A stretch of 64,000 bases of DNA from Kocuria salsicia (GTDB taxonomy: Bacteria; Actinomycetota; Actinomycetes; Actinomycetales; Micrococcaceae). The stretch's first letter is position 1. Each line of letters starts with the position of its first letter. Under the pieces are notes generated by a model. The model made no database searches, was not told the origin of the DNA, and saw nothing but the letters and a program-made list of their open reading frames with translations. The stretch covers positions 744,001 through 808,000 of the forward strand of contig NZ_VELE01000001.1 of assembly GCF_007681555.1 (NCBI RefSeq). Reading direction: 5' to 3'. The translations under genes and the position numbers were made by a program. This document shows positions 1-64,000 of this stretch, piece after piece.

Positions 1-2356
1 TGATGCCGCGCTCGTCCAGTGCGGAGAGCACCTCCTCCGACACGTTCGGGATGTCACGCGTGATCTCCTCGGCACCGAGCTTGGTGTCGCGGGCGTCGAT
101 CTCGTGCTCCTCGATGTGGATGGACGTCAGGACGTCCTCGGAGACCATGCGCTGGGAGAGGATGATGGCGTCCTCGTAGTTGAGGCCCTCCCAGGACATG
201 TACGCGATCAGCAGGTTCTTGCCCAGTGCCAGCTCGCCGTGGTCGGTCGAGGGACCGTCCGCGATGACCGTGCGGGGCTCCACGCGCTGGCCCTCGGAGA
301 CGATCACGCGCTGGTTGTACGTGTTGCCCGGGTTCGAGCGCACGAACTTGTTGATCGGGTAGAGCTTGGTGGTGCCGTCGTCGTTGAGCACGGTCACGAG
401 GTCAGCGGAGACCTCCTCGACCACGCCCGGCTTGGTGGCGAGCACCGAGTCCCCGGCGTCCAGCGCCGAGTAGCGCTCCATGCCGGTGCCCACGAGCGGG
501 GCCTCGGACGTGAGCAACGGCACGGCCTGGCGCTGCATGTTCGCGCCCATGAGGGCACGGTTGGCGTCGTCGTGCTCGAGGTACGGGATCAGGGCCGTGG
601 CCACCGACACCATCTGGCGCGGGGAGACGTCCATGAACTCGATGTCCTCGGGGGCCACCAGCACGGCCTCACCGGAGCCGTCGGAGGCGCGCGAGAGCAC
701 GGCGTCCTCAGCGAAGTGGCCGTCCTCGGTCAGCGGTGCGTTGGCCTGCGCGATCGTGAGCCCGCGCTCGTCGTCCGCAGTGAGGTAGACGACGTCGTCA
801 GTGACGGTGCCGTCCACGACCTTGCGGTACGGGGTCTCGATGAACCCGAACGGGTTGATCCGCGCGTACGTGGCGAGCGAGCCGATCAGACCGATGTTCG
901 AGCCCTCAGGGGTCTCGATCGGGCACATGCGGCCGTAGTGCGACGGGTGGACGTCACGGACCTCCATGCCCGCGCGGTCGCGCGAGAGCCCGCCGGGGCC
1001 CAGCGCGGACAGGCGGCGCTTGTGGGTCAGGCCCGCGAGCGGGTTGTTCTGGTCCATGAACTGCGAGAGCTGGGAGGTCCCGAAGAACTCCTTGATCGCG
1101 GCCACCACGGGGCGGATGTTGATCAGGGTCTGCGGGGTGATCGCCTCGACGTCCTGCGTGGTCATGCGCTCGCGCACCACTCGCTCCATGCGGGAGAGCC
1201 CGGTGCGGATCTGGTTCTCGATCAGCTCGCCCACGGCGCGGATACGGCGGTTGCCGAAGTGGTCGATGTCGTCGACGTCCACATGGATCTCGCGGGCCTC
1301 GCCGTCGCGCGTTCCGGGCATGGTGGAGCGGCCGTCGTGCAGGGTCACGAGGTAGCGGATCATGGCGACGATGTCGTCGAGGGACAGCACGGAGGCGTCC
1401 GCGTCCGTGAAGGGCTTGTCGAGACCGAGCTTGCGGTTGAGCTTGTAGCGGCCCACCTTGGCGAGGTCGTAGCGCTTCGGGTTGAAGTACATGTTGTCCA
1501 GCAGGGACTGGGCGGCGTCAACCGTGGGCGGCTCCCCCGGACGCAGCTTGCGGTAGATGTCGAGCAGCGCCTCCTCGCGGGTCTCGGTGGCGTCCTTCTC
1601 GAGGGTCGCGCGGATCGAGTCGAACTCGCCGAACTCCTCGAGGATCTTGGCCTCGGTCCAGCCCAGCGCCTTGAGCAGCACGGTCACGGACTGCTTGCGC
1701 TTGCGGTCCAGACGCACGCCCACCTGGTCGCGCTTGTCGATCTCGAGCTCGAACCACGCCCCGCGGGAGGGGATGATCTTGGCGGAGTAGATGTCCTTGT
1801 CGGACGTGCGGTCCTGGCCCTTCTCGAAGTAGGCGCCGGGGGAACGGACCAGCTGGGAGACGACGACGCGTTCGGACCCGTTGATCACGAACGTGCCCTT
1901 GTCGGTCATGAGCGGGAAGTCCCCCATGAACACGGTCTGCTGCTTGATCTCGCCCGTGTTGTTGTTCATGAACTCGGCCTTGACGTACAGCGGCGCCGAG
2001 TAGGTGGCGTCACGGTCCTTGCACTCGTCCGTGGTGTACTTCGGGTCGTAGAACTCCGGCTCCGAGAACGAGAGGGACATGGTGCCCTGGAAGTCCTCGA
2101 TCGGGGAGATCTCCTCGAAGATGTCCGAGAGCCCGGACGTGGTGGACACGCTGGTGTCACCGGTTTCCTGGGCCTCGACCACGCGGGCCTGCCAGCGCTC
2201 GTTGCCCACCAGGCGGTCGAAGCTGTCGGTCTGCAGCGCGAGCAGGTTGGGGACGTCCAGTGGTTCGTGGATCTTCGCGAAGGAGACCCGGCGAGGAATG
2301 TTGTCGCTCGTGGGGTGGTTGGCGGAGACGTTCGTATCGGTGCTCGAGGCGACCAA
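1..2356 (-). CDS. rpoB: RNA polymerase beta subunit, N-terminal part (runs off window)
   Basis: Beta subunit of RNA polymerase, which forms one side of the catalytic cleft. About 785 residues are present; the family has about 1160, and the C-terminal third lies beyond position 1. The start is a TTG at 2356, chosen because GGAAGGA lies 7 nt upstream and no ATG fits. The fork-loop/rifampicin region (forward about 980-1090) reads [16 protein letters not shown] followed by [13 protein letters not shown]. The Asp, His and Ser positions usually mutated to resistance are wild type, so a rifampicin-sensitive enzyme is expected. Unusually, the next genes upstream are an MBL hydrolase and gcvTP, not rplL. 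It has its own candidate promoter and an approximately 140-nt leader. Confidence 0.97.
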
Positions 2357-2503
2357 GATGTGATCCTTCCACAGACATGCAGTGAATACGCGAGGTTCCC
2401 GGGGAGAGAAAAAGGGGCCGGTGACGAGGACTGTCGACAACCGCCCCTGCGGCGCCCACCGCTATATGAAGGCACGCATGCATAAGGGACAACGCAAAGT
2501 ACT

Positions 2504-2532
2504 AGCTTAGGGCACTCCCGGCGTGTTGTCCA
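2504..2532 (-). promoter_or_regulatory. Candidate rpoB promoter
   Basis: On the minus strand TGGACA (2527-2532) and TAAGCT (2504-2509) are separated by 17 bp. This resembles an actinobacterial sigma-70-type promoter (TTGACA/TANNNT). It would start transcription near 2497 and leave an approximately 140-nt leader before rpoB. It makes rpoB independent of the upstream hydrolase gene. A weaker TATA-like stretch (CATATA) lies near 2464. Confidence 0.5.
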
Positions 2533-2555
2533 CACCCGTGCTGGACGAATGCCCG

Positions 2556-2577
2556 CCCGGGCCGTAAGATGCCCGGC
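2556..2577 (-). terminator. Hairpin after the MBL hydrolase gene
   Basis: A CCGGGC/GCCCGG stem with an 8-nt loop lies just after the hydrolase stop codon and just upstream of the candidate rpoB promoter. There is no U-tract, so it is a weak or factor-assisted terminator at best. Confidence 0.35.
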
Positions 2578-2583
2578 CGCCGC

Positions 2584-3327
2584 TCAGGCGACGCCGTTGG
2601 CGCGGGCCTGGTACGCCGCGCGCTGCGCCCCGAGGCGCCAGGGGTCGCCGTGTCCGGGCAGCACGACCGTGGCCCGGGTGGCCGCGATCGCGTCCAGGGA
2701 CGTGAGAGCCATCTGCGCATCTGCGGTGGCCGCGCCGGCCACGACCCGGGGCCCGGTGAGCCCGGTGTAGGGGTCGAGGGTCACCAGCGCGTCCCCGGAG
2801 AGCACGGCGTCCGCGTCGGGGACGTGCAGGGCGCAGTGCCCGTAGGTGTGGCCCGCGGTGAGGACGACCCGTGGACTGCCTGGAACGGGAACCGTCTGGC
2901 CCACGGCGAGGGACCGGGTGACGGTCACTCCCTTCACACCCGCTGCTCCCCCGGCGAGCATCGACACCAGCACCGGAATGGCCCGGGGGTGCCTCAGTGG
3001 GTACAGAGCCGTGGGGCTCTCGTGCGCGTAGCTGTAGGGGTGCGCCGCGAGGTGGCGCTCCCTCTGGTGGGCAAACACGGGGACGCCGAGCCGCTCCACG
3101 AGTCTGGCGGCGACACCCACGTGGTCGAAGTGCGCATGGGTGAGGACGAGGGCCCTGATCTGCTGCGGTGAGCGCCCGAGCTCGCGCACCGCGTGGCCGA
3201 GCTCGTTCCAGACGCGCGGCAGCCCCGCGTCCACGAGTGTCAGACCGCTGGAGTCCTCCAGCAGGTAGCAGTTGACGTGGTGGTTCTGGATCATGTGGAT
3301 CCCTGGGGCGACGTCTCGTACGAACAC
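2584..3327 (-). CDS. MBL-fold metallo-hydrolase
   Basis: A 247-residue metallo-beta-lactamase-fold hydrolase. The metal-binding motif THAHFDH is at residues 63-69; later ligands are in AGHTYGHC, SGDALV and LPGHGDP. The size and motifs match the glyoxalase II/teichoic-acid-hydrolase-like superfamily, but nothing fixes the substrate. The start is GTG at 3327 because AGAAGGAG lies 6 nt upstream; the frame is open further upstream without a better signal. It sits alone between gcvT and rpoB on the same strand, with hairpins on both sides, so it is probably its own short transcript. A thiol-ester or other small-molecule substrate is possible but unproven. Confidence 0.85.
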   Translation of the reverse strand: MFVRDVAPGIHMIQNHHVNCYLLEDSSGLTLVDAGLPRVWNELGHAVRELGRSPQQIRALVLTHAHFDHVGVAARLVERLGVPVFAHQRERHLAAHPYSYAHESPTALYPLRHPRAIPVLVSMLAGGAAGVKGVTVTRSLAVGQTVPVPGSPRVVLTAGHTYGHCALHVPDADAVLSGDALVTLDPYTGLTGPRVVAGAATADAQMALTSLDAIAATRATVVLPGHGDPWRLGAQRAAYQARANGVA

Positions 3328-3413
3328 GGCGTTCTCCTTCTCCCTGCGTCCGCGACGACGCACGGATGTTCTCCGCGGCCCGCAGGCCAGCCCCGGACGG
3401 GCCGGCACGTGAC

Positions 3414-3451
3414 AGCGGGTCTACAGGAAGGCTACTCCCGGCAGACCCGCT
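3414..3451 (-). terminator. Hairpin after gcvT
   Basis: AGCGGGTCT (3414-3422) pairs perfectly with AGACCCGCT (3443-3451) across a 20-nt loop, 34 bp past the gcvT stop. It is a plausible terminator of the glycine cleavage operon, without a U-tract. Confidence 0.4.
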
Positions 3452-3484
3452 CCTGGCACACCCCTGGGGGTCCGTTCCCTGCGC

Positions 3485-4630
3485 TCAGCCCCGCTTGTAG
3501 AACGGCAGCGGGGTCTGCTCCACGTCCACCGCCCGGCCGCGGACGTCCACGACGCCCACTGTTCCGGCCGCGATCTCCTCGAGCGCGTCGGTGGCAACCA
3601 GCGCCATGGCCACCGGCCTGCCGAGGGTAGGCGAAGGCAGTCCGCTGGTGACCTCGCCCACGGTGCGCTCCCCCACCACCACGGTGTAGCCGGCGCGCAC
3701 GGGCTTGCGTCCTAGGCCCTGCAGCCCAATCAGGGTGCGCTGAGGTGTGGTCTCGAGCATGGCGGTGAGCGCGTCCCCGCCCACCGTGACGGTGCCCGCC
3801 TCGCCCTTCTTCCGCAGAGCAACCTCCACGAGCTTGCCGAGCCCGGCCTCCACCGGGGAGATCTCCGTGGAGAGCTCGTGGCCGTAGAGGGGCATCCCCG
3901 CCTCGAGCCGCAGGGAGTCCCGCGCGGCGAGACCCGCGGGACCGATGGGGGCGTCCTCGGTGCCCAGCCGCTCCGCGGTGGCCAGCAGCGCGCTCCACAG
4001 CTGCGGGGCGTGCTCGTTGTCGCAGTAGAGCTCGAAGCCGTCCTCACCGGTGTACCCGGTACGGGCGGCGAGCACAGGCACCCCCGCACACTCGGCCGGG
4101 ACGCACGCGTAGTACTTCAGCGCAGCGACGCCCTGTGCGGGGGTCAGCTCGGTGGCCTCGAGCACCTCCAGGGCGCGCGGGCCCTGGACCGCGATCAGCG
4201 AGGTCCCTGGACCGCGGTCAGTGACGACGACGTCGAATCCCTCGGCGCGCTCCTGCAGAGCCCGCACCACGGTCTCCTGGTTCCCGGCGTTCGGCACCAC
4301 GAGGTACCGCTCCTCCCCCAGCCGGTAGGTGATCAGGTCGTCCAGGATCCTGCCCTGCTCGTCCACGATCAGGGAGTACTTGGCCCGGCCGGACCCGACG
4401 CCCGAGAGCACCCCCACGAGCGCGTGGTCCAGGAACTCCCCCGTCTGGGGACCGGTGACCTCCACCTCCCCCATGTGGGAGAGGTCGAAGATCCCGGCCC
4501 CGCGGCGCACGGCGTGGTGCTCGGCGGTGTCGCTCGCGTAGCGCACGGGCATCGACCAGCCGCCGAAGTCGGTGAACCTGGCCCCCAGCTCCTCGTGGGC
4601 CTCATGCAGTGCGGTGTGCCGCTCGCTCAT
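3485..4630 (-). CDS. gcvT: Glycine cleavage system T protein (aminomethyltransferase)
   Basis: Tetrahydrofolate-dependent aminomethyltransferase of the glycine cleavage system. It releases ammonia from the aminomethyl-lipoyl H protein and makes 5,10-methylene-THF. It has 381 residues, the normal size. The N-terminus carries the family signatures FTDFGGWSMPVRY and FDLSHMGE, and the middle has RTGYTGEDGFE. The ATG at 4630 overlaps the gcvP stop (ATGA), so translation is probably coupled to gcvP and under the same upstream riboswitch. gcvH and lpd are not in the window, so the complex must be completed elsewhere. Confidence 0.97.
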   Translation of the reverse strand: MSERHTALHEAHEELGARFTDFGGWSMPVRYASDTAEHHAVRRGAGIFDLSHMGEVEVTGPQTGEFLDHALVGVLSGVGSGRAKYSLIVDEQGRILDDLITYRLGEERYLVVPNAGNQETVVRALQERAEGFDVVVTDRGPGTSLIAVQGPRALEVLEATELTPAQGVAALKYYACVPAECAGVPVLAARTGYTGEDGFELYCDNEHAPQLWSALLATAERLGTEDAPIGPAGLAARDSLRLEAGMPLYGHELSTEISPVEAGLGKLVEVALRKKGEAGTVTVGGDALTAMLETTPQRTLIGLQGLGRKPVRAGYTVVVGERTVGEVTSGLPSPTLGRPVAMALVATDALEEIAAGTVGVVDVRGRAVDVEQTPLPFYKRG

Positions 4631-7524
4631 CACTTCTCCTGTTCCGCTGCCGCGCTGTAGGCGGCGTCGAAGGCCTCGATGGGCGGGCACTCGCACACGA
4701 GGTTGCGGTCACCGGCGGCGTTGTCCACGCGGCCCACCGGAGGCCAGTACTTGACCCGGCGCAGGGACGGGACCGGGTAGGCGGCCTGCGAGCGCGGGTA
4801 GGCGCGCTCCCACTCGTCCGCCGTGAGCACCTGAGCGGTGTGCGGGGCGTGGCGGACTGCGGAGTCCTCGAGGGCGATCTCCCCGTCCGCGATCTGCTGC
4901 ATCTCCGCGTGGATGGTGCGCATAGCCGTGATGAAACGGTCCAGCTCCGCGAGGCCCTCCGACTCGGTGGGCTCCACCATGAGCGTGCCCGCCACCGGGA
5001 ACGCCAGGGTGGGGGCGTGGAAGCCGAAGTCGACGAGCCGCTTGCAGACGTCCTCGGCGGTGACGCCCGAGGCCTTGGTCATGGGACGCAGGTCCAGGAT
5101 GCACTCGTGGGCCACGAACCCGCCGTCCCCGGTGTAGAGGGTGGGGAAGACGTCCGAGAGCTGCCGTGAGATGTAGTTGGCGCCCAGCACGGCGGTGCGC
5201 GAGGACTCGGTGAGCCCCTGCGCCCCGGTCATGGCGATGTACATCCAGGTGATGGGCAGCACGCCCGCCGAACCGTGGGGTGCCTCGGCCACGGGGAAGC
5301 CTGCACCGCGCTCGTCCAGGTCCGCGTCCGCCGGGTTGCCGGGGAGATAGGGCACCAGGTGCTCGGCCACGGCCACGGGGCCCACTCCGGGTCCGCCGCC
5401 GCCGTGGGGGATGCAGAACGTCTTGTGCAGGTTCAGATGGGAGACGTCCCCGCCGAAGCGCCCGGGGCGCGCGAGGCCCATCAGCGCGTTCAGGTTGGCG
5501 CCGTCCACGTAGACCTGACCGCCGGCGTCGTGCACCGCCGCGCACACCTGCGTGATGTCCGTGTCGTACACGCCGTGGGTGGAGGGGTAGGTGACCATGA
5601 TGCCCGCGAGCTCGTCCCCCACGGACTCGATCTTGGCCGCGAGGTCCCCCTGGTCGATCGTGCCGTCCGCCGCCGTGGCCACCACCACGACCTTCAGGTC
5701 TGCGAGCACCGCAGAGGCCGCGTTCGTGCCGTGCGCGGAGGACGGGATCAGGATGGTCTTGCGCTGGTGCTCGCCGCGGTCCACCTGGTAGCGGCGGATG
5801 GCGAGCAGCCCCGCAAGCTCGCCCTGGGAGCCGGCGTTCGGCTGCACGGAGACCGCCGCGTAGCCGGTGATCTCCGCGAGCCAGGACTGCAGCTGGTCGA
5901 TCAGCTCGCTCCAGCCCCTGGTCTGGTCCTCGGGGGCGAGCGGGTGGATGCTCGCGAACTCGGGCCACGAGATGGGCTCCATCTCCGCGGCGGCGTTGAG
6001 CTTCATGGTGCACGAGCCCAGCGGGATCATGGTGCGATCCAGGGCCAGGTCCTTGTCCGAGAGCTCGCGCAGCCAGCGCATCAGTGAGGTCTCGGAGCGG
6101 TGCGTGTGGAACACCGGGTGGGTCATGTACTCGTCCGTGCGCAGCCACTTGGCCGGAAGGTCGTAGGTCGAGACGTCCTCGGTCGCGGCGGCGTCGGCCG
6201 CGCCGCAGGCCTCGGAGACCGCGGTCAGGACGTCCTCGACGTCGCGCTCGGTGTGGGGCTCGCCGAAGCTCGCACCCACGGTGTCCTGGTCCACGCGGCG
6301 CAGGTTGATCCCGCGGTCCGCGGCGGCGGCGACCACGCCGTCCGCGCGCCCGGGTACCGAGAAGGTGACGGTGTCGAAGAAGCGGTCGTGGACGACGTCG
6401 ACCCCCCGCGCCCGCAGCCCGGCGGCCAGGCTCGCGGCGAGGCCGTGCAGCCGCAGCGCGAGGGCGCGCAGGGCGTCCGGGCCGTGGTGCACTGCGTACG
6501 CGGCGGCCACGATGGCCAGCAGCGCCTGGGCGGTGCAGATGTTGGAGGTGGCCTTCTCGCGTCGGATGTGCTGCTCGCGGGTCTGCAGCGCGAGGCGGTA
6601 GGCCGGGGCACCCGAGGAATCCGTGGAGACGCCCACGATGCGGCCGGGCAGCGAACGCTCGGTGCCCTTGCGGGACGCCATGAACGCCGCGTGGGGACCG
6701 CCGAAGAACAGGGGCACGCCGAATCGCTGGGCGGAGCCGACGGCGATGTCCGCTCCGGTCTCCCCGGGGCTGCGCAGCATGGTCAGGGCCAGCAGGTCCG
6801 TGCTCACGGTGACGAGGGCGCCGGCCTCGTGCGCGGCGTCGACGACGGCGGTGGTGTCCAGGACGTCCCCGTCCGCGCCGATCTGCGCGACGACCACGCC
6901 GAAGTACTCGCCGTCCGCCAGCGCGCGGGCGACCTCCTGGGGATCGCCCAGGTCCGCCGTGACCAGCTCGATCCCCGCGGCCCGGGTGCGGCCCGTGAGG
7001 ACGGCCAGGGTCTGCGGCAGGGAACGGGAGTCCACGAGCACCCGCGTGCTCTTGGAACGGCGGTTGGCGCGGCGCATCATCAGCACCGCCTCGGCCACGG
7101 CCGAGGACTCGTCCAGCAGGGAGGCGTTGGCCACGTCCATGCCGGTGAGGTCGATCACCGCGTTCTGGAACGTGAGCAGCAGCTCCAGGCGGCCCTGGGA
7201 GATCTCCGGCTGGTACGGGGTGTAGGAGGTGTAGAAGCCCGGGTTCTCCAGGATGTTGCGGCGGATCGCGGCGGGCGTGACCGTCTCGTGGTAGCCCTGT
7301 CCGATCAGCTGGCGCATCACGGTGTTGCGCGCGGCGACCCGGCGCAGGGCGGCCAGGGCCTCCGGCTCGTCGAGGGGCTCCGGAAGGGCCAGCGTGTCCC
7401 GGAAGCGGATGCTCTCCGGAACGGCGCGGTCGATCAGCTGGTCGAGGTCCTCCGCGCCCACGGCGCGGAGCATGGTGGCGAGGTCATCGGCGTCCGGACC
7501 GATGTGGCGTGACAGGAAGGACAT
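4630..7524 (-). CDS. gcvP: Glycine dehydrogenase (decarboxylating), P protein
   Basis: PLP-dependent glycine decarboxylase of the glycine cleavage complex, 964 residues: a fused single-chain P protein with both halves of the two-subunit form. The PLP lysine is K701 in LNLHKTFCIPHGGGGPG, followed by the glycine-rich loop. It begins MSFLSRHIGPDADD, typical of the family. The start ATG at 7524 has AGGAG about 7 nt upstream; the frame is open 34 codons further, but that stretch overlaps the riboswitch. It is the first gene of the gcvP-gcvT operon and is directly preceded by a tandem glycine riboswitch, so it is expected to be induced by glycine. Confidence 0.98.
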   Translation of the reverse strand: MSFLSRHIGPDADDLATMLRAVGAEDLDQLIDRAVPESIRFRDTLALPEPLDEPEALAALRRVAARNTVMRQLIGQGYHETVTPAAIRRNILENPGFYTSYTPYQPEISQGRLELLLTFQNAVIDLTGMDVANASLLDESSAVAEAVLMMRRANRRSKSTRVLVDSRSLPQTLAVLTGRTRAAGIELVTADLGDPQEVARALADGEYFGVVVAQIGADGDVLDTTAVVDAAHEAGALVTVSTDLLALTMLRSPGETGADIAVGSAQRFGVPLFFGGPHAAFMASRKGTERSLPGRIVGVSTDSSGAPAYRLALQTREQHIRREKATSNICTAQALLAIVAAAYAVHHGPDALRALALRLHGLAASLAAGLRARGVDVVHDRFFDTVTFSVPGRADGVVAAAADRGINLRRVDQDTVGASFGEPHTERDVEDVLTAVSEACGAADAAATEDVSTYDLPAKWLRTDEYMTHPVFHTHRSETSLMRWLRELSDKDLALDRTMIPLGSCTMKLNAAAEMEPISWPEFASIHPLAPEDQTRGWSELIDQLQSWLAEITGYAAVSVQPNAGSQGELAGLLAIRRYQVDRGEHQRKTILIPSSAHGTNAASAVLADLKVVVVATAADGTIDQGDLAAKIESVGDELAGIMVTYPSTHGVYDTDITQVCAAVHDAGGQVYVDGANLNALMGLARPGRFGGDVSHLNLHKTFCIPHGGGGPGVGPVAVAEHLVPYLPGNPADADLDERGAGFPVAEAPHGSAGVLPITWMYIAMTGAQGLTESSRTAVLGANYISRQLSDVFPTLYTGDGGFVAHECILDLRPMTKASGVTAEDVCKRLVDFGFHAPTLAFPVAGTLMVEPTESEGLAELDRFITAMRTIHAEMQQIADGEIALEDSAVRHAPHTAQVLTADEWERAYPRSQAAYPVPSLRRVKYWPPVGRVDNAAGDRNLVCECPPIEAFDAAYSAAAEQEK

Positions 7525-7576
7525 GCAAAGTCTCCTGGGCTGCTCGTGGGCACGGTGGCCCTGCGTGTCCTCCCCG

Positions 7577-7795
7577 CTCTGTTCCACAACCTGAGAGTTT
7601 TCGCCGACGCGCGGTACTGCGCGCACGCCGACCTGCCCCGACGGCGTCCGCGACCACGCGGGTCACGGACTCTCCAGAGTGGCCTGGGGCGGCGGTACGG
7701 GTGCCTGAGAGGTTCCCGGGGAGGGTTTGCTCCTTCGGCGATGGCGCCGCCGCGGACCTCCCAGCCCCCGACCCGCCATGCTCTCCCGCCGCACC
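7577..7795 (-). promoter_or_regulatory. Tandem glycine riboswitch upstream of gcvP
   Basis: The minus-strand leader shows two gcvT-type glycine aptamers in series. Aptamer 1 (about 7685-7795) has the conserved GGCGGGAGAGCAUGG opening, then GCCGAAGGAGCAA and CCUCUCAGGCACC. Aptamer 2 (about 7577-7680) opens ACUCUGGAGAGU and ends GGCGAAAACUCUCAGG, then closes with ACAGAG. The short linker and the placement 53 nt before the gcvP start fit an ON switch for glycine catabolism. Aptamer 2 is more diverged, with CGUCGGGGCAGG in place of the GAAGGRGCAA core. Confidence 0.92.
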
Positions 7796-7876
7796 GTGGC
7801 GGCCAGATGGTCAGGGCCAGTTTCGCACATCACACCGAGGACGGGCGCCACCGCGACGGGCGCCCCCGGGCACGAC

Positions 7877-7906
7877 AGAACCCCGCACCGTGCGGTGCGG
7901 GGTTCT
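7877..7906 (-). terminator. Terminator of the rplJ-rplL operon
   Basis: A perfect 14-bp stem (AGAACCCCGCACCG and its complement) with a 2-nt spacer lies 65 bp after rplL and before the glycine riboswitch. It is very stable and separates rplJL transcription from gcvPT. There is no clear U-tract, as is common in high-GC actinobacteria. Confidence 0.75.
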
Positions 7907-7971
7907 GGAGTGGTGCGAGGTGGCGTCCGAGGACGCTCACGCTGCGCGGGTGGCGCCTGGGGCGCCGGGAA

Positions 7972-8358
7972 TCACTTGACGGTGACGGTGGCGCCGGCGC
8001 CCTCGAGGGACTCCTTGGCCTTGTCAGCGGCTTCCTTGGTGGCGCCTTCCAGCACGGCCTTGGGAGCGGAGTCCACGAGGTCCTTGGCTTCCTTCAGGCC
8101 CAGCGAGGTCAGCCCGCGGACCTCCTTGATGACCTGGATCTTCTTGTCACCGGCGGACTCGAGGATGACGTCGAACTCGGTCTTCTCCTCCTCGGCGGCA
8201 CCGGCGTCACCGGCGGCGGGAGCGGCACCGGCCACGGCCACGGGGGCGGCAGCGGTGACGTCGAAGGTCTCCTCGAACGCCTTCACGAACTCGGAGAGCT
8301 CGATGAGGGACAGTTCCTTGAAGGCCTCGATGAGTTCTTCGGTGGTCAGCTTAGCCAT
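7972..8358 (-). CDS. rplL: 50S ribosomal protein L7/L12
   Basis: Acidic stalk protein of the large ribosomal subunit that recruits translational GTPases. It has 128 residues: an N-terminal dimerisation helix ([20 protein letters not shown]), an Ala/Gly-rich hinge around residues 37-55, and a globular C-terminal domain with [19 protein letters not shown]. It follows rplJ by 122 bp in the standard order. Unusually, the gene is followed by a strong terminator and then gcvPT rather than rpoB. Confidence 0.98.
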
Positions 8359-8480
8359 GGTATTGGCTCCTTACTTGTACGTGGTGCCGGCGCTGGTGGC
8401 CCCGGCGAGGTGTGCGTGGTGAGAAGAACACGGGCGCTTTCCCGGGGGTGAACCCGGGGCCCGGTGGATCCCCGAGGGAA

Positions 8481-9014
8481 TCAGGCGGCGTTCTCGCCCT
8501 GTTCGTCCAGCTTGGCCCGCAGCGCGTCCGCGGTGCGGACGGTCTTGGACAGCGGGGCCTGGAACAGCGCGGCAGCCTTGGACAGTGATGCCTTGGCGGC
8601 ACCGGCGACCTTGGCGAGCAGGACCTCGCGGGACTCGAGGTCCGCGAGCTTCTCGATCTCGGTCTCGTCCATCGCGACGCCGTCCAGGTAACCGCCCTTG
8701 ACGACCAGCTGGGGGTTGTCCTTGGCGAAGTCACGCAGGCTCTTGGCTGCCTCGACGGCGTCACCGGAGACGAACGCGATGGCCGAGGGGCCGATGAGCT
8801 GGCCCTCGAACGCGTCGATCCCGGATTCGCGCGCCGCGATGGCGGTGAGCGTGTTCTTCACCACGGCGTATTCGGCGTTCTCACCGAGAGAGCGACGCAG
8901 CGTCTTCAGCTGAGCCACGGTGAGCCCGCGGTACTCCGTCAGGACAGCAGCGTGCGAGTTGGAGAACAGCGTCTTCAACTCTGCAACCGCGGCAGCCTTT
9001 TCAGGATTCGCCAT
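8481..9014 (-). CDS. rplJ: 50S ribosomal protein L10
   Basis: Ribosomal protein L10, which anchors L7/L12 dimers to the ribosome and usually autoregulates its own leader. It has 177 residues and begins [17 protein letters not shown]; the family signature [13 protein letters not shown] is near residue 30. The start ATG at 9014 has GGAAGGAG 4-5 nt upstream. It is preceded by a leader of about 230 nt containing a terminator-like hairpin with a U-run, and by a good candidate promoter. Confidence 0.98.
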
Positions 9015-9074
9015 GGTGCTCCTTCCTTACATGTGGATGCCGGCTCCGCGCGCCCCGAGGGATGGCACGACAAA

Positions 9075-9098
9075 AGCCCCGCGCAGATGCCCGGGGCT
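9075..9098 (-). promoter_or_regulatory. Terminator-like hairpin in the rplJ leader (possible L10 attenuator)
   Basis: On the minus strand AGCCCCG and CGGGGCT pair around a 10-nt loop and are followed at once by TTTTGT. This looks like an intrinsic terminator, but it sits inside the L10 leader 60 nt before rplJ. L10 operons are classically controlled by L10(L12) binding to the leader, so an attenuator is a reasonable inference. It could instead end an upstream transcript. Confidence 0.55.
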
Positions 9099-9249
9099 CG
9101 ACCACGTCCGATCGTCCACGCGTGAGCATGGTAGGTCCGGATGAAGGATTCGTGCTGGTTCACCTGCGCTGGACGGATCCCGTCTCCGGGAACCTCTTCG
9201 ACCACGCGCACCGAGGCGCGCATGATGACCGGCGGTCTTTGGTGGTTTC

Positions 9250-9279
9250 ACAGTACCCCAGGCACGCGGAGCGGACCAA
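9250..9279 (-). promoter_or_regulatory. Candidate rplJ-rplL promoter
   Basis: TTGGTC (9274-9279) and TACTGT (9250-9255) lie on the minus strand with an 18-bp spacer. Transcription would start near 9243, giving a leader of about 230 nt that includes the attenuator-like hairpin. Confidence 0.5.
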
Positions 9280-9313
9280 ATGCCCGGCGGACGGGAGCGA
9301 CGACGCGGCGGGG

Positions 9314-10150
9314 TCAGTCCCCGGTGATCCGCTCCGGGTGGGTGTAGACGTTGCACGTGCCGCGGCGGTTGAACCCCACGACCGTCACCCCCCGCTGCCG
9401 GCCGTGCTCCACCGCGAGCGCCGAGGGCGCGCTGACGGCCGAGAGCACGGGGATCCCGGCCATGGCCGCCTTGCTCACGAGCTCGAAGGAGCCCCGCGCG
9501 GAAACCTGCAGCACCGTGTCCCCCAGCGGCAGCAGCTCGCGCTGCACCGCCCAGCCGATCACCTTGTCCACCGCGTTGTGCCGCCCCACGTCCTCGCGCA
9601 CCACGAGCGGTTCGCCCCCGGCCGCGGGGAAGAGGGCCGCGGCGTGCACCCCTCCGGTTGCGTCGAAGACCCGCTGGTGCTCCCGCAGCTCGTCCGGCAG
9701 CGCCACGATCCGCGCGGCCGCCACGAGAGGGAGCGACGGGGCCACGGGGTGCGCGGAGGGTTTGAGCACGCTGTCCAGCGAGGGCGTCCCGCAGACGCCG
9801 CACGAGGAGGATGTGAAGACCTGCCGCTGCTCCCCCCGCTGCGGGCCGGGGGCATCCGGGGCGAGGCGGACGTCCACCACGTTGTAGGTGCGGTGCCCGT
9901 CCTGGTCCACGCCTGAGCGGTAGTCCATCTTCACCACGTGGGAGATCCGCGTGATGACGGCCTCGCTCAGCAGCAGCCCGGTGACGAGCTCGAAGTCGTC
10001 CCCGGGGGTGCGCATGGTCACGGTGAACTGTTCACCGTTCAGCCGGACCTCCAGGGGCTCCTCCCCCGCGAGCCGGTCCGGTCCGGCGGCGACCTCGCCG
10101 TGGGCGTCGAACGTGCGGACCCGGGCGGGCACGATGATCCGGGCAGCCAT
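9314..10150 (-). CDS. fdhD: Formate dehydrogenase accessory sulfurtransferase FdhD
   Basis: FdhD passes sulfur from a cysteine desulfurase to the molybdenum cofactor of formate dehydrogenase. It has 278 residues. The redox/persulfide motif SSSCGVCG has Cys117 and Cys120, matching the CxxC of the family. Other signatures are TGLLLSE near residue 58, REDVGRHNAVDK, and SARGSFELVSKAAMAGIP. The ATG at 10150 overlaps the stop of the mog-moaE gene (ATGA), so it is the last gene of the minus-strand Moco arm. Its presence implies a molybdenum formate dehydrogenase elsewhere in the genome. Confidence 0.95.
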   Translation of the reverse strand: MAARIIVPARVRTFDAHGEVAAGPDRLAGEEPLEVRLNGEQFTVTMRTPGDDFELVTGLLLSEAVITRISHVVKMDYRSGVDQDGHRTYNVVDVRLAPDAPGPQRGEQRQVFTSSSCGVCGTPSLDSVLKPSAHPVAPSLPLVAAARIVALPDELREHQRVFDATGGVHAAALFPAAGGEPLVVREDVGRHNAVDKVIGWAVQRELLPLGDTVLQVSARGSFELVSKAAMAGIPVLSAVSAPSALAVEHGRQRGVTVVGFNRRGTCNVYTHPERITGD

Positions 10151-11364
10151 CAGTCGTCCAGACCCACCCATGCGTGGGCGCCGTCTCGGAAGCTCTCGCG
10201 CTTCCAGATGGGAACCGACTCCTTGATCCGGTCCACCACGTCCGCGCATGCCTCGAAGGCCTCCCGACGGTGCGCGGCGGCCACGGCCACCTCCAGGGCG
10301 CTGTCCCCTACGGCGAGCGCGCCGATCCTGTGGGCGGCCCACACGCGCGTGCCGGGGTGCGCCGCGGCGGCCAGGGCGACGACGTCGCGCAGCACCTCCT
10401 GCGCCGTGGGGTGCGCCGTGTACTCCAGGCCCGTGACGCCCGTGCGCCCGCCGTCGTGGTCCCTGATCACGCCGCTGAAGCCGACCACGGCGCCGCAGGC
10501 CGGATCGGCGACGGCGCGCTGGGCCTTCTCCGCGTCGAGCGGGTCCGCCGTCAATGCCGAGAGCACGACGACGCCCGCTGCCGTTCCCTGTTCGGCGGCC
10601 GGGGTGCCGGTGGCGGCTGCGCTGGTGACGCCCGCGCTCGTCGCCGCAGGCCCGGAGGACGCGGTGCTGGGGGGCGCGGTGTTGAGGGACGCGGTGTCGA
10701 GGGAGGGGGCGCGGTCGCTGGCCGCCCCATCACCCGCCGCTTCCGAGGCCTGCCCGGCGGGGACGATCTCGTCCGCGGACTGCGCCACGCGGCGGTCCTC
10801 TCCGTGACCGTGGACGTCCTCGAGCTGGGCGCTGATGTGGTCCAGCAGCGGGTCCAGCACGGCCATGCCGTCCTTGACGCCGCCGCGCGAGCCCGGGAGG
10901 TTGACCACGAACGTCTGGCCCACCGTGCCGGCCACGCCGCGGCTCATCACGGCGGTGGGGGTCTTCTCGAGCCCCTTGCTCCACAGCGCGTGCATGATCC
11001 CCGGGGTCTCCCGCTCCACCACCCGGGCGGTCGCCTCCGGGGTGACGTCGTCCAGGTTCAAGCCCGTGCCGCCGGAGGTGATGACGAAGCGCGACGCGTC
11101 CGCGCTGGCCGAGTCCGCGGTGAGCTCGCGCAGGGTCGCGAGGACGTCGGGACCGTCCGGGAGCACCCGCACCGCGACGTCGACGCCGCGGCGTTCGAGC
11201 CACGCGGCCAGCAGCGGCCCGCAGCGGTCCTGCGCGGTCCCCGCCGCGGCGGACGTGGAGACGATGAGCACCACGGCCCGCCGCCCCTGGAGGTGGAAGT
11301 CGCCGTCCTCGTGCCGGTGGGGAGGGCGCTCGCTGCCCACGTGTGCTCGTGCCTGCTCGCTCAC
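10150..11364 (-). CDS. Fused Mog/MoaB-type adenylyltransferase and MoaE (molybdopterin synthase large subunit)
   Basis: Two Moco enzymes in one 404-residue chain. Residues about 28-180 are a MoaB/Mog-like domain with [17 protein letters not shown] and the [12 protein letters not shown] loop; this type adenylylates molybdopterin. Residues about 185-262 are a linker rich in Ala, Ser, Thr and Pro. Residues about 265-404 are MoaE, the catalytic subunit of molybdopterin synthase, with [15 protein letters not shown] and the catalytic lysines K381 and K388 in KESVPIWK. The start is GTG at 11364, overlapping the moaC stop (GTGA). The MoaD partner is encoded in the divergent arm. Fusion of non-consecutive pathway steps (MPT synthesis and adenylylation) is notable. 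Confidence 0.93.
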
Positions 11365-11924
11365 TGCCTGCTCCAGTCGCCGCTCTTGCCGCCGGACTTG
11401 GCGAGCACCCGGGTGTCGGTGATCGTGGCCGCCTTGTCCACCGCCTTGATCATGTCGTACAGCGTCAGCGCCGCAACGCTCGCGGCGGTCAGCGCCTCCA
11501 TCTCCACACCGGTCACCCCGCGGGTCCGCACGGTCGCCTCGATGATCACGCGGTCCCCGCCCGGCGTGAGGTCCACGCTCACCCTGCTCAGCGGCAGGGG
11601 GTGGCACAGGGGCACGAGGTCCGGGGTGCGCTTCGCGGCCATGATTCCCGCGACGCGCGCCACCGCGAGGGCGTCCCCCTTGGGCAGCTCCCCGGTGCTC
11701 AGCAGGTCGACGACGTCCGGGCGGGTCACCAGCACGGCCTGCGCCGTGGCCTCCCGGGACGTCACCGCCTTGTCCGTGACGTCCACCATGTGGGCCGTGC
11801 CGTCCTCGCGGACGTGGGTCAGCCGCTGCTGCCCGCCACTCTCCTGCTCTGCCTCCGTGGGAGCCTGGTCAGTGCCGTGCTGAGGGTCGTGTCGGGGGTT
11901 GTGCTGGGGGTCGTTCTCGCTCAC
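11361..11924 (-). CDS. moaC: Cyclic pyranopterin monophosphate synthase MoaC
   Basis: MoaC converts the MoaA product 3',8-cyclo-GTP into cyclic pyranopterin monophosphate. It has 187 residues. The first 30 or so are a polar His/Gln-rich extension; the core then begins [19 protein letters not shown] and continues with the catalytic stretch [12 protein letters not shown] and [12 protein letters not shown]. The start is GTG at 11924, overlapping the moeA stop (GTGA); the stop in turn overlaps the next gene. The four minus-strand Moco genes are thus tightly coupled. Confidence 0.95.
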
Positions 11925-13414
11925 TCGTCGTCTCCTTCGTCCTTCTCGTCTGCTCGTCGCGTGGTGTCGTGGTCCAGCCCGGGGCTCGCGCACCGGGCGC
12001 GTGGTCTCGTCGTGTCCCCGCCAGGCTCGCACGGCTCGCCCGCACCGCCCAGCGCGAGGACGCCTCCCGCCACGGGCAGCACGGCCACCGCGGCTCCGGC
12101 GGGCAGGGGCGCTTCCCCGTGCGGGATGCGCACCAGGACGTCCGCGCGCGCGGCGGCCGTGAGCAGGTGCGAGGACGCCCCGCCCACGAGGGCGACGCGA
12201 GCCGACCCGGCGTCGTCGTGACCCATCACGCGGCCCCGCCGCAGCTGGGTGCGTGCCGGGAGGGGCTGGACTTCCTCGGTGAGCACCGCCGTGCCCCAGC
12301 GCGGTGCCTCGCAGCAGCCCCAGACCGCCGCGAGCGCGTCACGCAGCAGGACCTCGCACGAGACCCACGTGCTCACGGGATTGCCCGGCACGCACACCAC
12401 GGGAGTCCCGCGGAAGACGGCGTGGCCCTGGGGACCGCCCGGCTGCACGGCCACGTGGCCGAACCACGCGTCCTCGCCGTGTGCTTCGAGCCCCTGGCGC
12501 ACCACCTCGAAGGCCCCGGCGCTGATGCCGCCGCTCGTGACCACGAGGTCCGGGCGCAACGAGCGGACGGCCTCCTCCAAGCGCTCCACGAACAGCGCGG
12601 GGTCGTCGCTGACCCGCAGGCACGCGACGTCCTCCGCGCCCGCCTCGCGCAGCCACGCGTCCAGCAGCGGACCGTTCGCGTCGTAGAGGGTCCCCGGTTT
12701 CAGCTCGGCGCCGGCGGGGACCACCTCGTCCCCGCCGCTGAGCGCGAGCACGCGCGGACCGCGGCGCACGAGCACCGTGGCGTCCGCGACGAGCCCCAGG
12801 GCGGCGCACGCTCCGATCGCGGCCACGCCGAGCCGGGTGCCCGCGGGCAGCGCCACGGCTCCCCGGGCGACGTCGCTGCCCACCGGGCGCACGAAGGTCC
12901 CCTCGGCCGTGGTGTCCGCCAGCGCGGCCGGAACCGTGATGGTGGGGGTGTCGAACCGCGGCGGGTCCACCCTCTCCACGGGGAGCACCGCGTCCGCGCC
13001 CTCGGGAATCACGGCACCCGTCATCACCGCGGTCGCCGTGCCCGGTTCGTGGTGCACGGGCCCCGCGCCGGCGGCCCGCGTGCCGTGGACGGGCAGGGTC
13101 ACGGAGCCGCCGCCCTCGATCCCAGACCCGGCCGCGGTGCCGTTCCCGCGCGCGGTCCCAGCACCGGGCTCGGTCCCGTCCCCAGGTGCCGTCCCGCTCT
13201 CAGGCGTGGCGGCGAGGTCCGCGACCCGCACGGCGAAGCCGTCCATCTGGGAGTTCGTGTGCGGGGGCAGGTCCAGGGGCGCCAGGAGGTCCTCGGCGAG
13301 CACCCGGCCGGCCGCCTGCGCGAGCGGCAGCGCCACGGCGTCGTCGCCCGGGCCGTGCGTCCGGGCGAGCAGAGCGCGCAGGGCGCGCTGGTGGGATTCG
13401 ATGCTGCGGGCCAT
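11921..13414 (-). CDS. moeA: Molybdopterin molybdenumtransferase MoeA (copy 1)
   Basis: MoeA inserts molybdate into adenylylated molybdopterin. It has 497 residues, longer than the usual 400-410. The excess is a Gly/Thr/Pro-rich insertion at residues about 72-105 and a charged C-terminal tail. The family signatures are [34 protein letters not shown] and [13 protein letters not shown]. The start ATG at 13414 lies 6 nt after TACCCT, the leaderless arrangement, and the homologous N-terminus ([11 protein letters not shown]) begins here. It is the first gene of the minus-strand arm and divergent from moaA. Confidence 0.93.
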
Positions 13415-13420
13415 GCCTCC

Positions 13421-13426
13421 AGGGTA
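13421..13426 (-). promoter_or_regulatory. -10 box for leaderless moeA
   Basis: TACCCT on the minus strand ends 6 nt before the moeA ATG, so transcription would begin at or next to the start codon. No good -35 is visible. Confidence 0.45.
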
Positions 13427-13493
13427 GCCACCCACCGCACGGCCGCCTCCGCCCACACCGCCCGGGCCCGGCCGACCCGTTGGACAGCCCTCC

Positions 13494-13499
13494 TACACT
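13494..13499 (+). promoter_or_regulatory. -10 box for leaderless moaA
   Basis: TACACT ends 6 nt before the moaA ATG at 13506. The intervening GGGAGC could also act as a close ribosome binding site. It is back to back with the moeA promoter in a 91-bp gap. Confidence 0.45.
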
Positions 13500-13505
13500 G
13501 GGAGC

Positions 13506-14582
13506 ATGTCCGTCTTCCTCGGTAGTCCCCAGGTCCTTCCCACGCGCGGGGTGCCCACGCAGGGTCCGCTGACGGACCGCTTCGGGCGCACCGCCACGGA
13601 CCTGCGGATCTCCCTCACCGACAAGTGCAACCTGCGCTGCACGTACTGCATGCCCGCCGAGGGGATGCAGTGGCTGCCGCGGGAGTCGTTGCTCAGCGCC
13701 TCGGAGGTGGTGCGTCTCGCGGCCATCGCCGTGCGCGAGTTCGGGGTCCGCGAGATCCGCCTCACCGGTGGTGAGCCCCTCATCCGCCCGGACCTCGAGG
13801 AGCTCGTGGGCGCGCTGCACGAACGCCTGCCGGGACTGCCCATCTCCATGACCAGCAACGGCATCGGGCTGGCCGCTCGCGCGCAGGGCCTCGTGGACGC
13901 CGGGATGACCCGCGTGAACGTCTCCCTCGACACCCTGTGCGCGGAGACCTACCGGACTCTGGCGCGCCGGGGAAAGCTCACCGAGGCCCTGGCCGGTGTG
14001 GCCGGGGCGCAGCAGGCGGGGATGAGCCCCGTGAAGCTCAACGCCGTGCTGATGCGCGGCATCAACGACCACGAGGCACCCGAGCTGCTGCGCTGGGCGC
14101 TCGAGAACTCGTGCGACCTGCGGTTCATCGAGCAGATGCCCCTGGACGCGGACCACGGGTGGACGCGCACGGACATGGTGACCGCCGCCGAGATCCGGGA
14201 GCGTCTCGCCACGCAGTTCGACCTCTCCGAGGACACCGCGCCCCGCGCCGGCGCCCCGGCGGAGAAGTACCTCGTGCGGGCGCTCGGGGGCGGGCCCGTG
14301 CTGGGGACGGTGGGGATCATCGCCTCGGTCACCGAGCCGTTCTGCGAGGACTGCACCCGCACGCGCATCACCGCCGAGGGCCACGTGCGCTCGTGCCTGT
14401 TCTCCCACCACGAGACCGACCTCATGCACCTGCTGCGCGAGGGCGCGTCCGACGACGCCGTGGCCCAGCGCTGGCGCGAGGCCATGTGGGTCAAGCCGCG
14501 CGCCCACGGCATGGACCACACCGGTCTGGACTCCGGGGACTACGTGCAGCCGGACCGCAGCATGAGCGCGATCGGGGGCTGA
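13506..14582 (+). CDS. moaA: GTP 3',8-cyclase MoaA
   Basis: Radical SAM enzyme for the first step of Moco synthesis, converting GTP to 3',8-cyclo-GTP. It has 358 residues. The N-terminal [4Fe-4S] motif CNLRCTYC uses Cys41, Cys45 and Cys48; LTGGEPLIRPDL follows. The C-terminal second cluster motif is FCEDCTRTR plus a later Cys in RSCLFS. The chain ends SAIGG, the conserved Gly-Gly tail needed for GTP cyclisation. It heads the plus-strand arm with moaD and a second moeA. Confidence 0.97.
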   Translation: MSVFLGSPQVLPTRGVPTQGPLTDRFGRTATDLRISLTDKCNLRCTYCMPAEGMQWLPRESLLSASEVVRLAAIAVREFGVREIRLTGGEPLIRPDLEELVGALHERLPGLPISMTSNGIGLAARAQGLVDAGMTRVNVSLDTLCAETYRTLARRGKLTEALAGVAGAQQAGMSPVKLNAVLMRGINDHEAPELLRWALENSCDLRFIEQMPLDADHGWTRTDMVTAAEIRERLATQFDLSEDTAPRAGAPAEKYLVRALGGGPVLGTVGIIASVTEPFCEDCTRTRITAEGHVRSCLFSHHETDLMHLLREGASDDAVAQRWREAMWVKPRAHGMDHTGLDSGDYVQPDRSMSAIGG

Positions 14583-14585
14583 GCC

Positions 14586-14849
14586 GTGCTGGTCCGCTAC
14601 TTCGCCGCCGCCGCAGCCGCCGCCGGGGTTCCCGAGGAGCACGTGGCCTCGCACACCGCCGTCACCCGGGACGAGCTGCAGCAGCTGCTCGTGTCCCTGC
14701 ACCCCGTCCCGCCCGCAGGGGAGCCCGCGCTCGCGCAGGTGCTGCCGCGCTGCTCGTGGCTCGTGGACTCGGTGGCCGCCCGCGATCCCCAGGCCCCGGT
14801 CTCCCCCGGTGCCACCGTGGACGTGCTGCCACCCTTCGCGGGGGGATGA
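14586..14849 (+). CDS. moaD: Molybdopterin synthase sulfur carrier subunit MoaD
   Basis: Small ubiquitin-like sulfur carrier of molybdopterin synthase, 87 residues. It begins MLVRYFAAAAAAAGV and ends VDVLPPFAGG; the C-terminal Gly-Gly is thiocarboxylated and inserted into MoaE. The GTG start lies 3 nt after the moaA stop, so translation is likely coupled. Its MoaE partner is the C-terminal domain of the fused protein encoded on the other arm. Confidence 0.93.
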   Translation: MLVRYFAAAAAAAGVPEEHVASHTAVTRDELQQLLVSLHPVPPAGEPALAQVLPRCSWLVDSVAARDPQAPVSPGATVDVLPPFAGG

Positions 14850-14889
14850 GAACGGGCCCGCCGACAGTCCCCCGAGAAGAGAGCCCCCG

Positions 14890-16152
14890 ATGACACCTCC
14901 GCCGAATCCCCCGTGGGCGCAGGAGCTCCACACCCTGCACCACGCCTCCCGGGAGGCCGCCACGGCCCACGCGCACCGCACGGGGGCGGCCCTTGCCACG
15001 TCCCGTGGTGAGGCGGTCTGCCGGGACCTTCCGCTCGACCAGGCCCCGGGGCGGGTCCTCGCCCGCGACGTCCAGGCCGTGTGCGCCGTGCCGCACTACG
15101 CCTCCAGCGCGATGGACGGCTACGCCGTGAACGGCGAGGGCCCCTGGCGCCTGGTCGGGGACCGCGCCGCCCATGAGACGGAGGGGTCCGCACCCCTGCC
15201 GAGCGCCGCGTCCGCCGGGGCGCTGGAGCCGGGGACCGCCGTCGTCGTCGTCACCGGGGGCGTGATCCCCGAGGGCGCCACCACCGTGGTGCGCGAGGAG
15301 TACGCGCGGAGTGACGGGGAGCTCGTGGCGCTCGCCGACGACGCCCCGCGCTCCGAGCTCGCGGGCCGTCATGTGCGCCCGGCCGGAACGGAGTGCGCGG
15401 AGGGCGAGACGATCCTCACCGCGGGCACCGTGCTCTCCCCCGCGCACGCCGCCTTCGCCGCGGTGGCCGGGCTGGACGCTCTGCCCCTGCGCGGCGCTCC
15501 GCGCGTGGCCCTGCTGCTCACCGGCTCCGAGGTCCTGAGTCACGGCGTTCCCGGCCCGGGCCGCGTGCGGGACGCCTTCAGCATGTCCCTGCCGCACGTG
15601 GTGCGCGGCCTGGGCGGGGAGGTGGGGGAGATCCGTCGCGCGCCCGACGACGCCGCGGCCCTCGAGACGGCCCTGCGGGAGCTGGGCGCCGAGCACGACC
15701 TCGTGGTCACCACGGGCGGCACCTCGCGATCGCGGGCCGATCTGGTCCGGCCGCTCCTCGAACGGCGCACGCGGCTGCTCGTGGACCAGCTCGACATGCA
15801 GCCCGGTCACCCGACCCTGCTCGCGGCCGCGGAGCGCGCGGCGGTGCTCGCGCTGCCCGGCAATCCCCTGGGGGCGGTCGTAGCGATGACGGCGCTCGGC
15901 GGCGCGTTCACGGCCGGTTTCCTCGGCCGCGCACCCGCGGCGGGCGTGCCGGTCACCGCCGGGGCAGACATCACCGGCGGCCGCGCGGAGCGGCTCGTGC
16001 CCGCGCGTGCGGAGGACGGCGGCTGGCTGCCGTGCCGGTCCGTGGGCTCCAACATGCTGCGCGGCCTCAGCGCCGCTGACGGGCTGCTGTGCGTGCCGCG
16101 CGGCGGACTGTCTGCGGGTGGCACGACGACGGCGCTGCCGCTGCCCTGGTGA
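14890..16152 (+). CDS. MoeA-family molybdopterin molybdenumtransferase (copy 2)
   Basis: Second MoeA-like protein, 420 residues. It has the signatures SSAMDGYAVNGEGPW, VTGGVIPEGATTV, TTGGTSRSRADL and LALPGNPLGAVVAM. The motif GGTSRSRADLV differs from the usual GG(V/I)S(V/M)G. The N-terminal 60 residues contain an unusual Ala/His-rich stretch before the MoeA core. The start ATG at 14890 has AGAAGAGAG upstream. Two divergent MoeA copies in one cluster suggest specialisation, for example one for a specific cofactor form, but the sequence does not show which. Confidence 0.9.
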   Translation: MTPPPNPPWAQELHTLHHASREAATAHAHRTGAALATSRGEAVCRDLPLDQAPGRVLARDVQAVCAVPHYASSAMDGYAVNGEGPWRLVGDRAAHETEGSAPLPSAASAGALEPGTAVVVVTGGVIPEGATTVVREEYARSDGELVALADDAPRSELAGRHVRPAGTECAEGETILTAGTVLSPAHAAFAAVAGLDALPLRGAPRVALLLTGSEVLSHGVPGPGRVRDAFSMSLPHVVRGLGGEVGEIRRAPDDAAALETALRELGAEHDLVVTTGGTSRSRADLVRPLLERRTRLLVDQLDMQPGHPTLLAAAERAAVLALPGNPLGAVVAMTALGGAFTAGFLGRAPAAGVPVTAGADITGGRAERLVPARAEDGGWLPCRSVGSNMLRGLSAADGLLCVPRGGLSAGGTTTALPLPW

Positions 16153-16374
16153 GTGCCGCGCCCGAGGCGGTGCCTGGGCAGGCACGGCCTCGACGACTGC
16201 CACCCGGTGAGTGCTGGCCGGGCCGGGGCTGCTCGGATGGGGGCTACTCGGGCGGGGACTGCTCCGGTGGGTGCCGTCTCGGCGAGTGCTGACCGGTGGG
16301 TGCGACCTGGGCCGCACTGCCCTGACGAGGCACGGCCCGGTGAGGCTGCGGCGTCGTGACCCTCAGCGCGCCGG
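16153..16374. other. Intergenic region without a gene
   Basis: About 220 bp between two converging genes. It holds degenerate GGTGAGTGC/GGTGGGTGC-like repeats (for example near 16149, 16206 and 16300) but no supported gene, and no convincing terminator hairpin. Confidence 0.5.
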
Positions 16375-17541
16375 TCAGACGATGCTGAAGTCCTGCTCCC
16401 AGATGGCCGACTGGCCGGCGTCGCGGAAGCCGAGACGGGCGTTGACCCAGTTCATGCGGTCGTTGCCGCTGTGGGTCCACGAGTAGACCGTGCTGACCTC
16501 CGGGGCCACCACCGCCAGCTGCTCGAGGTTCGCGAGCTTGAGACGCATGCCCAGCCGGTGGCCGCGGTGCTCGCGCACCACCAGCGTCTCGTCCTGCAGG
16601 GCGAGGGCGGGCTGGTGCTGGGCCAGGATCAGCTCGGTCATGCCCACGAGCTCACCCGTGCGCACGTCCTCCACGACCGCCATGAGGGAGCGGTCGCCGT
16701 CCTCCTGGCGCAGCTGCTCGGTGCGGCGCACCCGCTGCCCGTCCCACGGATCGGGATCGGTCACCAGGGGGCGCACGAACGAGTCGGTGGGGATCTTCGC
16801 GTGCAGCCGGGCAAGCGGCTCCAGCAGCTTCTCCGGGGCCTCCCCCACCCACGTGTGCATGCGGTAGTGGTCCGCGAAGGGGGTGTCCGCCAGGGAGTCG
16901 TGCAGCCGGTCCAGCCGGTCCCCAGCCAGTGGGACGGGCAGCAGGGCGAAGCTGCTCACGGTACGCAGCTCGTAGCCGGCGTGCTGGGCGAAGCGGGTCT
17001 GGCGGTGGCTCGCCGGCAGCCGGCCGGAACCGTCCGCGGCCTCAAGCCACTGCACGGGCCCGGCGGTCTCCACACCGCCGTCCGTGGTGCCGTCCACGCT
17101 GCCGTCCCCTGGGCCCTGGGGATCCCGCGCCTCGGAGGCAGGGTGCTCCGTCACGAGGCGCAGGAAACGGCGGGATTCACCGTGCGCCAGCTGCTCGGCA
17201 GCACCGAGCAGGCCCCGGCCGATGCCCTCCGAGGTCTCCTCAGGGTCCACGTGGACCACGATCTGGGCCATGTCCGTGTCCTCGAGCAGCGGCATGCGCA
17301 CCTCTGCACGGCCCACCAGGCGGTCGCCCAGGTACGCGCACAGGATGTTGACCCGCTCGTAGGGATCCTTGAGGTCGCGGAAGATGTCCTGCGCGTCGTT
17401 GCTCAGCTGGCTGGTCCCCCAGACGTGCTCTCGGCACGACTGCACCAGGGAGGCGAGGCCGCCGAGGGTGTGCCTGGCGTCGTCGTCGAAGGCATCGGGG
17501 ATGCGCAGCAGCTCGATGCGTACGGGTGACGGGTGCGTCAC
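16375..17541 (-). CDS. Tandem GNAT-family N-acetyltransferase
   Basis: A 388-residue protein with two GNAT-like halves. The first half has GIGRGLLGAAEQLAH near residue 120. The second is better conserved, with REHRGHRLGMRLKLANL as the acetyl-CoA loop and a C-terminal VNARLGFRDAG typical of GNATs. The substrate is unknown. The start is GTG at 17541, with GAAGGAG 4-6 nt upstream. Residues about 150-170 are a Gly/Asp/Thr-rich insertion. It stands alone between the converging second moeA and rplA, so context gives no role. Confidence 0.82.
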   Translation of the reverse strand: MTHPSPVRIELLRIPDAFDDDARHTLGGLASLVQSCREHVWGTSQLSNDAQDIFRDLKDPYERVNILCAYLGDRLVGRAEVRMPLLEDTDMAQIVVHVDPEETSEGIGRGLLGAAEQLAHGESRRFLRLVTEHPASEARDPQGPGDGSVDGTTDGGVETAGPVQWLEAADGSGRLPASHRQTRFAQHAGYELRTVSSFALLPVPLAGDRLDRLHDSLADTPFADHYRMHTWVGEAPEKLLEPLARLHAKIPTDSFVRPLVTDPDPWDGQRVRRTEQLRQEDGDRSLMAVVEDVRTGELVGMTELILAQHQPALALQDETLVVREHRGHRLGMRLKLANLEQLAVVAPEVSTVYSWTHSGNDRMNWVNARLGFRDAGQSAIWEQDFSIV

Positions 17542-17761
17542 AGTGCTCTCCTTCACTGCCGTTCTCGAGCCCGAACGGCACCGCGGCAACGGATCTGCAC
17601 GGACTCCGGCCTCAAGTACATCACGATTGCCCGGGCATCCCCGGGTGCCGGGCGGGATCGCCAGGGGGCGCCCAGGTGCCCGGGACGACACTCGGCGCGG
17701 CTCCCGGACATGGAAACAGGGCCCGACCTGGGACGGCACGGGCCCTGCTGCCACGATCGGA

Positions 17762-17792
17762 AGGGGTGGGCGCCGATTGGGCGCCCACCCCT
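17762..17792 (-). terminator. Terminator after rplA
   Basis: AGGGGTGGGCGCC pairs with GGCGCCCACCCCT around a 5-nt loop, directly after the rplA stop; a short TTCC follows on the minus strand. It ends the rplKA transcript. Confidence 0.8.
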
Positions 17793-17799
17793 CACCGGA

Positions 17800-18510
17800 T
17801 CACGCCTGGGGGATCACCTCGGTGGCGTTCGGGTCCACGGGCACGCCCGGACCGAACGTGGTGGCCACGGTGGCCTTGGTGATGTAGCGGCCCTTGGAGG
17901 CGGAGGGCTTCAGACGAAACACCTCCTCCAGGGCGGCCGCGTAGTTCTCGGCGAGCTTCTGCGCGTCGAACGACGCCTTGCCGATGATGAAGTGCAGGTT
18001 CGAGTGCTTGTCGACGCGGAAGTCGATCTTGCCGCCCTTGATGTCGTTGACGGCCTTCGTGACGTCCATGGTCACGGTGCCCGTCTTCGGGTTCGGCATC
18101 AGATTGCGGGGACCCAGGATCTTGCCCAGGCGACCAACCTTGCCCATCATGTCCGGGGTGGCCACGGCGGCGTCGAAGTCCGTCCAGCCGCCCTGGATCT
18201 TGGCGATGAGGTCGTCGGAGCCCACGAAGTCCGCACCGGCCGCCTCGGCCGCAGCGGCCTTGTCGCCCGTGGCGAAGACGACCACGCGGGCAGTCTTGCC
18301 AGTGCCGTTGGGCAGGTTCACCGTGCCGCGGACCATCTGGTCCGCCTTGCGGGGATCCACGCCCAGGCGCATGGCCACCTCGACGGTGGGGTCCGACTTG
18401 CTGCCTTCGGCCAGTTCCTTGGCCAGGGCGACCGCCTCGGCGGGGGCGTAGAACTTGCCCGCCTCGATCTTCTCGGCAGCTGCCCGGTATGCCTTGCTGC
18501 GCTTTGCCAT
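17800..18510 (-). CDS. rplA: 50S ribosomal protein L1
   Basis: L1 of the ribosomal L1 stalk; in many bacteria it also represses its own operon. It has 236 residues and begins [20 protein letters not shown]; the signature [20 protein letters not shown] is near residue 80, and [16 protein letters not shown] near residue 125. The start ATG at 18510 has a purine-rich AAGGAGAAG upstream. It follows rplK by 87 bp, in the usual order. Confidence 0.98.
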
Positions 18511-18597
18511 CTGCTTCTTCTCCTTGTGCAGTTGTGGTCTGCGGACCGCGCTCGGCCCTGCCACGAATGTCTACGTGCTGGTGAGTCCGGAAGGGAC

Positions 18598-19029
18598 TCA
18601 GTTGACCTCGATGCCCATGGAACGGGCGGTGCCGGCGATGATCTTCGCCGCGGCGTCGATGTCGTTGGCGTTGAGGTCTTCCTTCTTGGTCTCGGCGATC
18701 TCACGGACCTGGTCCATGGTGATCTTGCCGACCTTCGTGGTGTGCGGGACACCGGAGCCCTTGGGCACGCCGGCAGCCTTCTTGATCAGCTGGGCGGCCG
18801 GAGGGGTCTTGGTGACGAAGGTGAAGGAGCGGTCCTCGTAGACCGTGATCTCCACGGGCACGATGTTGCCGCGCTGGGATTCCGTGGCCGCGTTGTAGGC
18901 CTTGCAGAACTCCATGATGTTGACGCCGTGCTGGCCGAGCGCGGGACCCACGGGAGGAGCCGGGTTGGCGGCACCCGCCTGGATCTGCAGCTTGATGAGG
19001 CCTGCGACCTTCTTCTTCTTGGGAGCCAT
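18598..19029 (-). CDS. rplK: 50S ribosomal protein L11
   Basis: L11, which binds 23S rRNA at the GTPase-associated centre. It has 143 residues, begins [19 protein letters not shown], and has the conserved [26 protein letters not shown] lies upstream of the ATG. It sits between nusG and rplA in the classical order and is preceded by a 133-nt leader with two hairpins. Confidence 0.98.
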
Positions 19030-19086
19030 GTGATGGTCCTCTTTCTGGCTGTGCGTACCGCCGCACAGGAGCGTACGACGGCGGGT

Positions 19087-19142
19087 GGTCGCCGTGGCGC
19101 GGCGACCGGACGGAAGTGCCCCGGACCAAAGCGCATCCGGGG
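19087..19142 (-). promoter_or_regulatory. Structured nusG-rplK leader
   Basis: Two perfect hairpins lie between nusG and rplK: CCCCGGA/TCCGGGG (19119-19142) and GGTCGCCG/CGGCGACC (19087-19107). In other bacteria L1 binds the leader of the L11-L1 operon, so this is a candidate control site. The first hairpin could also attenuate read-through from nusG. Confidence 0.4.
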
Positions 19143-19162
19143 AGATCCGAAGTCTGTGGCGA

Positions 19163-20080
19163 CTAGATCTTGGTGACCTGGTCGAAGCCGAGGGTCACGG
19201 GGGTCTCGCGCTCGAAGATGGAGACCAGCACCACGAGCTGCTGGGATTCCACCTTGATCTCGGAGATCGTGGCGGGCAGCGTCTCGAACGGGCCCTCCTT
19301 CACGATCACCGACTCGCCGACCTCGAAGTCCACCGTGATCTGCGGGGCGGCGCCGCCCTGGGCACCGGACGCGGAGCCGGCGGTCTCGCCGACGCCCTTG
19401 GCCTTCTCGGGGGTCTCGAACGTGGGCGCGAGCATGTCGAAGACCTCGTCCAGACGCAGCGGCGCCGGGTTGTACGCGTCCTGGCCCACGAAGCCGGTGA
19501 CACCCGGGGTGTGGCGGACCGCGCCCCAGGAGGCGTCCGTGAGGTTCATGCGCACGAGCACGTAGCCGGGGATCCGCACGCGGCGCACGGTCTTGCGCTG
19601 CGAGTTCTTGATCTCCACGACCTCCTCCATGGGCACCTCGATCTGGAAGATGTCCTCTTCCATGTTGAGGGACTGGATGCGGGTCTCGAGGTTCGTCTTC
19701 ACGCGGTTCTCGTAGCCGGCGTAGGTGTGGATGACGAACCAGTCGCCCTCCTGGCGGCGCAGCTTGGCCTTGAACTCGGCCACCGGGTCCACGTCGTCCT
19801 CGACGGTCTCCTCGGTGACCTCCACCGTCTCGGTGGGAACGGCCACGGGCTCCACGGCGCCCTCGGCGACGTCGAGGTCCGCCTCCTGGACGGACTGCTC
19901 GGCAGTGGGCTCCGGGGCCGTGGTGTCCTCGGCCTCCGGGGTGGCGTCCTGGACGTCGTCCGTTCCGGCGGTCTCCGCCGCGCTCACGCTCTCCGTCGAC
20001 TCGTCCTGCGCAGCGTCAGCCGAGGGGGCGTCGGACTGTGCGGGCTGAGTGGCGTCGTTCTCGAGCTCGTGATCGCTCAC
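19163..20080 (-). CDS. nusG: Transcription termination/antitermination factor NusG
   Basis: NusG binds RNA polymerase and Rho/S10. It has 305 residues against about 180 in E. coli. Residues 1-108 are an acidic extension rich in Glu, Asp, Ala and Thr. The NGN domain begins at [17 protein letters not shown] (112 onward). A Gly/Ala-rich insertion ([15 protein letters not shown]) precedes the KOW domain, which ends [14 protein letters not shown]. Long acidic N-termini are known in actinobacterial NusG; their role is unclear. It lies 46 bp downstream of secE. Confidence 0.97.
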
Positions 20081-20126
20081 TGGGGATTCCTGCTTTCTGT
20101 GGACGTCTGTGAAGTGCTGGAGGGGG

Positions 20127-20393
20127 TCACTGGGCCTGGGTGCCGTTACCGAAGAGCCAGATGGCCACCTGGCCGAAGCCGAGGTCCAGCAGGGAGATCA
20201 GCACCATCATGAATGCCACGAAGACCAGGACCACCAGGACGTAGTTGACCAGTTCACGCCGGGTGGGCGTGACGACCTTCTTGAGCTCTCCCACGACCTG
20301 CCGGAAGAACAGCCAGATCCTGCCGAAGAATCCGCGCCTGCGGTCCGCATCGGTGGGCTGGCCAGGGGTCTGTCCCGTGGCGGTGTGCGACAT
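20127..20393 (-). CDS. secE: Preprotein translocase subunit SecE
   Basis: SecE of the SecYEG channel, 88 residues. It has a polar N-terminus (about 20 residues), the conserved [20 protein letters not shown] amphipathic segment, and one membrane helix, [20 protein letters not shown]. The ATG at 20393 has GGGGAGAG upstream. It lies between tRNA-Trp and nusG, the classical actinobacterial order. Confidence 0.97.
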
Positions 20394-20457
20394 CGGCTCT
20401 CCCCTGCGTGAAGCAGCTGCTCGGCGGTGGTGTGTGTGCCGTGGATAGGTCGTGAAG

Positions 20458-20530
20458 CAGGGCAGACAGGACTCGAACCTGCAACCTGCGGTTTTGGAGA
20501 CCGCTGCGCTACCAATTGCGCCACTGCCCT
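20458..20530 (-). tRNA. tRNA-Trp(CCA)
   Basis: 73-nt cloverleaf with acceptor AGGGCAG/CTGCCCT, D-arm GCGCAATTGGTAGCGC, anticodon loop CTCCAAA (CCA) and T-arm GGTTCGAGTCC. No CCA tail is encoded. It lies directly upstream of secE, as in many actinobacteria. Confidence 0.97.
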
Positions 20531-20653
20531 TCAGTGCCCGCACCGCGAGTGCCTCGCTGCTCGGAACACGGTGCCTGAGCCTATCACCGGGGCGTTCGCC
20601 CGAGCGACGGTCCCGCGCGGAAATGACCGCACGGGTGGCGGCACCAACCAGTC

Positions 20654-20682
20654 ATGCTACGCGCACGCCCCGTTCCGTGCAA
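20654..20682 (-). promoter_or_regulatory. Promoter of tRNA-Trp-secE-nusG
   Basis: TTGCAC (20677-20682) and TAGCAT (20654-20659) on the minus strand with an exact 17-bp spacer, about 120 bp before tRNA-Trp. Its -35 box overlaps that of the divergent aminotransferase promoter. Confidence 0.6.
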
Positions 20683-20706
20683 AGCCGGAGGTGGGCGACC
20701 TAGAGT
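20678..20706 (+). promoter_or_regulatory. Promoter of the aminotransferase operon
   Basis: TGCAAA (20678-20683) and TAGAGT (20701-20706) with a 17-bp spacer. The -35 shares five bases with the divergent tRNA-Trp/secE promoter. Confidence 0.5.
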
Positions 20707-20769
20707 GGAGGCAGCGTCCGGGTCCGGCACCGCGGCCCGACATCCAGCCAGCCAGGAGAGTTGATCACC

Positions 20770-21981
20770 ATGTCACCATCGCAGCAGCGGATCTCGCGCC
20801 GGATCGGGGCGATCGCCGAGTCCGCGACCCTCGCCGTGGACGCCAAGGCCAAGGCGCTGAAGGCGCAGGGACGGCCGGTGATCGGCTTCGGCGCCGGCGA
20901 GCCGGACTTCTCCACTCCGGACGACATCGTGGACGCGGCGGCCCAGGCGCTGCGGGAGCCCGCGAACTTCCGCTACTCCCCCGCTGCCGGTCAGCCGAAG
21001 CTGCGCGCGGCGATCGCGCGCGCCACCGCCCGGGACAGCGGCTGGGAGGTCGAAGACTCGCAGGTGCTGGTGACCAACGGCGGCAAGCAGGCGGTCTACC
21101 AGGCGTTCCAGACCGTCGTCGACGACGGCGACGACGTCCTGCTGCCCGCTCCCTACTGGACCACCTACCCGGAGGCGATCCGGCTGGCCGGGGGCAACCC
21201 GGTGGAGGTCTTCGCGGGTGCTGAGAGCGACTACAAGGTCACGCCCGAGCAGCTGGAGCAGGCGTGGACGCCGCGCACCAAGGCGCTGCTGTTCTGCTCC
21301 CCGTCCAACCCCACCGGCTCCGTGTACACCGCGGAGGAGACCCGGGCGATCGGCGAGTGGGCCGCCGCCAAGGGCATCTTCGTGATCAGCGACGAGATCT
21401 ACCAGCACCTGACCTACGACGGCGTGGAGTTCGTCTCCATGGCCCAGGCCGTGCCCGAGCTGCACGAGAACCTGATCCTGCTCAACGGCGTGGCCAAGAC
21501 CTATGCGATGACCGGGTGGCGCGTGGGCTGGCTCGTGGGGCCCAAGGACGTGGTGAGGGCCGCGACCAACCTGCAGTCCCACCTGTCCTCCAACGTCAAC
21601 AACGTGGCGCAGGCCGCCGCCCTGGCCGCCCTGGAGGGGCCCATGGACCAGGTGGAGGCCATGCGCGAGGCCTTCGACCGGCGTCGTCGCACCATCGTGG
21701 ACGGGCTCAACGCCATCGACGGCGTGAACTGCCCCGTGCCCACCGGCGCGTTCTACGCGTACCCGGACGTCACCGCGCTGCTGGGGCGCGAGTTCGACGG
21801 CGTCACCCCGCAGACCTCCGCCGAGCTCGCGGAGCTGATCCTCGAGAAGGCGGAGGTGGCCGTGGTCCCCGGCGAGGCCTTCGGACCGTCCGGCTACCTG
21901 CGCCTGTCCTACGCCCTGGGCGACGACGACCTCGCCGAGGGACTCGCCCGACTGCAGAACTTCCTGGGAGGGAACAACTGA
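20770..21981 (+). CDS. Pyridoxal phosphate-dependent aminotransferase (aspartate aminotransferase type)
   Basis: Class I/II aminotransferase of fold type I, 403 residues. It begins [20 protein letters not shown], like class Ib aspartate aminotransferases. Signatures are [21 protein letters not shown], the [10 protein letters not shown] loop and [12 protein letters not shown]. The PLP lysine is in [16 protein letters not shown], and the substrate arginine is in [12 protein letters not shown]. The ATG at 20770 has GGAGAG 9 nt upstream; an in-frame TTG at 20761 is too close to that site. It is followed at once by a small membrane protein gene. Exact amino-acid preference is not determined. Confidence 0.93.
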
Positions 21982-21982
21982 G

Positions 21983-22348
21983 ATGAGCACCACCGACACC
22001 CTGAAGAACCTCGACGCCGCGCTGCCCTCGCCGGTGGCCGTGCCGAGCTCCGTTCTCGTGGCCGCCGGGCTGATCGGCGGCTACGGCGTGGCCCGCCTGA
22101 CCAAGGTCCGCTCGCTGGGCGGCGTGGCGCTGCTCGCGTGCGGCGTGGCCGCGGGGCGCACGTGGCTGGCCTCCGCCGGACCGGCGACCACCGCGGGGCT
22201 CTCCACCCTGTACATCGCGGGCTTCGGGCTCTCCCACCCGCTCGCCAAGAAGATGGGCGCGTGGCCGTCCGTCCTGGCCGTCACCGCCGTGAACGCGGGG
22301 GCCTCCTGGGCACTGGTGGACCGGCACAACTTCGCCGACGCCGCCTGA
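21983..22348 (+). CDS. Conserved small membrane protein, unknown function
   Basis: 121 residues starting 1 nt after the aminotransferase stop, with GGGAGGGAA in the end of the previous gene as its ribosome binding site. The N-terminal 22 residues are polar. Hydrophobic segments follow at about 23-38, 46-62 (VALLACGVAAGR), 70-84 and 95-110, so three or four short membrane helices are likely. I recognise no family. The tight coupling suggests shared expression, not necessarily shared function. Confidence 0.75.
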   Translation: MSTTDTLKNLDAALPSPVAVPSSVLVAAGLIGGYGVARLTKVRSLGGVALLACGVAAGRTWLASAGPATTAGLSTLYIAGFGLSHPLAKKMGAWPSVLAVTAVNAGASWALVDRHNFADAA

Positions 22349-22364
22349 GCGGCTCCCCTGCGCG

Positions 22365-22408
22365 ACAAGGCCGTGGGCCCCACCGGACGGTGGGGCCCAC
22401 GGCCTTGT
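22365..22408. terminator. Bidirectional terminator
   Basis: A perfect 21-bp inverted repeat with a 2-nt spacer (arms ACAAGGCCGTGGGCCCCACCG and complement) between converging genes; TTC follows on the plus strand and TCGCG on the minus strand. It serves the aminotransferase operon and the PepSY gene. Confidence 0.85.
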
Positions 22409-22446
22409 TCATGCCACATCGGGCCGAGCCCGAACGCGGAGGCCGC

Positions 22447-23658
22447 TCAGCCGCGCGCGGCGGCCCCCGTGCGGCGTCGTGCCAGGGCGGCGAGCAGCAG
22501 GTGCACCGCGAGGAACCCCAGCAGGGAGATCCCGAGCAGCGGCAGGAACACGCCGACGGCCACGGTCACGAGGACCAGGACCGGCCACAGCCACGCGGGT
22601 GCCGCCCGCAGTGCACCGCGCGGAGGCAGCGGACCGAGCTGCGCCGCCGCGGAACGGGTGGGACGGCGGCGCCACCACATCGCGTAGCCGCTCACCACCA
22701 GCACGACAATCGCCGCGGCGAGCGCGAGCAGCACGAGCTGGTTGGGCAGCCCGAACAGCAGCCCCATGTGCGCGGCCACGGCCCACTGCGCGAGCTTTGC
22801 CGGCAGGCTCCACTCGGAGAACCGCACGTGGTCGGTGACCTGCAGGTGGTGCGGGTCCACGGCCACGCTGTCCACCTGGGTGGGCCAGGAGCGCTCGTTC
22901 TCGGAGACCGTCCACGCCGCGCCGTCCGAGGCGGCCGGCTTGATCTCCACGGTCTGCGCCTCCAGCCCCTCCTGCCGCGCCGTCGCGAGCACAGCGTCGA
23001 AGGAACCGGGTGCCGCGGCCGGCATGTGGTGGCCGTGGTGGTGCTCGGCGTGCTCGTCCACGGGGGCCGCGCCGGAACCGCCGGACCCGCCGCCCAGGTC
23101 CGTGGCCACCTTGGGAGTGGTCCAGCTCAGGGCGAGGGCCCACAACCAGGTGGCCGCCAGCTCGCTGCAGAGCCGGCCGGGGCCCCCGAGCAGCAGGTCC
23201 CGGTGCACCGGTCGATGGTGGTGCGCAAGGGCAGCGCGCCGCTGGTGCCGTACTCGGTCATGCCACTTTTTACGCGACCCGTGCCGGGGGTCGACGAACA
23301 CGGCGCGGGACTCCCCGGTGCCCAGCGCGGGGTCCGCGAACATCACGTGTGTGGTTCCGCCACCGGATGCGGGACGCACGTTCACCGGTGACTCGGTCGT
23401 GCCCACGACCCGCTGCGCCGTCTCGACCTGCCGGTCCAGAGTGCGCGGCTCGGAGAAGACGGTGCTGGTGAACGCGTCCGCGTAGACCGCTCTCCCGAAC
23501 TTCGGGGTGAACACGTACAGGGTGCCGGTGACCGCGGCGACCACCAGGAAAGGACCCACGAGGATACCGGTGCAGACGTGCAGGCGGCGCAGCAGCCAGG
23601 CAGTGGTGGGGTGCGGGCGGGCCCGCGCGGACGCTCGCGCGTTCAGGGTCGTGGACAT
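22447..23658 (-). CDS. PepSY-associated membrane protein, apparently eroded
   Basis: PepSY/PepSY_TM family membrane protein, often linked to iron or heme uptake. The open frame has 403 residues; relatives as I know them have about 460-500. The first membrane helix (GPFLVVAAVTGTLYVF) and the PepSY-like segment near residue 60 are normal. Residues about 128-149 read as nonsense, while the expected MTEYGTSGALPLRTTIDR is present in another frame, so two compensating frameshifts are likely near 23275 and 23210. Then ELAATWLWALA joins LSWTTPK directly, whereas relatives have a helix-loop-helix of about 80 residues there. A His-rich stretch (EHHHGHH) and two C-terminal helices remain. It may be non-functional. 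Confidence 0.7.
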   Translation of the reverse strand: MSTTLNARASARARPHPTTAWLLRRLHVCTGILVGPFLVVAAVTGTLYVFTPKFGRAVYADAFTSTVFSEPRTLDRQVETAQRVVGTTESPVNVRPASGGGTTHVMFADPALGTGESRAVFVDPRHGSRKKWHDRVRHQRRAALAHHHRPVHRDLLLGGPGRLCSELAATWLWALALSWTTPKVATDLGGGSGGSGAAPVDEHAEHHHGHHMPAAAPGSFDAVLATARQEGLEAQTVEIKPAASDGAAWTVSENERSWPTQVDSVAVDPHHLQVTDHVRFSEWSLPAKLAQWAVAAHMGLLFGLPNQLVLLALAAAIVVLVVSGYAMWWRRRPTRSAAAQLGPLPPRGALRAAPAWLWPVLVLVTVAVGVFLPLLGISLLGFLAVHLLLAALARRRTGAAARG

Positions 23659-23687
23659 GGTGAATCACCTCTCGACGAGAACGGACC

Positions 23688-23724
23688 GGTGCCACCCCGG
23701 GGACAGTGCGTCCGGGGTGGCACC
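23688..23724 (-). terminator. Hairpin between small gene and PepSY gene
   Basis: Perfect 13-bp stem GGTGCCACCCCGG/CCGGGGTGGCACC with an 11-nt loop, between the 81-residue ORF and the PepSY gene on the minus strand. It is either a terminator of the upstream operon or an attenuator. Confidence 0.55.
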
Positions 23725-23737
23725 GGGAATGGACCGC

Positions 23738-23983
23738 TCAGATCGAGAGAGCGGGCGGTCCTCGTCGGGCTATGACGCGCACCGGTGACCAGGTGCGCGG
23801 GGGCAGGAGATGGGCCTGGGGAACGGGGCGCAGCGCGTGCCACGGCACGAGCACCGCGCGCAGCAGCTCCACCGCGGTGAAGAGCACGTGCACGGCGGCC
23901 GCCACGAGGCGCCACCAGCCGTCCTCGGAGTGGCGCAGGAGGACGAACGCCGCGACTGGTGCCGCCACGTGGGCCCGCAGCAT
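23738..23983 (-). CDS. Small membrane-associated protein, unknown
   Basis: 81-residue frame starting ATG at 23983, 11 bp after the ppk2 stop. The codons have strong G/C third positions up to about residue 68, as in neighbouring genes, which supports real coding. The protein has one long hydrophobic stretch (LVAAAVHVLFTAVELLRAVL) and ends with a basic tail, IARRGPPALS. There is no clear ribosome binding site, so translation may be coupled to ppk2. The position between ppk2 and the PepSY gene suggests an operon. No family recognised. Confidence 0.5.
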   Translation of the reverse strand: MLRAHVAAPVAAFVLLRHSEDGWWRLVAAAVHVLFTAVELLRAVLVPWHALRPVPQAHLLPPRTWSPVRVIARRGPPALSI

Positions 23984-23994
23984 GGGGCTGGCGC

Positions 23995-24906
23995 TCAGTC
24001 GTCCACGGCGTCGCGGCCGCGGCGCACGATCAGCGGATCCGGCGGGTACACCACGGAGGTGTCCTTGTCCTCGTAGTCGAACTGGTTGAGGAAGAAGCGC
24101 ATGGCGTTGAGCCGCGCCCGCTTCTTGTCGTTGGACTTGATGGTGATCCACGGGGCGTGGTCCGTGTCCGTGCGGCGGAAGGTCTCCTCCTTGGCCACGG
24201 TGTAGTCCTCCCAGCGGTCCAGGGAGGCGAGGTCCATGGGCGAGAGCTTCCAGCGGCGCACCGGGTCGATCTGGCGGATCGCGAAGCGGGTGCGCTGCTC
24301 GTGCTGGGTCACCGAGAACCAGAACTTGGTGAGGTGGATGCCCGAGTCCACGAGCATCTTCTCGAACACGGGCGCCTGCAGCATGAAGCTCTCGTACTGC
24401 TCGTCCGTGCAGAAGCCCATCACGCGCTCCACGTTGCCGCGGTTGTACCAGGAGCGGTCGAAGAGCACGATCTCCCCGTTGGTGGGCAGGTGCTGGATGT
24501 AGCGCTGGAAGTACCACTGGCCCTGCTCGCGGTCCGAGGGCTTGTTCAGCGCCACCACGCGGGCCGCGCGGGGGTTCAGGTGCTCGGTGAAGCGCTTGAT
24601 GGTCCCGCCCTTGCCCGCGGCGTCGCGGCCCTCGAAGACGATCACGTGCTTGAGGTCGTTGTCCTGGCCCCAGTACTGGAACTTCAGCAGCTCGATCTGC
24701 AGCTGGTACTTCTCGAGCTCGTAGTCCTCCCGGGACATCCGCTCGTCGTAGGGGTACCCCTCGCGCCAGGTCTCCACGGCGCTTCCACCCGGATCGATCA
24801 GGTCCGGGTCCGGCGACTGCCCGTCCCGCACCGTGTAGCCCTGGTCCACGAGCTTGTCGATGAACTCGCGCAGGTTCTCCCGCGCCGGTTCTTGCTGGGC
24901 GGTCAT
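23995..24906 (-). CDS. ppk2: Polyphosphate kinase 2 (PPK2)
   Basis: PPK2 transfers phosphate between polyphosphate and nucleotides, usually making NTP from NDP. It has 303 residues: one PPK2 domain. Walker A is FEGRDAAGKGG (residues 91-101), Walker B/lid is LFDRSWYNRG (148 onward), and RYIQHLPTNGEIV lies between. The ATG at 24906 has AGGAGG 5 nt upstream. The single-domain type could be a GDP- or ADP-preferring enzyme; the sequence alone does not decide. Its neighbour on the other strand is pfkA. Confidence 0.95.
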   Translation of the reverse strand: MTAQQEPARENLREFIDKLVDQGYTVRDGQSPDPDLIDPGGSAVETWREGYPYDERMSREDYELEKYQLQIELLKFQYWGQDNDLKHVIVFEGRDAAGKGGTIKRFTEHLNPRAARVVALNKPSDREQGQWYFQRYIQHLPTNGEIVLFDRSWYNRGNVERVMGFCTDEQYESFMLQAPVFEKMLVDSGIHLTKFWFSVTQHEQRTRFAIRQIDPVRRWKLSPMDLASLDRWEDYTVAKEETFRRTDTDHAPWITIKSNDKKRARLNAMRFFLNQFDYEDKDTSVVYPPDPLIVRRGRDAVDD

Positions 24907-25084
24907 GGCGTCCTCCTGGTGACCTGGCGGAGCGAACGTCTCGTTCACTGTTCTCGGTCCCGATCTTAGTTCCCCGCCTCCCCCGACGGCGCACGGGCGC
25001 CACCCCGCGAGTGTCCCGCCCCGCGACGTCGTTCCCGCACCCGCGAACACCCCGTGGCACCGCGCCGTCGGGCCCGTGGCTCAC

Positions 25085-25090
25085 TAGAAT
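25085..25090 (+). promoter_or_regulatory. -10 box of pfkA
   Basis: TAGAAT, the best match to TANNNT in the ppk2-pfkA gap, giving a leader of about 40 nt. The -35 is not recognisable. Confidence 0.45.
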
Positions 25091-25138
25091 GGAGGAGCCA
25101 GGCACCACCCGGAACCACACAGGAGCACTGAGGTAGAC

Positions 25139-26170
25139 ATGCGAATCGGGCTTATGACCAGCGGCGGGGACTGCCCCGGACTCAACGCGGTGATCCGCGG
25201 CGCGGTGCTGCACGGCATCAAGTCCTACGACCACGACTTCGTCGGCTTCCGGGACGGCTGGCGCGGCGTGGTGGAGGGCGACATCATGGAGCTGCCCCGC
25301 CAGAGCGTCCGCGGTCTCGCGCGCCAGGGCGGCACGATCCTCGGCACCTCGCGCACCAACCCGTTCGACGGCCCCAACGGCGGCCCCGAGAACATCGCGA
25401 AGGTGCTGGAGCGCCACCACATCGACGCCGTGGTGGCCATCGGCGGCGAGGGCACCCTGGCCGGGGCCAAGCGCCTCGCGGACGCCGGGCTGCCGGTGGT
25501 GGGGGTCCCCAAGACCATCGACAACGACCTCCAGGCCACGGACTACACCTTCGGCTTCGACACCGCCGTCTCGATCGCCACGGACGCCATGGACCGGCTG
25601 CGCACCACCGGCGAGTCCCACCACCGCTGCATGGTTGCCGAGGTCATGGGCCGCCACGTGGGCTGGATCGCGCTGCACTCCGGCATGGCCGCCGGCGCCC
25701 ACGCGATCCTGATCCCGGAGTTCCGCGTGCACATGGAGCAGGTGGCCGAGTGGGTCCGCGAGGTCCACGACCGCGGGCGTTCACCCCTGGTGGTCGTCGC
25801 GGAGGGCTTCATCCCGGACGACCGCAAGGAGGCCATCGCGGGCAAGGGCACCGAGGCGTCCGGCCGCCCGCGGCTCGGCGGCATCGGCGAGTTCGTCACG
25901 CAGGAGATCGAGGACATCACGGGCATCGAGACCCGCAACACGATCCTCGGCCACATCCAGCGCGGCGGCGCCCCCACGGGCTTCGACCGGGTCCTCGCCA
26001 CGCGCCTGGGCATCGGCGCGGTGACCATGGCCACCGAGAAGCAGTGGGGCAAGATGTGCGCCCTGCGCGGCACGGACCTCGTGCGCGTGGACTTCTCCAA
26101 GGCGCTCGACGGGCTCAAGGTGGTCCCGCAGGACCGCTACGACGAGGCCAAGGTGCTCTTCGGCCGCTGA
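25139..26170 (+). CDS. pfkA: 6-phosphofructokinase
   Basis: Phosphorylates fructose 6-phosphate in glycolysis. It has 343 residues. Signatures are TSGGDCPGLNAVIRG (7 onward), AIGGEGTLAG with Gly105, and VPKTIDNDL with Lys125. In this family the pair Gly/Gly marks ATP enzymes and Asp/Lys marks pyrophosphate enzymes. The Gly/Lys mix seen here is typical of actinobacterial enzymes of the mixed group, several of which use ATP, so ATP is the likely donor. AGGAG and AGGTAG lie upstream of the ATG. A candidate terminator follows. Confidence 0.95.
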   Translation: MRIGLMTSGGDCPGLNAVIRGAVLHGIKSYDHDFVGFRDGWRGVVEGDIMELPRQSVRGLARQGGTILGTSRTNPFDGPNGGPENIAKVLERHHIDAVVAIGGEGTLAGAKRLADAGLPVVGVPKTIDNDLQATDYTFGFDTAVSIATDAMDRLRTTGESHHRCMVAEVMGRHVGWIALHSGMAAGAHAILIPEFRVHMEQVAEWVREVHDRGRSPLVVVAEGFIPDDRKEAIAGKGTEASGRPRLGGIGEFVTQEIEDITGIETRNTILGHIQRGGAPTGFDRVLATRLGIGAVTMATEKQWGKMCALRGTDLVRVDFSKALDGLKVVPQDRYDEAKVLFGR

Positions 26171-26187
26171 TTCCGACGACGTCTCAC

Positions 26188-26215
26188 GGGCCGGTCTTCC
26201 CCCGAGGGCCGGCCC
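26188..26215 (+). terminator. Hairpin after pfkA
   Basis: GGGCCGG/CCGGCCC stem with a 14-nt loop, 18 bp after the pfkA stop. There is no U-tract. Confidence 0.45.
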
Positions 26216-26293
26216 TGCTCGTATCCGGGTCCCGGGGCCGTCCAGCCCGCCGTGCGGGGTGTCACCGCCCCGCCGGGGTCCGTGACGGTGTGC

Positions 26294-27553
26294 TCAGATG
26301 CGCATTCCGCCGCCGCGCGGGCCCCGCATGAGGCCCTGCGCGCGCCCGACCACCGAACCGGCGTCCGGGGGAACGATCACGGTCTGGGAGGCGGCCCACT
26401 CCTCGCGGGCCGCCCCGGCAGCGGTGGGCTCCTGGGTGGCGGCCGCACCGGAAAGGTCCGCGGGTTCCGCCTCGCTGCCCTCCGCGCCGTCTGTGGCGGG
26501 TGCGACCACGTCGCGCACCGTGAGCACCGCGGCCGGGTCCACCGACCGCTTGAGCACGGCCAGGGCGATCGGCCCGGCCTCGTGGTGCAGCTGGGCCGCG
26601 GTCACGCGCCCGACGACCTTCCCACCCGACTCCACTGTGGCACCGGTCTCCGGCAGGGTGTGCTGGGAGCCGTCCAGGTCCAGCAGCGTGAGCCGGCGGG
26701 GCGGGTGGCCCAGGTTGTGCACGCGGGCCACGGTCTCCTGGCCCTTGTAGCAGCCCTTGGACAGGTGCACCGCGGTGCGCATCCAGTCGAGCTCGTGGGG
26801 AATGCTCTTCTCGTCCGTCTCGGCTCCCCACCGGGGCCGCCACGCCTCGATCCGCAGGGCCTCCGCGGCCCAGGAACCGGCATGGCCGATGCCGTCCTCG
26901 CCCAGTGCTGCGACGACCCGCTGCAGCGCGGACATCGGCACCAGGTGCTCGTACCAGGAGCGGTCCTCACCGGGGTGCGCCTCGGTGTCCGCGTACGGGT
27001 GGCCGCCGGGGGCCACGCCCGGCCACGGGTCGTGCCACACGAGAACAGCGGGGGCGGCGCCGTCGACGTCGCCCAGGGCCGTGGCGAGCTGCTCGCCGAG
27101 ATCGCGCGTGGCGGCGAGCACCGCCCAGTCCGCGCTGACGTCCGTGACCGTCACCCGCAGGGCAAAGCGCATGGAGTCCAGCCAGCCGGCCAGTCCCGGG
27201 GCCTCGTCCGCCTCCGCGATCAGCCAGGTGGTCTCGCCGTCGTCGAGCACGTGCGGAGCGAACTCCACACGGCCCTGCACGCTGAGAAAGAGGGTTTCGG
27301 TGCTCTGCCCGGGCTGCAGCCCGGTGAGCACCTGGGAGGAGAGGGTGGTCAGCCAGCTCAACCGGTCCGGTCCGGCCACGGTCACGACGCCGCGCTGGGA
27401 CTCGTCCACGACCGCCCGGCCGCTCGCGAGGGCCCGCTGCTCCCGCACGGGATCGCCGTAGTGGGCCGCGACCCCCGCATCCAGGCCACCCGCGCCCACG
27501 GCTCCGTGGTGCTGCAGGAGTGCGGAGGTGTACGAGGGTGCTGCGTCAGTCAC
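26294..27553 (-). CDS. YgfZ/GcvT-like folate-binding protein
   Basis: YgfZ-family tetrahydrofolate-binding protein that in other bacteria helps assemble or repair certain Fe-S enzymes. It has 419 residues, longer than E. coli YgfZ (326). The signature KGCYKGQETVARVHNLG has the conserved Cys of the K-G-C-Y-x-G-Q-E motif. A C-terminal extension (about 80 residues) is rich in Ala and Glu and ends with RGPRGGGMRI. The start is GTG at 27553, overlapping the stop of the upstream nitrobindin-like gene (GTGA). It is related to gcvT but is not an aminomethyltransferase. Confidence 0.9.
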   Translation of the reverse strand: MTDAAPSYTSALLQHHGAVGAGGLDAGVAAHYGDPVREQRALASGRAVVDESQRGVVTVAGPDRLSWLTTLSSQVLTGLQPGQSTETLFLSVQGRVEFAPHVLDDGETTWLIAEADEAPGLAGWLDSMRFALRVTVTDVSADWAVLAATRDLGEQLATALGDVDGAAPAVLVWHDPWPGVAPGGHPYADTEAHPGEDRSWYEHLVPMSALQRVVAALGEDGIGHAGSWAAEALRIEAWRPRWGAETDEKSIPHELDWMRTAVHLSKGCYKGQETVARVHNLGHPPRRLTLLDLDGSQHTLPETGATVESGGKVVGRVTAAQLHHEAGPIALAVLKRSVDPAAVLTVRDVVAPATDGAEGSEAEPADLSGAAATQEPTAAGAAREEWAASQTVIVPPDAGSVVGRAQGLMRGPRGGGMRI

Positions 27554-28167
27554 TGTTCGGGATCGACCTGTTCGAGTTTGGTGAGTTCGGCGGACGCGTG
27601 CGTGGCCAGTTCGTGCCCCTGGGCGGCCATGTCCCACGCCCACATGAGGTGGTTGTTGACGAGGCCGTAGAGACGGGTGCCGGAGAGGTACTCCTTGGCA
27701 CCCTGCGCGCGGATCACGGCGTCCGTGGTCAGCTCCACGCGGGGGCCCTTGATCTGGCCGAGGTAGAGCTCGGAGATGCCGCCGGGCTGGGAGATGGTCA
27801 CGGAGATGTCGAAGCCGCCGTCCGCGTTGCGCAGCTTCTCGACGTCCTCCGCGGAGGTGATGACCGGCACGGGGTCCGGGGGCAGCATGCCGGGGCCGAT
27901 GTCACCGTCCTCGCGCGGGCGCGCCAGTTCCCAGAAGCCCTGCTCGTAGGTGGCCTCGCGCTGCGGCTCGCCCTCTTCGTCGAGGAGCGTGGTGCGCGCG
28001 CGGTAGACCAGGAACGGCAGACCGGTCTGCTCGAACGTGACCCGCTGACGGAAGGCGCGCTGCTCGGCGTCCCCGTAGCCCATGAAGCCGTTGCCCTCCC
28101 ACGTGCCCAGGAGCCACGCGAAGGGAACGAGTTCGGGTGTCAGATCAGACGGGATCTCGATCGGCAC
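27550..28167 (-). CDS. FABP-like heme-binding beta-barrel protein (nitrobindin type)
   Basis: Nitrobindin-type protein (formerly DUF1794), a 10-stranded beta barrel that can bind heme and isomerise peroxynitrite. It has 205 residues. The N-terminal signature WLLGTWEGNGFMGY carries the GTWxGxG motif. The heme-ligand region in relatives is a C-terminal His; here NNHLMWAWDMAAQGH offers candidates, and the exact ligand is not certain. The gene overlaps the YgfZ-like gene by 4 nt, an association common in actinobacteria. Confidence 0.88.
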   Translation of the reverse strand: MPIEIPSDLTPELVPFAWLLGTWEGNGFMGYGDAEQRAFRQRVTFEQTGLPFLVYRARTTLLDEEGEPQREATYEQGFWELARPREDGDIGPGMLPPDPVPVITSAEDVEKLRNADGGFDISVTISQPGGISELYLGQIKGPRVELTTDAVIRAQGAKEYLSGTRLYGLVNNHLMWAWDMAAQGHELATHASAELTKLEQVDPEQ

Positions 28168-28170
28168 GGC

Positions 28171-28278
28171 TTACATCTGCCCCTTGAACAGGCTGAAGAT
28201 GACCTTGAGCGAGATGCCGAGGATGGCCAGACCCGCGAGACCGAGGAGGACGAGGTAGAAGATTTCGAGACCAAGCAT
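28171..28278 (-). CDS. 35-residue single-helix membrane protein
   Basis: A very small gene: ATG at 28278, TAA at 28171. The peptide begins MLGLEIFYLVLLG, is hydrophobic to about residue 23, and ends with a basic SLFKGQM. It lies 4 nt after the stop of the upstream membrane protein gene and 3 nt before the nitrobindin-like start, so it fits exactly into the operon. Codons are G/C-ending. I know similar short single-helix proteins in Micrococcales, but no function. Confidence 0.7.
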   Translation of the reverse strand: MLGLEIFYLVLLGLAGLAILGISLKVIFSLFKGQM

Positions 28279-28282
28279 GGGC

Positions 28283-28891
28283 TCACGCTACCACGGCGGC
28301 GAGCACCTGACCGGTGAAGACGGCGACCATTCCGAGCAGCGCCACGGGTGTCACGCCCAGGGTGATCATGCCCCTGCGCGGCAGGTTCTCCGGGGCCGCG
28401 GAGATCACGCGCGCGCCCGCCACCACGAGGATCAGTGTGAGCGGCGCCCCCACCCCGGCCACGGTGAGCCAGCCGGTCAGCCCCCGCTCGTGGGCAACCC
28501 CCGCGAAGGCTATCCAGCCCGAGGACGCCACGGCCGCCAGCACACCCGTCACGGAGGCCAAGGCGGACTCCAGCCGGTACTTGGCACCCTCGCCGCGCAC
28601 GAGCTCCGCGACGCACGCGGCCATGAAGGACACGCCGATGATCGCGGGAAGCCAGACAAGACGCTGGGAGGGGTAGAGCTGCACGAGCAGGCACGCGAGG
28701 GTCCCGGCGGCGGCGATCAGCACGTTGTGGCGGCGTCGCGCCTGGATCCCGGCCGCCGCGGGCCAGCCGAAGCCAATCGTCACAGCCATGCCCACGGACA
28801 CCACCAGTGGGGCCCACGACCCGAGCACCGCGGCGCCCAGCGCGAGGACGAGCGCCACCACGGCGGCGACAATGATGCGCGCGTACGTCAT
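28283..28891 (-). CDS. Conserved multi-pass membrane protein, unknown function
   Basis: 202 residues from the ATG at 28891, which has AAGGACC about 7 nt upstream. A GTG at 28933 is in frame but lies next to a -10-like box. Six hydrophobic segments are visible (for example RIIVAAVVALVLALGAAVLG at the start and LGVTPVALLGMVAVFTGQVL at the end), with a basic loop QARRRHN near residue 52. No family is recognised. It heads the operon with the 35-residue gene, the nitrobindin-like gene and the YgfZ-like gene. Confidence 0.78.
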   Translation of the reverse strand: MTYARIIVAAVVALVLALGAAVLGSWAPLVVSVGMAVTIGFGWPAAAGIQARRRHNVLIAAAGTLACLLVQLYPSQRLVWLPAIIGVSFMAACVAELVRGEGAKYRLESALASVTGVLAAVASSGWIAFAGVAHERGLTGWLTVAGVGAPLTLILVVAGARVISAAPENLPRRGMITLGVTPVALLGMVAVFTGQVLAAVVA

Positions 28892-28936
28892 GTGCGGGGG
28901 TCCTTCGGGCCGGGGCGGGTTGCTGTGCTGCACCTC

Positions 28937-28942
28937 AGCCTA
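28937..28942 (-). promoter_or_regulatory. -10 box of the membrane protein/nitrobindin operon
   Basis: TAGGCT on the minus strand, 45 nt before the chosen ATG at 28891. The -35 is unclear. Confidence 0.35.
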
Positions 28943-29107
28943 ACGGCCTCGCCTCCAGCACCGGGCCAGGCGCCCCGCCCGGACCAACCCGGGTAATCAG
29001 GCGGTCGCTGGGGTGGTGGCCGTGGGCAGACCCGGTTCCACGGACCGCACCTCGGCCCGGACGCGGGCCCGCCGGTGCAAGCCACCGGCGACCGGGTGGC
29101 ACGTGCT

Positions 29108-29129
29108 ACCGCTCCTATACTGGAGCGGT
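29108..29129 (+). promoter_or_regulatory. Palindrome centred on the glnR -10 box
   Basis: ACCGCTCC and GGAGCGGT flank TATACT (29116-29121), a 22-bp inverted repeat exactly around the -10 hexamer. A protein bound here would block transcription, so it is a good candidate operator, perhaps autoregulatory. The GlnR box consensus (GTNAC half sites) is not seen, so another repressor is also possible. Confidence 0.5.
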
Positions 29130-29181
29130 CCTCGGCTGGCCCCGCGCGGGACCGGCCACCCCCGTCCGAGCGGATCCCACC

Positions 29182-29871
29182 GTGTCCCACATCGCCCTGC
29201 TCAGCCCCGCAGCCGACGCCGCGGCGACCGCGCTGCCTGCGCTGGAGCTGCTCTCGCACCGGGTGGACGTCCACCCCCTCGAGGCCACGGGCAGCCTCAC
29301 CGGCCCGCGCCGCCCGGACGTCGTGGTCCTGGACGGCACGCACAACCTCGTGGCCGCGCGCAACGCGGCCCAGGCGCTGTCCGCCCGCGAGCGCACGCTG
29401 CCCGTGCTGCTCGCCGTGACCGAGGGCGGGATGGCGGCCGTGGCGGCGTCGTGGTGCGTGGACGACGTCGTGCTGAGCACCGCCGGTCCCGCCGAGGTCG
29501 AGGCGCGGCTGCGGCTCGTGAGCGCCGGGGGCGGGGCGGGCGCCGCCACCCATGACGACAGCGTGATCCGCGCCGGCTCCGTGCTGATCGACGAGGACAC
29601 TTACACCGTGAAGGTGGGCGGGCGCCCCCTGAACCTCACGTTCAAGGAGTTCGAGCTGCTGAAGTTCCTCGCGCAGAACATGGGCCGGGTCTTCACCCGC
29701 CACCAGCTGCTCTCGGAGGTCTGGGGCTACGACTACTACGGGGGCACCCGCACCGTGGACGTCCACGTCCGTCGGCTGCGAGCCAAACTGGGCTCCGACC
29801 ACGAGCACCTGATCACCACGGTGCGTAACGTGGGCTACAGCTTCGCCGGGGGCCGGGAACAGACCCCCTGA
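29182..29871 (+). CDS. glnR: GlnR-type OmpR-family transcriptional regulator
   Basis: Winged-helix regulator of nitrogen metabolism, 229 residues. The N-terminal domain (about 1-115) is an atypical receiver; it has DVVVLDGTHNLVAARN but lacks the normal acidic pocket, as in GlnR, which is not controlled by ordinary phosphorylation. The C-terminal OmpR DNA-binding domain has LTFKEFELLKFLAQN and GGTRTVDVHVRRLRAKLG. The order glnR-mshD matches Rv0818-Rv0819 in Mycobacterium tuberculosis, which supports the name. The start is GTG at 29182. A TATACT box inside a perfect palindrome lies 60 bp upstream. Confidence 0.88.
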   Translation: MSHIALLSPAADAAATALPALELLSHRVDVHPLEATGSLTGPRRPDVVVLDGTHNLVAARNAAQALSARERTLPVLLAVTEGGMAAVAASWCVDDVVLSTAGPAEVEARLRLVSAGGGAGAATHDDSVIRAGSVLIDEDTYTVKVGGRPLNLTFKEFELLKFLAQNMGRVFTRHQLLSEVWGYDYYGGTRTVDVHVRRLRAKLGSDHEHLITTVRNVGYSFAGGREQTP

Positions 29872-29903
29872 CCACGCGAGCCCGCCACAACGAGGAGACA
29901 ACC

Positions 29904-30815
29904 ATGGCCGTGACAGTAACCCCGTACGAGAACGTCCCCGATCCGGAGGACCTCGTTGCCCTCGCCCAGCGGGCCGAGAGCGTGGACGGCGAGCCGCCGT
30001 TCTCGGACCAGACTCTCGTGGACCTCCGTTCCGGGCGCGCCGGCGTGAGCTGCGTGACCGCCACGGACGGTGGCACCCTGGTGGGTGCGGCCGTTGTGGT
30101 CCCCCAGCCGGACGCCGCCTCCACGTTCACCGTGGAGCTCGTGGTGGACCCCGAGCACCGCAACCGCGGGGTGGCCACGGCCATCGGCGGTCAGCTGCGC
30201 GCCATGGTGGACGGCACCGTGGAGGCGTGGGCGCACGGCAACCAGCCCGCCGCCCAGCGCCTCGCGGAGCTCTACAGCCTCAGCCCGGTGCGCGACCTCT
30301 ACCGCTACAAGCGCGCCGTCGCCGGGGCACAGGACGTTCCCCTGGACGTGACGCTGCCCGACGGCGTGCAGATCCGTCCGTTCGAGGTGGGCAGGGACGA
30401 GCAGGCCTGGCTGCGCGTGAACTCGGAGGCCTTCGCCCAGCACCCGGAGCAGGGCCGGCTGACCCTGGGGGACCTGCAGGAGCGGGAGAACGCCCCGTGG
30501 TTCGACGCCGCGGGCTTCCTGCTGGCCGTGCGCGCCGAGGACCCGGACACCGTGCTGGGCTTCCACTGGACCAAGGTCCACCCGGCCTCGGGGGACGGTG
30601 CCGCGATGGGAGAGGTCTACGCCGTGGGCGTGGCCCCGGAGCAGCAGGGCTCGGGCATGGGCCGCGCGCTCACCGCCGCGGGCATCAACCACCTGGCGGA
30701 GCAAGGCTTGGACGAGGTCATGCTGTACGTGGACGCTGAGAACACCTCGGCGGTGGCGCTGTACGAGTCCCTGGGCTTCGAGCGCTGGCACGTGGACGTC
30801 ATGTACCGCGGCTGA
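29904..30815 (+). CDS. mshD: Mycothiol synthase (mycothiol acetyltransferase)
   Basis: MshD acetylates Cys-GlcN-Ins with acetyl-CoA to complete mycothiol, the main actinobacterial thiol. It has 303 residues and two GNAT domains: the first has [17 protein letters not shown] near residue 85; the second has [16 protein letters not shown] near residue 240 and ends [19 protein letters not shown]. The ATG has GAGGAGA upstream, 32 bp after glnR. It supports an actinobacterial origin for the window. Confidence 0.95.
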
Positions 30816-30840
30816 GCGCGGATAGCATCATTACCGAAAT

Positions 30841-30865
30841 CCCCGCCCGCGGCTCGCGGGCGGGG
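30841..30865 (+). terminator. Hairpin after mshD
   Basis: CCCCGCCCGC/GCGGGCGGGG stem with a 5-nt loop, followed by GTGTT. It is probably the mshD terminator. A TAGCAT box at 30822-30827 lies just before it, so it could instead sit in the leader of the next gene. Confidence 0.65.
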
Positions 30866-30896
30866 GTGTTGGGTCTCGGACGACGGAGAACGGAAC

Positions 30897-31847
30897 ATGG
30901 CAAAGAACTCCCCCCCGGGCAAGTACGACATCCTCGCGGCGGGGTGCCTGTGCTGGCGGGTCGTGGACGACGAGCTGCAGGTGCTCGTCATCCACCGCCC
31001 CCGCTACGACGACTGGTCCTGGCCCAAGGGCAAGCAGGACGACGGCGAGACCCTCCCCGAGACGGCGGTGCGGGAGCTGCACGAGGAGACCGGGCTGCGG
31101 ATCTGCCTGGGCGTGCATCTCGCGGACTCCGTCTACAAGGTGCGCCGCAACCTCAAGCTCGTGCGCTACTGGGCCGCGGAGGTCGCCCCCGGCGTCAAGG
31201 CCGCGCCGGAGGACGACGAGGTGGACCGCATGGAGTGGGTCACCGCGCAGCGCGCCCGGAAGTGGCTGACGAACAAGGACGACGTCGCTCCCCTGGACGA
31301 GCTGGTCCGGCTGCACTCGAGCGGGTCCCTGGCCACCCGCCCGGTGATCGTGATCCGCCATGCCAAGGCCAAGCCGCGCTCCTCGTGGCAGCGCGCCGAG
31401 GGGGACCGGCCGCTCGCGGCCACCGGCAAGCGCCAGGCCCTGGCCGTGACCCGGTTGCTCGCGTCGTGGCAGCCCCAGCGCGTGGTCACCTCACCGTGGC
31501 TTCGCTGCATGTCCACCGTGGTGCCCTACGCCAAGAAGCACGGCGTGAAGGTCAAGGAGCGGGCCCAGCTCACGGAGGCCACCCACAAGCGGCATCCCAA
31601 GCGTGCCGCGATGGTCACCGAGCAGCTCTTCGAGACGGACCGTCCCGTGGTGCTGTGCACCCACCGCCCCGTGCTGCCCACCGTGCTGAGGGTGCTCGGC
31701 AGGCACATGCCACCCGCCCTCGCGGAGCAGCTCCCGGACGCGGACCCGTACCTCAGTCCCGGGCAGATGATCGTGCTGCACATGCCCCGCGGCGCGCAGC
31801 GCTCCCCCGCCGTGGCCTTCGAGGTCATCTCTCCGTTCGACGACTGA
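30897..31847 (+). CDS. MutT1-like Nudix hydrolase with histidine phosphatase domain
   Basis: 316 residues in two domains, as in mycobacterial MutT1, which cleans up oxidised nucleotides (8-oxo-dGTP and diadenosine polyphosphates). Residues about 10-145 are a Nudix domain with the box [18 protein letters not shown]. Residues about 155-316 are a histidine phosphatase domain with IVIRHAKA (the RHG-type motif) and [10 protein letters not shown]. The ATG at 30897 has GGAGAACGG upstream. The distal phosphatase histidine is in VLCTHRPV. thyA and folA follow, so the group concerns nucleotide and folate metabolism. Confidence 0.9.
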
Positions 31848-31885
31848 CCCGGCCACCGCGGCGTCGTCGTCCTGAAAGGAAACCC

Positions 31886-32707
31886 ATGCCCACCATTCCC
31901 ACCCCGTACGAGGACCTCCTGCGGGACGTGCTCGAGAACGGGACCCGCAAGACGGACCGCACGGGCACCGGCACGCTGTCCGTTTTCGGGCGCCAGATCC
32001 GCTACGACCTCTCCGAGTCCTTCCCTCTGCTGACCACCAAACGGGTGCACTTCAAGTCCGTGGCGCTGGAGCTGCTGTGGTTCCTCTCCGGCTCGTCGAA
32101 CGTGCGGTGGCTGCAGGAGCGCGGCGTGAGCATCTGGGACGAGTGGGCGGACGAGGACGGTGAGCTCGGCCCCGTCTACGGGGTGCAGTGGCGCAGTTGG
32201 CCGGCCGGGCACGGCGAGAGCATCGACCAGATCGCGCGCGTGGTGGAGTCCATCCGCACCACCCCGGACTCCCGCCGCCACCTGGTCACCGCCTGGAACC
32301 CGGCGGAGGTGGAGAAGATGGCGCTGCCCCCGTGCCACGCCCTGTTCCAGTTCTACGTGCAGCCCCGCGAAGAGGGCCCGGACGCCCTGAGCTGCCAGCT
32401 CTACCAGCGCTCGGCGGACCTGTTTCTGGGCGTGCCGTTCAACATCGCCTCCTACGCGCTGCTCACGGTCATGGTGGCCCAGCAGTGCGACCTGGTGCCC
32501 GGCGAGTTCGTGTGGACCGGCGGCGACTGCCACATCTACACCAACCACGTGGAGCAGGTGGCCACTCAGCTCTCCCGTGAGCCCTACCCGTACCCGCGGC
32601 TGCGGCTCGCCCGGCGGCCGGAGTCCATCTTCGACTACCGTTACGAGGACTTCGAGGTGCTCGACTACCAGCACCACCCCGGCATCAAGGCACCGGTGGC
32701 GGTGTGA
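31886..32707 (+). CDS. thyA: Thymidylate synthase
   Basis: ThyA methylates dUMP to dTMP with methylene-THF and yields dihydrofolate. It has 273 residues. The catalytic Cys150 is in [12 protein letters not shown]; other signatures are [45 protein letters not shown] and [17 protein letters not shown] lies 5-7 nt upstream of the ATG. The stop overlaps the folA start (GTGA), coupling it to the enzyme that recycles its folate product. Confidence 0.97.
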
Positions 32708-33372
32708 GCGCGCACGACACGTCACGGTCGCCCCTGATCGGGGGGATCTGGGCGCAGACGCCGGGCGGGGTGATCGGCGTGGACGGTGGGATCCCGTGGC
32801 ACCTCCCGGAGGACCTCAAGTTCTTCGCGCGAACCACGATCGGCCACCCCGTGGTCATGGGCCGTCGCACGTGGGAGTCCTTCCCGGAGCGCTTCCGGCC
32901 GCTGCCCGGGCGCCCCAACATCGTGGTCACGTCCCGCCCGGAGTCCGTCCCCGCGGACGGCGAGCATGTCTGGGCAGTGGACTCCTACGCCACCGCGCTG
33001 CGCCTGGCGGTGTCCCTCACAGAGGATCCCCTGGCAGGGCACGACGGCGCCCGCTCCCCCGGCGGGGGCCGGGTCGCGAAGTCCACGAGCGGCGTCGTCG
33101 GCCCCCGCGGCGGTGATGGAGCAGACGCACCCGAACCCGCCCGGGAGATCTGGGTGATCGGGGGGCCGGGCGTGTGGCGCGAGGCCGCCGCGCACCCGGA
33201 GCTGCCTCTGACCCGCGTGCTCGTGACCACAGTGGACATGGACGTCCCCGGGGACACCCACGCCCCCGGGCTCGACGACGCGTGGCACCGCACGCAGGTC
33301 GAGGGGTGGACTCGGGCCGGCAACGGCACCCGGTTCCGGATCGACGAGTACGACCGCGAGCCCATGGGATAG
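32704..33372 (+). CDS. folA: Dihydrofolate reductase
   Basis: Reduces dihydrofolate to tetrahydrofolate with NADPH. It has 222 residues against about 160 in most bacteria. Signatures are [30 protein letters not shown] active-site elements (here split: [12 protein letters not shown] then LPEDLKFF), [11 protein letters not shown] and [12 protein letters not shown]. The excess length is a Gly/Ser/Pro-rich insertion at residues about 110-145, probably a disordered surface loop. The GTG start overlaps thyA. Confidence 0.95.
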
Positions 33373-33411
33373 CGTGATCTTCCACACACCCGAACGATCG
33401 GAGGCCCCACC

Positions 33412-33756
33412 GTGACGAGCGAGAATACCCCGCAGGTCAACCCGAGCCCGCAGCTGCGGATCGTCCCCAACCACGACGCCTCCCGCTACGAGCTGTGGGA
33501 CGGGGAGCAGTACATCGGCTTCCTGGGCGTGGAGCTGCTGGAGGACGGCACCGTGGACCTGCAGCACACCATCATCTCCGAGCAGTTCGGCCGCCAGGGC
33601 TACGCGCGCACGCTCGTGACCCGGGTGCTGGACGACTACCGCGAGCGCGGGGTGAAAGTCCGGGCCACGTGCAGCTACGTCCAGGACTACATGGACCGCT
33701 TCCCCGGCTACCGGGACCTGCTGGTCACCAGTTCCGGCCCGGGGGCCCGGGGCTGA
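33412..33756 (+). CDS. Small GNAT-family N-acetyltransferase (YjdJ/acetyltransf_CG type)
   Basis: 114 residues, the short GNAT type made of little more than the acetyl-CoA core. It has RYELWDGEQYIGFLGVELL, then QHTIISEQFGRQGYARTLVTRVLD with the (Q/R)xxGxA-like loop, and a C-terminal CSYVQDYMDRFPGYRDLL. The start is GTG with GGAGG 6 nt upstream. The substrate is unknown. Confidence 0.85.
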   Translation: MTSENTPQVNPSPQLRIVPNHDASRYELWDGEQYIGFLGVELLEDGTVDLQHTIISEQFGRQGYARTLVTRVLDDYRERGVKVRATCSYVQDYMDRFPGYRDLLVTSSGPGARG

Positions 33757-33770
33757 GCCGGCGCCGCCGG

Positions 33771-33776
33771 TAGAGT
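33771..33776 (+). promoter_or_regulatory. -10 box for leaderless asd
   Basis: TAGAGT ends 7 nt before the asd ATG at 33784, so the mRNA would start at or next to the start codon. Confidence 0.5.
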
Positions 33777-33783
33777 GGTGGGC

Positions 33784-34920
33784 ATGACTTCACAACCCAC
33801 CACTGTAGGTATCATCGGGTGGCGCGGCATGGTGGGCTCCGTGCTCATGGACCGGCTGCGCACCGAGAACGACTTCGCGGGCCTGGACCCCGTGTTCTTC
33901 TCCACGTCCAACGCCGGGGGCGCCGCGCCCACGGTCGAGGGCGCCGGGGACGCCGGGATTCTGAAGGACGCGTACGACCTCGACGAGCTGGAGAAGCTCC
34001 CCGTGGTGGTCACCACGCAGGGCGGAGACTACACCAAGGCCGTACACGGCGACCTGCGCGCCCGCGGCTGGGACGGCATCTGGATCGACGCAGCCTCCAC
34101 CCTGCGCATGAACGACGACGCCGTGATCGTGCTGGACCCCGTGAACCGGGACGTCATCGACTCTGCCCTGGAGCGCGGTGTGAAGGACTTCGTGGGCGGC
34201 AACTGCACGGTCTCGTGCATGCTCATGGGCCTGGGCGGGCTGTTCCGCAACGACCTGGTGGAGTGGGCCACGTCCATGACCTACCAGGCGGCCTCCGGCG
34301 GCGGTGCCCGGCACATGCGCGAGGTGATCCAGCAGTTCGGGGACATCCACGGTTCCGTGGCGGACGAGCTGGCAGACCCGGCCTCCGCGATCCTTGAGAT
34401 CGACCGCGCGGTGCTCGCCAAGCAGCGCAGCGGCGAGCTGGACGCCACCCAGTTCGGGGTGCCGCTCTCCGGGTCGTTGATCCCGTGGATCGACGCCGAC
34501 CTCGGCAACGGCCAGTCCCGCGAGGAGTGGAAGGCTCAGGCGGAGACCAACAAGATCCTGGGTCGCGGTGCAGACAGCACCATTCCGGTGGACGGGCTGT
34601 GCGTGCGGATCGCCGCCATGCGCTCCCACTCGCAGGCACTCACCATCAAGCTGCGGGACGAGGTTCCCGTGGCGGAGATCGAAGGCCTGCTCGACGCGGA
34701 CAACGAGTGGGCCACCGTGGTGCCCAACACCAAGGAGGACTCCATGCGAGACCTCACCCCCGTGGCAGCCTCCGGCTCTCTGCAGATCCCCGTGGGCCGC
34801 ATCCGCACCATGAGCATGGGCCCACAGTACGTCTCCGCATTCACCGTGGGCGACCAGCTGCTGTGGGGTGCTGCGGAGCCCGTGCGCCGCATGCTGAAGA
34901 TCGCGACCGGAACGCTCTGA
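33784..34920 (+). CDS. asd: Aspartate-semialdehyde dehydrogenase (enterobacterial-type)
   Basis: Makes aspartate semialdehyde for lysine/diaminopimelate, threonine and methionine. It has 378 residues. The catalytic Cys141 is in [12 protein letters not shown]. The protein follows the E. coli enzyme closely, with [54 protein letters not shown] elements and [14 protein letters not shown]. Most actinobacteria use the shorter, roughly 345-residue type, so this is the Gram-negative form, perhaps acquired by an ancestor. The ATG at 33784 is placed by the leaderless -10 box. Confidence 0.95.
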
Positions 34921-35040
34921 CCCGCCCCGCGCCCGGGACGAGGGCGCTGTGGGCACCTCGGAGTTCCGAGCGGCGCCAGCACCGGGGCCGGGGGCGTCGA
35001 CGAGCGCCACGGCGTCGAGACGGCGTCGTCAGGCGAGGGG

Positions 35041-35445
35041 CTAGGAGGCTTCTGGGGTCTCGGCACGCAGGTGCCGGGGCCCCTGCTTCTGTGTGCGGGG
35101 CCTGTCACGGGCCCGGCGGTAGCGCCGCTCCGCGACCAGGTTGGTCCACCACCGCCACACGCGCAGGGCCGCGCGCTTGATGCGCAGGTTGAGGCGGTGC
35201 GCCCACTCGAACTCGGTGCCCCAGATCCCGATCCCCAGGAAGATGGACAACCATCCCGGGCCGGGGGTCACGAGCATCACGATCCCGGCGAGCACGAACA
35301 CCGTGCCGAGCACGATCACCGTGGCCTTGTGGAGCACCCGCAGAGCGGGGTGCCGGTCCGAGGCCACGCGCATCCGCAGCACGAACTGGTGGACGAGACC
35401 GCCCTGCTCGCCGCGTTCGATCTCCTCGTGCAGCCCGGAGCTCAC
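35041..35445 (-). CDS. PGPGW-motif transmembrane protein (TIGR02611-like)
   Basis: 134 residues. Two hydrophobic segments surround the signature VTPGPGWLSIFLGIGIWG (residues about 58-76); the preceding helix is TVIVLGTVFVLAGIVMLV. The C-terminus is strongly basic and ends in a polar tail. This matches the putative transmembrane PGPGW family of actinobacteria, function unknown. It lies 16 bp after murB. Confidence 0.85.
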   Translation of the reverse strand: MSSGLHEEIERGEQGGLVHQFVLRMRVASDRHPALRVLHKATVIVLGTVFVLAGIVMLVTPGPGWLSIFLGIGIWGTEFEWAHRLNLRIKRAALRVWRWWTNLVAERRYRRARDRPRTQKQGPRHLRAETPEAS

Positions 35446-35461
35446 GGCCGGCCCACCGGCG

Positions 35462-36577
35462 TCACAGGGACAGCCCGAGCAGCACGGGCTCAGGCACCAG
35501 GGTGATCCCGAAGACCTCGGCCACCCCGCGCTGCACGGTGCGGGCCACGGCGGCGACCTCCTCCCCCGTGGCGGAGCCCCGGTTGGTCACCGCGAGCGTG
35601 TGCTTCGTGGACAGCGAGGCCCGGCCCCCCGCCACGGCAGCGCCGTCCAGGTCCAGCAGCTCGTTGCGGGTTCCCGGCAGGCCGAAGCCCTTGCCGAAGC
35701 CCGCGTGGTCGATCAGCCATGCCGCCGAGAACTTCACCGCACCGGGCACCTCGTGGCCCCGGGCGTCCAGCACGGGGTAGCGCGGGGCGTCCGCGGGGAT
35801 CCAGTCGGTCAGTTCTTCCTGCGCCACCACGGGGTTCGTGAAGAACGACCCGGTGCTGAAGGTGTCCCGGTCCTCGGGGTCCAGGACCATGCCCTTGCTC
35901 GCGCGCAGCCGCAGGACGGTCTCGCGCACAAGCTCCAGCGGTGCGCACTGCCCCGCCTCCACACCGAGGGCGGTCGCTAGCTGCGCGTAGCGCACAGGCA
36001 ACGACTCGTCCTGCCGCCGCAGCCGGAACGTCACGGACAGCACCACGTAGCGGGGGGACCCCGCGTTCATGCTGCGCTTGAGCGCCGAGTCGCGGTAGGA
36101 GAACTCGAGCTCCTCGAAGCCGAAGGTGCGCTCGCGCCGCTCCTCGCGGTCCCACGTGCGCACTCTCTCGATGGTCTGGGAGACCTCTGCGCCGTACGCG
36201 CCCACGTTCTGCACGGGGGTTGCGCCCGCGGTGCCGGGGATCCCCGCGAGGGTCTCCAGTCCGGCGAGCCCCTGCGCCACGGTCTCGCGCACGACGTCGT
36301 CCCACGGGTGCCCCGCGGCAACCTCCACGAGCACCTGGCTGTCAGCTTCGTCGACGACGACGACGCCGCGCGAGGCCACGTGCACGACCATCCCCTCGAA
36401 GGGCTGCTCGCAGGCCAGGATGTTGGACCCGCCGCCCACGAGAAGCACGTGTTGCGCGGCGTCGTCGGCGGCCGCAACCGCGGACAGCAGCTCCTCCTCG
36501 GAGCCCGCCTCCACGAGTGCTGCGGCGGGTCCGCCCACGGCGGTGGTCGTGAGGTCGGACAGGCGCAGAGCATTCAT
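35462..36577 (-). CDS. murB: UDP-N-acetylmuramate dehydrogenase
   Basis: FAD-dependent reductase that makes UDP-MurNAc for peptidoglycan. It has 371 residues. Signatures are TTTAVGGPAAALVEA (N-terminal FAD region), VGGGSNIL, LAGIPGTAGATPVQNVGAYG, FSYRDSALK, and the active-site serine in TGSFFTNPVV. The YRDS-type loop makes it the E. coli-like (type I) form. The start ATG at 36577 lies 10 bp after the end of the dehydratase gene hadB. Confidence 0.96.
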   Translation of the reverse strand: MNALRLSDLTTTAVGGPAAALVEAGSEEELLSAVAAADDAAQHVLLVGGGSNILACEQPFEGMVVHVASRGVVVVDEADSQVLVEVAAGHPWDDVVRETVAQGLAGLETLAGIPGTAGATPVQNVGAYGAEVSQTIERVRTWDREERRERTFGFEELEFSYRDSALKRSMNAGSPRYVVLSVTFRLRRQDESLPVRYAQLATALGVEAGQCAPLELVRETVLRLRASKGMVLDPEDRDTFSTGSFFTNPVVAQEELTDWIPADAPRYPVLDARGHEVPGAVKFSAAWLIDHAGFGKGFGLPGTRNELLDLDGAAVAGGRASLSTKHTLAVTNRGSATGEEVAAVARTVQRGVAEVFGITLVPEPVLLGLSL

Positions 36578-36587
36578 GAAAGCAACT

Positions 36588-37070
36588 CTATCCGGGGAAC
36601 CTCACGACCGCCTGGGCCTTCACAAGGACCTTGAGTGGCTTCGCGGTGGCGGGGTCCGCGTCTGGCTCCGAGAGGTCCGGCGCGGTGACGGTGAGGTCCA
36701 CGCGGGCGGTGCGGGCCTCGGCGTCGACGGCCCCCACCACGCCGCTCACGGTGAGTGCCGTGCTCGGGGTGACGGTGGTGTCGAACGCGTTGGGGACCAC
36801 CACGGGCTTGGTGAAGCGGGTCTGGTAGTCCACCACGGCCCCGGCATCACCCGCCCACTCGGTGACGAGACCCACCGCGGCACCCATGGTGAACATGCCG
36901 TGGGCGATCACGTTGGGCAGACCCACGGAGCGCGCGAACTCCTCGTTCCAGTGGATGGGGTTCCGGTCCCCGGAGGCCCCGGCGTAGGCCACAAGGTCCG
37001 CACGGGACACCCTCACGGTGCGCTCCCCCACGGACTGGCCCTTCTCGACGCTCTCGAACTCCACGTTCAC
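36588..37070 (-). CDS. MaoC-type (R)-specific enoyl hydratase/dehydratase (HadB-like)
   Basis: 160-residue hotdog-fold dehydratase. The hydratase-2 motif YAGASGDRNPIHWNEEFAR holds the catalytic Asp and His. With the 149-residue partner encoded just upstream it probably forms a heterodimer like mycobacterial HadAB, which dehydrates 3-hydroxyacyl chains in fatty acid elongation. The GTG start at 37070 overlaps the partner's stop (GTGA). This organism need not make mycolates; membrane fatty acids are the likely product. Confidence 0.88.
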   Translation of the reverse strand: MNVEFESVEKGQSVGERTVRVSRADLVAYAGASGDRNPIHWNEEFARSVGLPNVIAHGMFTMGAAVGLVTEWAGDAGAVVDYQTRFTKPVVVPNAFDTTVTPSTALTVSGVVGAVDAEARTARVDLTVTAPDLSEPDADPATAKPLKVLVKAQAVVRFPG

Positions 37071-37516
37071 TGCTCCTCACCCCTCACCAGCAGGGACGAC
37101 ACGGTGGTCGCGACCTTCTCGCCGGCCACGGTGGTGACCTCCACGCGGGAGGTGACCATGGCCCCGCCGCCCAGCGGGCGCACGGCGTCCACGGTCACGG
37201 CGGCGGTCAGCTCGTCCCCCGCCACGATCGGGCGGTGGTGCGTGAAGCGCTGGTCCGCATGCACCACGCGGGAGAAGTCGATCCCGGCCTCGGGGTCGTT
37301 CACGAGGGCGGCGTCCGCCTTCTGGGAGACGACGATCGCGAACGTGGGTGGCGCCACGAGGTCCGCGTACCCTGCGGTCTGCGCCGCGGCGACGTCGTAG
37401 TGGGTGAGGTCCGTGGCTTTCACGGCCGCCGCGAACTCGCGGATCTTCTCGCGACCCACCTGGTACGGCGCGATGGAGGGGTAGGTCCTGCCCACCACGT
37501 CTGCGGATACGGCCAT
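37067..37516 (-). CDS. FAS1-like dehydratase-domain protein (HadA-like)
   Basis: 149-residue hotdog-fold subunit with a MaoC_dehydrat_N-like domain. It begins AVSADVVGRTYPSIAPYQVG and has PPTFAIVVSQKA and VVHADQRFTHHRPIVAGDEL. It lacks the DxxxxH hydratase motif, so it is the non-catalytic, substrate-binding partner of the next gene. AGGAGA lies just before the ATG. A run of 7-bp repeats lies 55-95 bp upstream. Confidence 0.86.
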   Translation of the reverse strand: MAVSADVVGRTYPSIAPYQVGREKIREFAAAVKATDLTHYDVAAAQTAGYADLVAPPTFAIVVSQKADAALVNDPEAGIDFSRVVHADQRFTHHRPIVAGDELTAAVTVDAVRPLGGGAMVTSRVEVTTVAGEKVATTVSSLLVRGEEQ

Positions 37517-37570
37517 CTTCTCCTCGATTCGTCACGGGGTTTCGGGCCCAGCCTAGCCGGTGGCCGGGCT

Positions 37571-37610
37571 GGGTCTCTGGTCTCTGGTCTCTGGTCTCTG
37601 GTCTCTGGTC
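37571..37610 (-). repeat. Heptanucleotide tandem repeat upstream of hadA-like gene
   Basis: GGTCTCT is repeated about 5.5 times without mismatch (40 bp), just upstream of the hadA-hadB-murB operon. Pure 7-bp arrays can change copy number by slippage. Here it could alter promoter spacing; no -10/-35 pair was confidently placed around it. Confidence 0.9.
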
Positions 37611-37654
37611 GCGACGGTGCCCGGGGACGTCAGCGATCCGGGGAGGTCCGGTGC

Positions 37655-38312
37655 TCAGCCGGTGCGGCCGGTCGCGCCCGCGGGGTGCCCCGTGTAGAGC
37701 TGCCCGCTCCAGCCCACGTTGCGGCAGGAGACCACCTCGTACCCGTTCGTGGCCAGGAGCTCGCGAAATCGTCCGTCGGTGCGCGTCCAGCAGCCGCTGC
37801 GCACGCTCGTCCGTGCGGGGGGTGAGCTCCATGGCCAGGACCACCGCGTCGAAGGACTCCTGCGGTGCGCCGTGGGAACCGCACTCCTCGTCGCCCGGCA
37901 GGGGTGCGTGGTCGATCCGGGGGTGGGGCGCGTGCCGACGGCGCAGGACCTCCAGCTCTGCGGGTTCCTCGAGCACCGTGACCCGCCGCTCGGGCTGCTC
38001 CCGGACGAAGAGCTCCGCGAGCTCGAGGCGGGCCGCCCGGGCCGCCCGGTCCGCGCGGGTCCGCGCCCTGGCCGAGCGGGCGCCGTCGCCCCCGCGGACC
38101 GCCGCGAGCAGGGAGAAACTGGCCGTGGTCTCCTCCCAGGCCTCCGCGCCATCCAGGTCCAGGTCCTCGCTCAGGTGCTCGTCGAACAGCTCGCGCCCGA
38201 GCTCTCTCAGGCCGTACGCCGCAGGGCTGCCGTGCGCGTCGAGGACGTCGTGGAGAACGAGGGCCGCGGAGGCCGTCGTGGATGGGCGCTTCAAGTACCC
38301 GGTGACCTCCAT
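37655..38312 (-). pseudogene. Broken hypothetical gene joined to the SIP remnant
   Basis: From MEVTGYLKRP (38312) an open frame with strong G/C third positions runs about 180 codons through ELFDEHLSEDLDLDG, ERRVTVLEEPAELEVLRRRH and FDAVVLAMELTPRTDERAQR. Near forward 37775 the likely continuation jumps frame to DGRFRELLATNGYEVVSC and then WSGQLYTGHPAG, ending at 37655. So there is one frameshift. The pattern VTVLE-PAELEVLRR ... FDAVVLAM is reminiscent of a SAM-methyltransferase-like fold, but this is a weak guess. It follows the SIP remnant without a break, so both may come from one long ancestral gene. Confidence 0.6.
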
Positions 38313-38701
38313 CTGCTCTCGGCCCAGGCCCTTCTCGGTTGCGCAGCCAGCGGCGGAGGGAAGCGAGCGTGGCGGCCCCTCCCGCCACCTACGCGAACGG
38401 GGTGCCGGGCCACTACTCGGTGCTCGTGAGCGCGTCCTGGAGCACCGTGGTGGTGCCGGGCTCGGCCCCGTGACGCAAGAGCCAGGTGTGCTCCACGCCC
38501 TCGGGCATCGTGGGCTCCTGGCGGTGGCTCGAGCTGCCCACCTCGATGAGGACCTTGCCCCGCTCCCCCTTTGGGTCACTCCTCGAGCCAGCGCGCGATG
38601 GCAGGCAGGGCGGTCTCGTCCCCGGCCACGAGCGTCCCGTCCGCGGCCACGGGGACCCGCGGGCGCCCGGCGCCGTCGTCGTCCTCATCGCACGGCACCA
38701 T
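38286..38701 (-). pseudogene. Siderophore-interacting protein (SIP) C-terminal remnant
   Basis: Pieces of the NAD(P)-binding half of a SIP/ViuB-type ferric-siderophore reductase occur in different frames. In order they are TLVAGDETALPAIARWLEE then TGA; RGKVLIEV and MPEGVEHTWLLRHGAEPGT then TAG; WPGTPFA-stop-VAGGAATLASLRRWLRN; and, after another frameshift near 38340, EKGLGREQMEVTGYLKRP. At least two frameshifts and two in-frame TAG codons break the gene, and the N-terminal FAD-binding half is missing. A terminator for the tRNA genes lies where the upstream half would be. Confidence 0.82.
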
Positions 38702-38721
38702 CTCGCGGCCAGAACGAGAAA

Positions 38722-38751
38722 AGGCGCCGCTCCCCGAGGGGAACGGCGCCT
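38722..38751 (-). terminator. Terminator of the tRNA-Thr/tRNA-Met unit
   Basis: AGGCGCCGTTCCCC/GGGGAGCGGCGCCT hairpin with one mismatched pair, followed on the minus strand by TTTTCTCG. It is a good intrinsic terminator 6 nt after tRNA-Met. Confidence 0.85.
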
Positions 38752-38757
38752 GAACGG

Positions 38758-38831
38758 TAGCGGTGGACGGGCTCGATCCGTCGACCTCACGATTATGAGT
38801 CGTGCGCTCTAACCAGCTGAGCTACACCGCC
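38758..38831 (-). tRNA. tRNA-Met(CAT), elongator type
   Basis: 74-nt cloverleaf: GGCGGTG acceptor, D-arm GCTCAGCTGGTTAGAGC, anticodon stem-loop CGACTCATAATCG (CAT), T-arm with GGATCGAGCCC. The first acceptor pair is G-T, and no CCA is encoded. It is not an initiator, which has an unpaired 1-72 and GGG/CCC anticodon stem. A lysidine-modified tRNA-Ile cannot be fully excluded by eye. Confidence 0.9.
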
Positions 38832-38884
38832 ACATCATGGATGAAACCCGCAGTCCACGAAGAACCGCGGGTTCTCATCATGAG

Positions 38885-38956
38885 AGCCCCGACCGGGAAT
38901 CGATCCCGGGACCTCCATCTTACCAAGATGGCGCTCTACCACTGAGCTATCGGGGC
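38885..38956 (-). tRNA. tRNA-Thr(GGT)
   Basis: 72-nt cloverleaf: acceptor GCCCCGA/TCGGGGC, D-arm GCTCAGTGGTAGAGC, anticodon stem-loop CCATCTTGGTAAGATGG (GGT), T-arm GGATCGATTCC. No CCA is encoded. It is 53 bp upstream of tRNA-Met in the same unit. Confidence 0.95.
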
Positions 38957-38966
38957 AACGCGGAAT

Positions 38967-38994
38967 ACTCTAACAGGATCACGGCCCCGCGCAA
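38967..38994 (-). promoter_or_regulatory. Promoter of the tRNA-Thr/tRNA-Met unit
   Basis: TTGCGC (38989-38994) and TAGAGT (38967-38972) on the minus strand with a 16-bp spacer, about 10 bp before tRNA-Thr. Confidence 0.6.
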
Positions 38995-39135
38995 AAATCG
39001 GTCCCGGGTCATCGGTTGCCCGCCCAGACGGCGACGCCGCTGGTCGCCCCGGGGGTCTCCCGACGAGCTGGCCCGGAACAGCACACGGCCTCCACTTCTC
39101 AGCGAAGCAGGGGCCGCGTGCTGGCTCGGAGGCGC

Positions 39136-41370
39136 TCAGCGCCCGGAGTAGCCACCGTTGTTCTTGCCGTAGCTCTTCTTGCGGGGACGGTCCTGGTAGG
39201 AGGAGCCGCCGCCGCGCGGGCGTCCGCCGCCGCGGTCGTCGCGGTAGCCCCCGCGATCATCGCGGTACCCACCGCGGTCGTCCCGGGATCCGCCCCGGTC
39301 ACCGCGGTAGCCACCACGGTCGTTGCGGGGTGCCCGGTCACGGTCGCCGCCGCGGAAGCGGTTGCCACCGCCGCCGCTGCGGGCGCCACCCGGTCCGCGG
39401 TCCTCCTGGATGCGGATGGGTGCACCGTTGATCTGGGTGTTGGAGAGCTTGTCCAGCGTGCCCGCCGGCAGGTTCTCGGGCAGGCCCACGAGGGTGAACG
39501 TGGGGCGGATGTCGATCGCGCCGATCTGCGAGCCGTTCAGCCCGCCCTCGTGCGTGAGCGCACCCACCACGGAGCCGGGCACCACGCGGTCGCGGTGGCC
39601 CACGGCGAGCTTGTACGTGCGCATGCCGGCCTCCTCGCCCGGGGCGCGGCGGTTGCGGGGCCCGCCGCCGTCCTGACGGTCACGGTCCCGGTCGCGCTTG
39701 CGCTGGGGCACCTCCGGCAGGTCCTGCACGAGGAACGGACGGCCGTTCTGCGCGATCACGGCGAGTGCGGCCGCAATCTCCACCGCGTCGACGTCGTGCT
39801 CGGACTCGTAGCGCTCCACCAGCTCGCGGAACAGCGTGAGGTCCTCGGACTCGATGGTCTCCTCGATCTGCTGCGCGAAGTTGTCCTTGCGGGTCTGGTT
39901 CACCTCGTCCGTGGACGGGACGCGCATCTGCTCGACCGGCTGGCGCGTGGCCTTCTCGATGGCGCGCAGCAGGTACTTCTCGCGCGGCGTCATGAACAGG
40001 ATCGCCTCGCCCTTGCGACCGGCGCGGCCCGTGCGGCCGATGCGGTGCACGTAGGACTCGGTGTCGTGGGGGATGTCGTAGTTGACCACCAGGGAGATCC
40101 GCTCCACGTCCAGGCCGCGGGCGGCCACGTCCGTGGCGACGAGGATGTCGATCTTGCCCTCGCGCAGGGAGTCCACCGTGCGCTCGCGCAGGTTCTGGGG
40201 GATGTCGCCGTTGATCGCCGCAGCCGTGTAGCCGCGCGCCTTGAGCTTGTCCGCGATCTCCTCGGTGGCCGCCTTGGTGCGCACGAAGACGATCACGCCG
40301 TCGTAGTCCTCGACCTCCAGCACGCGGGTCATGGCGTCCAGCTTGTGGGGGCCCATGACCTGCATGTAGCGCTGGCGGGTGTTGGTGCCCGTGGTGGTCT
40401 TCGCCTTGACGGTGATCTCCTGCGGGTCACGCAGGTACTGCTGCGCGATGCGGCGGATCGCCTTGGGCATGGTGGCGGAGAACAGCGCCACCTGCTTCTC
40501 GGTGGGGGTCTGCGCGAGGATCTTCTCGACGTCCTCGGAGAAGCCCATGCGCAGCATCTCGTCCGCCTCGTCCAGCACCACGTAGGCGATGTCGTCGAGC
40601 TTCAGGGAGCCCTTGGAGAGGTGGTCGATCACGCGCCCGGGTGTGCCCACGACCACCTGCGCGCCGCGCTTGAGCCCGGCCAGCTGGGGTCCGTAGGAGG
40701 AGCCGCCGTAGACGGGCAGCACGGTGAAGTCGTCCAGGTGGGTGGCGTAGGAGCCGAAGGCCTCCGCGACCTGCAGGGCGAGCTCACGGGTGGGGGCCAG
40801 CACGAGCACGCGGGTGCTGCGCTGCGGGCCGTGCAGGTCCGAGAGCTCCGCGAGCTTGGACAGCGCCGGGACCGCGAACGCGGCGGTCTTGCCGGTGCCG
40901 GTCTGGGCGAGGCCGACGACGTCGCGGCCGCTGAGCAGCGCGGGGATCGTGGCCGCCTGGATGGGTGAGGGGTACTCGTAGCCGACCTCGTCGAGGGCGG
41001 CCAGCACGCGCCCGTCCACGCCGAGCTCGGCGAAGGTGGGCAGCTGGGGCTCGTCGGAGGAGTCCTTGGCGGGTGCCTGGGCGTCCTTCTCCGGCTCGCC
41101 CTGGGTCTTTGCGTCCTGGCTCTTCGCGTCCCGGGTCTCGACGTCCTGGGTCTTGACCTCGCGGGTCTCGACGTCGTGGTTCACGGGGGCGTCGGTGACG
41201 GCGGGTGCCTGCTCTGCAGCGTCGGCGACGTCGCCCGGCTCGGTGGCCGGCGCGGCGTCCACAACGGCGGTGGCGTCGTCCTCGGTCACGATCCGGGTCT
41301 CACCCGGCTCGCTCGCGGGGGCCACGGTGTGGGCGTTCGTGTGGTCGTCGGGGGTGGATTCAGTGGGCAC
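39136..41370 (-). CDS. DEAD-box ATP-dependent RNA helicase (DeaD/CsdA type)
   Basis: RNA helicase for ribosome assembly and mRNA turnover. It has 744 residues. N-terminus (1-108): acidic, with five tandem 5-residue repeats (DVETR/EVKTQ type) at 66-90. Core: Q motif YEYPSPIQAATI, Walker A AQTGTGKT (155-162), VLDEADEM, LFSATMP, and HRIGRTGRAGR. A DbpA-like RNA-binding domain follows (YKLAVGHRDRVVPGSVVGAL to NGAPIRIQED). The tail is RGG-like with DDRGGYR repeats and ends KKSYGKNNGGYSGR. The start is GTG at 41370, with GAGG 9 nt upstream. Confidence 0.95.
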   Translation of the reverse strand: MPTESTPDDHTNAHTVAPASEPGETRIVTEDDATAVVDAAPATEPGDVADAAEQAPAVTDAPVNHDVETREVKTQDVETRDAKSQDAKTQGEPEKDAQAPAKDSSDEPQLPTFAELGVDGRVLAALDEVGYEYPSPIQAATIPALLSGRDVVGLAQTGTGKTAAFAVPALSKLAELSDLHGPQRSTRVLVLAPTRELALQVAEAFGSYATHLDDFTVLPVYGGSSYGPQLAGLKRGAQVVVGTPGRVIDHLSKGSLKLDDIAYVVLDEADEMLRMGFSEDVEKILAQTPTEKQVALFSATMPKAIRRIAQQYLRDPQEITVKAKTTTGTNTRQRYMQVMGPHKLDAMTRVLEVEDYDGVIVFVRTKAATEEIADKLKARGYTAAAINGDIPQNLRERTVDSLREGKIDILVATDVAARGLDVERISLVVNYDIPHDTESYVHRIGRTGRAGRKGEAILFMTPREKYLLRAIEKATRQPVEQMRVPSTDEVNQTRKDNFAQQIEETIESEDLTLFRELVERYESEHDVDAVEIAAALAVIAQNGRPFLVQDLPEVPQRKRDRDRDRQDGGGPRNRRAPGEEAGMRTYKLAVGHRDRVVPGSVVGALTHEGGLNGSQIGAIDIRPTFTLVGLPENLPAGTLDKLSNTQINGAPIRIQEDRGPGGARSGGGGNRFRGGDRDRAPRNDRGGYRGDRGGSRDDRGGYRDDRGGYRDDRGGGRPRGGGSSYQDRPRKKSYGKNNGGYSGR
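39229..39327 (-). repeat. 21-bp coding repeat in the helicase tail
   Basis: About 4.7 imperfect copies of a 21-bp unit encoding DDRGGYR-like heptapeptides in the RGG tail of the helicase. This tail type binds RNA and promotes condensates in other helicases. Confidence 0.8.
41101..41175 (-). repeat. 15-bp coding repeat in the helicase N-terminus
   Basis: Five copies of a 15-bp unit encoding DVETR, EVKTQ, DVETR, DAKSQ and DAKTQ (residues 66-90). The third and fifth copies are closest to each other. Confidence 0.85.
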
Positions 41371-41527
41371 GGAAGAACCTCGCTTCGGTGGAATGGAGTG
41401 ACTGGCACCGGTGCGAGCGGAACGACCGCTGATGTCCAGGACCGACGTGCCGGTAACGGCGAAACGGTGCTGCAAGGACAGAGAACCGGGATGATGAACC
41501 CCCATCCTATCGCACGGCGGTCACGCC

Positions 41528-43246
41528 TCACGACGATTCGCGGGCCACCACGATGTTCGCCTCGTCACTGACCACGGTGTAGCGGTGCCCGTAGACGTCC
41601 TGCGCGTACCCGGCCACGTCCTGCGGCGGCGTGGTCCCCCACGTGCCTCCGGAGCGGTCCACCACCACGTACTCCGGAGCGGGATCCTCGCCGTTGCCGA
41701 TCCAGTGCACGCGCGTACGGCTGACCAGCGCGTTCATCAGGGAGAGGTCCGTGGCCACGCTCGCGCCCTCCGGGATCTCCGCGACCGCCGCGGCCTTGAC
41801 GTCCCCGCGCGGGTCCGGCTGCCACGCGGCGGGCGTGACCAGCTGCGCGAGCGGCTGCACCGTCCCCACCACCAGCGCGATCACGAGCGCCGCCCACGGC
41901 GCCCCGGCCGCCAGGACGGTGAGCACCGGCGCCTCGAACCGCGCGGACGGCGAGGTGGGCGCAGTGCCGCCCGTGCGGCGTCGGGCACGGTCCGCGTCCC
42001 CGCGCAGCCGGGCGACCGCGTCCACGAGCGCCACGAAGACCACGGGCATCAGCACGGCACTGTAGTGCCAGCCCGGACCCCAGTAGCCGTCGTTGGGCGA
42101 GAGCATGCGCCAGAGCAGGGTGGGCAGCGCCACGAGCAGCACGGGCGAGCGCACCGCCACCACCGCACCGCTCAGCAGCACGAGCAACCACGTGACGAGC
42201 TTGCGCACCGGGACCACCAGCAGGATCACGGCGGACGCGGGATCCCGCAGGAAGCCGGCCGGGTCCAGCTTGTCCGCGTAGGCGAACTCCCCCGCCGGGT
42301 TCAGCGCCGGCAGCACAACACCCACCGCGAGCGCGGACACCCCCATGCCCCACACGGCGAGCACCGCGCCCCACAGGAGCACGGGATCGCGCCGCAGGCC
42401 GCGCAGGTCGCTGCGCCACTGGGCGCGGTCGAGGACGACGACGCCGCTTCCCCGGTTTTCGACGCTGCCCCCGGTGCGTCCCAGGGTTTCTGCCGGTCCT
42501 GTGGTTCCTGTGGTCCCCGGAGTTCCCGGAGTTCCCGGGCCGCCGGGGACCGCGGCCTCCGGCTGCCGCAGCGCGGCGGTGAGGCCTGCCAGGCGGCGTC
42601 GTGCCTCCGGAGCCCACCGCCGGGCGAACGGGAGCACCGCGCGGCCCACCAGCAGGGTGCCGATCACCGCGACCGTGATCCCCAGGTCCTCCTTGACCAG
42701 GGCGAGGGGAGCGGCCCACAGCGCGGTGGCGCGCAACCGGCCCTCCCGCCAAGCGCTCAGGGAGAGCGCGAGCAGCGGCACGGCCAGGGCGATCTCGTGG
42801 AACTGCACGGCCACGGCGTTCTGCAGTCCGAAGCTCAGTGCGCAGGCCGCCCCCACGGCGGCTGCTGGGGCCGCGCGCAGCACCCGGGTGGCGCAACGGG
42901 TGACCACCGCCGTCGCAATGCCAAACAGCACATCCTGCACGAGCATCAGCGTCAGGGCGGAGGGGAAGAGCTTGTAGACGGGGGCCAGCACGATCAGCAG
43001 CGGGTGGAAGTGGTCGCCCAGCAGGTTGAAGCCGTGGCCCTTGAGGTCCACCTCGGGGCCGCGGCCGGAGGCGTAGGAGGAGAGCAGCTGCGTGAAGATT
43101 GCGTTGTCCCACGACGGCACCTCCCAGTTGATCCACTGGCTCCAGGACAGCGCGCAGTACAGGGCCGTCGCGAGCACGCCCACCAGGACGGGGAGCCAGC
43201 GGGCGGACCCGGTGGGTTGCAGGGGGGATGTGCGCTGCGGGGTCAC
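41528..43246 (-). CDS. DUF2079 multi-pass membrane protein
   Basis: 572 residues with about ten hydrophobic segments. The signature N-terminal loop is WEVPSWDNAIFTQLLSSYA then GHGFNLLGDHFHPLLIVLAPVY, typical of DUF2079, a GT-C-like glycosyltransferase-related family. FHEIALAVPLLAL and ALVKEDLGI follow. A Gly/Thr/Pro low-complexity insertion lies near residue 235. The C-terminal soluble domain has PEYVVVDRSGGTWG. The start is GTG at 43246, preceded by ACGGAGAA. The substrate is unknown; cell-envelope sugar transfer is an inference from the fold family. Confidence 0.85.
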   Translation of the reverse strand: MTPQRTSPLQPTGSARWLPVLVGVLATALYCALSWSQWINWEVPSWDNAIFTQLLSSYASGRGPEVDLKGHGFNLLGDHFHPLLIVLAPVYKLFPSALTLMLVQDVLFGIATAVVTRCATRVLRAAPAAAVGAACALSFGLQNAVAVQFHEIALAVPLLALSLSAWREGRLRATALWAAPLALVKEDLGITVAVIGTLLVGRAVLPFARRWAPEARRRLAGLTAALRQPEAAVPGGPGTPGTPGTTGTTGPAETLGRTGGSVENRGSGVVVLDRAQWRSDLRGLRRDPVLLWGAVLAVWGMGVSALAVGVVLPALNPAGEFAYADKLDPAGFLRDPASAVILLVVPVRKLVTWLLVLLSGAVVAVRSPVLLVALPTLLWRMLSPNDGYWGPGWHYSAVLMPVVFVALVDAVARLRGDADRARRRTGGTAPTSPSARFEAPVLTVLAAGAPWAALVIALVVGTVQPLAQLVTPAAWQPDPRGDVKAAAVAEIPEGASVATDLSLMNALVSRTRVHWIGNGEDPAPEYVVVDRSGGTWGTTPPQDVAGYAQDVYGHRYTVVSDEANIVVARESS

Positions 43247-43510
43247 CGGTTCTCCGTCCGGGATCTGTGCGGTACCGCTGGGGTGCGGTGTTGGGGATGG
43301 CAGTTGCTGAGACGGCGTTGCTGGTGGCGGAGCGTCATGGGAGTCGGTGCGGCGCCGGACCGGTGCACGGGTCGGGCGGTGGGGCCTCCCCCGGTCAAGG
43401 TACCGCGCGGTCGTCGAACCGTCGCTGCTGCTGCCGGACGTGTCGAGCGGCTTCCCGTGCCGCCGGGACGGCGCGGTGTGCGTGTCGGAGGGCGGTGGGA
43501 TTCTGGGGTC
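43247..43510. other. Divergent intergenic region
   Basis: 264 bp between the DUF2079 gene and the divergent glycosylase gene. It contains no supported gene and no promoter I can place with confidence. Confidence 0.4.
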
Positions 43511-44530
43511 ATGACGACGCACGTGAGCACCAGGGCCGCCCGGAGGACGACGGCGCGCGCCGGAGTTCCCGAGGAACCTGCCGCCACCGCGCGCTGGACG
43601 CCGGCCGCACCGGTGCACCTGGCCCAGACCCTGCGTGTGCTCGCGCGCGGGGCGGAGGACCCCACCGTGCGCGTGCTCGGAGAGGACTGCGTGTGGATCA
43701 CGGCCCGGTGGAAGGGGCTGCCGGTCAGTGCACGCTTCTCCCGGGTACCGCAGGAGCGCGAGACGAAGCCGCTCGAGCGGGACGTGCTGGCGGAAGCCTG
43801 GGGACCAGGGGCGCTCGCATGGCTGCCGAACGCACCTCGCTGGGTGGGAGCCGCCGACGACTGGACGGCGTTCGAGTCCTCCCCCGCGTACGGGCAGCTG
43901 CCCGCATCCCTGACCCGGGCCCGGCACGAGCACCCAGGGCTGCGGCTGCCGGCCACCGGCACTGTGCTGGACCGCGCCGTCGTGTCCGTGCTGGAGCAGC
44001 GGGTCACGGCCATCGAGGCAGTGCGCGCGCACAGGGCTCTGCTGCGCTGGGTGGGCGAGGACGCCCCCGGACCCGCCCCGCACGGGATGCGCGTGCCGCC
44101 GAGTGCGCAGCAGTGGCGCCGCGTCCCCTCCTGGCAGTGGCACCGGGCCGGCGTGGACCCGGCGCGTTCAGCGACCGTGATGCGCGTGGTCCACCGGGCC
44201 TCGGCGCTGGAGCGGCTGGCGGAGCACACGGATCCGGCGCGGGTGAGGCAGGCGCTGCAGTCGATCGACGGGATCGGGCCGTGGACGGCTGCAGAGATCA
44301 CCCAGTGCACCCACGCGGATCCGGACGGGGTGAGCGTGTACGACTACCACCTGGCAGACTACGTGTGCTGGTTCTTCGACGGTGCCCCGGGATCCGATGC
44401 CCGCATGCTCGAGCTGCTCGAGCCGTGGCGCGGCCACCGCCAGCGCGTGGTGCGACTCATCAAGGCCAGCGGCCACCGCAAGCCGTCGTTCGGACCCCGG
44501 ATGACCCCGGCGGACCATCGCCACCACTGA
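43511..44530 (+). CDS. HhH-GPD superfamily DNA glycosylase (3-methyladenine DNA glycosylase II-like)
   Basis: Base-excision repair glycosylase, 339 residues. The helix-hairpin-helix LQSIDGIGPWTAAEITQ is near residue 255, and the catalytic aspartate is in GVSVYDYHLADYVCWF, 20 residues later. The preceding part (VSVLEQRVTAIEAVRAHRAL) fits the AlkA-like core. The N-terminal 120 residues are less conserved. The ATG at 43511 has only a poor GGGGTC upstream, so the start could lie a little upstream. Confidence 0.86.
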   Translation: MTTHVSTRAARRTTARAGVPEEPAATARWTPAAPVHLAQTLRVLARGAEDPTVRVLGEDCVWITARWKGLPVSARFSRVPQERETKPLERDVLAEAWGPGALAWLPNAPRWVGAADDWTAFESSPAYGQLPASLTRARHEHPGLRLPATGTVLDRAVVSVLEQRVTAIEAVRAHRALLRWVGEDAPGPAPHGMRVPPSAQQWRRVPSWQWHRAGVDPARSATVMRVVHRASALERLAEHTDPARVRQALQSIDGIGPWTAAEITQCTHADPDGVSVYDYHLADYVCWFFDGAPGSDARMLELLEPWRGHRQRVVRLIKASGHRKPSFGPRMTPADHRHH

Positions 44531-44607
44531 GGCCACCGCCACTGGGATGGTTGAGGTATGGCTGTCCTGCCTGGCGACGCCTGCGGATCCGGCGCAGACT
44601 ACGGAAC

Positions 44608-45321
44608 ATGTCACAGCACACCATTCCAGAACCCCACGCCAAGGCCTCCGGCGAAAGGCTCAACAAGCTGCGCGCAGGCGTCCTGGGAGCGAACGACGGC
44701 ATCGTCTCTGTGGCCGCCACCGTGGTGGGCGTGGCCGGTGCCACCGTCTCAACCGGGCCCATCCTCGTCGCCGGAACCGCCGCCGTGATCGGTGGTGCGC
44801 TCTCCATGGCCCTGGGCGAGTACGTCTCGGTGTCGAGCCAGAAGGACTCCGAGGAGGCGCTGATCGAGAGGGAGAAGTGGGAGCTGCGTGAGATGCCCGA
44901 TGCCGAGCTGGAGGAGCTCGAGGAGCTCTACCGCGAGCGCGGCCTTAGCCAGGCCACGGCGCACCAGGTGGCGCTCGAGCTCACCGAGAAGGACGCACTG
45001 AAGGCCCACCTGGATGCGGAGCTCGGCATCAACGAGGACGACATCGCCAACCCGTGGGCCGCCGCCATCTCCTCCGCGCTCTCGTTCTTCGTCGGCTCGC
45101 TGCTTCCGGTGCTCGCGATCCTCCTCCCGCCACCCGAGTGGCGGATTCCCGTCACCTTCGTGGCGGTGCTCATCGCCCTGGCCCTCACGGGAACCCTGGG
45201 GGCGCGCCTCGGCGAGACCCCGCACGTTGCCCGCGCCGCCACGCGCGTGGTCGTGGGTGGCGCCATCGCCCTGGCCGTCACGTTCCTGATCGGCTCCCTG
45301 CTGGGCGTCTCCGCCGCGTGA
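44608..45321 (+). CDS. VIT1/CCC1-family (Fe/Mn) transporter
   Basis: 237-residue membrane protein. NKLRAGVLGANDGIVSVAATVVGVAGAT is the family-defining first helix (quoted in part: GVLGANDGIVSVAATVVG), with the metal-site Asp. ALSMALGEYVSVSSQKD follows, then a Glu-rich cytoplasmic helix pair (EEALIEREKWELREMPDAEL) that binds metal in relatives. Three C-terminal helices end ALAVTFLIGSLLGVSA. It probably exports or stores iron or manganese. The ATG at 44608 has ACGGAAC upstream, a weak site. A strong terminator follows. Confidence 0.92.
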   Translation: MSQHTIPEPHAKASGERLNKLRAGVLGANDGIVSVAATVVGVAGATVSTGPILVAGTAAVIGGALSMALGEYVSVSSQKDSEEALIEREKWELREMPDAELEELEELYRERGLSQATAHQVALELTEKDALKAHLDAELGINEDDIANPWAAAISSALSFFVGSLLPVLAILLPPPEWRIPVTFVAVLIALALTGTLGARLGETPHVARAATRVVVGGAIALAVTFLIGSLLGVSAA

Positions 45322-45340
45322 CGCACCCCGCCTGAACACA

Positions 45341-45379
45341 GAACGAGGGCGGCTCCCCAATGGGGAGCCGCCCTCGTTC
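45341..45379. terminator. Bidirectional terminator
   Basis: GAACGAGGGCGGCTCCCCA pairs with its complement over an approximately 1-nt centre, between the VIT gene (plus) and trxA (minus). It is very stable. Confidence 0.85.
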
Positions 45380-45470
45380 GTGTCCTTCACGGGCTCGGTG
45401 TGGCCCGCTCATGTGCTGCGGCAGGGCCACGAACCGGCCGATGCCGGAGACCTGCCAGCGCGGGGAACTG

Positions 45471-45866
45471 TCAGTTCTGAGGCGCCTCGGGCTCTGCCCC
45501 GCCCTCGGCGGCCTGCTTGGCCACCTCGGCACGGACCTCGTCCATGTCAAGGTTCTTGACCGCCCCGATGACCTCCTCCAGGGAGGACGCCGGAAGCGCT
45601 CCGGGCTGGGAGAAGACGAGGATGCCCTCGCGGAACGCCATGAGGGTGGGGATCGAGGAGATCTGGGCGGCTGCAGCCAGGCCCTGCTCCGCCTCGGTGT
45701 CCACCTTGCCGAACACGATGTCCGGGTTCTTCTCGGAGGCCGTCTCGTAGGTGGGCGCAAACTGCTTGCACGGTCCGCACCAGTCTGCCCACCAGTCCAG
45801 CAACACGATGTCGTTGTCAGAAATGGTCTGGCCCAGGGTGTCCTGGGTGATCTCTACAGTAGCCAT
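45471..45866 (-). CDS. trxA: Thioredoxin
   Basis: Disulfide reductase, 131 residues: a normal thioredoxin fold with the active site WADWCGPCKQF, the cis-Pro loop SSIPTLMAF, and a C-terminal extension of about 20 acidic and Ala-rich residues. The start ATG at 45866 lies 6 nt after TATCGT, the leaderless arrangement. It stands alone on the minus strand. Confidence 0.95.
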   Translation of the reverse strand: MATVEITQDTLGQTISDNDIVLLDWWADWCGPCKQFAPTYETASEKNPDIVFGKVDTEAEQGLAAAAQISSIPTLMAFREGILVFSQPGALPASSLEEVIGAVKNLDMDEVRAEVAKQAAEGGAEPEAPQN

Positions 45867-45872
45867 GCGTCC

Positions 45873-45878
45873 ACGATA
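45873..45878 (-). promoter_or_regulatory. -10 box for leaderless trxA
   Basis: TATCGT on the minus strand ends 6 nt before the trxA ATG. Confidence 0.45.
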
Positions 45879-46107
45879 GGACGCCGCCTCCCCAGCACTC
45901 CAGACCGTTCACTGCCGGCTCAAGGACCCCCGGTGGGGCCGCCGCGAGCAGGCGGGGCGACGTCGTCGTCCCCGCCACCTGGCGAGGCCACGGTGCGCGC
46001 GGCGACGAGCGAAGATGCGGCGGGTGCGCACCCGCCGAGATGCCGGTGCGTGCAACCCCGGGCGACGCCGCGTTGTCACGGTCCCTGGGGCTGGACCCGG
46101 TTACACG
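45879..46107. other. Intergenic region upstream of trxA
   Basis: About 230 bp with no supported gene, between trxA and the tRNA-Tyr terminator. It contains short GC-rich palindromes only. Confidence 0.4.
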
Positions 46108-46149
46108 AAAGGAGCCTTCCCGACCCTCTCGGTCCGGGAAGGCTCCTTC
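46108..46149 (-). terminator. Terminator of tRNA-Tyr
   Basis: AAGGAGCCTTCCCG/CGGGAAGGCTCCTT stem (14 bp) after tRNA-Tyr, followed on the minus strand by TCGTG; a U-poor but very stable hairpin. Confidence 0.8.
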
Positions 46150-46181
46150 ACTCTTGCCGGTGTCACGCACGCCGGCGGCGG

Positions 46182-46263
46182 TGGCAGGTGAGGGATTCGA
46201 ACCCCCGTAGGCGTTGCCAGCTGATTTACAGTCAGCCCCCTTTGGCCGCTCGGGTAACCTGCC
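46182..46263 (-). tRNA. tRNA-Tyr(GTA)
   Basis: 82-nt class II tRNA: acceptor GGCAGGT/ACCTGCC, D-arm ACCCGAGCGGCCAAAGGGG, anticodon stem-loop CTGACTGTAAATCAG (GTA), long variable arm, T-arm GGTTCGAATCC. Discriminator A; no CCA is encoded. Confidence 0.95.
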
Positions 46264-46306
46264 GAGGCATCCAACGCACACGTACTGTGTGCGACGAAGC
46301 ACCTCA

Positions 46307-46335
46307 ACAGTACACGGTGAGCCTTTGGGCCCCAA
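46307..46335 (-). promoter_or_regulatory. Candidate tRNA-Tyr promoter
   Basis: TTGGGG (46330-46335) and TACTGT (46307-46312) on the minus strand with a 17-bp spacer; transcription would begin about 35 nt before tRNA-Tyr. Confidence 0.5.
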
Positions 46336-46359
46336 AATCGTCGCCAGGAGGAAAACACC

Positions 46360-47244
46360 ATGCAGAACAGCACATCAACCACCCGCGCTGTTGTGCTCGG
46401 CGGTGGCGGAACGGCAGGTATCGCCTGGGAGAGCGGTCTCCTCGCGGGTCTCCTGGATTCTGGGGTGGACCTCGGGGCCGCGGACCTCGTAGTGGGTACG
46501 TCTGCGGGGTCTGTCGTGGCGGTGCAGCTGCGCGCCAACGCCCTCACCACGCATTTCCCGCGCACGGAGTCTCCCCAGGCCAGCGCGGACGCGCAGGGAC
46601 CCGTCTCCTCACCGGCCGCACCGCCGTTCGACGCTGAGAAGTTCGTGCAGCTGATGGGAACGGCTGCCGAGAGCGCCACGGGTCCGCAGGATGCCCGCGC
46701 GCGGCTCGGGGCGCGGGCGACGGCATCGACCGCGGTCATGACCGAGGAGGCGTGGCTCGCGCGCATCGGTCACACGCTGCCGCGCGACTGGCCGACGGGC
46801 GAGCTTGCACTCACCGCCGTGGACAGCGCGGACGGCGCCTTCACCGTCTTCAATGCCCGCAGCAGCGTGCTCCTGGAAAAGGCCGTGGCGGCAAGCTGCA
46901 CGGTTCCCACGGTGTTCCCCCTGGTGCACATCGACGGCCACGCCTACATGGACGGTGGGATGCGCTCCGCAACCAACGCGGACCTCGCGGCCGGACACGA
47001 CAAGGTGCTGGTGATCTCGTGCAACCCCGAACCGCGCACGAGCCCCTTCGGACCCACCCTGGACGAGTCGCTGCTGCTGATCGAGGAGACCGGCGACGCG
47101 TTCCACATCACCGCAGACGGCGCCAGCCGCGCGGCGTTCGGCAGGAATCCCCTGGATCCTGCGCGTCGGATACCCTCGTTCGAAGCCGGTCTCGCACAGG
47201 CGGAACAGCTCGCGGACCGCGTCAAGGAGTTCTGGAGCGCGTGA
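46360..47244 (+). CDS. Patatin-like phospholipase
   Basis: Patatin-family lipid acyl hydrolase, 294 residues. The oxyanion hole is [13 protein letters not shown], the nucleophile Ser is in [10 protein letters not shown], and the catalytic Asp is in [14 protein letters not shown] 30-residue Ala/Pro/Ser-rich insertion (about 65-90) lies after the nucleophile. AGGAGG is 7 nt upstream of the ATG. The substrate is unknown; membrane phospholipid turnover is typical for the family. yajQ follows 53 bp downstream. Confidence 0.92.
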
Positions 47245-47297
47245 GCACGCGGTGCCCGTGTTCCGGGGACGGCACCCCAGCAACCAAGGAGTGGACA

Positions 47298-47789
47298 GTG
47301 GCATCGGAATCATCGTTCGACGTGGTCAGCAAGGTCGACAAGCAGGAGGTCTCCAACGCCCTGAACCAGGCGCAGAAGGAGGTCTCCCAGCGCTACGACT
47401 TCCGCGGCGTGGGCGCGGACATCGACTTCTCCGGGGAGAAGATCCTCATCAAAGCCAACTCGCAGGAGCGAGCCGAGGCCGTGCTGGACGTCTTCCAGTC
47501 CAAGCTAGTCAAGCGTGGCATCTCGCTGAAGTCCCTGGACTCCGGTGAGCCCTACGCCTCCGGCAAGGAGTACCGCATCGAGTCCACCGTCAAGGAGGGC
47601 ATCGCCCAGGACCAGGCCAAGAAGATCACCAAGCTGATCCGGGACGAGGGTCCCAAGGGTGTGAAGGCCACCATCCAGGGCGACGAGCTGCGCGTCTCCT
47701 CGAAGTCTCGCGACGACCTGCAGGAGATCATCTCGCTGCTCAAGGGCTCGGACCTGGAGGTCGACCTGCAGTTCGTGAACTACCGCTGA
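47298..47789 (+). CDS. YajQ-family nucleotide-binding protein
   Basis: 163-residue two-domain protein of the YajQ (UPF0234) family; some members bind cyclic di-GMP or nucleotides. Signatures are [35 protein letters not shown] and [21 protein letters not shown], ending LQFVNYR. The start is GTG at 47298 with AAGGAG 6 nt upstream. The presence of a c-di-GMP target is not shown here. Confidence 0.95.
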
Positions 47790-47836
47790 TCCCGGCCGCC
47801 GGAATGCTTCCGGTGCCGCTCGTGGACGAGTAGAAC

Positions 47837-47879
47837 GGGACGGACGCCGCCACCCAGCCCGGGCGGGGGCGTCCGTCCC
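47837..47879. terminator. Bidirectional terminator
   Basis: GGGACGGACGCC/GGCGTCCGTCCC stem with a 19-nt loop, between yajQ (plus) and htpX (minus). Confidence 0.75.
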
Positions 47880-47885
47880 CTCATG

Positions 47886-48788
47886 TCAGCGGTTGCCGTA
47901 GAAGCCGCCGGAGCGCGCCATGTTCTCCAGCCGCGCCACGCGGTCGTCGGTGCTCGGGTGGGTGCGGAACAGTCCGGAGACCGCCCCGCCGCGGAACGGG
48001 TTGGCGATCATCAGGTGGGAGGTGTTCACGAGCCTCTGGTCCTGCGGGTCCATGGGCCTCTGGTTCGCCCCGCCCTCGATCTTGCGCAGTGCCGAGGCCA
48101 GGGCCAGCGGGTCCCCGGTGAGCTTGGAGCCGTCCTCGTCCGCGTCGTACTCGCGTGTGCGGGAGATGGCCAGCTGGATGACCGAGGCGGCCAGCGGTGC
48201 CAGGAACGCCATGAGCAGACCCACCAGCATGTTGCCGCCGCCGCGGTTGTCGTTGCCGCGCCCGCCGAACAGGGCCGCGAACTGTAGCATCTGCGCAGCG
48301 GAGGTGATCAGCCCGGCCACGGCTGCCGCCACTGACGAGGTGAGGATGTCCCTGTTGTAGACGTGCATCAGCTCGTGGCCCAGCACGGCGCGCAGCTCGC
48401 GCTCGTCGAGCATCTGCAGGATCCCCTCGGTGCAGCACACCGCCGCGTGCTCCGGGTTGCGTCCTGTGGCGAACGCGTTGGGGCTCATGGTCGGGGCGAT
48501 GTAGAGCCGCGGCATGGGCTGCCCGGCCGCCTGCGAGAGCTCGTGCACGATCCGGTACATGGCGGGCGCCTGTTGCGGGCTCACGGGGACCGCGCGCATG
48601 GATGCCAGCGCCAGCTTGTCCGAGTTCCAGTAGCTGTAGGCCGTGCCGGCCAGGCCGATCACCCCGAACAGGATGATGAAGAATGAGCTGCGCGTGGCGC
48701 CGGCGATGACCCAGCCGATCCCGAGCAGCACCGCCCACATCCCGCCCAGCAGTAGTGCGGTCTTCACGCCGTTGTAGTGCCGGTGCAT
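47886..48788 (-). CDS. htpX: Zinc metalloprotease HtpX homolog
   Basis: Membrane M48 protease for quality control of membrane proteins. It has 300 residues. Two N-terminal helices ([19 protein letters not shown] and [13 protein letters not shown]), then the zinc motif [12 protein letters not shown], two more helices and the third zinc ligand in [17 protein letters not shown]. The C-terminal [20 protein letters not shown] is conserved. GGAGGAG lies 7 nt upstream of the ATG. In M. tuberculosis htpX neighbours grcC/menJ; here those genes lie 12 kb away. Confidence 0.95.
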
Positions 48789-48918
48789 CAGTGGTCTCCT
48801 CCGGGGCTCGCGCCCGTGGGTCGTGTCGGTTCGTGTGCGCTTCCGTGCCCGGTGGCGGGTTCGTGGTGCGGCCCGAGGGCGACGACGCCGCGCCGCCCGT
48901 CGCCGTTCGCCCGGCCCA

Positions 48919-50571
48919 TCACAACGGCAGGCAGAGGACGATGTCGCCGAGGACCAGCGAGATGGTGCAGTCGCTGGGCGAGGGGCTCGGGTTAGGTTCC
49001 CCGGGCCTGGGATCGGTGCTCGGAACCACCGTGACCTGCGACTCGCCGCTCGGCAGCGGATCACCGGTCTGGACGGGGTCCGGCGACACCGCCGGGGAGG
49101 GCTCCCCCACCGGCTCACTCGGATGCGGGTTCTGCGGATTCAACGGGATCTGCGGATCGGGAAGCAGCGTGGTGCCGGGGAGTTCCGAGAGGCCCGCACC
49201 GGGGGGATTGATGACGATCGGCAGGGACGGCTCGGCCGCCGGACGCTGCGGTGCGGCGTCGTCGACGTCCTGCACGGCTCCCGCGTCCTGGTCGGTTCCG
49301 GCACCCTCCGCCTGCTGCGCGGCCGCGGCGTCGTCGTCACCGGCGTCTGCACCGGCCGCACCCTGGGCCTCCGCAGCGCCCGCCGGGCGGTCCCCGCTGG
49401 CCGGTGACCGCCCACCCCCGGGCGCCACCCCGTCACCCGCGGTGGCATCGAGTCCCTGCGTGGGTTCGGCGGCCACGGAGACCGCGTCCCCTCCGCCCGA
49501 GTTGGTCGCGGCCACGATCCCCACGGCCGCGGCGGCAGCGACGAGGACGGCCGTGGCCGCGACGGCGAGCCCGGCCCCGGAGCCCACCAGTGAGGCCACC
49601 CCACCGGCGGAGGAGGCGGCGCCTGCGCCAGAGGAGCCGACGGCGGTGCTTCCCTCGGACACCGAGGCGCCCGCGGCGCTCTCCGCCGCCACCCCGGCTC
49701 CGGCCGCCGCACCCGCGCCGAGCAGCGGCGTGCCGGCGAGTGCCGTGGCCAGGTGGGAGCCCTCGGCGCCCCACAGGGGAAGTCCGGCGAGCACGGGGAG
49801 GATCCAGCCGCGCAGCCCGAGCCCCAGGTCCTGCAGCTGCAGGTACTCCGCCGTGCAGCGGCGGCACCCGTCCAGGTGGTCCTGGACCGCCTTGGTGCGC
49901 GGCGGGGTGAGCGCACCGCGGGTGAAGGCGCCGAGCTGGGAGGAGAACTCGCGGCACTCCGCGAGCGTCCGCGCGGAGACGTGCTCCTGCACGTAGGCGG
50001 CGCGCAGGCCCTCGCGTGCCCGCTTGCCGAGCGCGGAGACCGCGTTGGGCTGGGCGCCGACGACGCCCGCCACCTGGCGCGGCCTGCGCCCCTCGACCTC
50101 GAGGTACCACAGGATCTCCTGCCAGCGCTCGGGCAGGGACGCGAACGCCCGGGCCACCACGGCGGAGTCCACCTGGCGCACCACGGTGTCGTCGAAGAGC
50201 TCCACCCGGTCCAGCGGCCCGTTCGGCTGGGGGTCCTCGGGGCGGGTGCGGGTGAGCTCGTTGGCGCGGTCCGCCGCCAGGCGCGAGACGGCGGTCACGA
50301 GGTAGGCACGGAGGAACTCCCGGGGGCCCTTGCCCTCGCGCAGCAGCCCGAGCACACGCGTGAACGCCTCCGAGACGAGGTCCTGGGCGTCCGACTCGGT
50401 GCGGGAGTGCATCCGGGCGACGGCGAGCGCGGCTCCGCGGTGGCGCTCGTAGAGTTCCGCGAACGCCGCGGAGTCCCCGTTGCGCACAGCGGTGAGCAGC
50501 CGTTCGTCACTGGCGGGCTGCTCGTCCCGGCCCTCGGGACGCGCGAGGCGTGGGGCTGCGCTGTGTGTCAT
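48919..50571 (-). CDS. ECF-type sigma factor fused to a zinc-finger, transmembrane anti-sigma-like region
   Basis: 550 residues. Residues about 22-105 are sigma-70 region 2 ([31 protein letters not shown]) and about 125-195 region 4 ([39 protein letters not shown]). A zinc-finger-like motif follows: Cys206, then HLDGCRRC (H232, C236, C239), as in ZAS anti-sigma factors. Hydrophobic segments are at about 252-268 and 333-355. The rest is an extracytoplasmic Pro/Asp/Ser-rich stalk, ending [17 protein letters not shown] with two cysteines. So sigma and its likely inhibitor/sensor are one chain. The start ATG at 50571 has AGAGAG upstream; an earlier ATG at 50613 is possible. Confidence 0.85.
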
Positions 50572-51089
50572 GAGGCTCTCTGGCAGAAGAAGGGGGGTGC
50601 TGGTTGCCTCCATTGTGTCAGCACTCGCGGGGAAGCGGCAGTGCGTTTGCTCCATGCGGGGCCGGGAGAACGGTCGGGGGTGGAGCCGGCCCCCACCGGC
50701 TCCACCCCCGTCTCCTAGCACCGCTCTCTCCCCCCTGGCCGGGCAGCCCGCCTGGCCGAGAGTCGCTCTCGCCCACCGTGTGCCACGCGATGTGTCCCCG
50801 TACGTGAGGTGGCACCGGCTCGTCGGCCCCGAGCGATCGGACCGTCCGGAATCCCGTGCGGCCCGCACGCGATTCACTGTGTAGACAGACGGGGAGGGAA
50901 AACGTGACGCGGGATCCGGAAACTTTTTTTCACGGGCCCGCCCGAGCCTGTCCGGGGCCGGGAGGGACGGCCCCGGGCCCCCTCCACGAAGCCGGGCGAC
51001 GTCGTCGTCCCCGCCGCCGTGCCGACCCCCCCGAGGCCCCGGAAGGCGCGGAAATCCGCGGAATCCTGCGACTTAGGACACACTAACTA
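50572..51089. other. Long divergent intergenic region with an orphan hairpin
   Basis: 518 bp between the sigma and fur genes, without a supported CDS. It holds a perfect 14-bp hairpin (50676-50709, GGGGGTGGAGCCGG and complement, 6-nt loop) that ends no recognised gene, and a T7 run at 50924-50930. The hairpin could end a short unannotated RNA or sit in the sigma leader. Confidence 0.55.
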
Positions 51090-51118
51090 TTGTGAATGGC
51101 TCAGAATAAGATTAGAGT
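51073..51118 (+). promoter_or_regulatory. fur promoter with possible operator
   Basis: TTGTGA (51090-51095) and TAGAGT (51113-51118) with a 17-bp spacer. TTAG-N6-CTAA (51073-51086) upstream is a short AT-rich palindrome and a candidate Fur-type operator. The -10 ends 7 nt before the ATG at 51126, so the fur mRNA would be leaderless. Confidence 0.6.
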
Positions 51119-51125
51119 GAGGCGC

Positions 51126-51602
51126 ATGGAGACCACTGCTGCGGCCGAAACGCACCCCTCGCGGGACGCGTGGACCTCGCACCTGCGCTCGCACGGGCGC
51201 AGGGTCACCAAGCAGCGTCTCGCGGTGCTGGACGCCGTGGACGCCGTGCCGCACGCCACCGCGGAGGACACGGTGCAGCAGGTCCGCGCGGTCCTGCCCA
51301 CCATCTCCGTCCAGTCGGTGTACGTGGTCCTCTCGGACCTCGCGGCCATCGGCATGGTGTCGAAGTTCGAACCGCCCGGATCCCCGGCGCGGTACGAGAT
51401 CCGCACCGGTGACAACCACCACCACGCGTACTGCATCTCCTGCGGCGTCATCCAGGACGTGCCGTGCGCGGTGGGACACGCTCCGTGTCTCACACCCTCG
51501 GAGGACCACGGCTTCCAGCTGCTGTCCGCCGAGGTGGTCTTCAGGGGCATCTGCCCGAGCTGCCAGCACAGTGGCGCGCAGCAGGACCCCGAGGCCCCGT
51601 AG
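51126..51602 (+). CDS. Fur-family transcriptional regulator (FurA/PerR-like)
   Basis: Metal-dependent repressor, 158 residues. The winged helix is [16 protein letters not shown] and [14 protein letters not shown]. The metal sites are in [18 protein letters not shown] and the structural zinc Cys in GICPSCQ, so two CxxC pairs. The position directly before katA matches furA-katG/katA pairs, in which the regulator senses peroxide or iron. The start at 51126 is chosen from the -10 box; an ATG at 51096 is in frame but lies in the promoter spacer. Confidence 0.9.
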
Positions 51603-51649
51603 TACCGTCCACACCTTCGTCGGATCCCATCCATCACCCAGGAGGAACC

Positions 51650-53173
51650 ATGTCTGACACCACTCCCCACGAGCACGGACTGCGCAAGACCGGCTCGTTC
51701 ACCACGAACCAGGAGGGCCTGCCCCTCCCCACGAACGCCGACGCGCACTCGCTGAGCGTGGGCCCGGACGGGCCCATCGTCCTGCACGACTCCTACGTCG
51801 TGGAGAAGCTGGCGGCGTTCGACCGCGAGCGCGTTCCCGAGCGCGTGGTGCACGCCAAGGGCGCCGGTGCCTTCGGCGAGCTCGAGATCACCGAGGACGT
51901 CTCCCAGTACACGAAGGCCGCGGTGTTCCAGAAGGGCACCAAGACCCCCATGCTGGCGCGCTTCTCCACCGTTGCCGGTGAGCAGGGCTCCCCGGACACC
52001 TGGCGCGACCCCCGCGGCTTCGCCCTGAAGTTCTACACCACCGAGGGCAACCTGGACATCGTGGGCAACAACACCCCGATCTTCTTCGTGCGCGACGGCA
52101 TCAAGTTCCCGGACTTCATCCACTCGCAGAAGCGCCTGCCCGGTTCCGGCATGCGTGACAACACCATGCAGTGGGACTTCTGGACCCAGTCGCCCGAGTC
52201 CGCCCACCAGGTCACCTACCTCATGGGCCCCCGCGGCATCCCGAAGTCCTACCGCCACATGAACGGCTACGGCTCCCACACCTACCAGTGGAGCAACGAG
52301 GCCGGCGAGCGCTTCTGGATCAAGTACCACTTCATCTCCGACCAGGGCGTCGAGGGCCTGACCGGGCCCGAGGCCGAGGAGATCGCGGGCAAGGACGCGG
52401 ACGCGCACCGTCGCGACCTCTACGACTCCATCGAGAAGGGCGAGTTCCCCTCCTGGACCATGTACGTGCAGGTCATGCCGTACGAGGACGCCAAGACGTA
52501 CCGGTTCAACCCGTTCGACGTCACCAAGACGATCTCCCAGAAGGACTACCCCCGCATCAAGGTGGGCAAGTTCACGCTGAACCAGAACCCGCTGAACTAC
52601 TTCGCGCAGATCGAGCAGGCGGCGTTCTCCCCCAGCAACACCGTGCCCGGTGTGGAGATCTCTCCGGACAAGATGCTCATGACCCGCGTGTTCTCCTACC
52701 CGGACACGCACCGTCACCGCATCGGCGCGAACTTCGCGGACCTGCCCGTGAACTTCCCGTACCGCTCGGAGATGAACACGTACTCGCAGGACGGGCCCAT
52801 GCGGTACACGTTCAAGCACCCGAACCAGCCCGTCTACGCCCCGAACACCCAGGGCGGGCCCGTGGCCGGCTCCGGTCCGGTCAAGGCCGACGAGCTGCGC
52901 TGGGAGTCGGACGGGGACCTGCTGCGCGCCGCCGCGACCCTGCACTCCGAGGACGACGACTTCGGTCAGCCCGGCACCCTCTACCGCGAGGTCTTCAGCG
53001 ACGAGGAGAAGGCCGAGACGGTCGAGAACATCGCCGGTCACATCGGTGACGTGACGGACCCGACGATCAAGGAGGCCGCCTTCCAGTACTGGGAGAAGGT
53101 CGACGCCGATCTCGGCCGCCGCGTCCGCGAGGCCGAGGCCCGCAACGCAGGTTCGGACGCCTACGGCATCTGA
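51650..53173 (+). CDS. katA: Monofunctional heme catalase
   Basis: Decomposes hydrogen peroxide. It has 507 residues, the small-subunit clade 3 length. The distal His68 is in [13 protein letters not shown]; the distal Asn is in [14 protein letters not shown] (140-141); the proximal Tyr is in [14 protein letters not shown] (about 340). GGAGG lies 5 nt before the ATG at 51650. It is the second gene after fur, and a terminator follows. The sequence resembles the well-known Micrococcus catalase family, which fits the proposed host. Confidence 0.97.
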
Positions 53174-53221
53174 TCCCGCGCCGGTGAGCGGGCCGCGCGC
53201 CCGCTGACCCGGCTACGGCAG

Positions 53222-53255
53222 AGGCCCCGTTCCCTCTCTGGAGGGGGCGGGGCCT
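53222..53255 (+). terminator. Terminator after katA
   Basis: AGGCCCCG/CGGGGCCT stem with an 18-nt loop, followed by TTCAC, 48 bp after the katA stop. Confidence 0.75.
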
Positions 53256-53325
53256 TTCACGTGGCTGCGAACCGGGAACAGCGACGGCGCGGTGGTGGGA
53301 TGGGGTGCGGTGGGTGAGCCCGGGC

Positions 53326-54732
53326 TCAGACCCCGGGAGCAGCGACGTCGTCCGTGGAACCCTCCGGCTGCTCGCCCTGGGACTCGGCGAGGTCCTGCTC
53401 GTGCTGCGTGACCAGCTCGAGCATCTCCCGCAGCTGCGCGGTGGGCAGCGTGGTGACCGGGGCGATCGCATTGATGCAGATGGCGACGGCGTCCGAGTCC
53501 AGGACGAAGTCGAGGATCTGGCGGGTGGGGGCAGAGCGCACGGTGAGCTGCGGGTCCAGGGCCGCCACCTCGGCGGCGGAGGTGAACACCAGCAGGGTGT
53601 CCGGGGCCGCACCCTCCTGCGAGGGCTGCACCATGACCGGCACCGCGTTCTCCTCCTGCTCGCGCGTGCCGAGCAGCAGGTGCCCGCCGGGGTTGAAGAG
53701 GGCACCCAGGACGCCGGACATGTTGTTGTCCAGCAGCGCCTGCTTCAGCGCCTCGTTGTGCGGGGAGCGCGCCACCCACTCGATCTGCTGGCGCGGGATC
53801 CGCAGGGCGTGCTCGGAGGCCGGGTCCACCACCACCTCGTCGTACTGCCGGTCCTTGGCGACCATCTCCAGGGTGGCGCTCGCGCGCTGGCGCAGCAGCA
53901 CGGGCTCCGCGAGCTCCTCGTTGCGGTTGCTGCGGGAGAACATCTCGCGGGCCTGCTCCGCGGAGGTGTAGACGGCCAGGGCGCGCGTGCCGTCCCCCTG
54001 GGACACGGTCTGCACGCGGATGTGGGACTCCGGGCCCACGGGCTGGCCGTCCGCCCCCGGCACCAGGTCCGAGCCGGAGACGTCCAGCAGCACGGTTCCC
54101 ACCAGTGCCTCGCGCAGGGCGCGGGCCATGGCCCGCTCCCCCGGCTCCCGGGTGTAGGCCTCTGCCGCGGCTCGCAGCCGGGGGTGGACGTCCCCGCCGG
54201 AGGCGTCCTCGGCCGAGTCCGCGAACGGCAGCTCCACACCGGCCTGCTCGGCCAGCTCCACGGCCCACTCCGGCGTCCGCTCACGGGTGCGGGGGAACGC
54301 CTCCAGCTGGGCGAGGACGTCCTGCGCCGTGTACGGGCCCTCCTGCGCGTAGACGTGCGGCAGGTCGTGGAAGTGGTAGGACGCCGTGGTGCTCAGCTCC
54401 GGTTCCGGCCAGCCCTTCGCGGTGATCGTCACGGACGCCGAGAACCAGCTGCCGCGGCCCGGCACGTAGCAGCTGCGCTGCAGCTCCGCGAGGGTCTCCA
54501 GCACCGCGCTGTCCTGCTTGATCGGACCCGCCGCACCGGGGGTCGCCACCCCGCCGCGGTCCTCGATCACGCGCAGGTGCACGCGCCCGCCCTGGGGCTT
54601 GAACTCCACGAGCATGGCGTCCCACCCCGGTTCGCTGCGCAGGACGGACATCACCCACTCGCCCACCCGGGCGACGAGTTCGCGTTCGCCCGTGGTGGGG
54701 GCTCCGGATGCGGGCTGCGGCTCAGAGGTCAT
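53326..54732 (-). CDS. DUF600-type plus SseB-family protein
   Basis: 468 residues. Residues about 1-130 resemble DUF600/YezG-like proteins (GWDAMLVEFKPQGGRVHLRV, SASVTITAKGWPEPELSTT), a family known among polymorphic-toxin immunity proteins. The rest has two SseB-like domains: TVLLDVSGSDLVPGADG to GTRALAVYTSAEQAREMF, and VPVMVQPSQEG to TLLVFTSAAEVAALDPQ. SseB is linked to T3SS in enteric bacteria, but in actinobacteria it is a general domain of unknown role. It ends GSTDDVAAPGV. The ATG at 54732 has weak upstream purines (AGGGACACTG). Confidence 0.75.
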   Translation of the reverse strand: MTSEPQPASGAPTTGERELVARVGEWVMSVLRSEPGWDAMLVEFKPQGGRVHLRVIEDRGGVATPGAAGPIKQDSAVLETLAELQRSCYVPGRGSWFSASVTITAKGWPEPELSTTASYHFHDLPHVYAQEGPYTAQDVLAQLEAFPRTRERTPEWAVELAEQAGVELPFADSAEDASGGDVHPRLRAAAEAYTREPGERAMARALREALVGTVLLDVSGSDLVPGADGQPVGPESHIRVQTVSQGDGTRALAVYTSAEQAREMFSRSNRNEELAEPVLLRQRASATLEMVAKDRQYDEVVVDPASEHALRIPRQQIEWVARSPHNEALKQALLDNNMSGVLGALFNPGGHLLLGTREQEENAVPVMVQPSQEGAAPDTLLVFTSAAEVAALDPQLTVRSAPTRQILDFVLDSDAVAICINAIAPVTTLPTAQLREMLELVTQHEQDLAESQGEQPEGSTDDVAAPGV

Positions 54733-54870
54733 TCGTGTCAGTGTCCCTTCGACCCGCTCGCGCCGGGTCAGGTCGTCCGAGGGTGCGGGGAGTCCCGGGA
54801 GGTCCCGGGCCGCGCGCCCCCAGCCTAGCGAACGGGGCACCGCCGCGCTGTGGGAGTCCGGGCCAGTTGT

Positions 54871-54876
54871 TAGCCT
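54871..54876 (+). promoter_or_regulatory. -10 box for leaderless DUF6882-like gene
   Basis: TAGCCT ends 6 nt before the ATG at 54883. Confidence 0.45.
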
Positions 54877-54882
54877 GGACCC

Positions 54883-56448
54883 ATGACAAAAACCTTGCAG
54901 GAGCTGATCGACGCGTCGATCTTCATTTCCACCGAGTACCAGGCAGTGCTGGCCGAGCTGTCCCAGGGTGCGGATTGGGACGTGGACTTCTCCGCGCCGT
55001 CGTTCACCTTGCAGACCACGCCTCCCGTCACGCTGACCCCGTACCTGCTGGGCACGGAGTCCGCGGCCCGCGGGTCCTTCGTGTGGTCGTGGCGCGAGCT
55101 GGGCCACTTCAACCCCCGCGTGGTCTCCGCGGCGGTGCAGGCCGAGCAGGCCGGCGAGCGCCACGAGGTGGGCGAGCTGACCACGGACGAGCTCCCGCTG
55201 CAGGAGGGTCTCGCGCGCCGGCTCACACTTGCCGCCAAGGCCGTCACGGGCCTCTACGCCCACTACCCCGCGCGCGCCGGCGGCAACATCACCGCGTGGC
55301 TGCTGCTGGACGGCCCGGAGTTCGAGCTCCCCCGCCTCACCGAGCAGCGCATGATGCAGGTCATCGGCGAGTCCCTCACCACGGACACCGCCGTGGACCA
55401 CAACCTCGCCGTGGCCAGCTACGCCAAGCTGCGCGGCGCCCACGTGGAGTGGGACACGGACGCCACGTGCGTGGTCACCGTGCACGACGGCGCCCAGCGC
55501 TTCTGGTTCGACGACCACCAGATCACGGGCGTGGAGCCCGCCGAGCCCTCCGTGGGCGAGGACGAGCTGCGCGAGCTCGAGCGCCAGGCCGCCACCCACC
55601 GTGAGGCCCTGCTCGAGGACCGCCGTGCCGCCGAGCACCGCGCCGAGCAGCTGGGTCAGGAGCAGCGCGAGGCCGACGCCGAGCGCAAGCGCCGGGAGCG
55701 CGCGGAAGCCGCCGCCGCGGCGTCGACCCCCGCCCCCTCTGCCGCAGCCGGGCAGGACGCCGAGGAGCAGCCGCTGCCCAGCGAGCTCGCCCCCGAGGAG
55801 ATCGAGGCGCCCGAGCCCGAGCAGCCCGCTGACGACGTCGCCGTGCCCGCCAGCCAGCTGCACGAGGCGGACCAGCCCTTCGACCAGGAACCCACCCACG
55901 AGCCGGCCGCGCCGGGCCGTGTGGAGACCCGGGTGCTGCCCGGTCCCCAGGGCGAGCACGCCACGGCCGGTCCGGCCGCGTCCCCGCACCCGGACACCAC
56001 GGCCATGTCCCGGATCCCGGACCCGGACTTCGCCGCCGGCCAGCCCGCCAGCCAGGACCCGGAGCGCGTCGAGTCGCACCGCACCGAGTCGCAGGATGTC
56101 GAGGCGGAGCGCTTCGGGACTGCCCGCGACGAGGACCGCGTGGAGCGCGAGGTCGTGGTCGAGGAGGAGACCGTGGTCCGCGAGGACACCCGTGCTCCCG
56201 AGCGGGACCGCACCCGCGCCGCCGAGGAGCGGCTCGGCCGTGGCGAGCGTGGCGTCCGCGAGGACCGCTTCGCCCGTGAGGAGCGCGAGGAGGTCGTGGA
56301 GCGCGAGACCGTGGCCGGTCCGGGCGCACCGGACGACGACCTCTCCGCCCCGGCCGTCGTGGACGGCGAAGAGGTCGAGACCAACGAGCAGGCCGAGCGC
56401 AAGGGCAAGAAGAAGCGCGGCTTCCTCAGCCGCTTCTTCGACCTGTGA
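54883..56448 (+). CDS. DUF6882-like protein with a long charged tail
   Basis: 521 residues. Residues about 1-210 resemble the DUF6882 domain (FISTEYQAVLAELSQGADW, GSFVWSWRELGHFNP, GGNITAWLLLDGPEFELP). Residues about 225-270 form a predicted coiled coil (ELERQAATHREALLEDRRAA). The rest is low complexity: Ala/Pro/Glu-rich, then an Arg/Glu/Asp-rich stretch (REDRFAREEREEVVERE), ending in a basic amphipathic GKKKRGFLSRFFDL that could touch the membrane. The function is unknown. Confidence 0.78.
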   Translation: MTKTLQELIDASIFISTEYQAVLAELSQGADWDVDFSAPSFTLQTTPPVTLTPYLLGTESAARGSFVWSWRELGHFNPRVVSAAVQAEQAGERHEVGELTTDELPLQEGLARRLTLAAKAVTGLYAHYPARAGGNITAWLLLDGPEFELPRLTEQRMMQVIGESLTTDTAVDHNLAVASYAKLRGAHVEWDTDATCVVTVHDGAQRFWFDDHQITGVEPAEPSVGEDELRELERQAATHREALLEDRRAAEHRAEQLGQEQREADAERKRRERAEAAAAASTPAPSAAAGQDAEEQPLPSELAPEEIEAPEPEQPADDVAVPASQLHEADQPFDQEPTHEPAAPGRVETRVLPGPQGEHATAGPAASPHPDTTAMSRIPDPDFAAGQPASQDPERVESHRTESQDVEAERFGTARDEDRVEREVVVEEETVVREDTRAPERDRTRAAEERLGRGERGVREDRFAREEREEVVERETVAGPGAPDDDLSAPAVVDGEEVETNEQAERKGKKKRGFLSRFFDL

Positions 56449-56472
56449 CCGGCGCCTGAACAGACGCGTCAC

Positions 56473-56507
56473 CGGAGCACCCGTCCCCCGTGGGGGCGGG
56501 TGCTCCG
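56473..56507 (+). terminator. Terminator after the DUF6882-like gene
   Basis: CGGAGCACCCGTCCCC/GGGGCGGGTGCTCCG hairpin (one T bulge) followed by TCGTTGG. Confidence 0.7.
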
Positions 56508-56575
56508 TCGTTGGTGGCGCCGCAGCCGCCGTGCACGCGTGACCCCTCGTGAACAGTGCGGTGGGCGCCCCCGGA

Positions 56576-56581
56576 TAGGAT
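56576..56581 (+). promoter_or_regulatory. -10 box for leaderless rarD
   Basis: TAGGAT ends 6 nt before the GTG start at 56588. Confidence 0.45.
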
Positions 56582-56587
56582 CGGTCG

Positions 56588-57547
56588 GTGACTTCCACCC
56601 TCAGCCCCGGCCCCGAGCCCGACCACCAGCGCAGAACCCGGGCCGGTGTGGGCTACGGGTTCGGGGCCTACGCGATCTGGGGACTGCTGCCCCTGTACTT
56701 CGTGGTGCTCGCCCCGGCCACCCCGTACGAGATCGTGGCCCTGCGGGTGCTGTTCTCCCTGGCGTTCTGTCTTCTGCTGCTCGCCGTGACGCGCGGGCTG
56801 CGGCAGTTCGTGCGGGTCTTCCGGGACGGGCAGGCCGTGGCCGCCCTGTCCCTGGCCGGTGTGCTGATCGCGGGCAACTGGCTGCTCTACACGGTGGCCA
56901 CCACCACGGGCCACACCCTTGAGGCGTCCCTGGGGTACTTCATCAATCCCATCGTCGCGATCCTGCTGGGCGTGGTGGTGCTGCACGAGAAGCTTCGGCC
57001 GCTGCAGTGGGCGGCCATCGTGGTGGGGGTCCTGGCGGTGCTCGTGATGGCCGTGTTCTACGGTGCCGTCCCGTGGCTGTCCCTGGGGCTCGCGTTCTCC
57101 TTTGGCTTCTACGGGCTCGTGAAGTCCCGCCTCGGTTCCCGCTACCCGGCGCTGGTGACGCTCACCGCGGAGACCGCCGCCATCACGCCGCTCGCCCTCG
57201 TGGCCGTCGCGCTGCTGGGCGCCAACGGCCAGATCACGCTGACCTCTGAGGGCCCCGGCCACTTCCTGCTGCTGCTCTCCGCGGGCATCATCACCGCCGT
57301 GCCCCTGCTGCTCTTCGGTGCGGCGGCGTCCCGGCTGCCCCTGAGCACCGTGGGGATGATCCAGTACGTTGCCCCCATCGGCCAGTTCATCCTGGCGGTC
57401 GCCCTGTTCCACGAGGAGATGCCCCCGGAGCGCTGGGCCGGCTTCGGACTCGTGTGGGTGGCCGTGGTGCTCCTGCTGCTCGACGCCGTCCGCGCACCCC
57501 GTGCCCCGCGGCTGCCCAGGCGGCCGAAGCCGTCGCCTCGGGCATGA
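56588..57547 (+). CDS. rarD: EamA-family transporter RarD
   Basis: Ten-helix drug/metabolite transporter of the RarD type, 319 residues. It begins (after a 20-residue polar start) with GYGFGAYAIWGLLPLYFVVL, the RarD signature, and has LIAGNWLLYTVATTTGHTLEASLGYFINP-type elements: NWLLY and SLGYFINPIV. The C-terminal half repeats the EamA fold (GMIQYVAPIGQFILAVALFHE). It ends in a basic Pro/Arg tail. The substrate is unknown; E. coli RarD is also uncharacterised. The GTG start is set by the leaderless -10 box. Confidence 0.92.
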   Translation: MTSTLSPGPEPDHQRRTRAGVGYGFGAYAIWGLLPLYFVVLAPATPYEIVALRVLFSLAFCLLLLAVTRGLRQFVRVFRDGQAVAALSLAGVLIAGNWLLYTVATTTGHTLEASLGYFINPIVAILLGVVVLHEKLRPLQWAAIVVGVLAVLVMAVFYGAVPWLSLGLAFSFGFYGLVKSRLGSRYPALVTLTAETAAITPLALVAVALLGANGQITLTSEGPGHFLLLLSAGIITAVPLLLFGAAASRLPLSTVGMIQYVAPIGQFILAVALFHEEMPPERWAGFGLVWVAVVLLLLDAVRAPRAPRLPRRPKPSPRA

Positions 57548-57548
57548 G

Positions 57549-57607
57549 TCTGAGGTGCAGAGGTACCCGTCCGGCCTGAGGGAATCGTGGCCTCTCTGTA
57601 CCTCAGA
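57549..57607. repeat. Imperfect inverted repeat after rarD
   Basis: TCTGAGGTGCAGAGG (57549-57563) and CCTCTCTGTACCTCAGA (57591-57607) pair over a 27-nt gap with small bulges. The left arm starts in the rarD stop region. It is a possible terminator or the remnant of a small repeat element; no transposase is nearby. Confidence 0.5.
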
Positions 57608-57617
57608 TGTTGACAGA

Positions 57618-57648
57618 GCCCGCTCGGACCGTGGTGGTCCGGGCGGGC
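57618..57648. terminator. Terminator between rarD and metS
   Basis: GCCCGCTCGGACC/GGTCCGGGCGGGC stem (mostly paired) with a 5-nt loop, 58 bp after metS on the minus strand and 70 bp after rarD on the plus strand. Confidence 0.6.
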
Positions 57649-57706
57649 CCTGCGCTCGTTGGTGGTGCTCAGCGTCAAAGTGAGCGCTGGAGCGATTGCC
57701 GGGTCG

Positions 57707-57973
57707 TCAGCCCCGGGGACCCGGCCCCGCGGGGTCGGTGTGCGGCTCCGAGACCTGGCCGTGCGGCGGCATCGTGGCGTCGTGGTGACCGACACCCGAC
57801 CCGACGGCGCCCTCGGTGACAGAGGGGCCGGCGGCCTGCGAGGTGTCGTCCGCGGGGTCGTCGAGCTCGTCCACCTCCTCCGGGGAGCGCTTGATGTTGA
57901 CCAGGGCGAGGAGCAGGCCGCCCCACACCAGGATTATGGCGACGATCATCATGACGATGGCGGTACCGCTCAT
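57707..57973 (-). CDS. metS: MetS-type small subunit of NSS transporter
   Basis: 88-residue partner of the NSS transporter encoded just upstream. It begins with one membrane helix (GTAIVMMIVAIILVWGGLLLAL), then VNIKRSPEEVDELDD, the hallmark of MetS-family small subunits, and a polar tail. It is easily missed: the ATG at 57973 overlaps the stop of metP (ATGA). In Corynebacterium the small subunit is required for methionine/alanine uptake by MetP. Confidence 0.88.
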   Translation of the reverse strand: MSGTAIVMMIVAIILVWGGLLLALVNIKRSPEEVDELDDPADDTSQAAGPSVTEGAVGSGVGHHDATMPPHGQVSEPHTDPAGPGPRG

Positions 57974-59751
57974 GAGAGGTCCCCTTCCGAGTGGCGGGAC
58001 TGGGCGCCCGCGGTGATGGTGGAGTGGACGCGCCCGGCACCCGTGCCGTTTGCGGTGCGCTCGTGGTCCCAGGGCGCGGGGCGCTGCACCACAGTGCCGC
58101 GGTCGATGGCGCGCAGGGAGAAGTCCTGGTCCAGCGCGGCCGAGCGCCCCTCGGTGCCCGTGTAGTGGGTCATGGGGTCGTGGCGGGCGATGGCCTTGCG
58201 GTCCAGGTAGGCGTCCTGGATGGCGGGCGCGGGGCTCGTGAACCCCTCGCCCGTACGGCGGCTCCAGGGCAGGCGCGAGAGCAGGTACGCGATCACGACG
58301 ATGCCCACGGCCATGCCCCACCCGAAGGTGTTCACGAACCACTGGGGCATGTCGTTGTAGCCCTCGGCCACGGTCTTGGTCAGCTGGTCGATCAGGATGT
58401 AGCCGAGGATCACCGGGGTGACACCGCCGGCCATGATCATCCAGGTGCGCCCGAGCTTGAACGAGGACACCGAGTTGATGTGGTCGCGCAGCGTGGGCAG
58501 CGCGGTGAAGCCGGAGGTCAGCAGCAGCACCGAGATCAGCGCGGCCGCGGCGATGCCGAAGTTGTTGACGAACGCGTCCACCACGTCCAGCAGGTTCAGG
58601 CCCGTGGTGGTGGGGAAGAACAGCAGGGAGATCACGGCGAGCGGCAGCACCACCAGGGACACGGCCGCGGGACGGGACAGGCCCAGCTTGTCCCGCACAC
58701 CGGCCACGATGACCTCCACGATGGAGATCAGGGACGTGAAGCCCGCGAACGCCAGCGCGCCGAAGAACAGCACACCGATCAGCGTGCCGAACGGTGCCTG
58801 CGAGATGATCGCGGGGAACGCGATGAACGCGAGGCCGATGCCGGAGGTGGCGACCTCCGAGACCTGCGTGCCGGAGGCGGTGGCCATGAAGCCGAGGGCC
58901 GCGAACACGCCGATGCCCGCGAGGATCTCGAAGGACGAGTTGGCGAAGCCCACCACCAGGGCGGACCCGCTGAGGTCCGAGCGGGGCTTGAGGTAGGACG
59001 CGTAGGTGACCATGATGCCGAAGCCCACGGACAGGGAGAAGAAGATCTGCCCGTACGCGGCCACCCACACGGAGGAGTCGCCCAGGGCGGACCAGGACGG
59101 CGTGAACAGGGCGTCCAGACCGGCGGAGGCACCCGGCAGGGTCAGGGCCATGCCCACCATGATAAGGAACATGACCACGAGCAGCGGGATCAGCACCACG
59201 TTGAGCTTGCCGATGCCGTTCTGCACGCCCAGCATCAGCACCACGAGCAGCACGAGCCACGCGATGGCCGTGGCGATGAACACCGGCCAGATGAAGTCGA
59301 AGCCGATCGTGACCTGCTCCGAGACCTTCATGTAGTCGTTCATGAAGAACGCGGCGGGATCGCTGCCCCACGCCTTGCTGAACGAGAACACCGTGTACTG
59401 CATGGCCCACCCGATGATGAGCGCGTAGTAGATGGCGATGACCACGCAGATCATCAGCTGCCACCACCCGATGGTCTCGAGCTTGGGGTGCAGGCGGCGG
59501 AAGGAGAGCGGGGCGGAGCCGCGGTAGCGGTGGCCGATCGCGTAGTCGAGCATGAGCAGCGGGATGCCCGCGGTCAGCAGCGCGACCAGGTAGGGGATGA
59601 TGAAGGCGCCGCCGCCGTTGTCGAACGCGACGTACGGGAAGCGCCAGATGTTGCCGAGACCGACGGCGGAGCCGATCGCGGCGAAGATGAACATGGTGCG
59701 CCCGGAGAATGCTTCCTTCGCGGCGCCACCACGCTTCTTGTCAGTGGACAT
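57970..59751 (-). CDS. metP: Sodium:neurotransmitter symporter family transporter (MetP-like)
   Basis: Na+-coupled amino-acid transporter of the NSS/SNF family, 593 residues. TM1 has the substrate/sodium site AAIGSAVGLGNIWRFPYVAFDNGGGAF (in part AIGSAVGLGNIWRFPY), and LSVGFGIMVTYASYL is near TM6. About twelve helices end near residue 500, followed by a polar C-terminal tail of about 90 residues. Coupling to metS makes methionine or alanine import the best guess. The start ATG at 59751 has AGGTTCAGCC upstream, a weak site. Confidence 0.92.
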   Translation of the reverse strand: MSTDKKRGGAAKEAFSGRTMFIFAAIGSAVGLGNIWRFPYVAFDNGGGAFIIPYLVALLTAGIPLLMLDYAIGHRYRGSAPLSFRRLHPKLETIGWWQLMICVVIAIYYALIIGWAMQYTVFSFSKAWGSDPAAFFMNDYMKVSEQVTIGFDFIWPVFIATAIAWLVLLVVLMLGVQNGIGKLNVVLIPLLVVMFLIMVGMALTLPGASAGLDALFTPSWSALGDSSVWVAAYGQIFFSLSVGFGIMVTYASYLKPRSDLSGSALVVGFANSSFEILAGIGVFAALGFMATASGTQVSEVATSGIGLAFIAFPAIISQAPFGTLIGVLFFGALAFAGFTSLISIVEVIVAGVRDKLGLSRPAAVSLVVLPLAVISLLFFPTTTGLNLLDVVDAFVNNFGIAAAALISVLLLTSGFTALPTLRDHINSVSSFKLGRTWMIMAGGVTPVILGYILIDQLTKTVAEGYNDMPQWFVNTFGWGMAVGIVVIAYLLSRLPWSRRTGEGFTSPAPAIQDAYLDRKAIARHDPMTHYTGTEGRSAALDQDFSLRAIDRGTVVQRPAPWDHERTANGTGAGRVHSTITAGAQSRHSEGDLS

Positions 59752-59847
59752 GGCTGAACCTCACACGGGACGAGATCCCATAGGCGCCGGGGTCCTGGGA
59801 CGCCCGGCGCGCGAGTTGTGGATGAATGGGTAAAGCTTACTGAGTGC

Positions 59848-60897
59848 TCAGCCCCGGCGGTGGACCACCGCGTGGGCGAACTCGGTCAGCGCGGCCTTGG
59901 CCACGGAGTCCTGGAGGGGCTCCAGCGCGGCAATGGCCTCATCGGCCCACCGATTGGCGATCTGCCAGGCTTCGGCGGCCGCGGGGTGGGAGGAGACGGC
60001 CGCCACGGCGGTGGCCAGGGCGTCGTCGTCCGTGAGGTCCCCGTCGATCAGACGGAGCACTTCCTGGGCGGAGGCAGCGGCCTCCGGGTCTGCTCCGGCG
60101 GCGTGGCGCCGCAGCAGGAGAACGGGCAGCGTGTCCACGCCCTCGCGCAGGTCCGTGCCGAGGGTCTTGCCAGAGACGTCCGGGGGCCCGGTGAGGTCGA
60201 TGATGTCGTCCGCGAGCTGGAACGCGAGTCCGACCTTCTCGCCGTAGACCACCATGAGGTCGACGACGTCGCGCGGCGCGCCGCCCAGCAGGGCACCGTA
60301 CTGCCCGCTCGCGGCAATCAGTGAGCCGGTCTTGCCGGCGAGCACCTGGAGGTAGTGGGCCACGGGGTCCTCGTCCTCGGCCGGGCCGGTGGTCTCCTGC
60401 AGCTGGCCAATCACCAGACGCTCGAACGTGGTGGCCTGGATCATCAGGGGCTCCTGGCCCAGGGCGGAGACCATGGCGGAAGCGCGGGCGAAGATCATGT
60501 CGCCGGTGAGGATGGCCACGGTGTTGCCCCACACGGTGTGCGCGGTCTCGACGCCGCGGCGCAGTGGGGCGGAGTCCATGACGTCGTCGTGGTACAGGGA
60601 GGCGAGGTGGGTGAGCTCCACGACGACGGCGGCCTCGATGACCTCGTCCGTGATCTCACCGGCCACCTCGGCGGCGAGCAGGGTGAGCAGTGGGCGGACC
60701 CGTTTGCCGCCGGCGGCCAGCAGGTGGCGTGCGGTGACGTCCGCGAGCCGGTCGGTGGCCTGCACAGCCTCGTCCAGGCGCTGCTCGACGCGCTCCAGGG
60801 AACGCAGCATGAGAGGACCCAGGCGGGGGTCCTGGGCGATGAGCTCGAACCCTGCGGGCAAGCGCAGGGAGCCGTCGACGCTGCTGGGATCAGTCAC
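59848..60897 (-). CDS. Polyprenyl diphosphate synthase (long-chain, menaquinone type)
   Basis: Makes the long isoprenoid tail of menaquinone. It has 349 residues. The first Asp-rich motif is LYHDDVMD with flanking LTHLASL; the second is FQLADDIIDLTG; GGKRVRPLL lies upstream. The residues before the first DDxxD are small, consistent with a long-chain product such as C35-C45. The start is GTG at 60897, 8 nt after a TAGAGT box. It lies 22 bp after the menJ-like gene, as in the M. tuberculosis grcC1 region. Confidence 0.92.
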   Translation of the reverse strand: MTDPSSVDGSLRLPAGFELIAQDPRLGPLMLRSLERVEQRLDEAVQATDRLADVTARHLLAAGGKRVRPLLTLLAAEVAGEITDEVIEAAVVVELTHLASLYHDDVMDSAPLRRGVETAHTVWGNTVAILTGDMIFARASAMVSALGQEPLMIQATTFERLVIGQLQETTGPAEDEDPVAHYLQVLAGKTGSLIAASGQYGALLGGAPRDVVDLMVVYGEKVGLAFQLADDIIDLTGPPDVSGKTLGTDLREGVDTLPVLLLRRHAAGADPEAAASAQEVLRLIDGDLTDDDALATAVAAVSSHPAAAEAWQIANRWADEAIAALEPLQDSVAKAALTEFAHAVVHRRG

Positions 60898-60905
60898 GGT
60901 CCACC

Positions 60906-60911
60906 ACTCTA
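60906..60911 (-). promoter_or_regulatory. -10 box before the polyprenyl synthase gene
   Basis: TAGAGT on the minus strand ends 8 nt before the GTG at 60897. It could give a leaderless transcript in addition to read-through from menJ. Confidence 0.35.
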
Positions 60912-60919
60912 TCGACAAT

Positions 60920-62191
60920 TCAGCCCGCGGGGGTGAGTGCATCCAGTACCGCCATGGCGCGGTCCGTCACACTACGGGCCGGGCGGTCGGACAGCTCGGT
61001 CATCACCTGCACGGCGAAGCGCATCAGGGCCGGCACGTGCATGCCGGAGCGGACCGCCGCCGAGAGGATCGTGGGGTGGCCAATGAGCTGCGCGAGCGCC
61101 CTGCCCTGCGTGAAGTGCGCCCCCCACTCGGCCCGCACGAGCTCGGGGTAGCGGGCCAGCGCGTTCTCGCGCTGCTGGGCCCCGTTGGCCCCGGCGGCGT
61201 CCACGATGCACGAGGCTGCGAACAGCGCGGACTCCATCGCGTTGGAGATCCCCTCGCCGTTGAACGGAGAGACGAGCCCTGCGGCGTCGCCCAGCAGCAT
61301 GAGGCCCGGCAGGTAGTGCGGCGTGCGGTTGGCCGCCATGGGCAGTGCCGCGGAACCGATCCTGCCCACCTGGTGCTCGGGGTCGAAGGTCCACTCGGCG
61401 GGCATCGACGCCGCCCAGTCCCGCAGCACGGCCCGGTAGTCCAGTTTCCCGAAGGCGGGTGAGGTGTCCAGGATCCCGAGGCCCACGTTCGCGGTGCCGT
61501 CCCCCACGCCGAAGACCCAGCCGTAGCCGGGCAGCAGGGCACCCTGTGGATCGTTGCCGTCCGCGAGCTCGAGCCAGCCCTCCATCCAGTCCAGCTCGGA
61601 GCGCGGCGAGCGGTAGTAGGTGCGCACGGCCACTCCCATGGGGCGGTCCTGGCGGCGGTGCAGCCCGGCGGCCACGGCCGTGCGGGTGGAGTTGCCGTCC
61701 GCGGCGAGCACGAGGTCCGCGCGGTGGTCCTCGGTCTGCGCCGTACGCCGTCCGGTCGCGGGGTCCATCACGGCGGCGCGCAGACCCACGATCCGCCCCG
61801 TGTCGTCCCGCAGCACGTCTTGCACCGAGCGGTGCTCGATGATCTGCGCCCCGGCGGCGACCGCGTGGCGTGCGAGATCCTCGTCGAAGCCCGCGCGGGT
61901 GCGCACCAGCCCGTAGGACGGGAAGTCCGTGAGCTCCGGCCACGGGAACTCCACGGTGCGCCCGCCGGCGACCAGCCGCAGCCCCCGGTTGGAGCGGTAG
62001 CCCTGTTCGGCGCCGTGGGGCAGCCCCATGAGCCGCATCTGCTTCACCGCGCGCGGCGTGAGCCCGTCCCCGCACACCTTCTCCCGCGGGTAGGCGGTCT
62101 TCTCGAGCACCGTCACCCGGATCCCCTGGCTCGCGAGCCAGTACGCCGCGGTGGCGCCCGCGGGGCCACCCCCGCTGATCAGAACCTTCAC
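60920..62191 (-). CDS. Geranylgeranyl reductase family protein (MenJ-like menaquinone reductase)
   Basis: FAD flavoprotein, 423 residues. It has the N-terminal dinucleotide fold VLISGGGPAGATAAYWLA, the CGDGLTPRAVKQM motif, and the FAD-binding GDAAGLVSPFNGEGISNAM. In mycobacteria MenJ saturates one isoprene unit of menaquinone, and it lies next to a polyprenyl synthase, exactly as here. Members of this host family have partly saturated menaquinones such as MK-7(H2) or MK-8(H2), which fits. The GTG at 62191 is chosen because the fold starts two residues later and GGAGG lies about 11 nt upstream; an ATG at 62278 is a possible alternative. Confidence 0.9.
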   Translation of the reverse strand: MKVLISGGGPAGATAAYWLASQGIRVTVLEKTAYPREKVCGDGLTPRAVKQMRLMGLPHGAEQGYRSNRGLRLVAGGRTVEFPWPELTDFPSYGLVRTRAGFDEDLARHAVAAGAQIIEHRSVQDVLRDDTGRIVGLRAAVMDPATGRRTAQTEDHRADLVLAADGNSTRTAVAAGLHRRQDRPMGVAVRTYYRSPRSELDWMEGWLELADGNDPQGALLPGYGWVFGVGDGTANVGLGILDTSPAFGKLDYRAVLRDWAASMPAEWTFDPEHQVGRIGSAALPMAANRTPHYLPGLMLLGDAAGLVSPFNGEGISNAMESALFAASCIVDAAGANGAQQRENALARYPELVRAEWGAHFTQGRALAQLIGHPTILSAAVRSGMHVPALMRFAVQVMTELSDRPARSVTDRAMAVLDALTPAG

Positions 62192-62418
62192 TGCGCCGCA
62201 GTCCTCCGCCGTCTCGGGTGCGGGCACCCTCCCGGCGCCCCTCGTGCGCGGCACTGCCGCCGGACGCACGTGCGCCATTGTGCCACCGCCGACGCCGATG
62301 CCGCGCCCGACGCCGTCGCCCCCGGGCACCGGCCCCGCGAGGCCCCCGCCCCAGCTCGTCCCGTGGGAGAGGGACGTCATCAACGCGACGACACCGCGGG
62401 GTGGGGCGTTCCACAGCG

Positions 62419-62424
62419 TAAAAT
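62419..62424 (+). promoter_or_regulatory. -10 box of the amino-acid ABC operon
   Basis: TAAAAT, the best TANNNT in the gap before the binding-protein gene, giving a leader of about 40 nt. The -35 is not clear. Confidence 0.45.
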
Positions 62425-62470
62425 CACCACAGGTTCCAGAAGGGGCCGTCCCCTTGACCGAGGAGAACCC

Positions 62471-63241
62471 ATGTCACCCCTGCGCCGACTCGTTCCCGCG
62501 CTCGCCGTCCTCTCCGCCGCTGGTCTGGTGCTGACCGGGTGCGAATCCACCTCGGGAGGCGACGCCCAGGCGAGCGGCGACTCCGGCACGTTCACCGTGT
62601 GCGCCAACTCCCCGTACCCGCCGTTCGAGTTCGAGCAGGACGGCAAGGTGGTGGGCTTCGACATGTCCCTGGGGGACGAGATCGCCAAGGACCTCGGCAG
62701 GGAGAAGAAGTTCGTGCAGGCCAACTTCGAGACCCTCGAGTCCGGCGCGGCGCTGGACACCGGCCAGTGCGATGCCGCCATCTCCGGGATCACCATCACC
62801 GACGCGCGCAAGAAGTCCGTGGACTTCTCCAAGCCGTACTTCAACGACCAGATCGCCCTGCTGACCACCAAGGACTCAGGGATCAAGGGGTTCGACTCCG
62901 TGGGGGACAAGACGGTGGGCGTGCAGCAGGCCACCTCCGGCGAGGACTACGCCACGGAGAAGAAGCTGAAGACGCAGCAGTTCGAGGACGTGGAGCTGAT
63001 GTTCCAGTCGCTGGAGTCCGGCGGCGTGCAGGCGGTGTCCGGCAACATCTCCACGCTGTCCAAGCGCGCCGAGTCCAACCCGGACCTGGAGGTGGTCCAG
63101 ACCGTGGACACCAACGAGAACCTGGGCGTGGCCGTGAAGAAGGGCAACACCGAGCTGCTCGACTCCGTCAACAAGACGCTGGACCGCATCACGAGCGACG
63201 GCACCATGGACAAGATGAAGAAGGAGTGGATGGGTCTGTAG
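62471..63241 (+). CDS. Amino-acid ABC transporter substrate-binding lipoprotein
   Basis: 256-residue polar-amino-acid binding protein. A signal peptide ends in the lipobox LVLTGCES, so Cys24 is lipidated. The mature protein has ANSPYPPFEFEQDGKVVGFD, the ligand-binding arm CDAAISGITITDARKKSVDFS, and KMKKEWMGL at the end, typical of the family with glutamine, glutamate or arginine ligands. AGGAGAA lies 6 nt before the ATG. It heads an operon with the permease gene 42 bp downstream. Confidence 0.95.
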   Translation: MSPLRRLVPALAVLSAAGLVLTGCESTSGGDAQASGDSGTFTVCANSPYPPFEFEQDGKVVGFDMSLGDEIAKDLGREKKFVQANFETLESGAALDTGQCDAAISGITITDARKKSVDFSKPYFNDQIALLTTKDSGIKGFDSVGDKTVGVQQATSGEDYATEKKLKTQQFEDVELMFQSLESGGVQAVSGNISTLSKRAESNPDLEVVQTVDTNENLGVAVKKGNTELLDSVNKTLDRITSDGTMDKMKKEWMGL

Positions 63242-63283
63242 GCCCCCCTCCCCCATCGCCCGCCCACAGACAGGGAGAAACCC

Positions 63284-64000
63284 ATGTCCATGACCACCCG
63301 GCAGCGCGCGAGGCTGTCGCGGGGCATCCAGTACGCCGTCCTCGTCGTCGTGCTGATCGCACTCGTCGTGCTGGCGGACTGGGATGTCCTCTTACAGCGG
63401 GTCCTGAACCCTGCCGTGGCGATGGACCAGTTCCCCGGCATCATCACGGTGGCACTGAAGAACACGTTGATCTACACGGTGCTCGGCTTCGTGCTGGGCC
63501 TGTCCCTGGGCGTGGTCCTCGCGCTCATGAAGCTCTCCTCCGTGGCGCCCTACCGGTGGATCGCCACCCTGTACATCGAGTTCTTCCGCGGTGTGCCCGC
63601 CCTGCTCGTGTTCCTGGCGCTGGGCTACGGCATCCCGCTGGCCTTCGGGTTCCGCTTCAACCACTACGTGACGGTGATGATCGCGCTCGGTGTGGTCGCG
63701 GCGGCGTACATCGCCGAGTCCCTGCGCGCAGGGTTGCAGGCGGTGCCCCCGGGGCAGTACGAGGCCGCCCGCTCGCTGGGCATGTCCCACACCCGGGCCA
63801 TGGTCACCATCGTGATCCCGCAGGCGCTGCGGATCGTGCTGCCGCCCCTGACCAACGAGGTCATCCTGCTCACCAAGGACTCTTCCCTGGTCTACCTGCT
63901 GGGCATGGGAGTGGAGCAGTACGAGCTCACCAAGTTCGGGCGCGAGGGCATCTCCAGCGCGGGAGCCGGGCTCACCCCGCTCATGGTCGCGGGTGTGTGC
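63284..64000 (+). CDS. Amino-acid ABC transporter permease, partial (runs off window)
   Basis: Permease of the HisM/GlnP type; 239 codons are present and the frame is still open at the end of the window. N-terminal basic region, then helices around IQYAVLVVVLIALVVLADW, TVALKNTLIYTVLGFVLGLS, IATLYIEFFRGVPALLVFLA and others. The EAA loop (ESLRAGLQAVPPGQYEAARS) interacts with the ATPase. The ATG at 63284 has GGGAGAAA upstream. The ATPase gene is presumably just beyond the window. Confidence 0.93.
   Translation, partial: MSMTTRQRARLSRGIQYAVLVVVLIALVVLADWDVLLQRVLNPAVAMDQFPGIITVALKNTLIYTVLGFVLGLSLGVVLALMKLSSVAPYRWIATLYIEFFRGVPALLVFLALGYGIPLAFGFRFNHYVTVMIALGVVAAAYIAESLRAGLQAVPPGQYEAARSLGMSHTRAMVTIVIPQALRIVLPPLTNEVILLTKDSSLVYLLGMGVEQYELTKFGREGISSAGAGLTPLMVAGVC

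Follow-up and report, generated by a model that had tools for sequence, protein, structure and literature searches.

Organization of the locus and integrity of the reading frame

The window, by which we mean the whole stretch of 64,000 nucleotides that was analysed, contains on its minus strand a gene for a protein of 550 residues in which an ECF sigma factor, a ZAS-type anti-sigma domain, a membrane helix and a long stalk follow one another in a single chain. The gene is preceded by a candidate structured RNA and directly followed by a gene for a membrane protease. The features are as follows.

48919..50571, minus strand: whole fusion gene (ECF sigma, ZAS anti-sigma, membrane part, stalk), 550 residues, stop codon included
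50257..50454, minus strand: sigma region 2, residues 40-105 (Pfam PF04542, Sigma70_r2; E 5e-7, over cut-off)
50011..50157, minus strand: sigma region 4, residues 139-187 (PF08281, Sigma70_r4_2; 15.7 bits, under the cut-off of 25.7)
49855..49956, minus strand: ZAS zinc motif, residues 206-239, with C206, H232, C236 and C239 (PF13490, zf-HC2; E 1.1e-7, over cut-off)
49756..49836, minus strand: conserved hydrophobic segment, residues 246-272, read as a putative anti-sigma helix 4
49576..49755, minus strand: variable linker rich in Ala, Gly and Ser, residues 273-332, probably cytoplasmic and of low identity to six relatives
49504..49575, minus strand: transmembrane helix, residues 333-356, placed by hydropathy and by a charge pattern (N-terminus in, C-terminus out) over 85 relatives
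48979..49503, minus strand: stalk, residues 357-531, rich in Pro, Ser, Thr, Gly, Ala, Asp and Glu and by its composition presumably disordered
48922..48978, minus strand: tip C535-x11-C547, residues 532-550, a predicted beta hairpin
47886..48788, minus strand: M48 membrane protease gene directly downstream of the fusion (Pfam Peptidase_M48, E 7.4e-32)
50670..50930, minus strand: candidate structured non-coding RNA of about 260 nt, upstream, between the fusion gene and fur

The frame at 48919-50571 translates into 550 residues free of stops, and its start ATG lines up with the ATG of five related fusions (L006, L007, L008, L010 and L011). GC at the third codon position ranges from 0.80 to 1.00 across ten blocks of the gene and is highest there in nine of them; in block 386-440 the first position is higher (0.95 vs 0.80 at position 3). 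The NCBIfam model for ECF sigma factors, TIGR02937, spans residues 36-191 and passes its cut-off of 42.9 with 56.8 bits (E 2e-15), and the Pfam scan of the protein gave no match for sigma region 3. With TIGR02937 and PF04542 both over cut-off, the protein belongs to the ECF sigma factors, which have regions 2 and 4 without region 3. It is equally a ZAS protein (C-x25-H-x3-C-x2-C), as evidenced by PF13490 over cut-off and by zinc ligands that are invariant in 17 aligned fusions. Past residue 239, no Pfam domain was found in the protein at E values up to 1. The preliminary description of this locus, a single chain of 550 residues with sigma regions 2 and 4, a ZAS zinc motif, a stalk and a two-cysteine end, is thus borne out by Pfam, TIGR02937 and the translation.

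Conservation and spread of the fusion

The fusion of an ECF sigma factor with a ZAS anti-sigma domain, a membrane helix and an outside stalk is confirmed to be real and conserved. It was matched in 24 of the 27 same-genus genomes searched, the window's own included; those without a match are G002 (79% complete), G020 (76%) and G008 (99%). A sigma plus zinc profile built from the 17 aligned rows matches 42 of 120 family genomes (E up to 1e-20) and 103 of 296 class genomes (E up to 1e-25), both figures including some sigma-only matches. A search for related loci in genome contigs yielded a single distant sigma match, which was set aside. A survey of relatives had been proposed at the outset, and it shows the fusion to be widespread in the genus and present in genomes of the family and the class. 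On the evidence of these sequences the parts are shown to be retained in one chain across most of the genus. The two findings named beforehand as fatal to a fusion were not encountered in the window's genome: there is no frameshift, the frame being intact and matched in same-genus relatives, and no spare zinc anti-sigma gene was found, the other zf-HC2 match directly adjoining the other ECF factor.

The 17 aligned fusions were chosen from 27 extracted, with six degenerate copies and four sequences close to retained rows omitted. Invariant among them are the four zinc ligands and the sigma residues D64, W150 and R184-A185-R186. The RAR motif of sigma 4 and the first zinc ligand stand 22 or 23 residues apart in 71 of the 77 callable rows (of 97), and the first zinc cysteine and the histidine lie 26 positions apart in 74 of these; the 20 rows that could not be placed include most of the NPCBM clade described below and degenerate copies. 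Given this constant spacing between RAR motif and zinc ligand, the sigma and zinc domains seem to form a single unit. When the window protein is compared with six close relatives, identity is 85-93% for the sigma domain, 69-78% over residues 201-245, 74-89% over segment 246-272, 40-54% for the linker (273-328), 52-74% for the membrane helix and 23-38% for the stalk, so that the sigma domain is the best conserved part within the window's clade. Against the nearest relative, G005, the sigma part shows 45 synonymous and 12 nonsynonymous codon differences in 181 codons.

Eleven sigma-only frames were inspected for a zinc-like frame on the same strand, in the stretch between 300 bases ahead of the sigma frame's end and 900 bases past it; ten have none close downstream, and L143 has one. 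In two loci outside the genus, L130 and L131, the sigma and zinc parts lie in different frames, which looks like a broken fusion. In L131 (genome G035, around 3776-3972) the sigma frame stops at an apparent short repeat, and the zinc and membrane part continues in another frame. Note that the N-termini of distant relatives are uncertain, their start codons having been picked by distance.

Six genus genomes (G003, G009, G014, G015, G017 and G022) carry a degenerate sigma core. With one copy per genome aligned, R184 is lost in all six and D64 in five, and the four zinc ligands are retained in all six. These copies, at L025, L027, L028, L030, L031, L032, L053, L054 and L139-L142, would represent fusions whose sigma domain is decaying while the anti-sigma and membrane parts remain intact, and the fusion protein may do something else in these genomes. 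Four of the six contain a tandem fusion pair.

Hydrophobic segments and membrane topology

Hydropathy analysis yielded one clear spanning segment at residues 335-353 (2.54) and a weaker one at 249-267 (1.37). In 85 proteins longer than 300 residues in which a zinc motif could be recognised, some of them truncated at locus ends, Lys plus Arg outnumber Asp plus Glu by 108 to 26 over the 15 residues that precede the helix, and over the 15 that follow it the figures are 53 and 180. As basic residues thus precede the helix and acidic residues follow it, the N-terminus should be inside and the stalk outside. The window protein itself has no charge in the 15 residues before the helix and one acidic residue in the 15 after it.

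Of the one or two membrane segments originally proposed, the first therefore stands, at 335-353, and the second, at 249-267, reads better as the fourth helix of the anti-sigma domain. A second transmembrane helix was rejected in view of the charge pattern, the extracellular-type domains of relatives and the fit to anti-sigma helix 4. Class I anti-sigma domains are described as three helices binding sigma 4 and a fourth binding sigma 2 (PMC7406223), and it is the position of segment 246-272 after the ZAS motif, matching this description, that leads us to read it as helix 4. According to the same source, the residues through which helix 4 makes contact tend to be poorly conserved within a group, and the high conservation of 246-272 counts to some degree against this reading, or else points to a special role of the segment here. 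A single-sequence AlphaFold2 model of residues 1-300 was poor (mean pLDDT 47.2, pTM 0.28).

The stalk and its two-cysteine tip

The only cysteines of the window protein are those of the zinc motif (206, 236 and 239) and the two at its end, 535 and 547. All seven complete members of the window's clade, the window protein among them, share a C-x10-12-C pair that accounts for every cysteine outside the zinc region; the eighth member, L012, is cut by a contig end and was omitted from this count. The 1313 stalk residues ahead of the pair in the clade contain no cysteine. The second cysteine lies 1-6 residues before the last residue in five members, 35 before it in L038 and 42 in L039. Ten other genus fusions with an intact sigma domain have a tryptophan-rich end instead of the cysteine pair. 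Over all 17 fusions, tryptophan and cysteine together make up 59 of 765 residues in the last 45 positions and 10 of 4424 in the stalk body, with the bounds of the latter set by hand and the totals summed from per-protein figures.

AlphaFold2 folded the last 40 residues, modelled alone, into a two-stranded hairpin with strands at 535-541 and 544-549 (mean pLDDT 68.4, with 73 and 83 for the two final blocks of ten residues). A face-to-face disulfide at the tip was considered and rejected, as the predicted strands do not put Cys535 opposite Cys547. With the two residues out of register in the model a disulfide is a guess, and the tip is possibly closed by one. When 18 codons of the tip are aligned with G005, 11 differences are seen, every one of them nonsynonymous. 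The stalk end, suggested earlier as a possible sensor, is conserved in kind, yet fast-changing in sequence.

A C-terminal domain of extracellular type was found over cut-off in eight of 20 relatives scanned, namely NPCBM in three and, in one each, DUF642, I-set with Ricin_B_lectin, DUF11, Big_6 and Ricin lectin; one further relative has a Ricin lectin match under cut-off, and 11 have none. From this variety we infer a constant cytoplasmic module with an outside part that is swapped among fusions and that, in the window's clade, would be pared to stalk and tip. Anchoring to the wall through an LPXTG motif was rejected for the window protein, which lacks one; past residue 250 the motif occurs only in L012, L053 and L105 among the extracted proteins, and by eye in none of them is it followed by an ordinary terminal sorting signal.

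Neighbouring genes, proteases and other sigma factors

The M48 gene directly downstream of the fusion, which we take to encode an HtpX-like protease (htpX), occupies this position on the same strand in all 17 same-genus fusion loci examined and was not found beside the fusion in three loci of other families. Fusion and M48 genes lie within 15 kb of each other in 17 of 35 family genomes compared, always on the same strand with the sigma gene first. This count used 45 of 60 sigma rows, the other 15 being second copies, fragments and weak rows; with them G035, G371 and G407 dropped out, leaving 35 of the 38 genomes that have both genes. As yajQ (DUF520), trxA and other neighbours are also retained in most same-genus loci examined, the adjacency is weak evidence of joint function, and HtpX was rejected as a dedicated partner because general synteny explains the linkage equally well.

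The genome contains one frame for an M50 site-2-type protease, seen as two partial matches within one open frame. A search of the genome for an S41/Prc protease gave no match with a model that matches ten of 14 control genomes, Corynebacterium glutamicum not among them, and a search for PrsW gave none with a model that matches four of the 14. A Prc-gated tip, with the stalk trimmed by S41 as for IutY, and PrsW as a site-1 protease were both set aside for lack of these matches in the genome.

Across the genome of 3.06 Mb, TIGR02937 scores over its cut-off in three places and weakly, below the cut-off, in five more. The top match is a frame of 849 residues, probably the principal sigma factor; next comes another ECF-like factor and then the fusion, which makes two ECF-like factors over cut-off besides the putative principal sigma factor. 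There are two zf-HC2 matches, one in the fusion and one in a frame of 132 residues directly downstream of the other ECF-like factor on the same strand. This second pair lies outside the window (G000, contig C11, 391807-392527). With each zf-HC2 match tied to an ECF factor, the genome would have one ordinary sigma/anti-sigma pair and one fusion.

A candidate structured RNA upstream

The candidate RNA between the fusion gene and fur ends in a long GC hairpin and has a fold z-score of -3.3. A sequence search located it in 12 of 59 related genomes, every one of them from the same genus; in G018 there is only a weak match of 50 bases on another contig, and in G011 the RNA lies on a contig apart from the fusion. 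In an alignment of ten sequences, 21 of 66 pairs are changed on both sides, vs 13.1 in shuffles, of which none of 500 reached as high a count; slid controls gave 4-9, and further pair types were not above the shuffles (184/500). Rfam assigns no family at its gathering score to this stretch, the best match being the Scr6106 hairpin with 26.3 bits vs 52.5, and a covariance model of the candidate found no full match in 18 other loci searched. Identity with Ms1 was rejected, as the flanking genes differ from the Ms1 synteny given in PMC9130861. Elsewhere in the window, at 7683-7798 on the minus strand, a glycine riboswitch aptamer scores over the Rfam gathering threshold.

Relation to known fused sigma factors

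The novelty implied in the preliminary description does not hold, since fusions of groups ECF48, ECF52 and ECF53 and a proteolysis model for them are already in print (PMC8999054, PMC5826349). PMC8999054 places these three together as fusions for which activation by proteolysis is expected, IutY being the one case characterised by experiment, and the proteolysis model for fused sigma factors also appears in PMC5826349. ECF52 is described there as sigma, zinc finger, transmembrane region, Pro-rich extension and carbohydrate-binding domain, with SCO4117 of Streptomyces coelicolor, studied genetically, as its first studied member. Section 16 of PMC8999054 presents SCO4117 as the best understood of the actinobacterial fusions; in its treatment of the protein, PMC5826349 leaves the protease and the post-translational control open. 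Domains for glycosyl hydrolysis and carbohydrate binding are predicted in part of the ECF52 and ECF53 proteins (PMC10766802).

Like ECF52, the window protein combines sigma regions 2 and 4, a zinc finger, a transmembrane helix and a Pro-rich extension in one chain, but it carries neither NPCBM nor any other stalk domain, and ends in a short two-cysteine tip instead. Over 260 alignment columns it is 36% identical to the NPCBM fusion L085, and on this basis we consider it homologous to ECF52-type proteins. NPCBM is present in all three scanned proteins of a clade of seven rows, and in the two loci read, L085 being one, a TetR-family gene adjoins the NPCBM fusion upstream. These NPCBM fusions probably come from Streptomyces genomes. 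AtrA is a TetR-family protein. The arrangement agrees with that of SCO4117, which is located downstream of atrA (PMC5826349).

In the tree, the window clade (11 rows) and the NPCBM clade (7 rows) are each split off by one branch with 100/100 support, and a joint clade of the two is rejected (AU p 1.15e-44), for clades that were named after the first tree had been seen. The tree left out 16 of 93 rows with degenerate sequences or long branches, and SCO4117 itself lies outside it. The window protein is thus placed outside the NPCBM clade of SCO4117-type proteins by the AU test, and Pfam finds in it no C-terminal carbohydrate-binding domain of the ECF52 kind. Among the open-licence literature no paper on the window's clade was found by title or start of abstract; a group number may exist.

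Further likenesses are drawn from descriptions only. ECF53 and ECF48 are fusions with a zinc finger and one to two membrane helices (PMC8999054). IutY of Pseudomonas putida (ECF243) joins a sigma factor to an anti-sigma part bound at the membrane, and proteolysis sets the sigma factor free; the protein belongs to an iron-starvation system using Prc and RseP (PMC8999054), whereas the genome studied here has no match for a Prc-type S41 protease. The fusion kind as such is already known in actinobacteria, and what appears unusual in the window's branch is the bare stalk with a small tip. Class I (ZAS) anti-sigma factors, of which we take RsiW and RskA to be examples, share by description the zinc motif and a hydrophobic segment at the place of the fourth helix. 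They are encoded by separate genes, whereas in the fusion the ZAS domain comes directly after sigma 4.

A probable membrane-tethered sigma factor and its alternatives

Taken together, the window protein is probably a membrane-tethered, self-inhibited ECF sigma factor. The domain order, the spread of the fusion, the invariant residues, the constant spacing and the N-in, C-out charge pattern argue for this, as do the extracellular-type domains of relatives and the conventional separate pair that serves the other ECF factor. For signal, protease and mechanism we propose the following, on sequence grounds. In the resting state the built-in class I domain, made up of three helices bearing the CHCC motif and of the helix at 246-272, would cover sigma regions 4 and 2 and so block binding to RNA polymerase. 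Helix 333-356 would anchor the complex at the membrane, with the Pro-rich stalk extending into the cell wall and ending in a small folded tip. An envelope signal would alter or remove the stalk, and the chain would then be cut near or in the membrane, for which the M50 site-2-type protease and the neighbouring M48/HtpX are candidates; destruction of the anti-sigma part would set the sigma domain free. In the earlier picture of a tethered sigma factor with its own anti-sigma part, the fusion, the membrane helix and the stalk hold up on Pfam, TIGR02937 and hydropathy, and release by proteolysis or by a conformational change is plausible.

Proteolytic release is favoured because it is reported for the fused IutY and expected for ECF48, ECF52 and ECF53 (PMC8999054). 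The same reports, together with the M50 frame in the genome, speak against a switch without cleavage, in which the whole protein would stay at the membrane while movement of the stalk or release of zinc opened the anti-sigma part and the tethered sigma domain bound RNA polymerase; we consider this unlikely, in spite of a tight sigma-anti-sigma junction (22-23 residues in 71 of the 77 callable rows, out of 97) and of the missing S41 and PrsW matches, both of which would suit it. Less credible still is a vestigial or non-regulatory sigma part in what would be chiefly a membrane protein that spans the wall. The six degenerate genus genomes point that way, with R184 lost in 6/6, D64 in 5/6 and the zinc ligands kept in 6/6, but in the window's clade the sigma domain, 85-93% identical to six relatives, is the most conserved part, and its differences from G005 are largely synonymous (45 vs 12 in 181 codons). 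That two separate genes, the usual state of sigma and anti-sigma and that of the genome's other ECF factor, were joined by an error of sequencing or assembly is practically out of the question, refuted as it is by the match in 24 of 27 same-genus genomes and in other families.

Several observations nevertheless count against the tethered, self-inhibited sigma factor that we prefer: the model of residues 1-300 is poor, region 4 stays under the Pfam cut-off, S41 and PrsW, the two site-1-type proteases to be expected, are without a match, the htpX adjacency is maybe plain synteny and the sigma part has decayed in six genus genomes. As a long shot, the tip might act as a mechanical or redox sensor. 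In this view a cysteine-free stalk without a carbohydrate-binding domain would be capped by a small hairpin, which a disulfide or, in sister clades, the packing of tryptophans would keep closed; unfolding of the hairpin would permit trimming of the stalk, upon which the neighbouring M48/HtpX would cut on the cytoplasmic side and free the sigma domain.

A fused and tethered sigma factor needs no partner gene, as sensor, inhibitor and activator are contained in one protein. The window's clade offers a simple case, with one ordinary pair and one fusion in the window's genome and a minimal tip in which two residues are open to change, and if the tip is the sensor, what such stalks read becomes directly testable.
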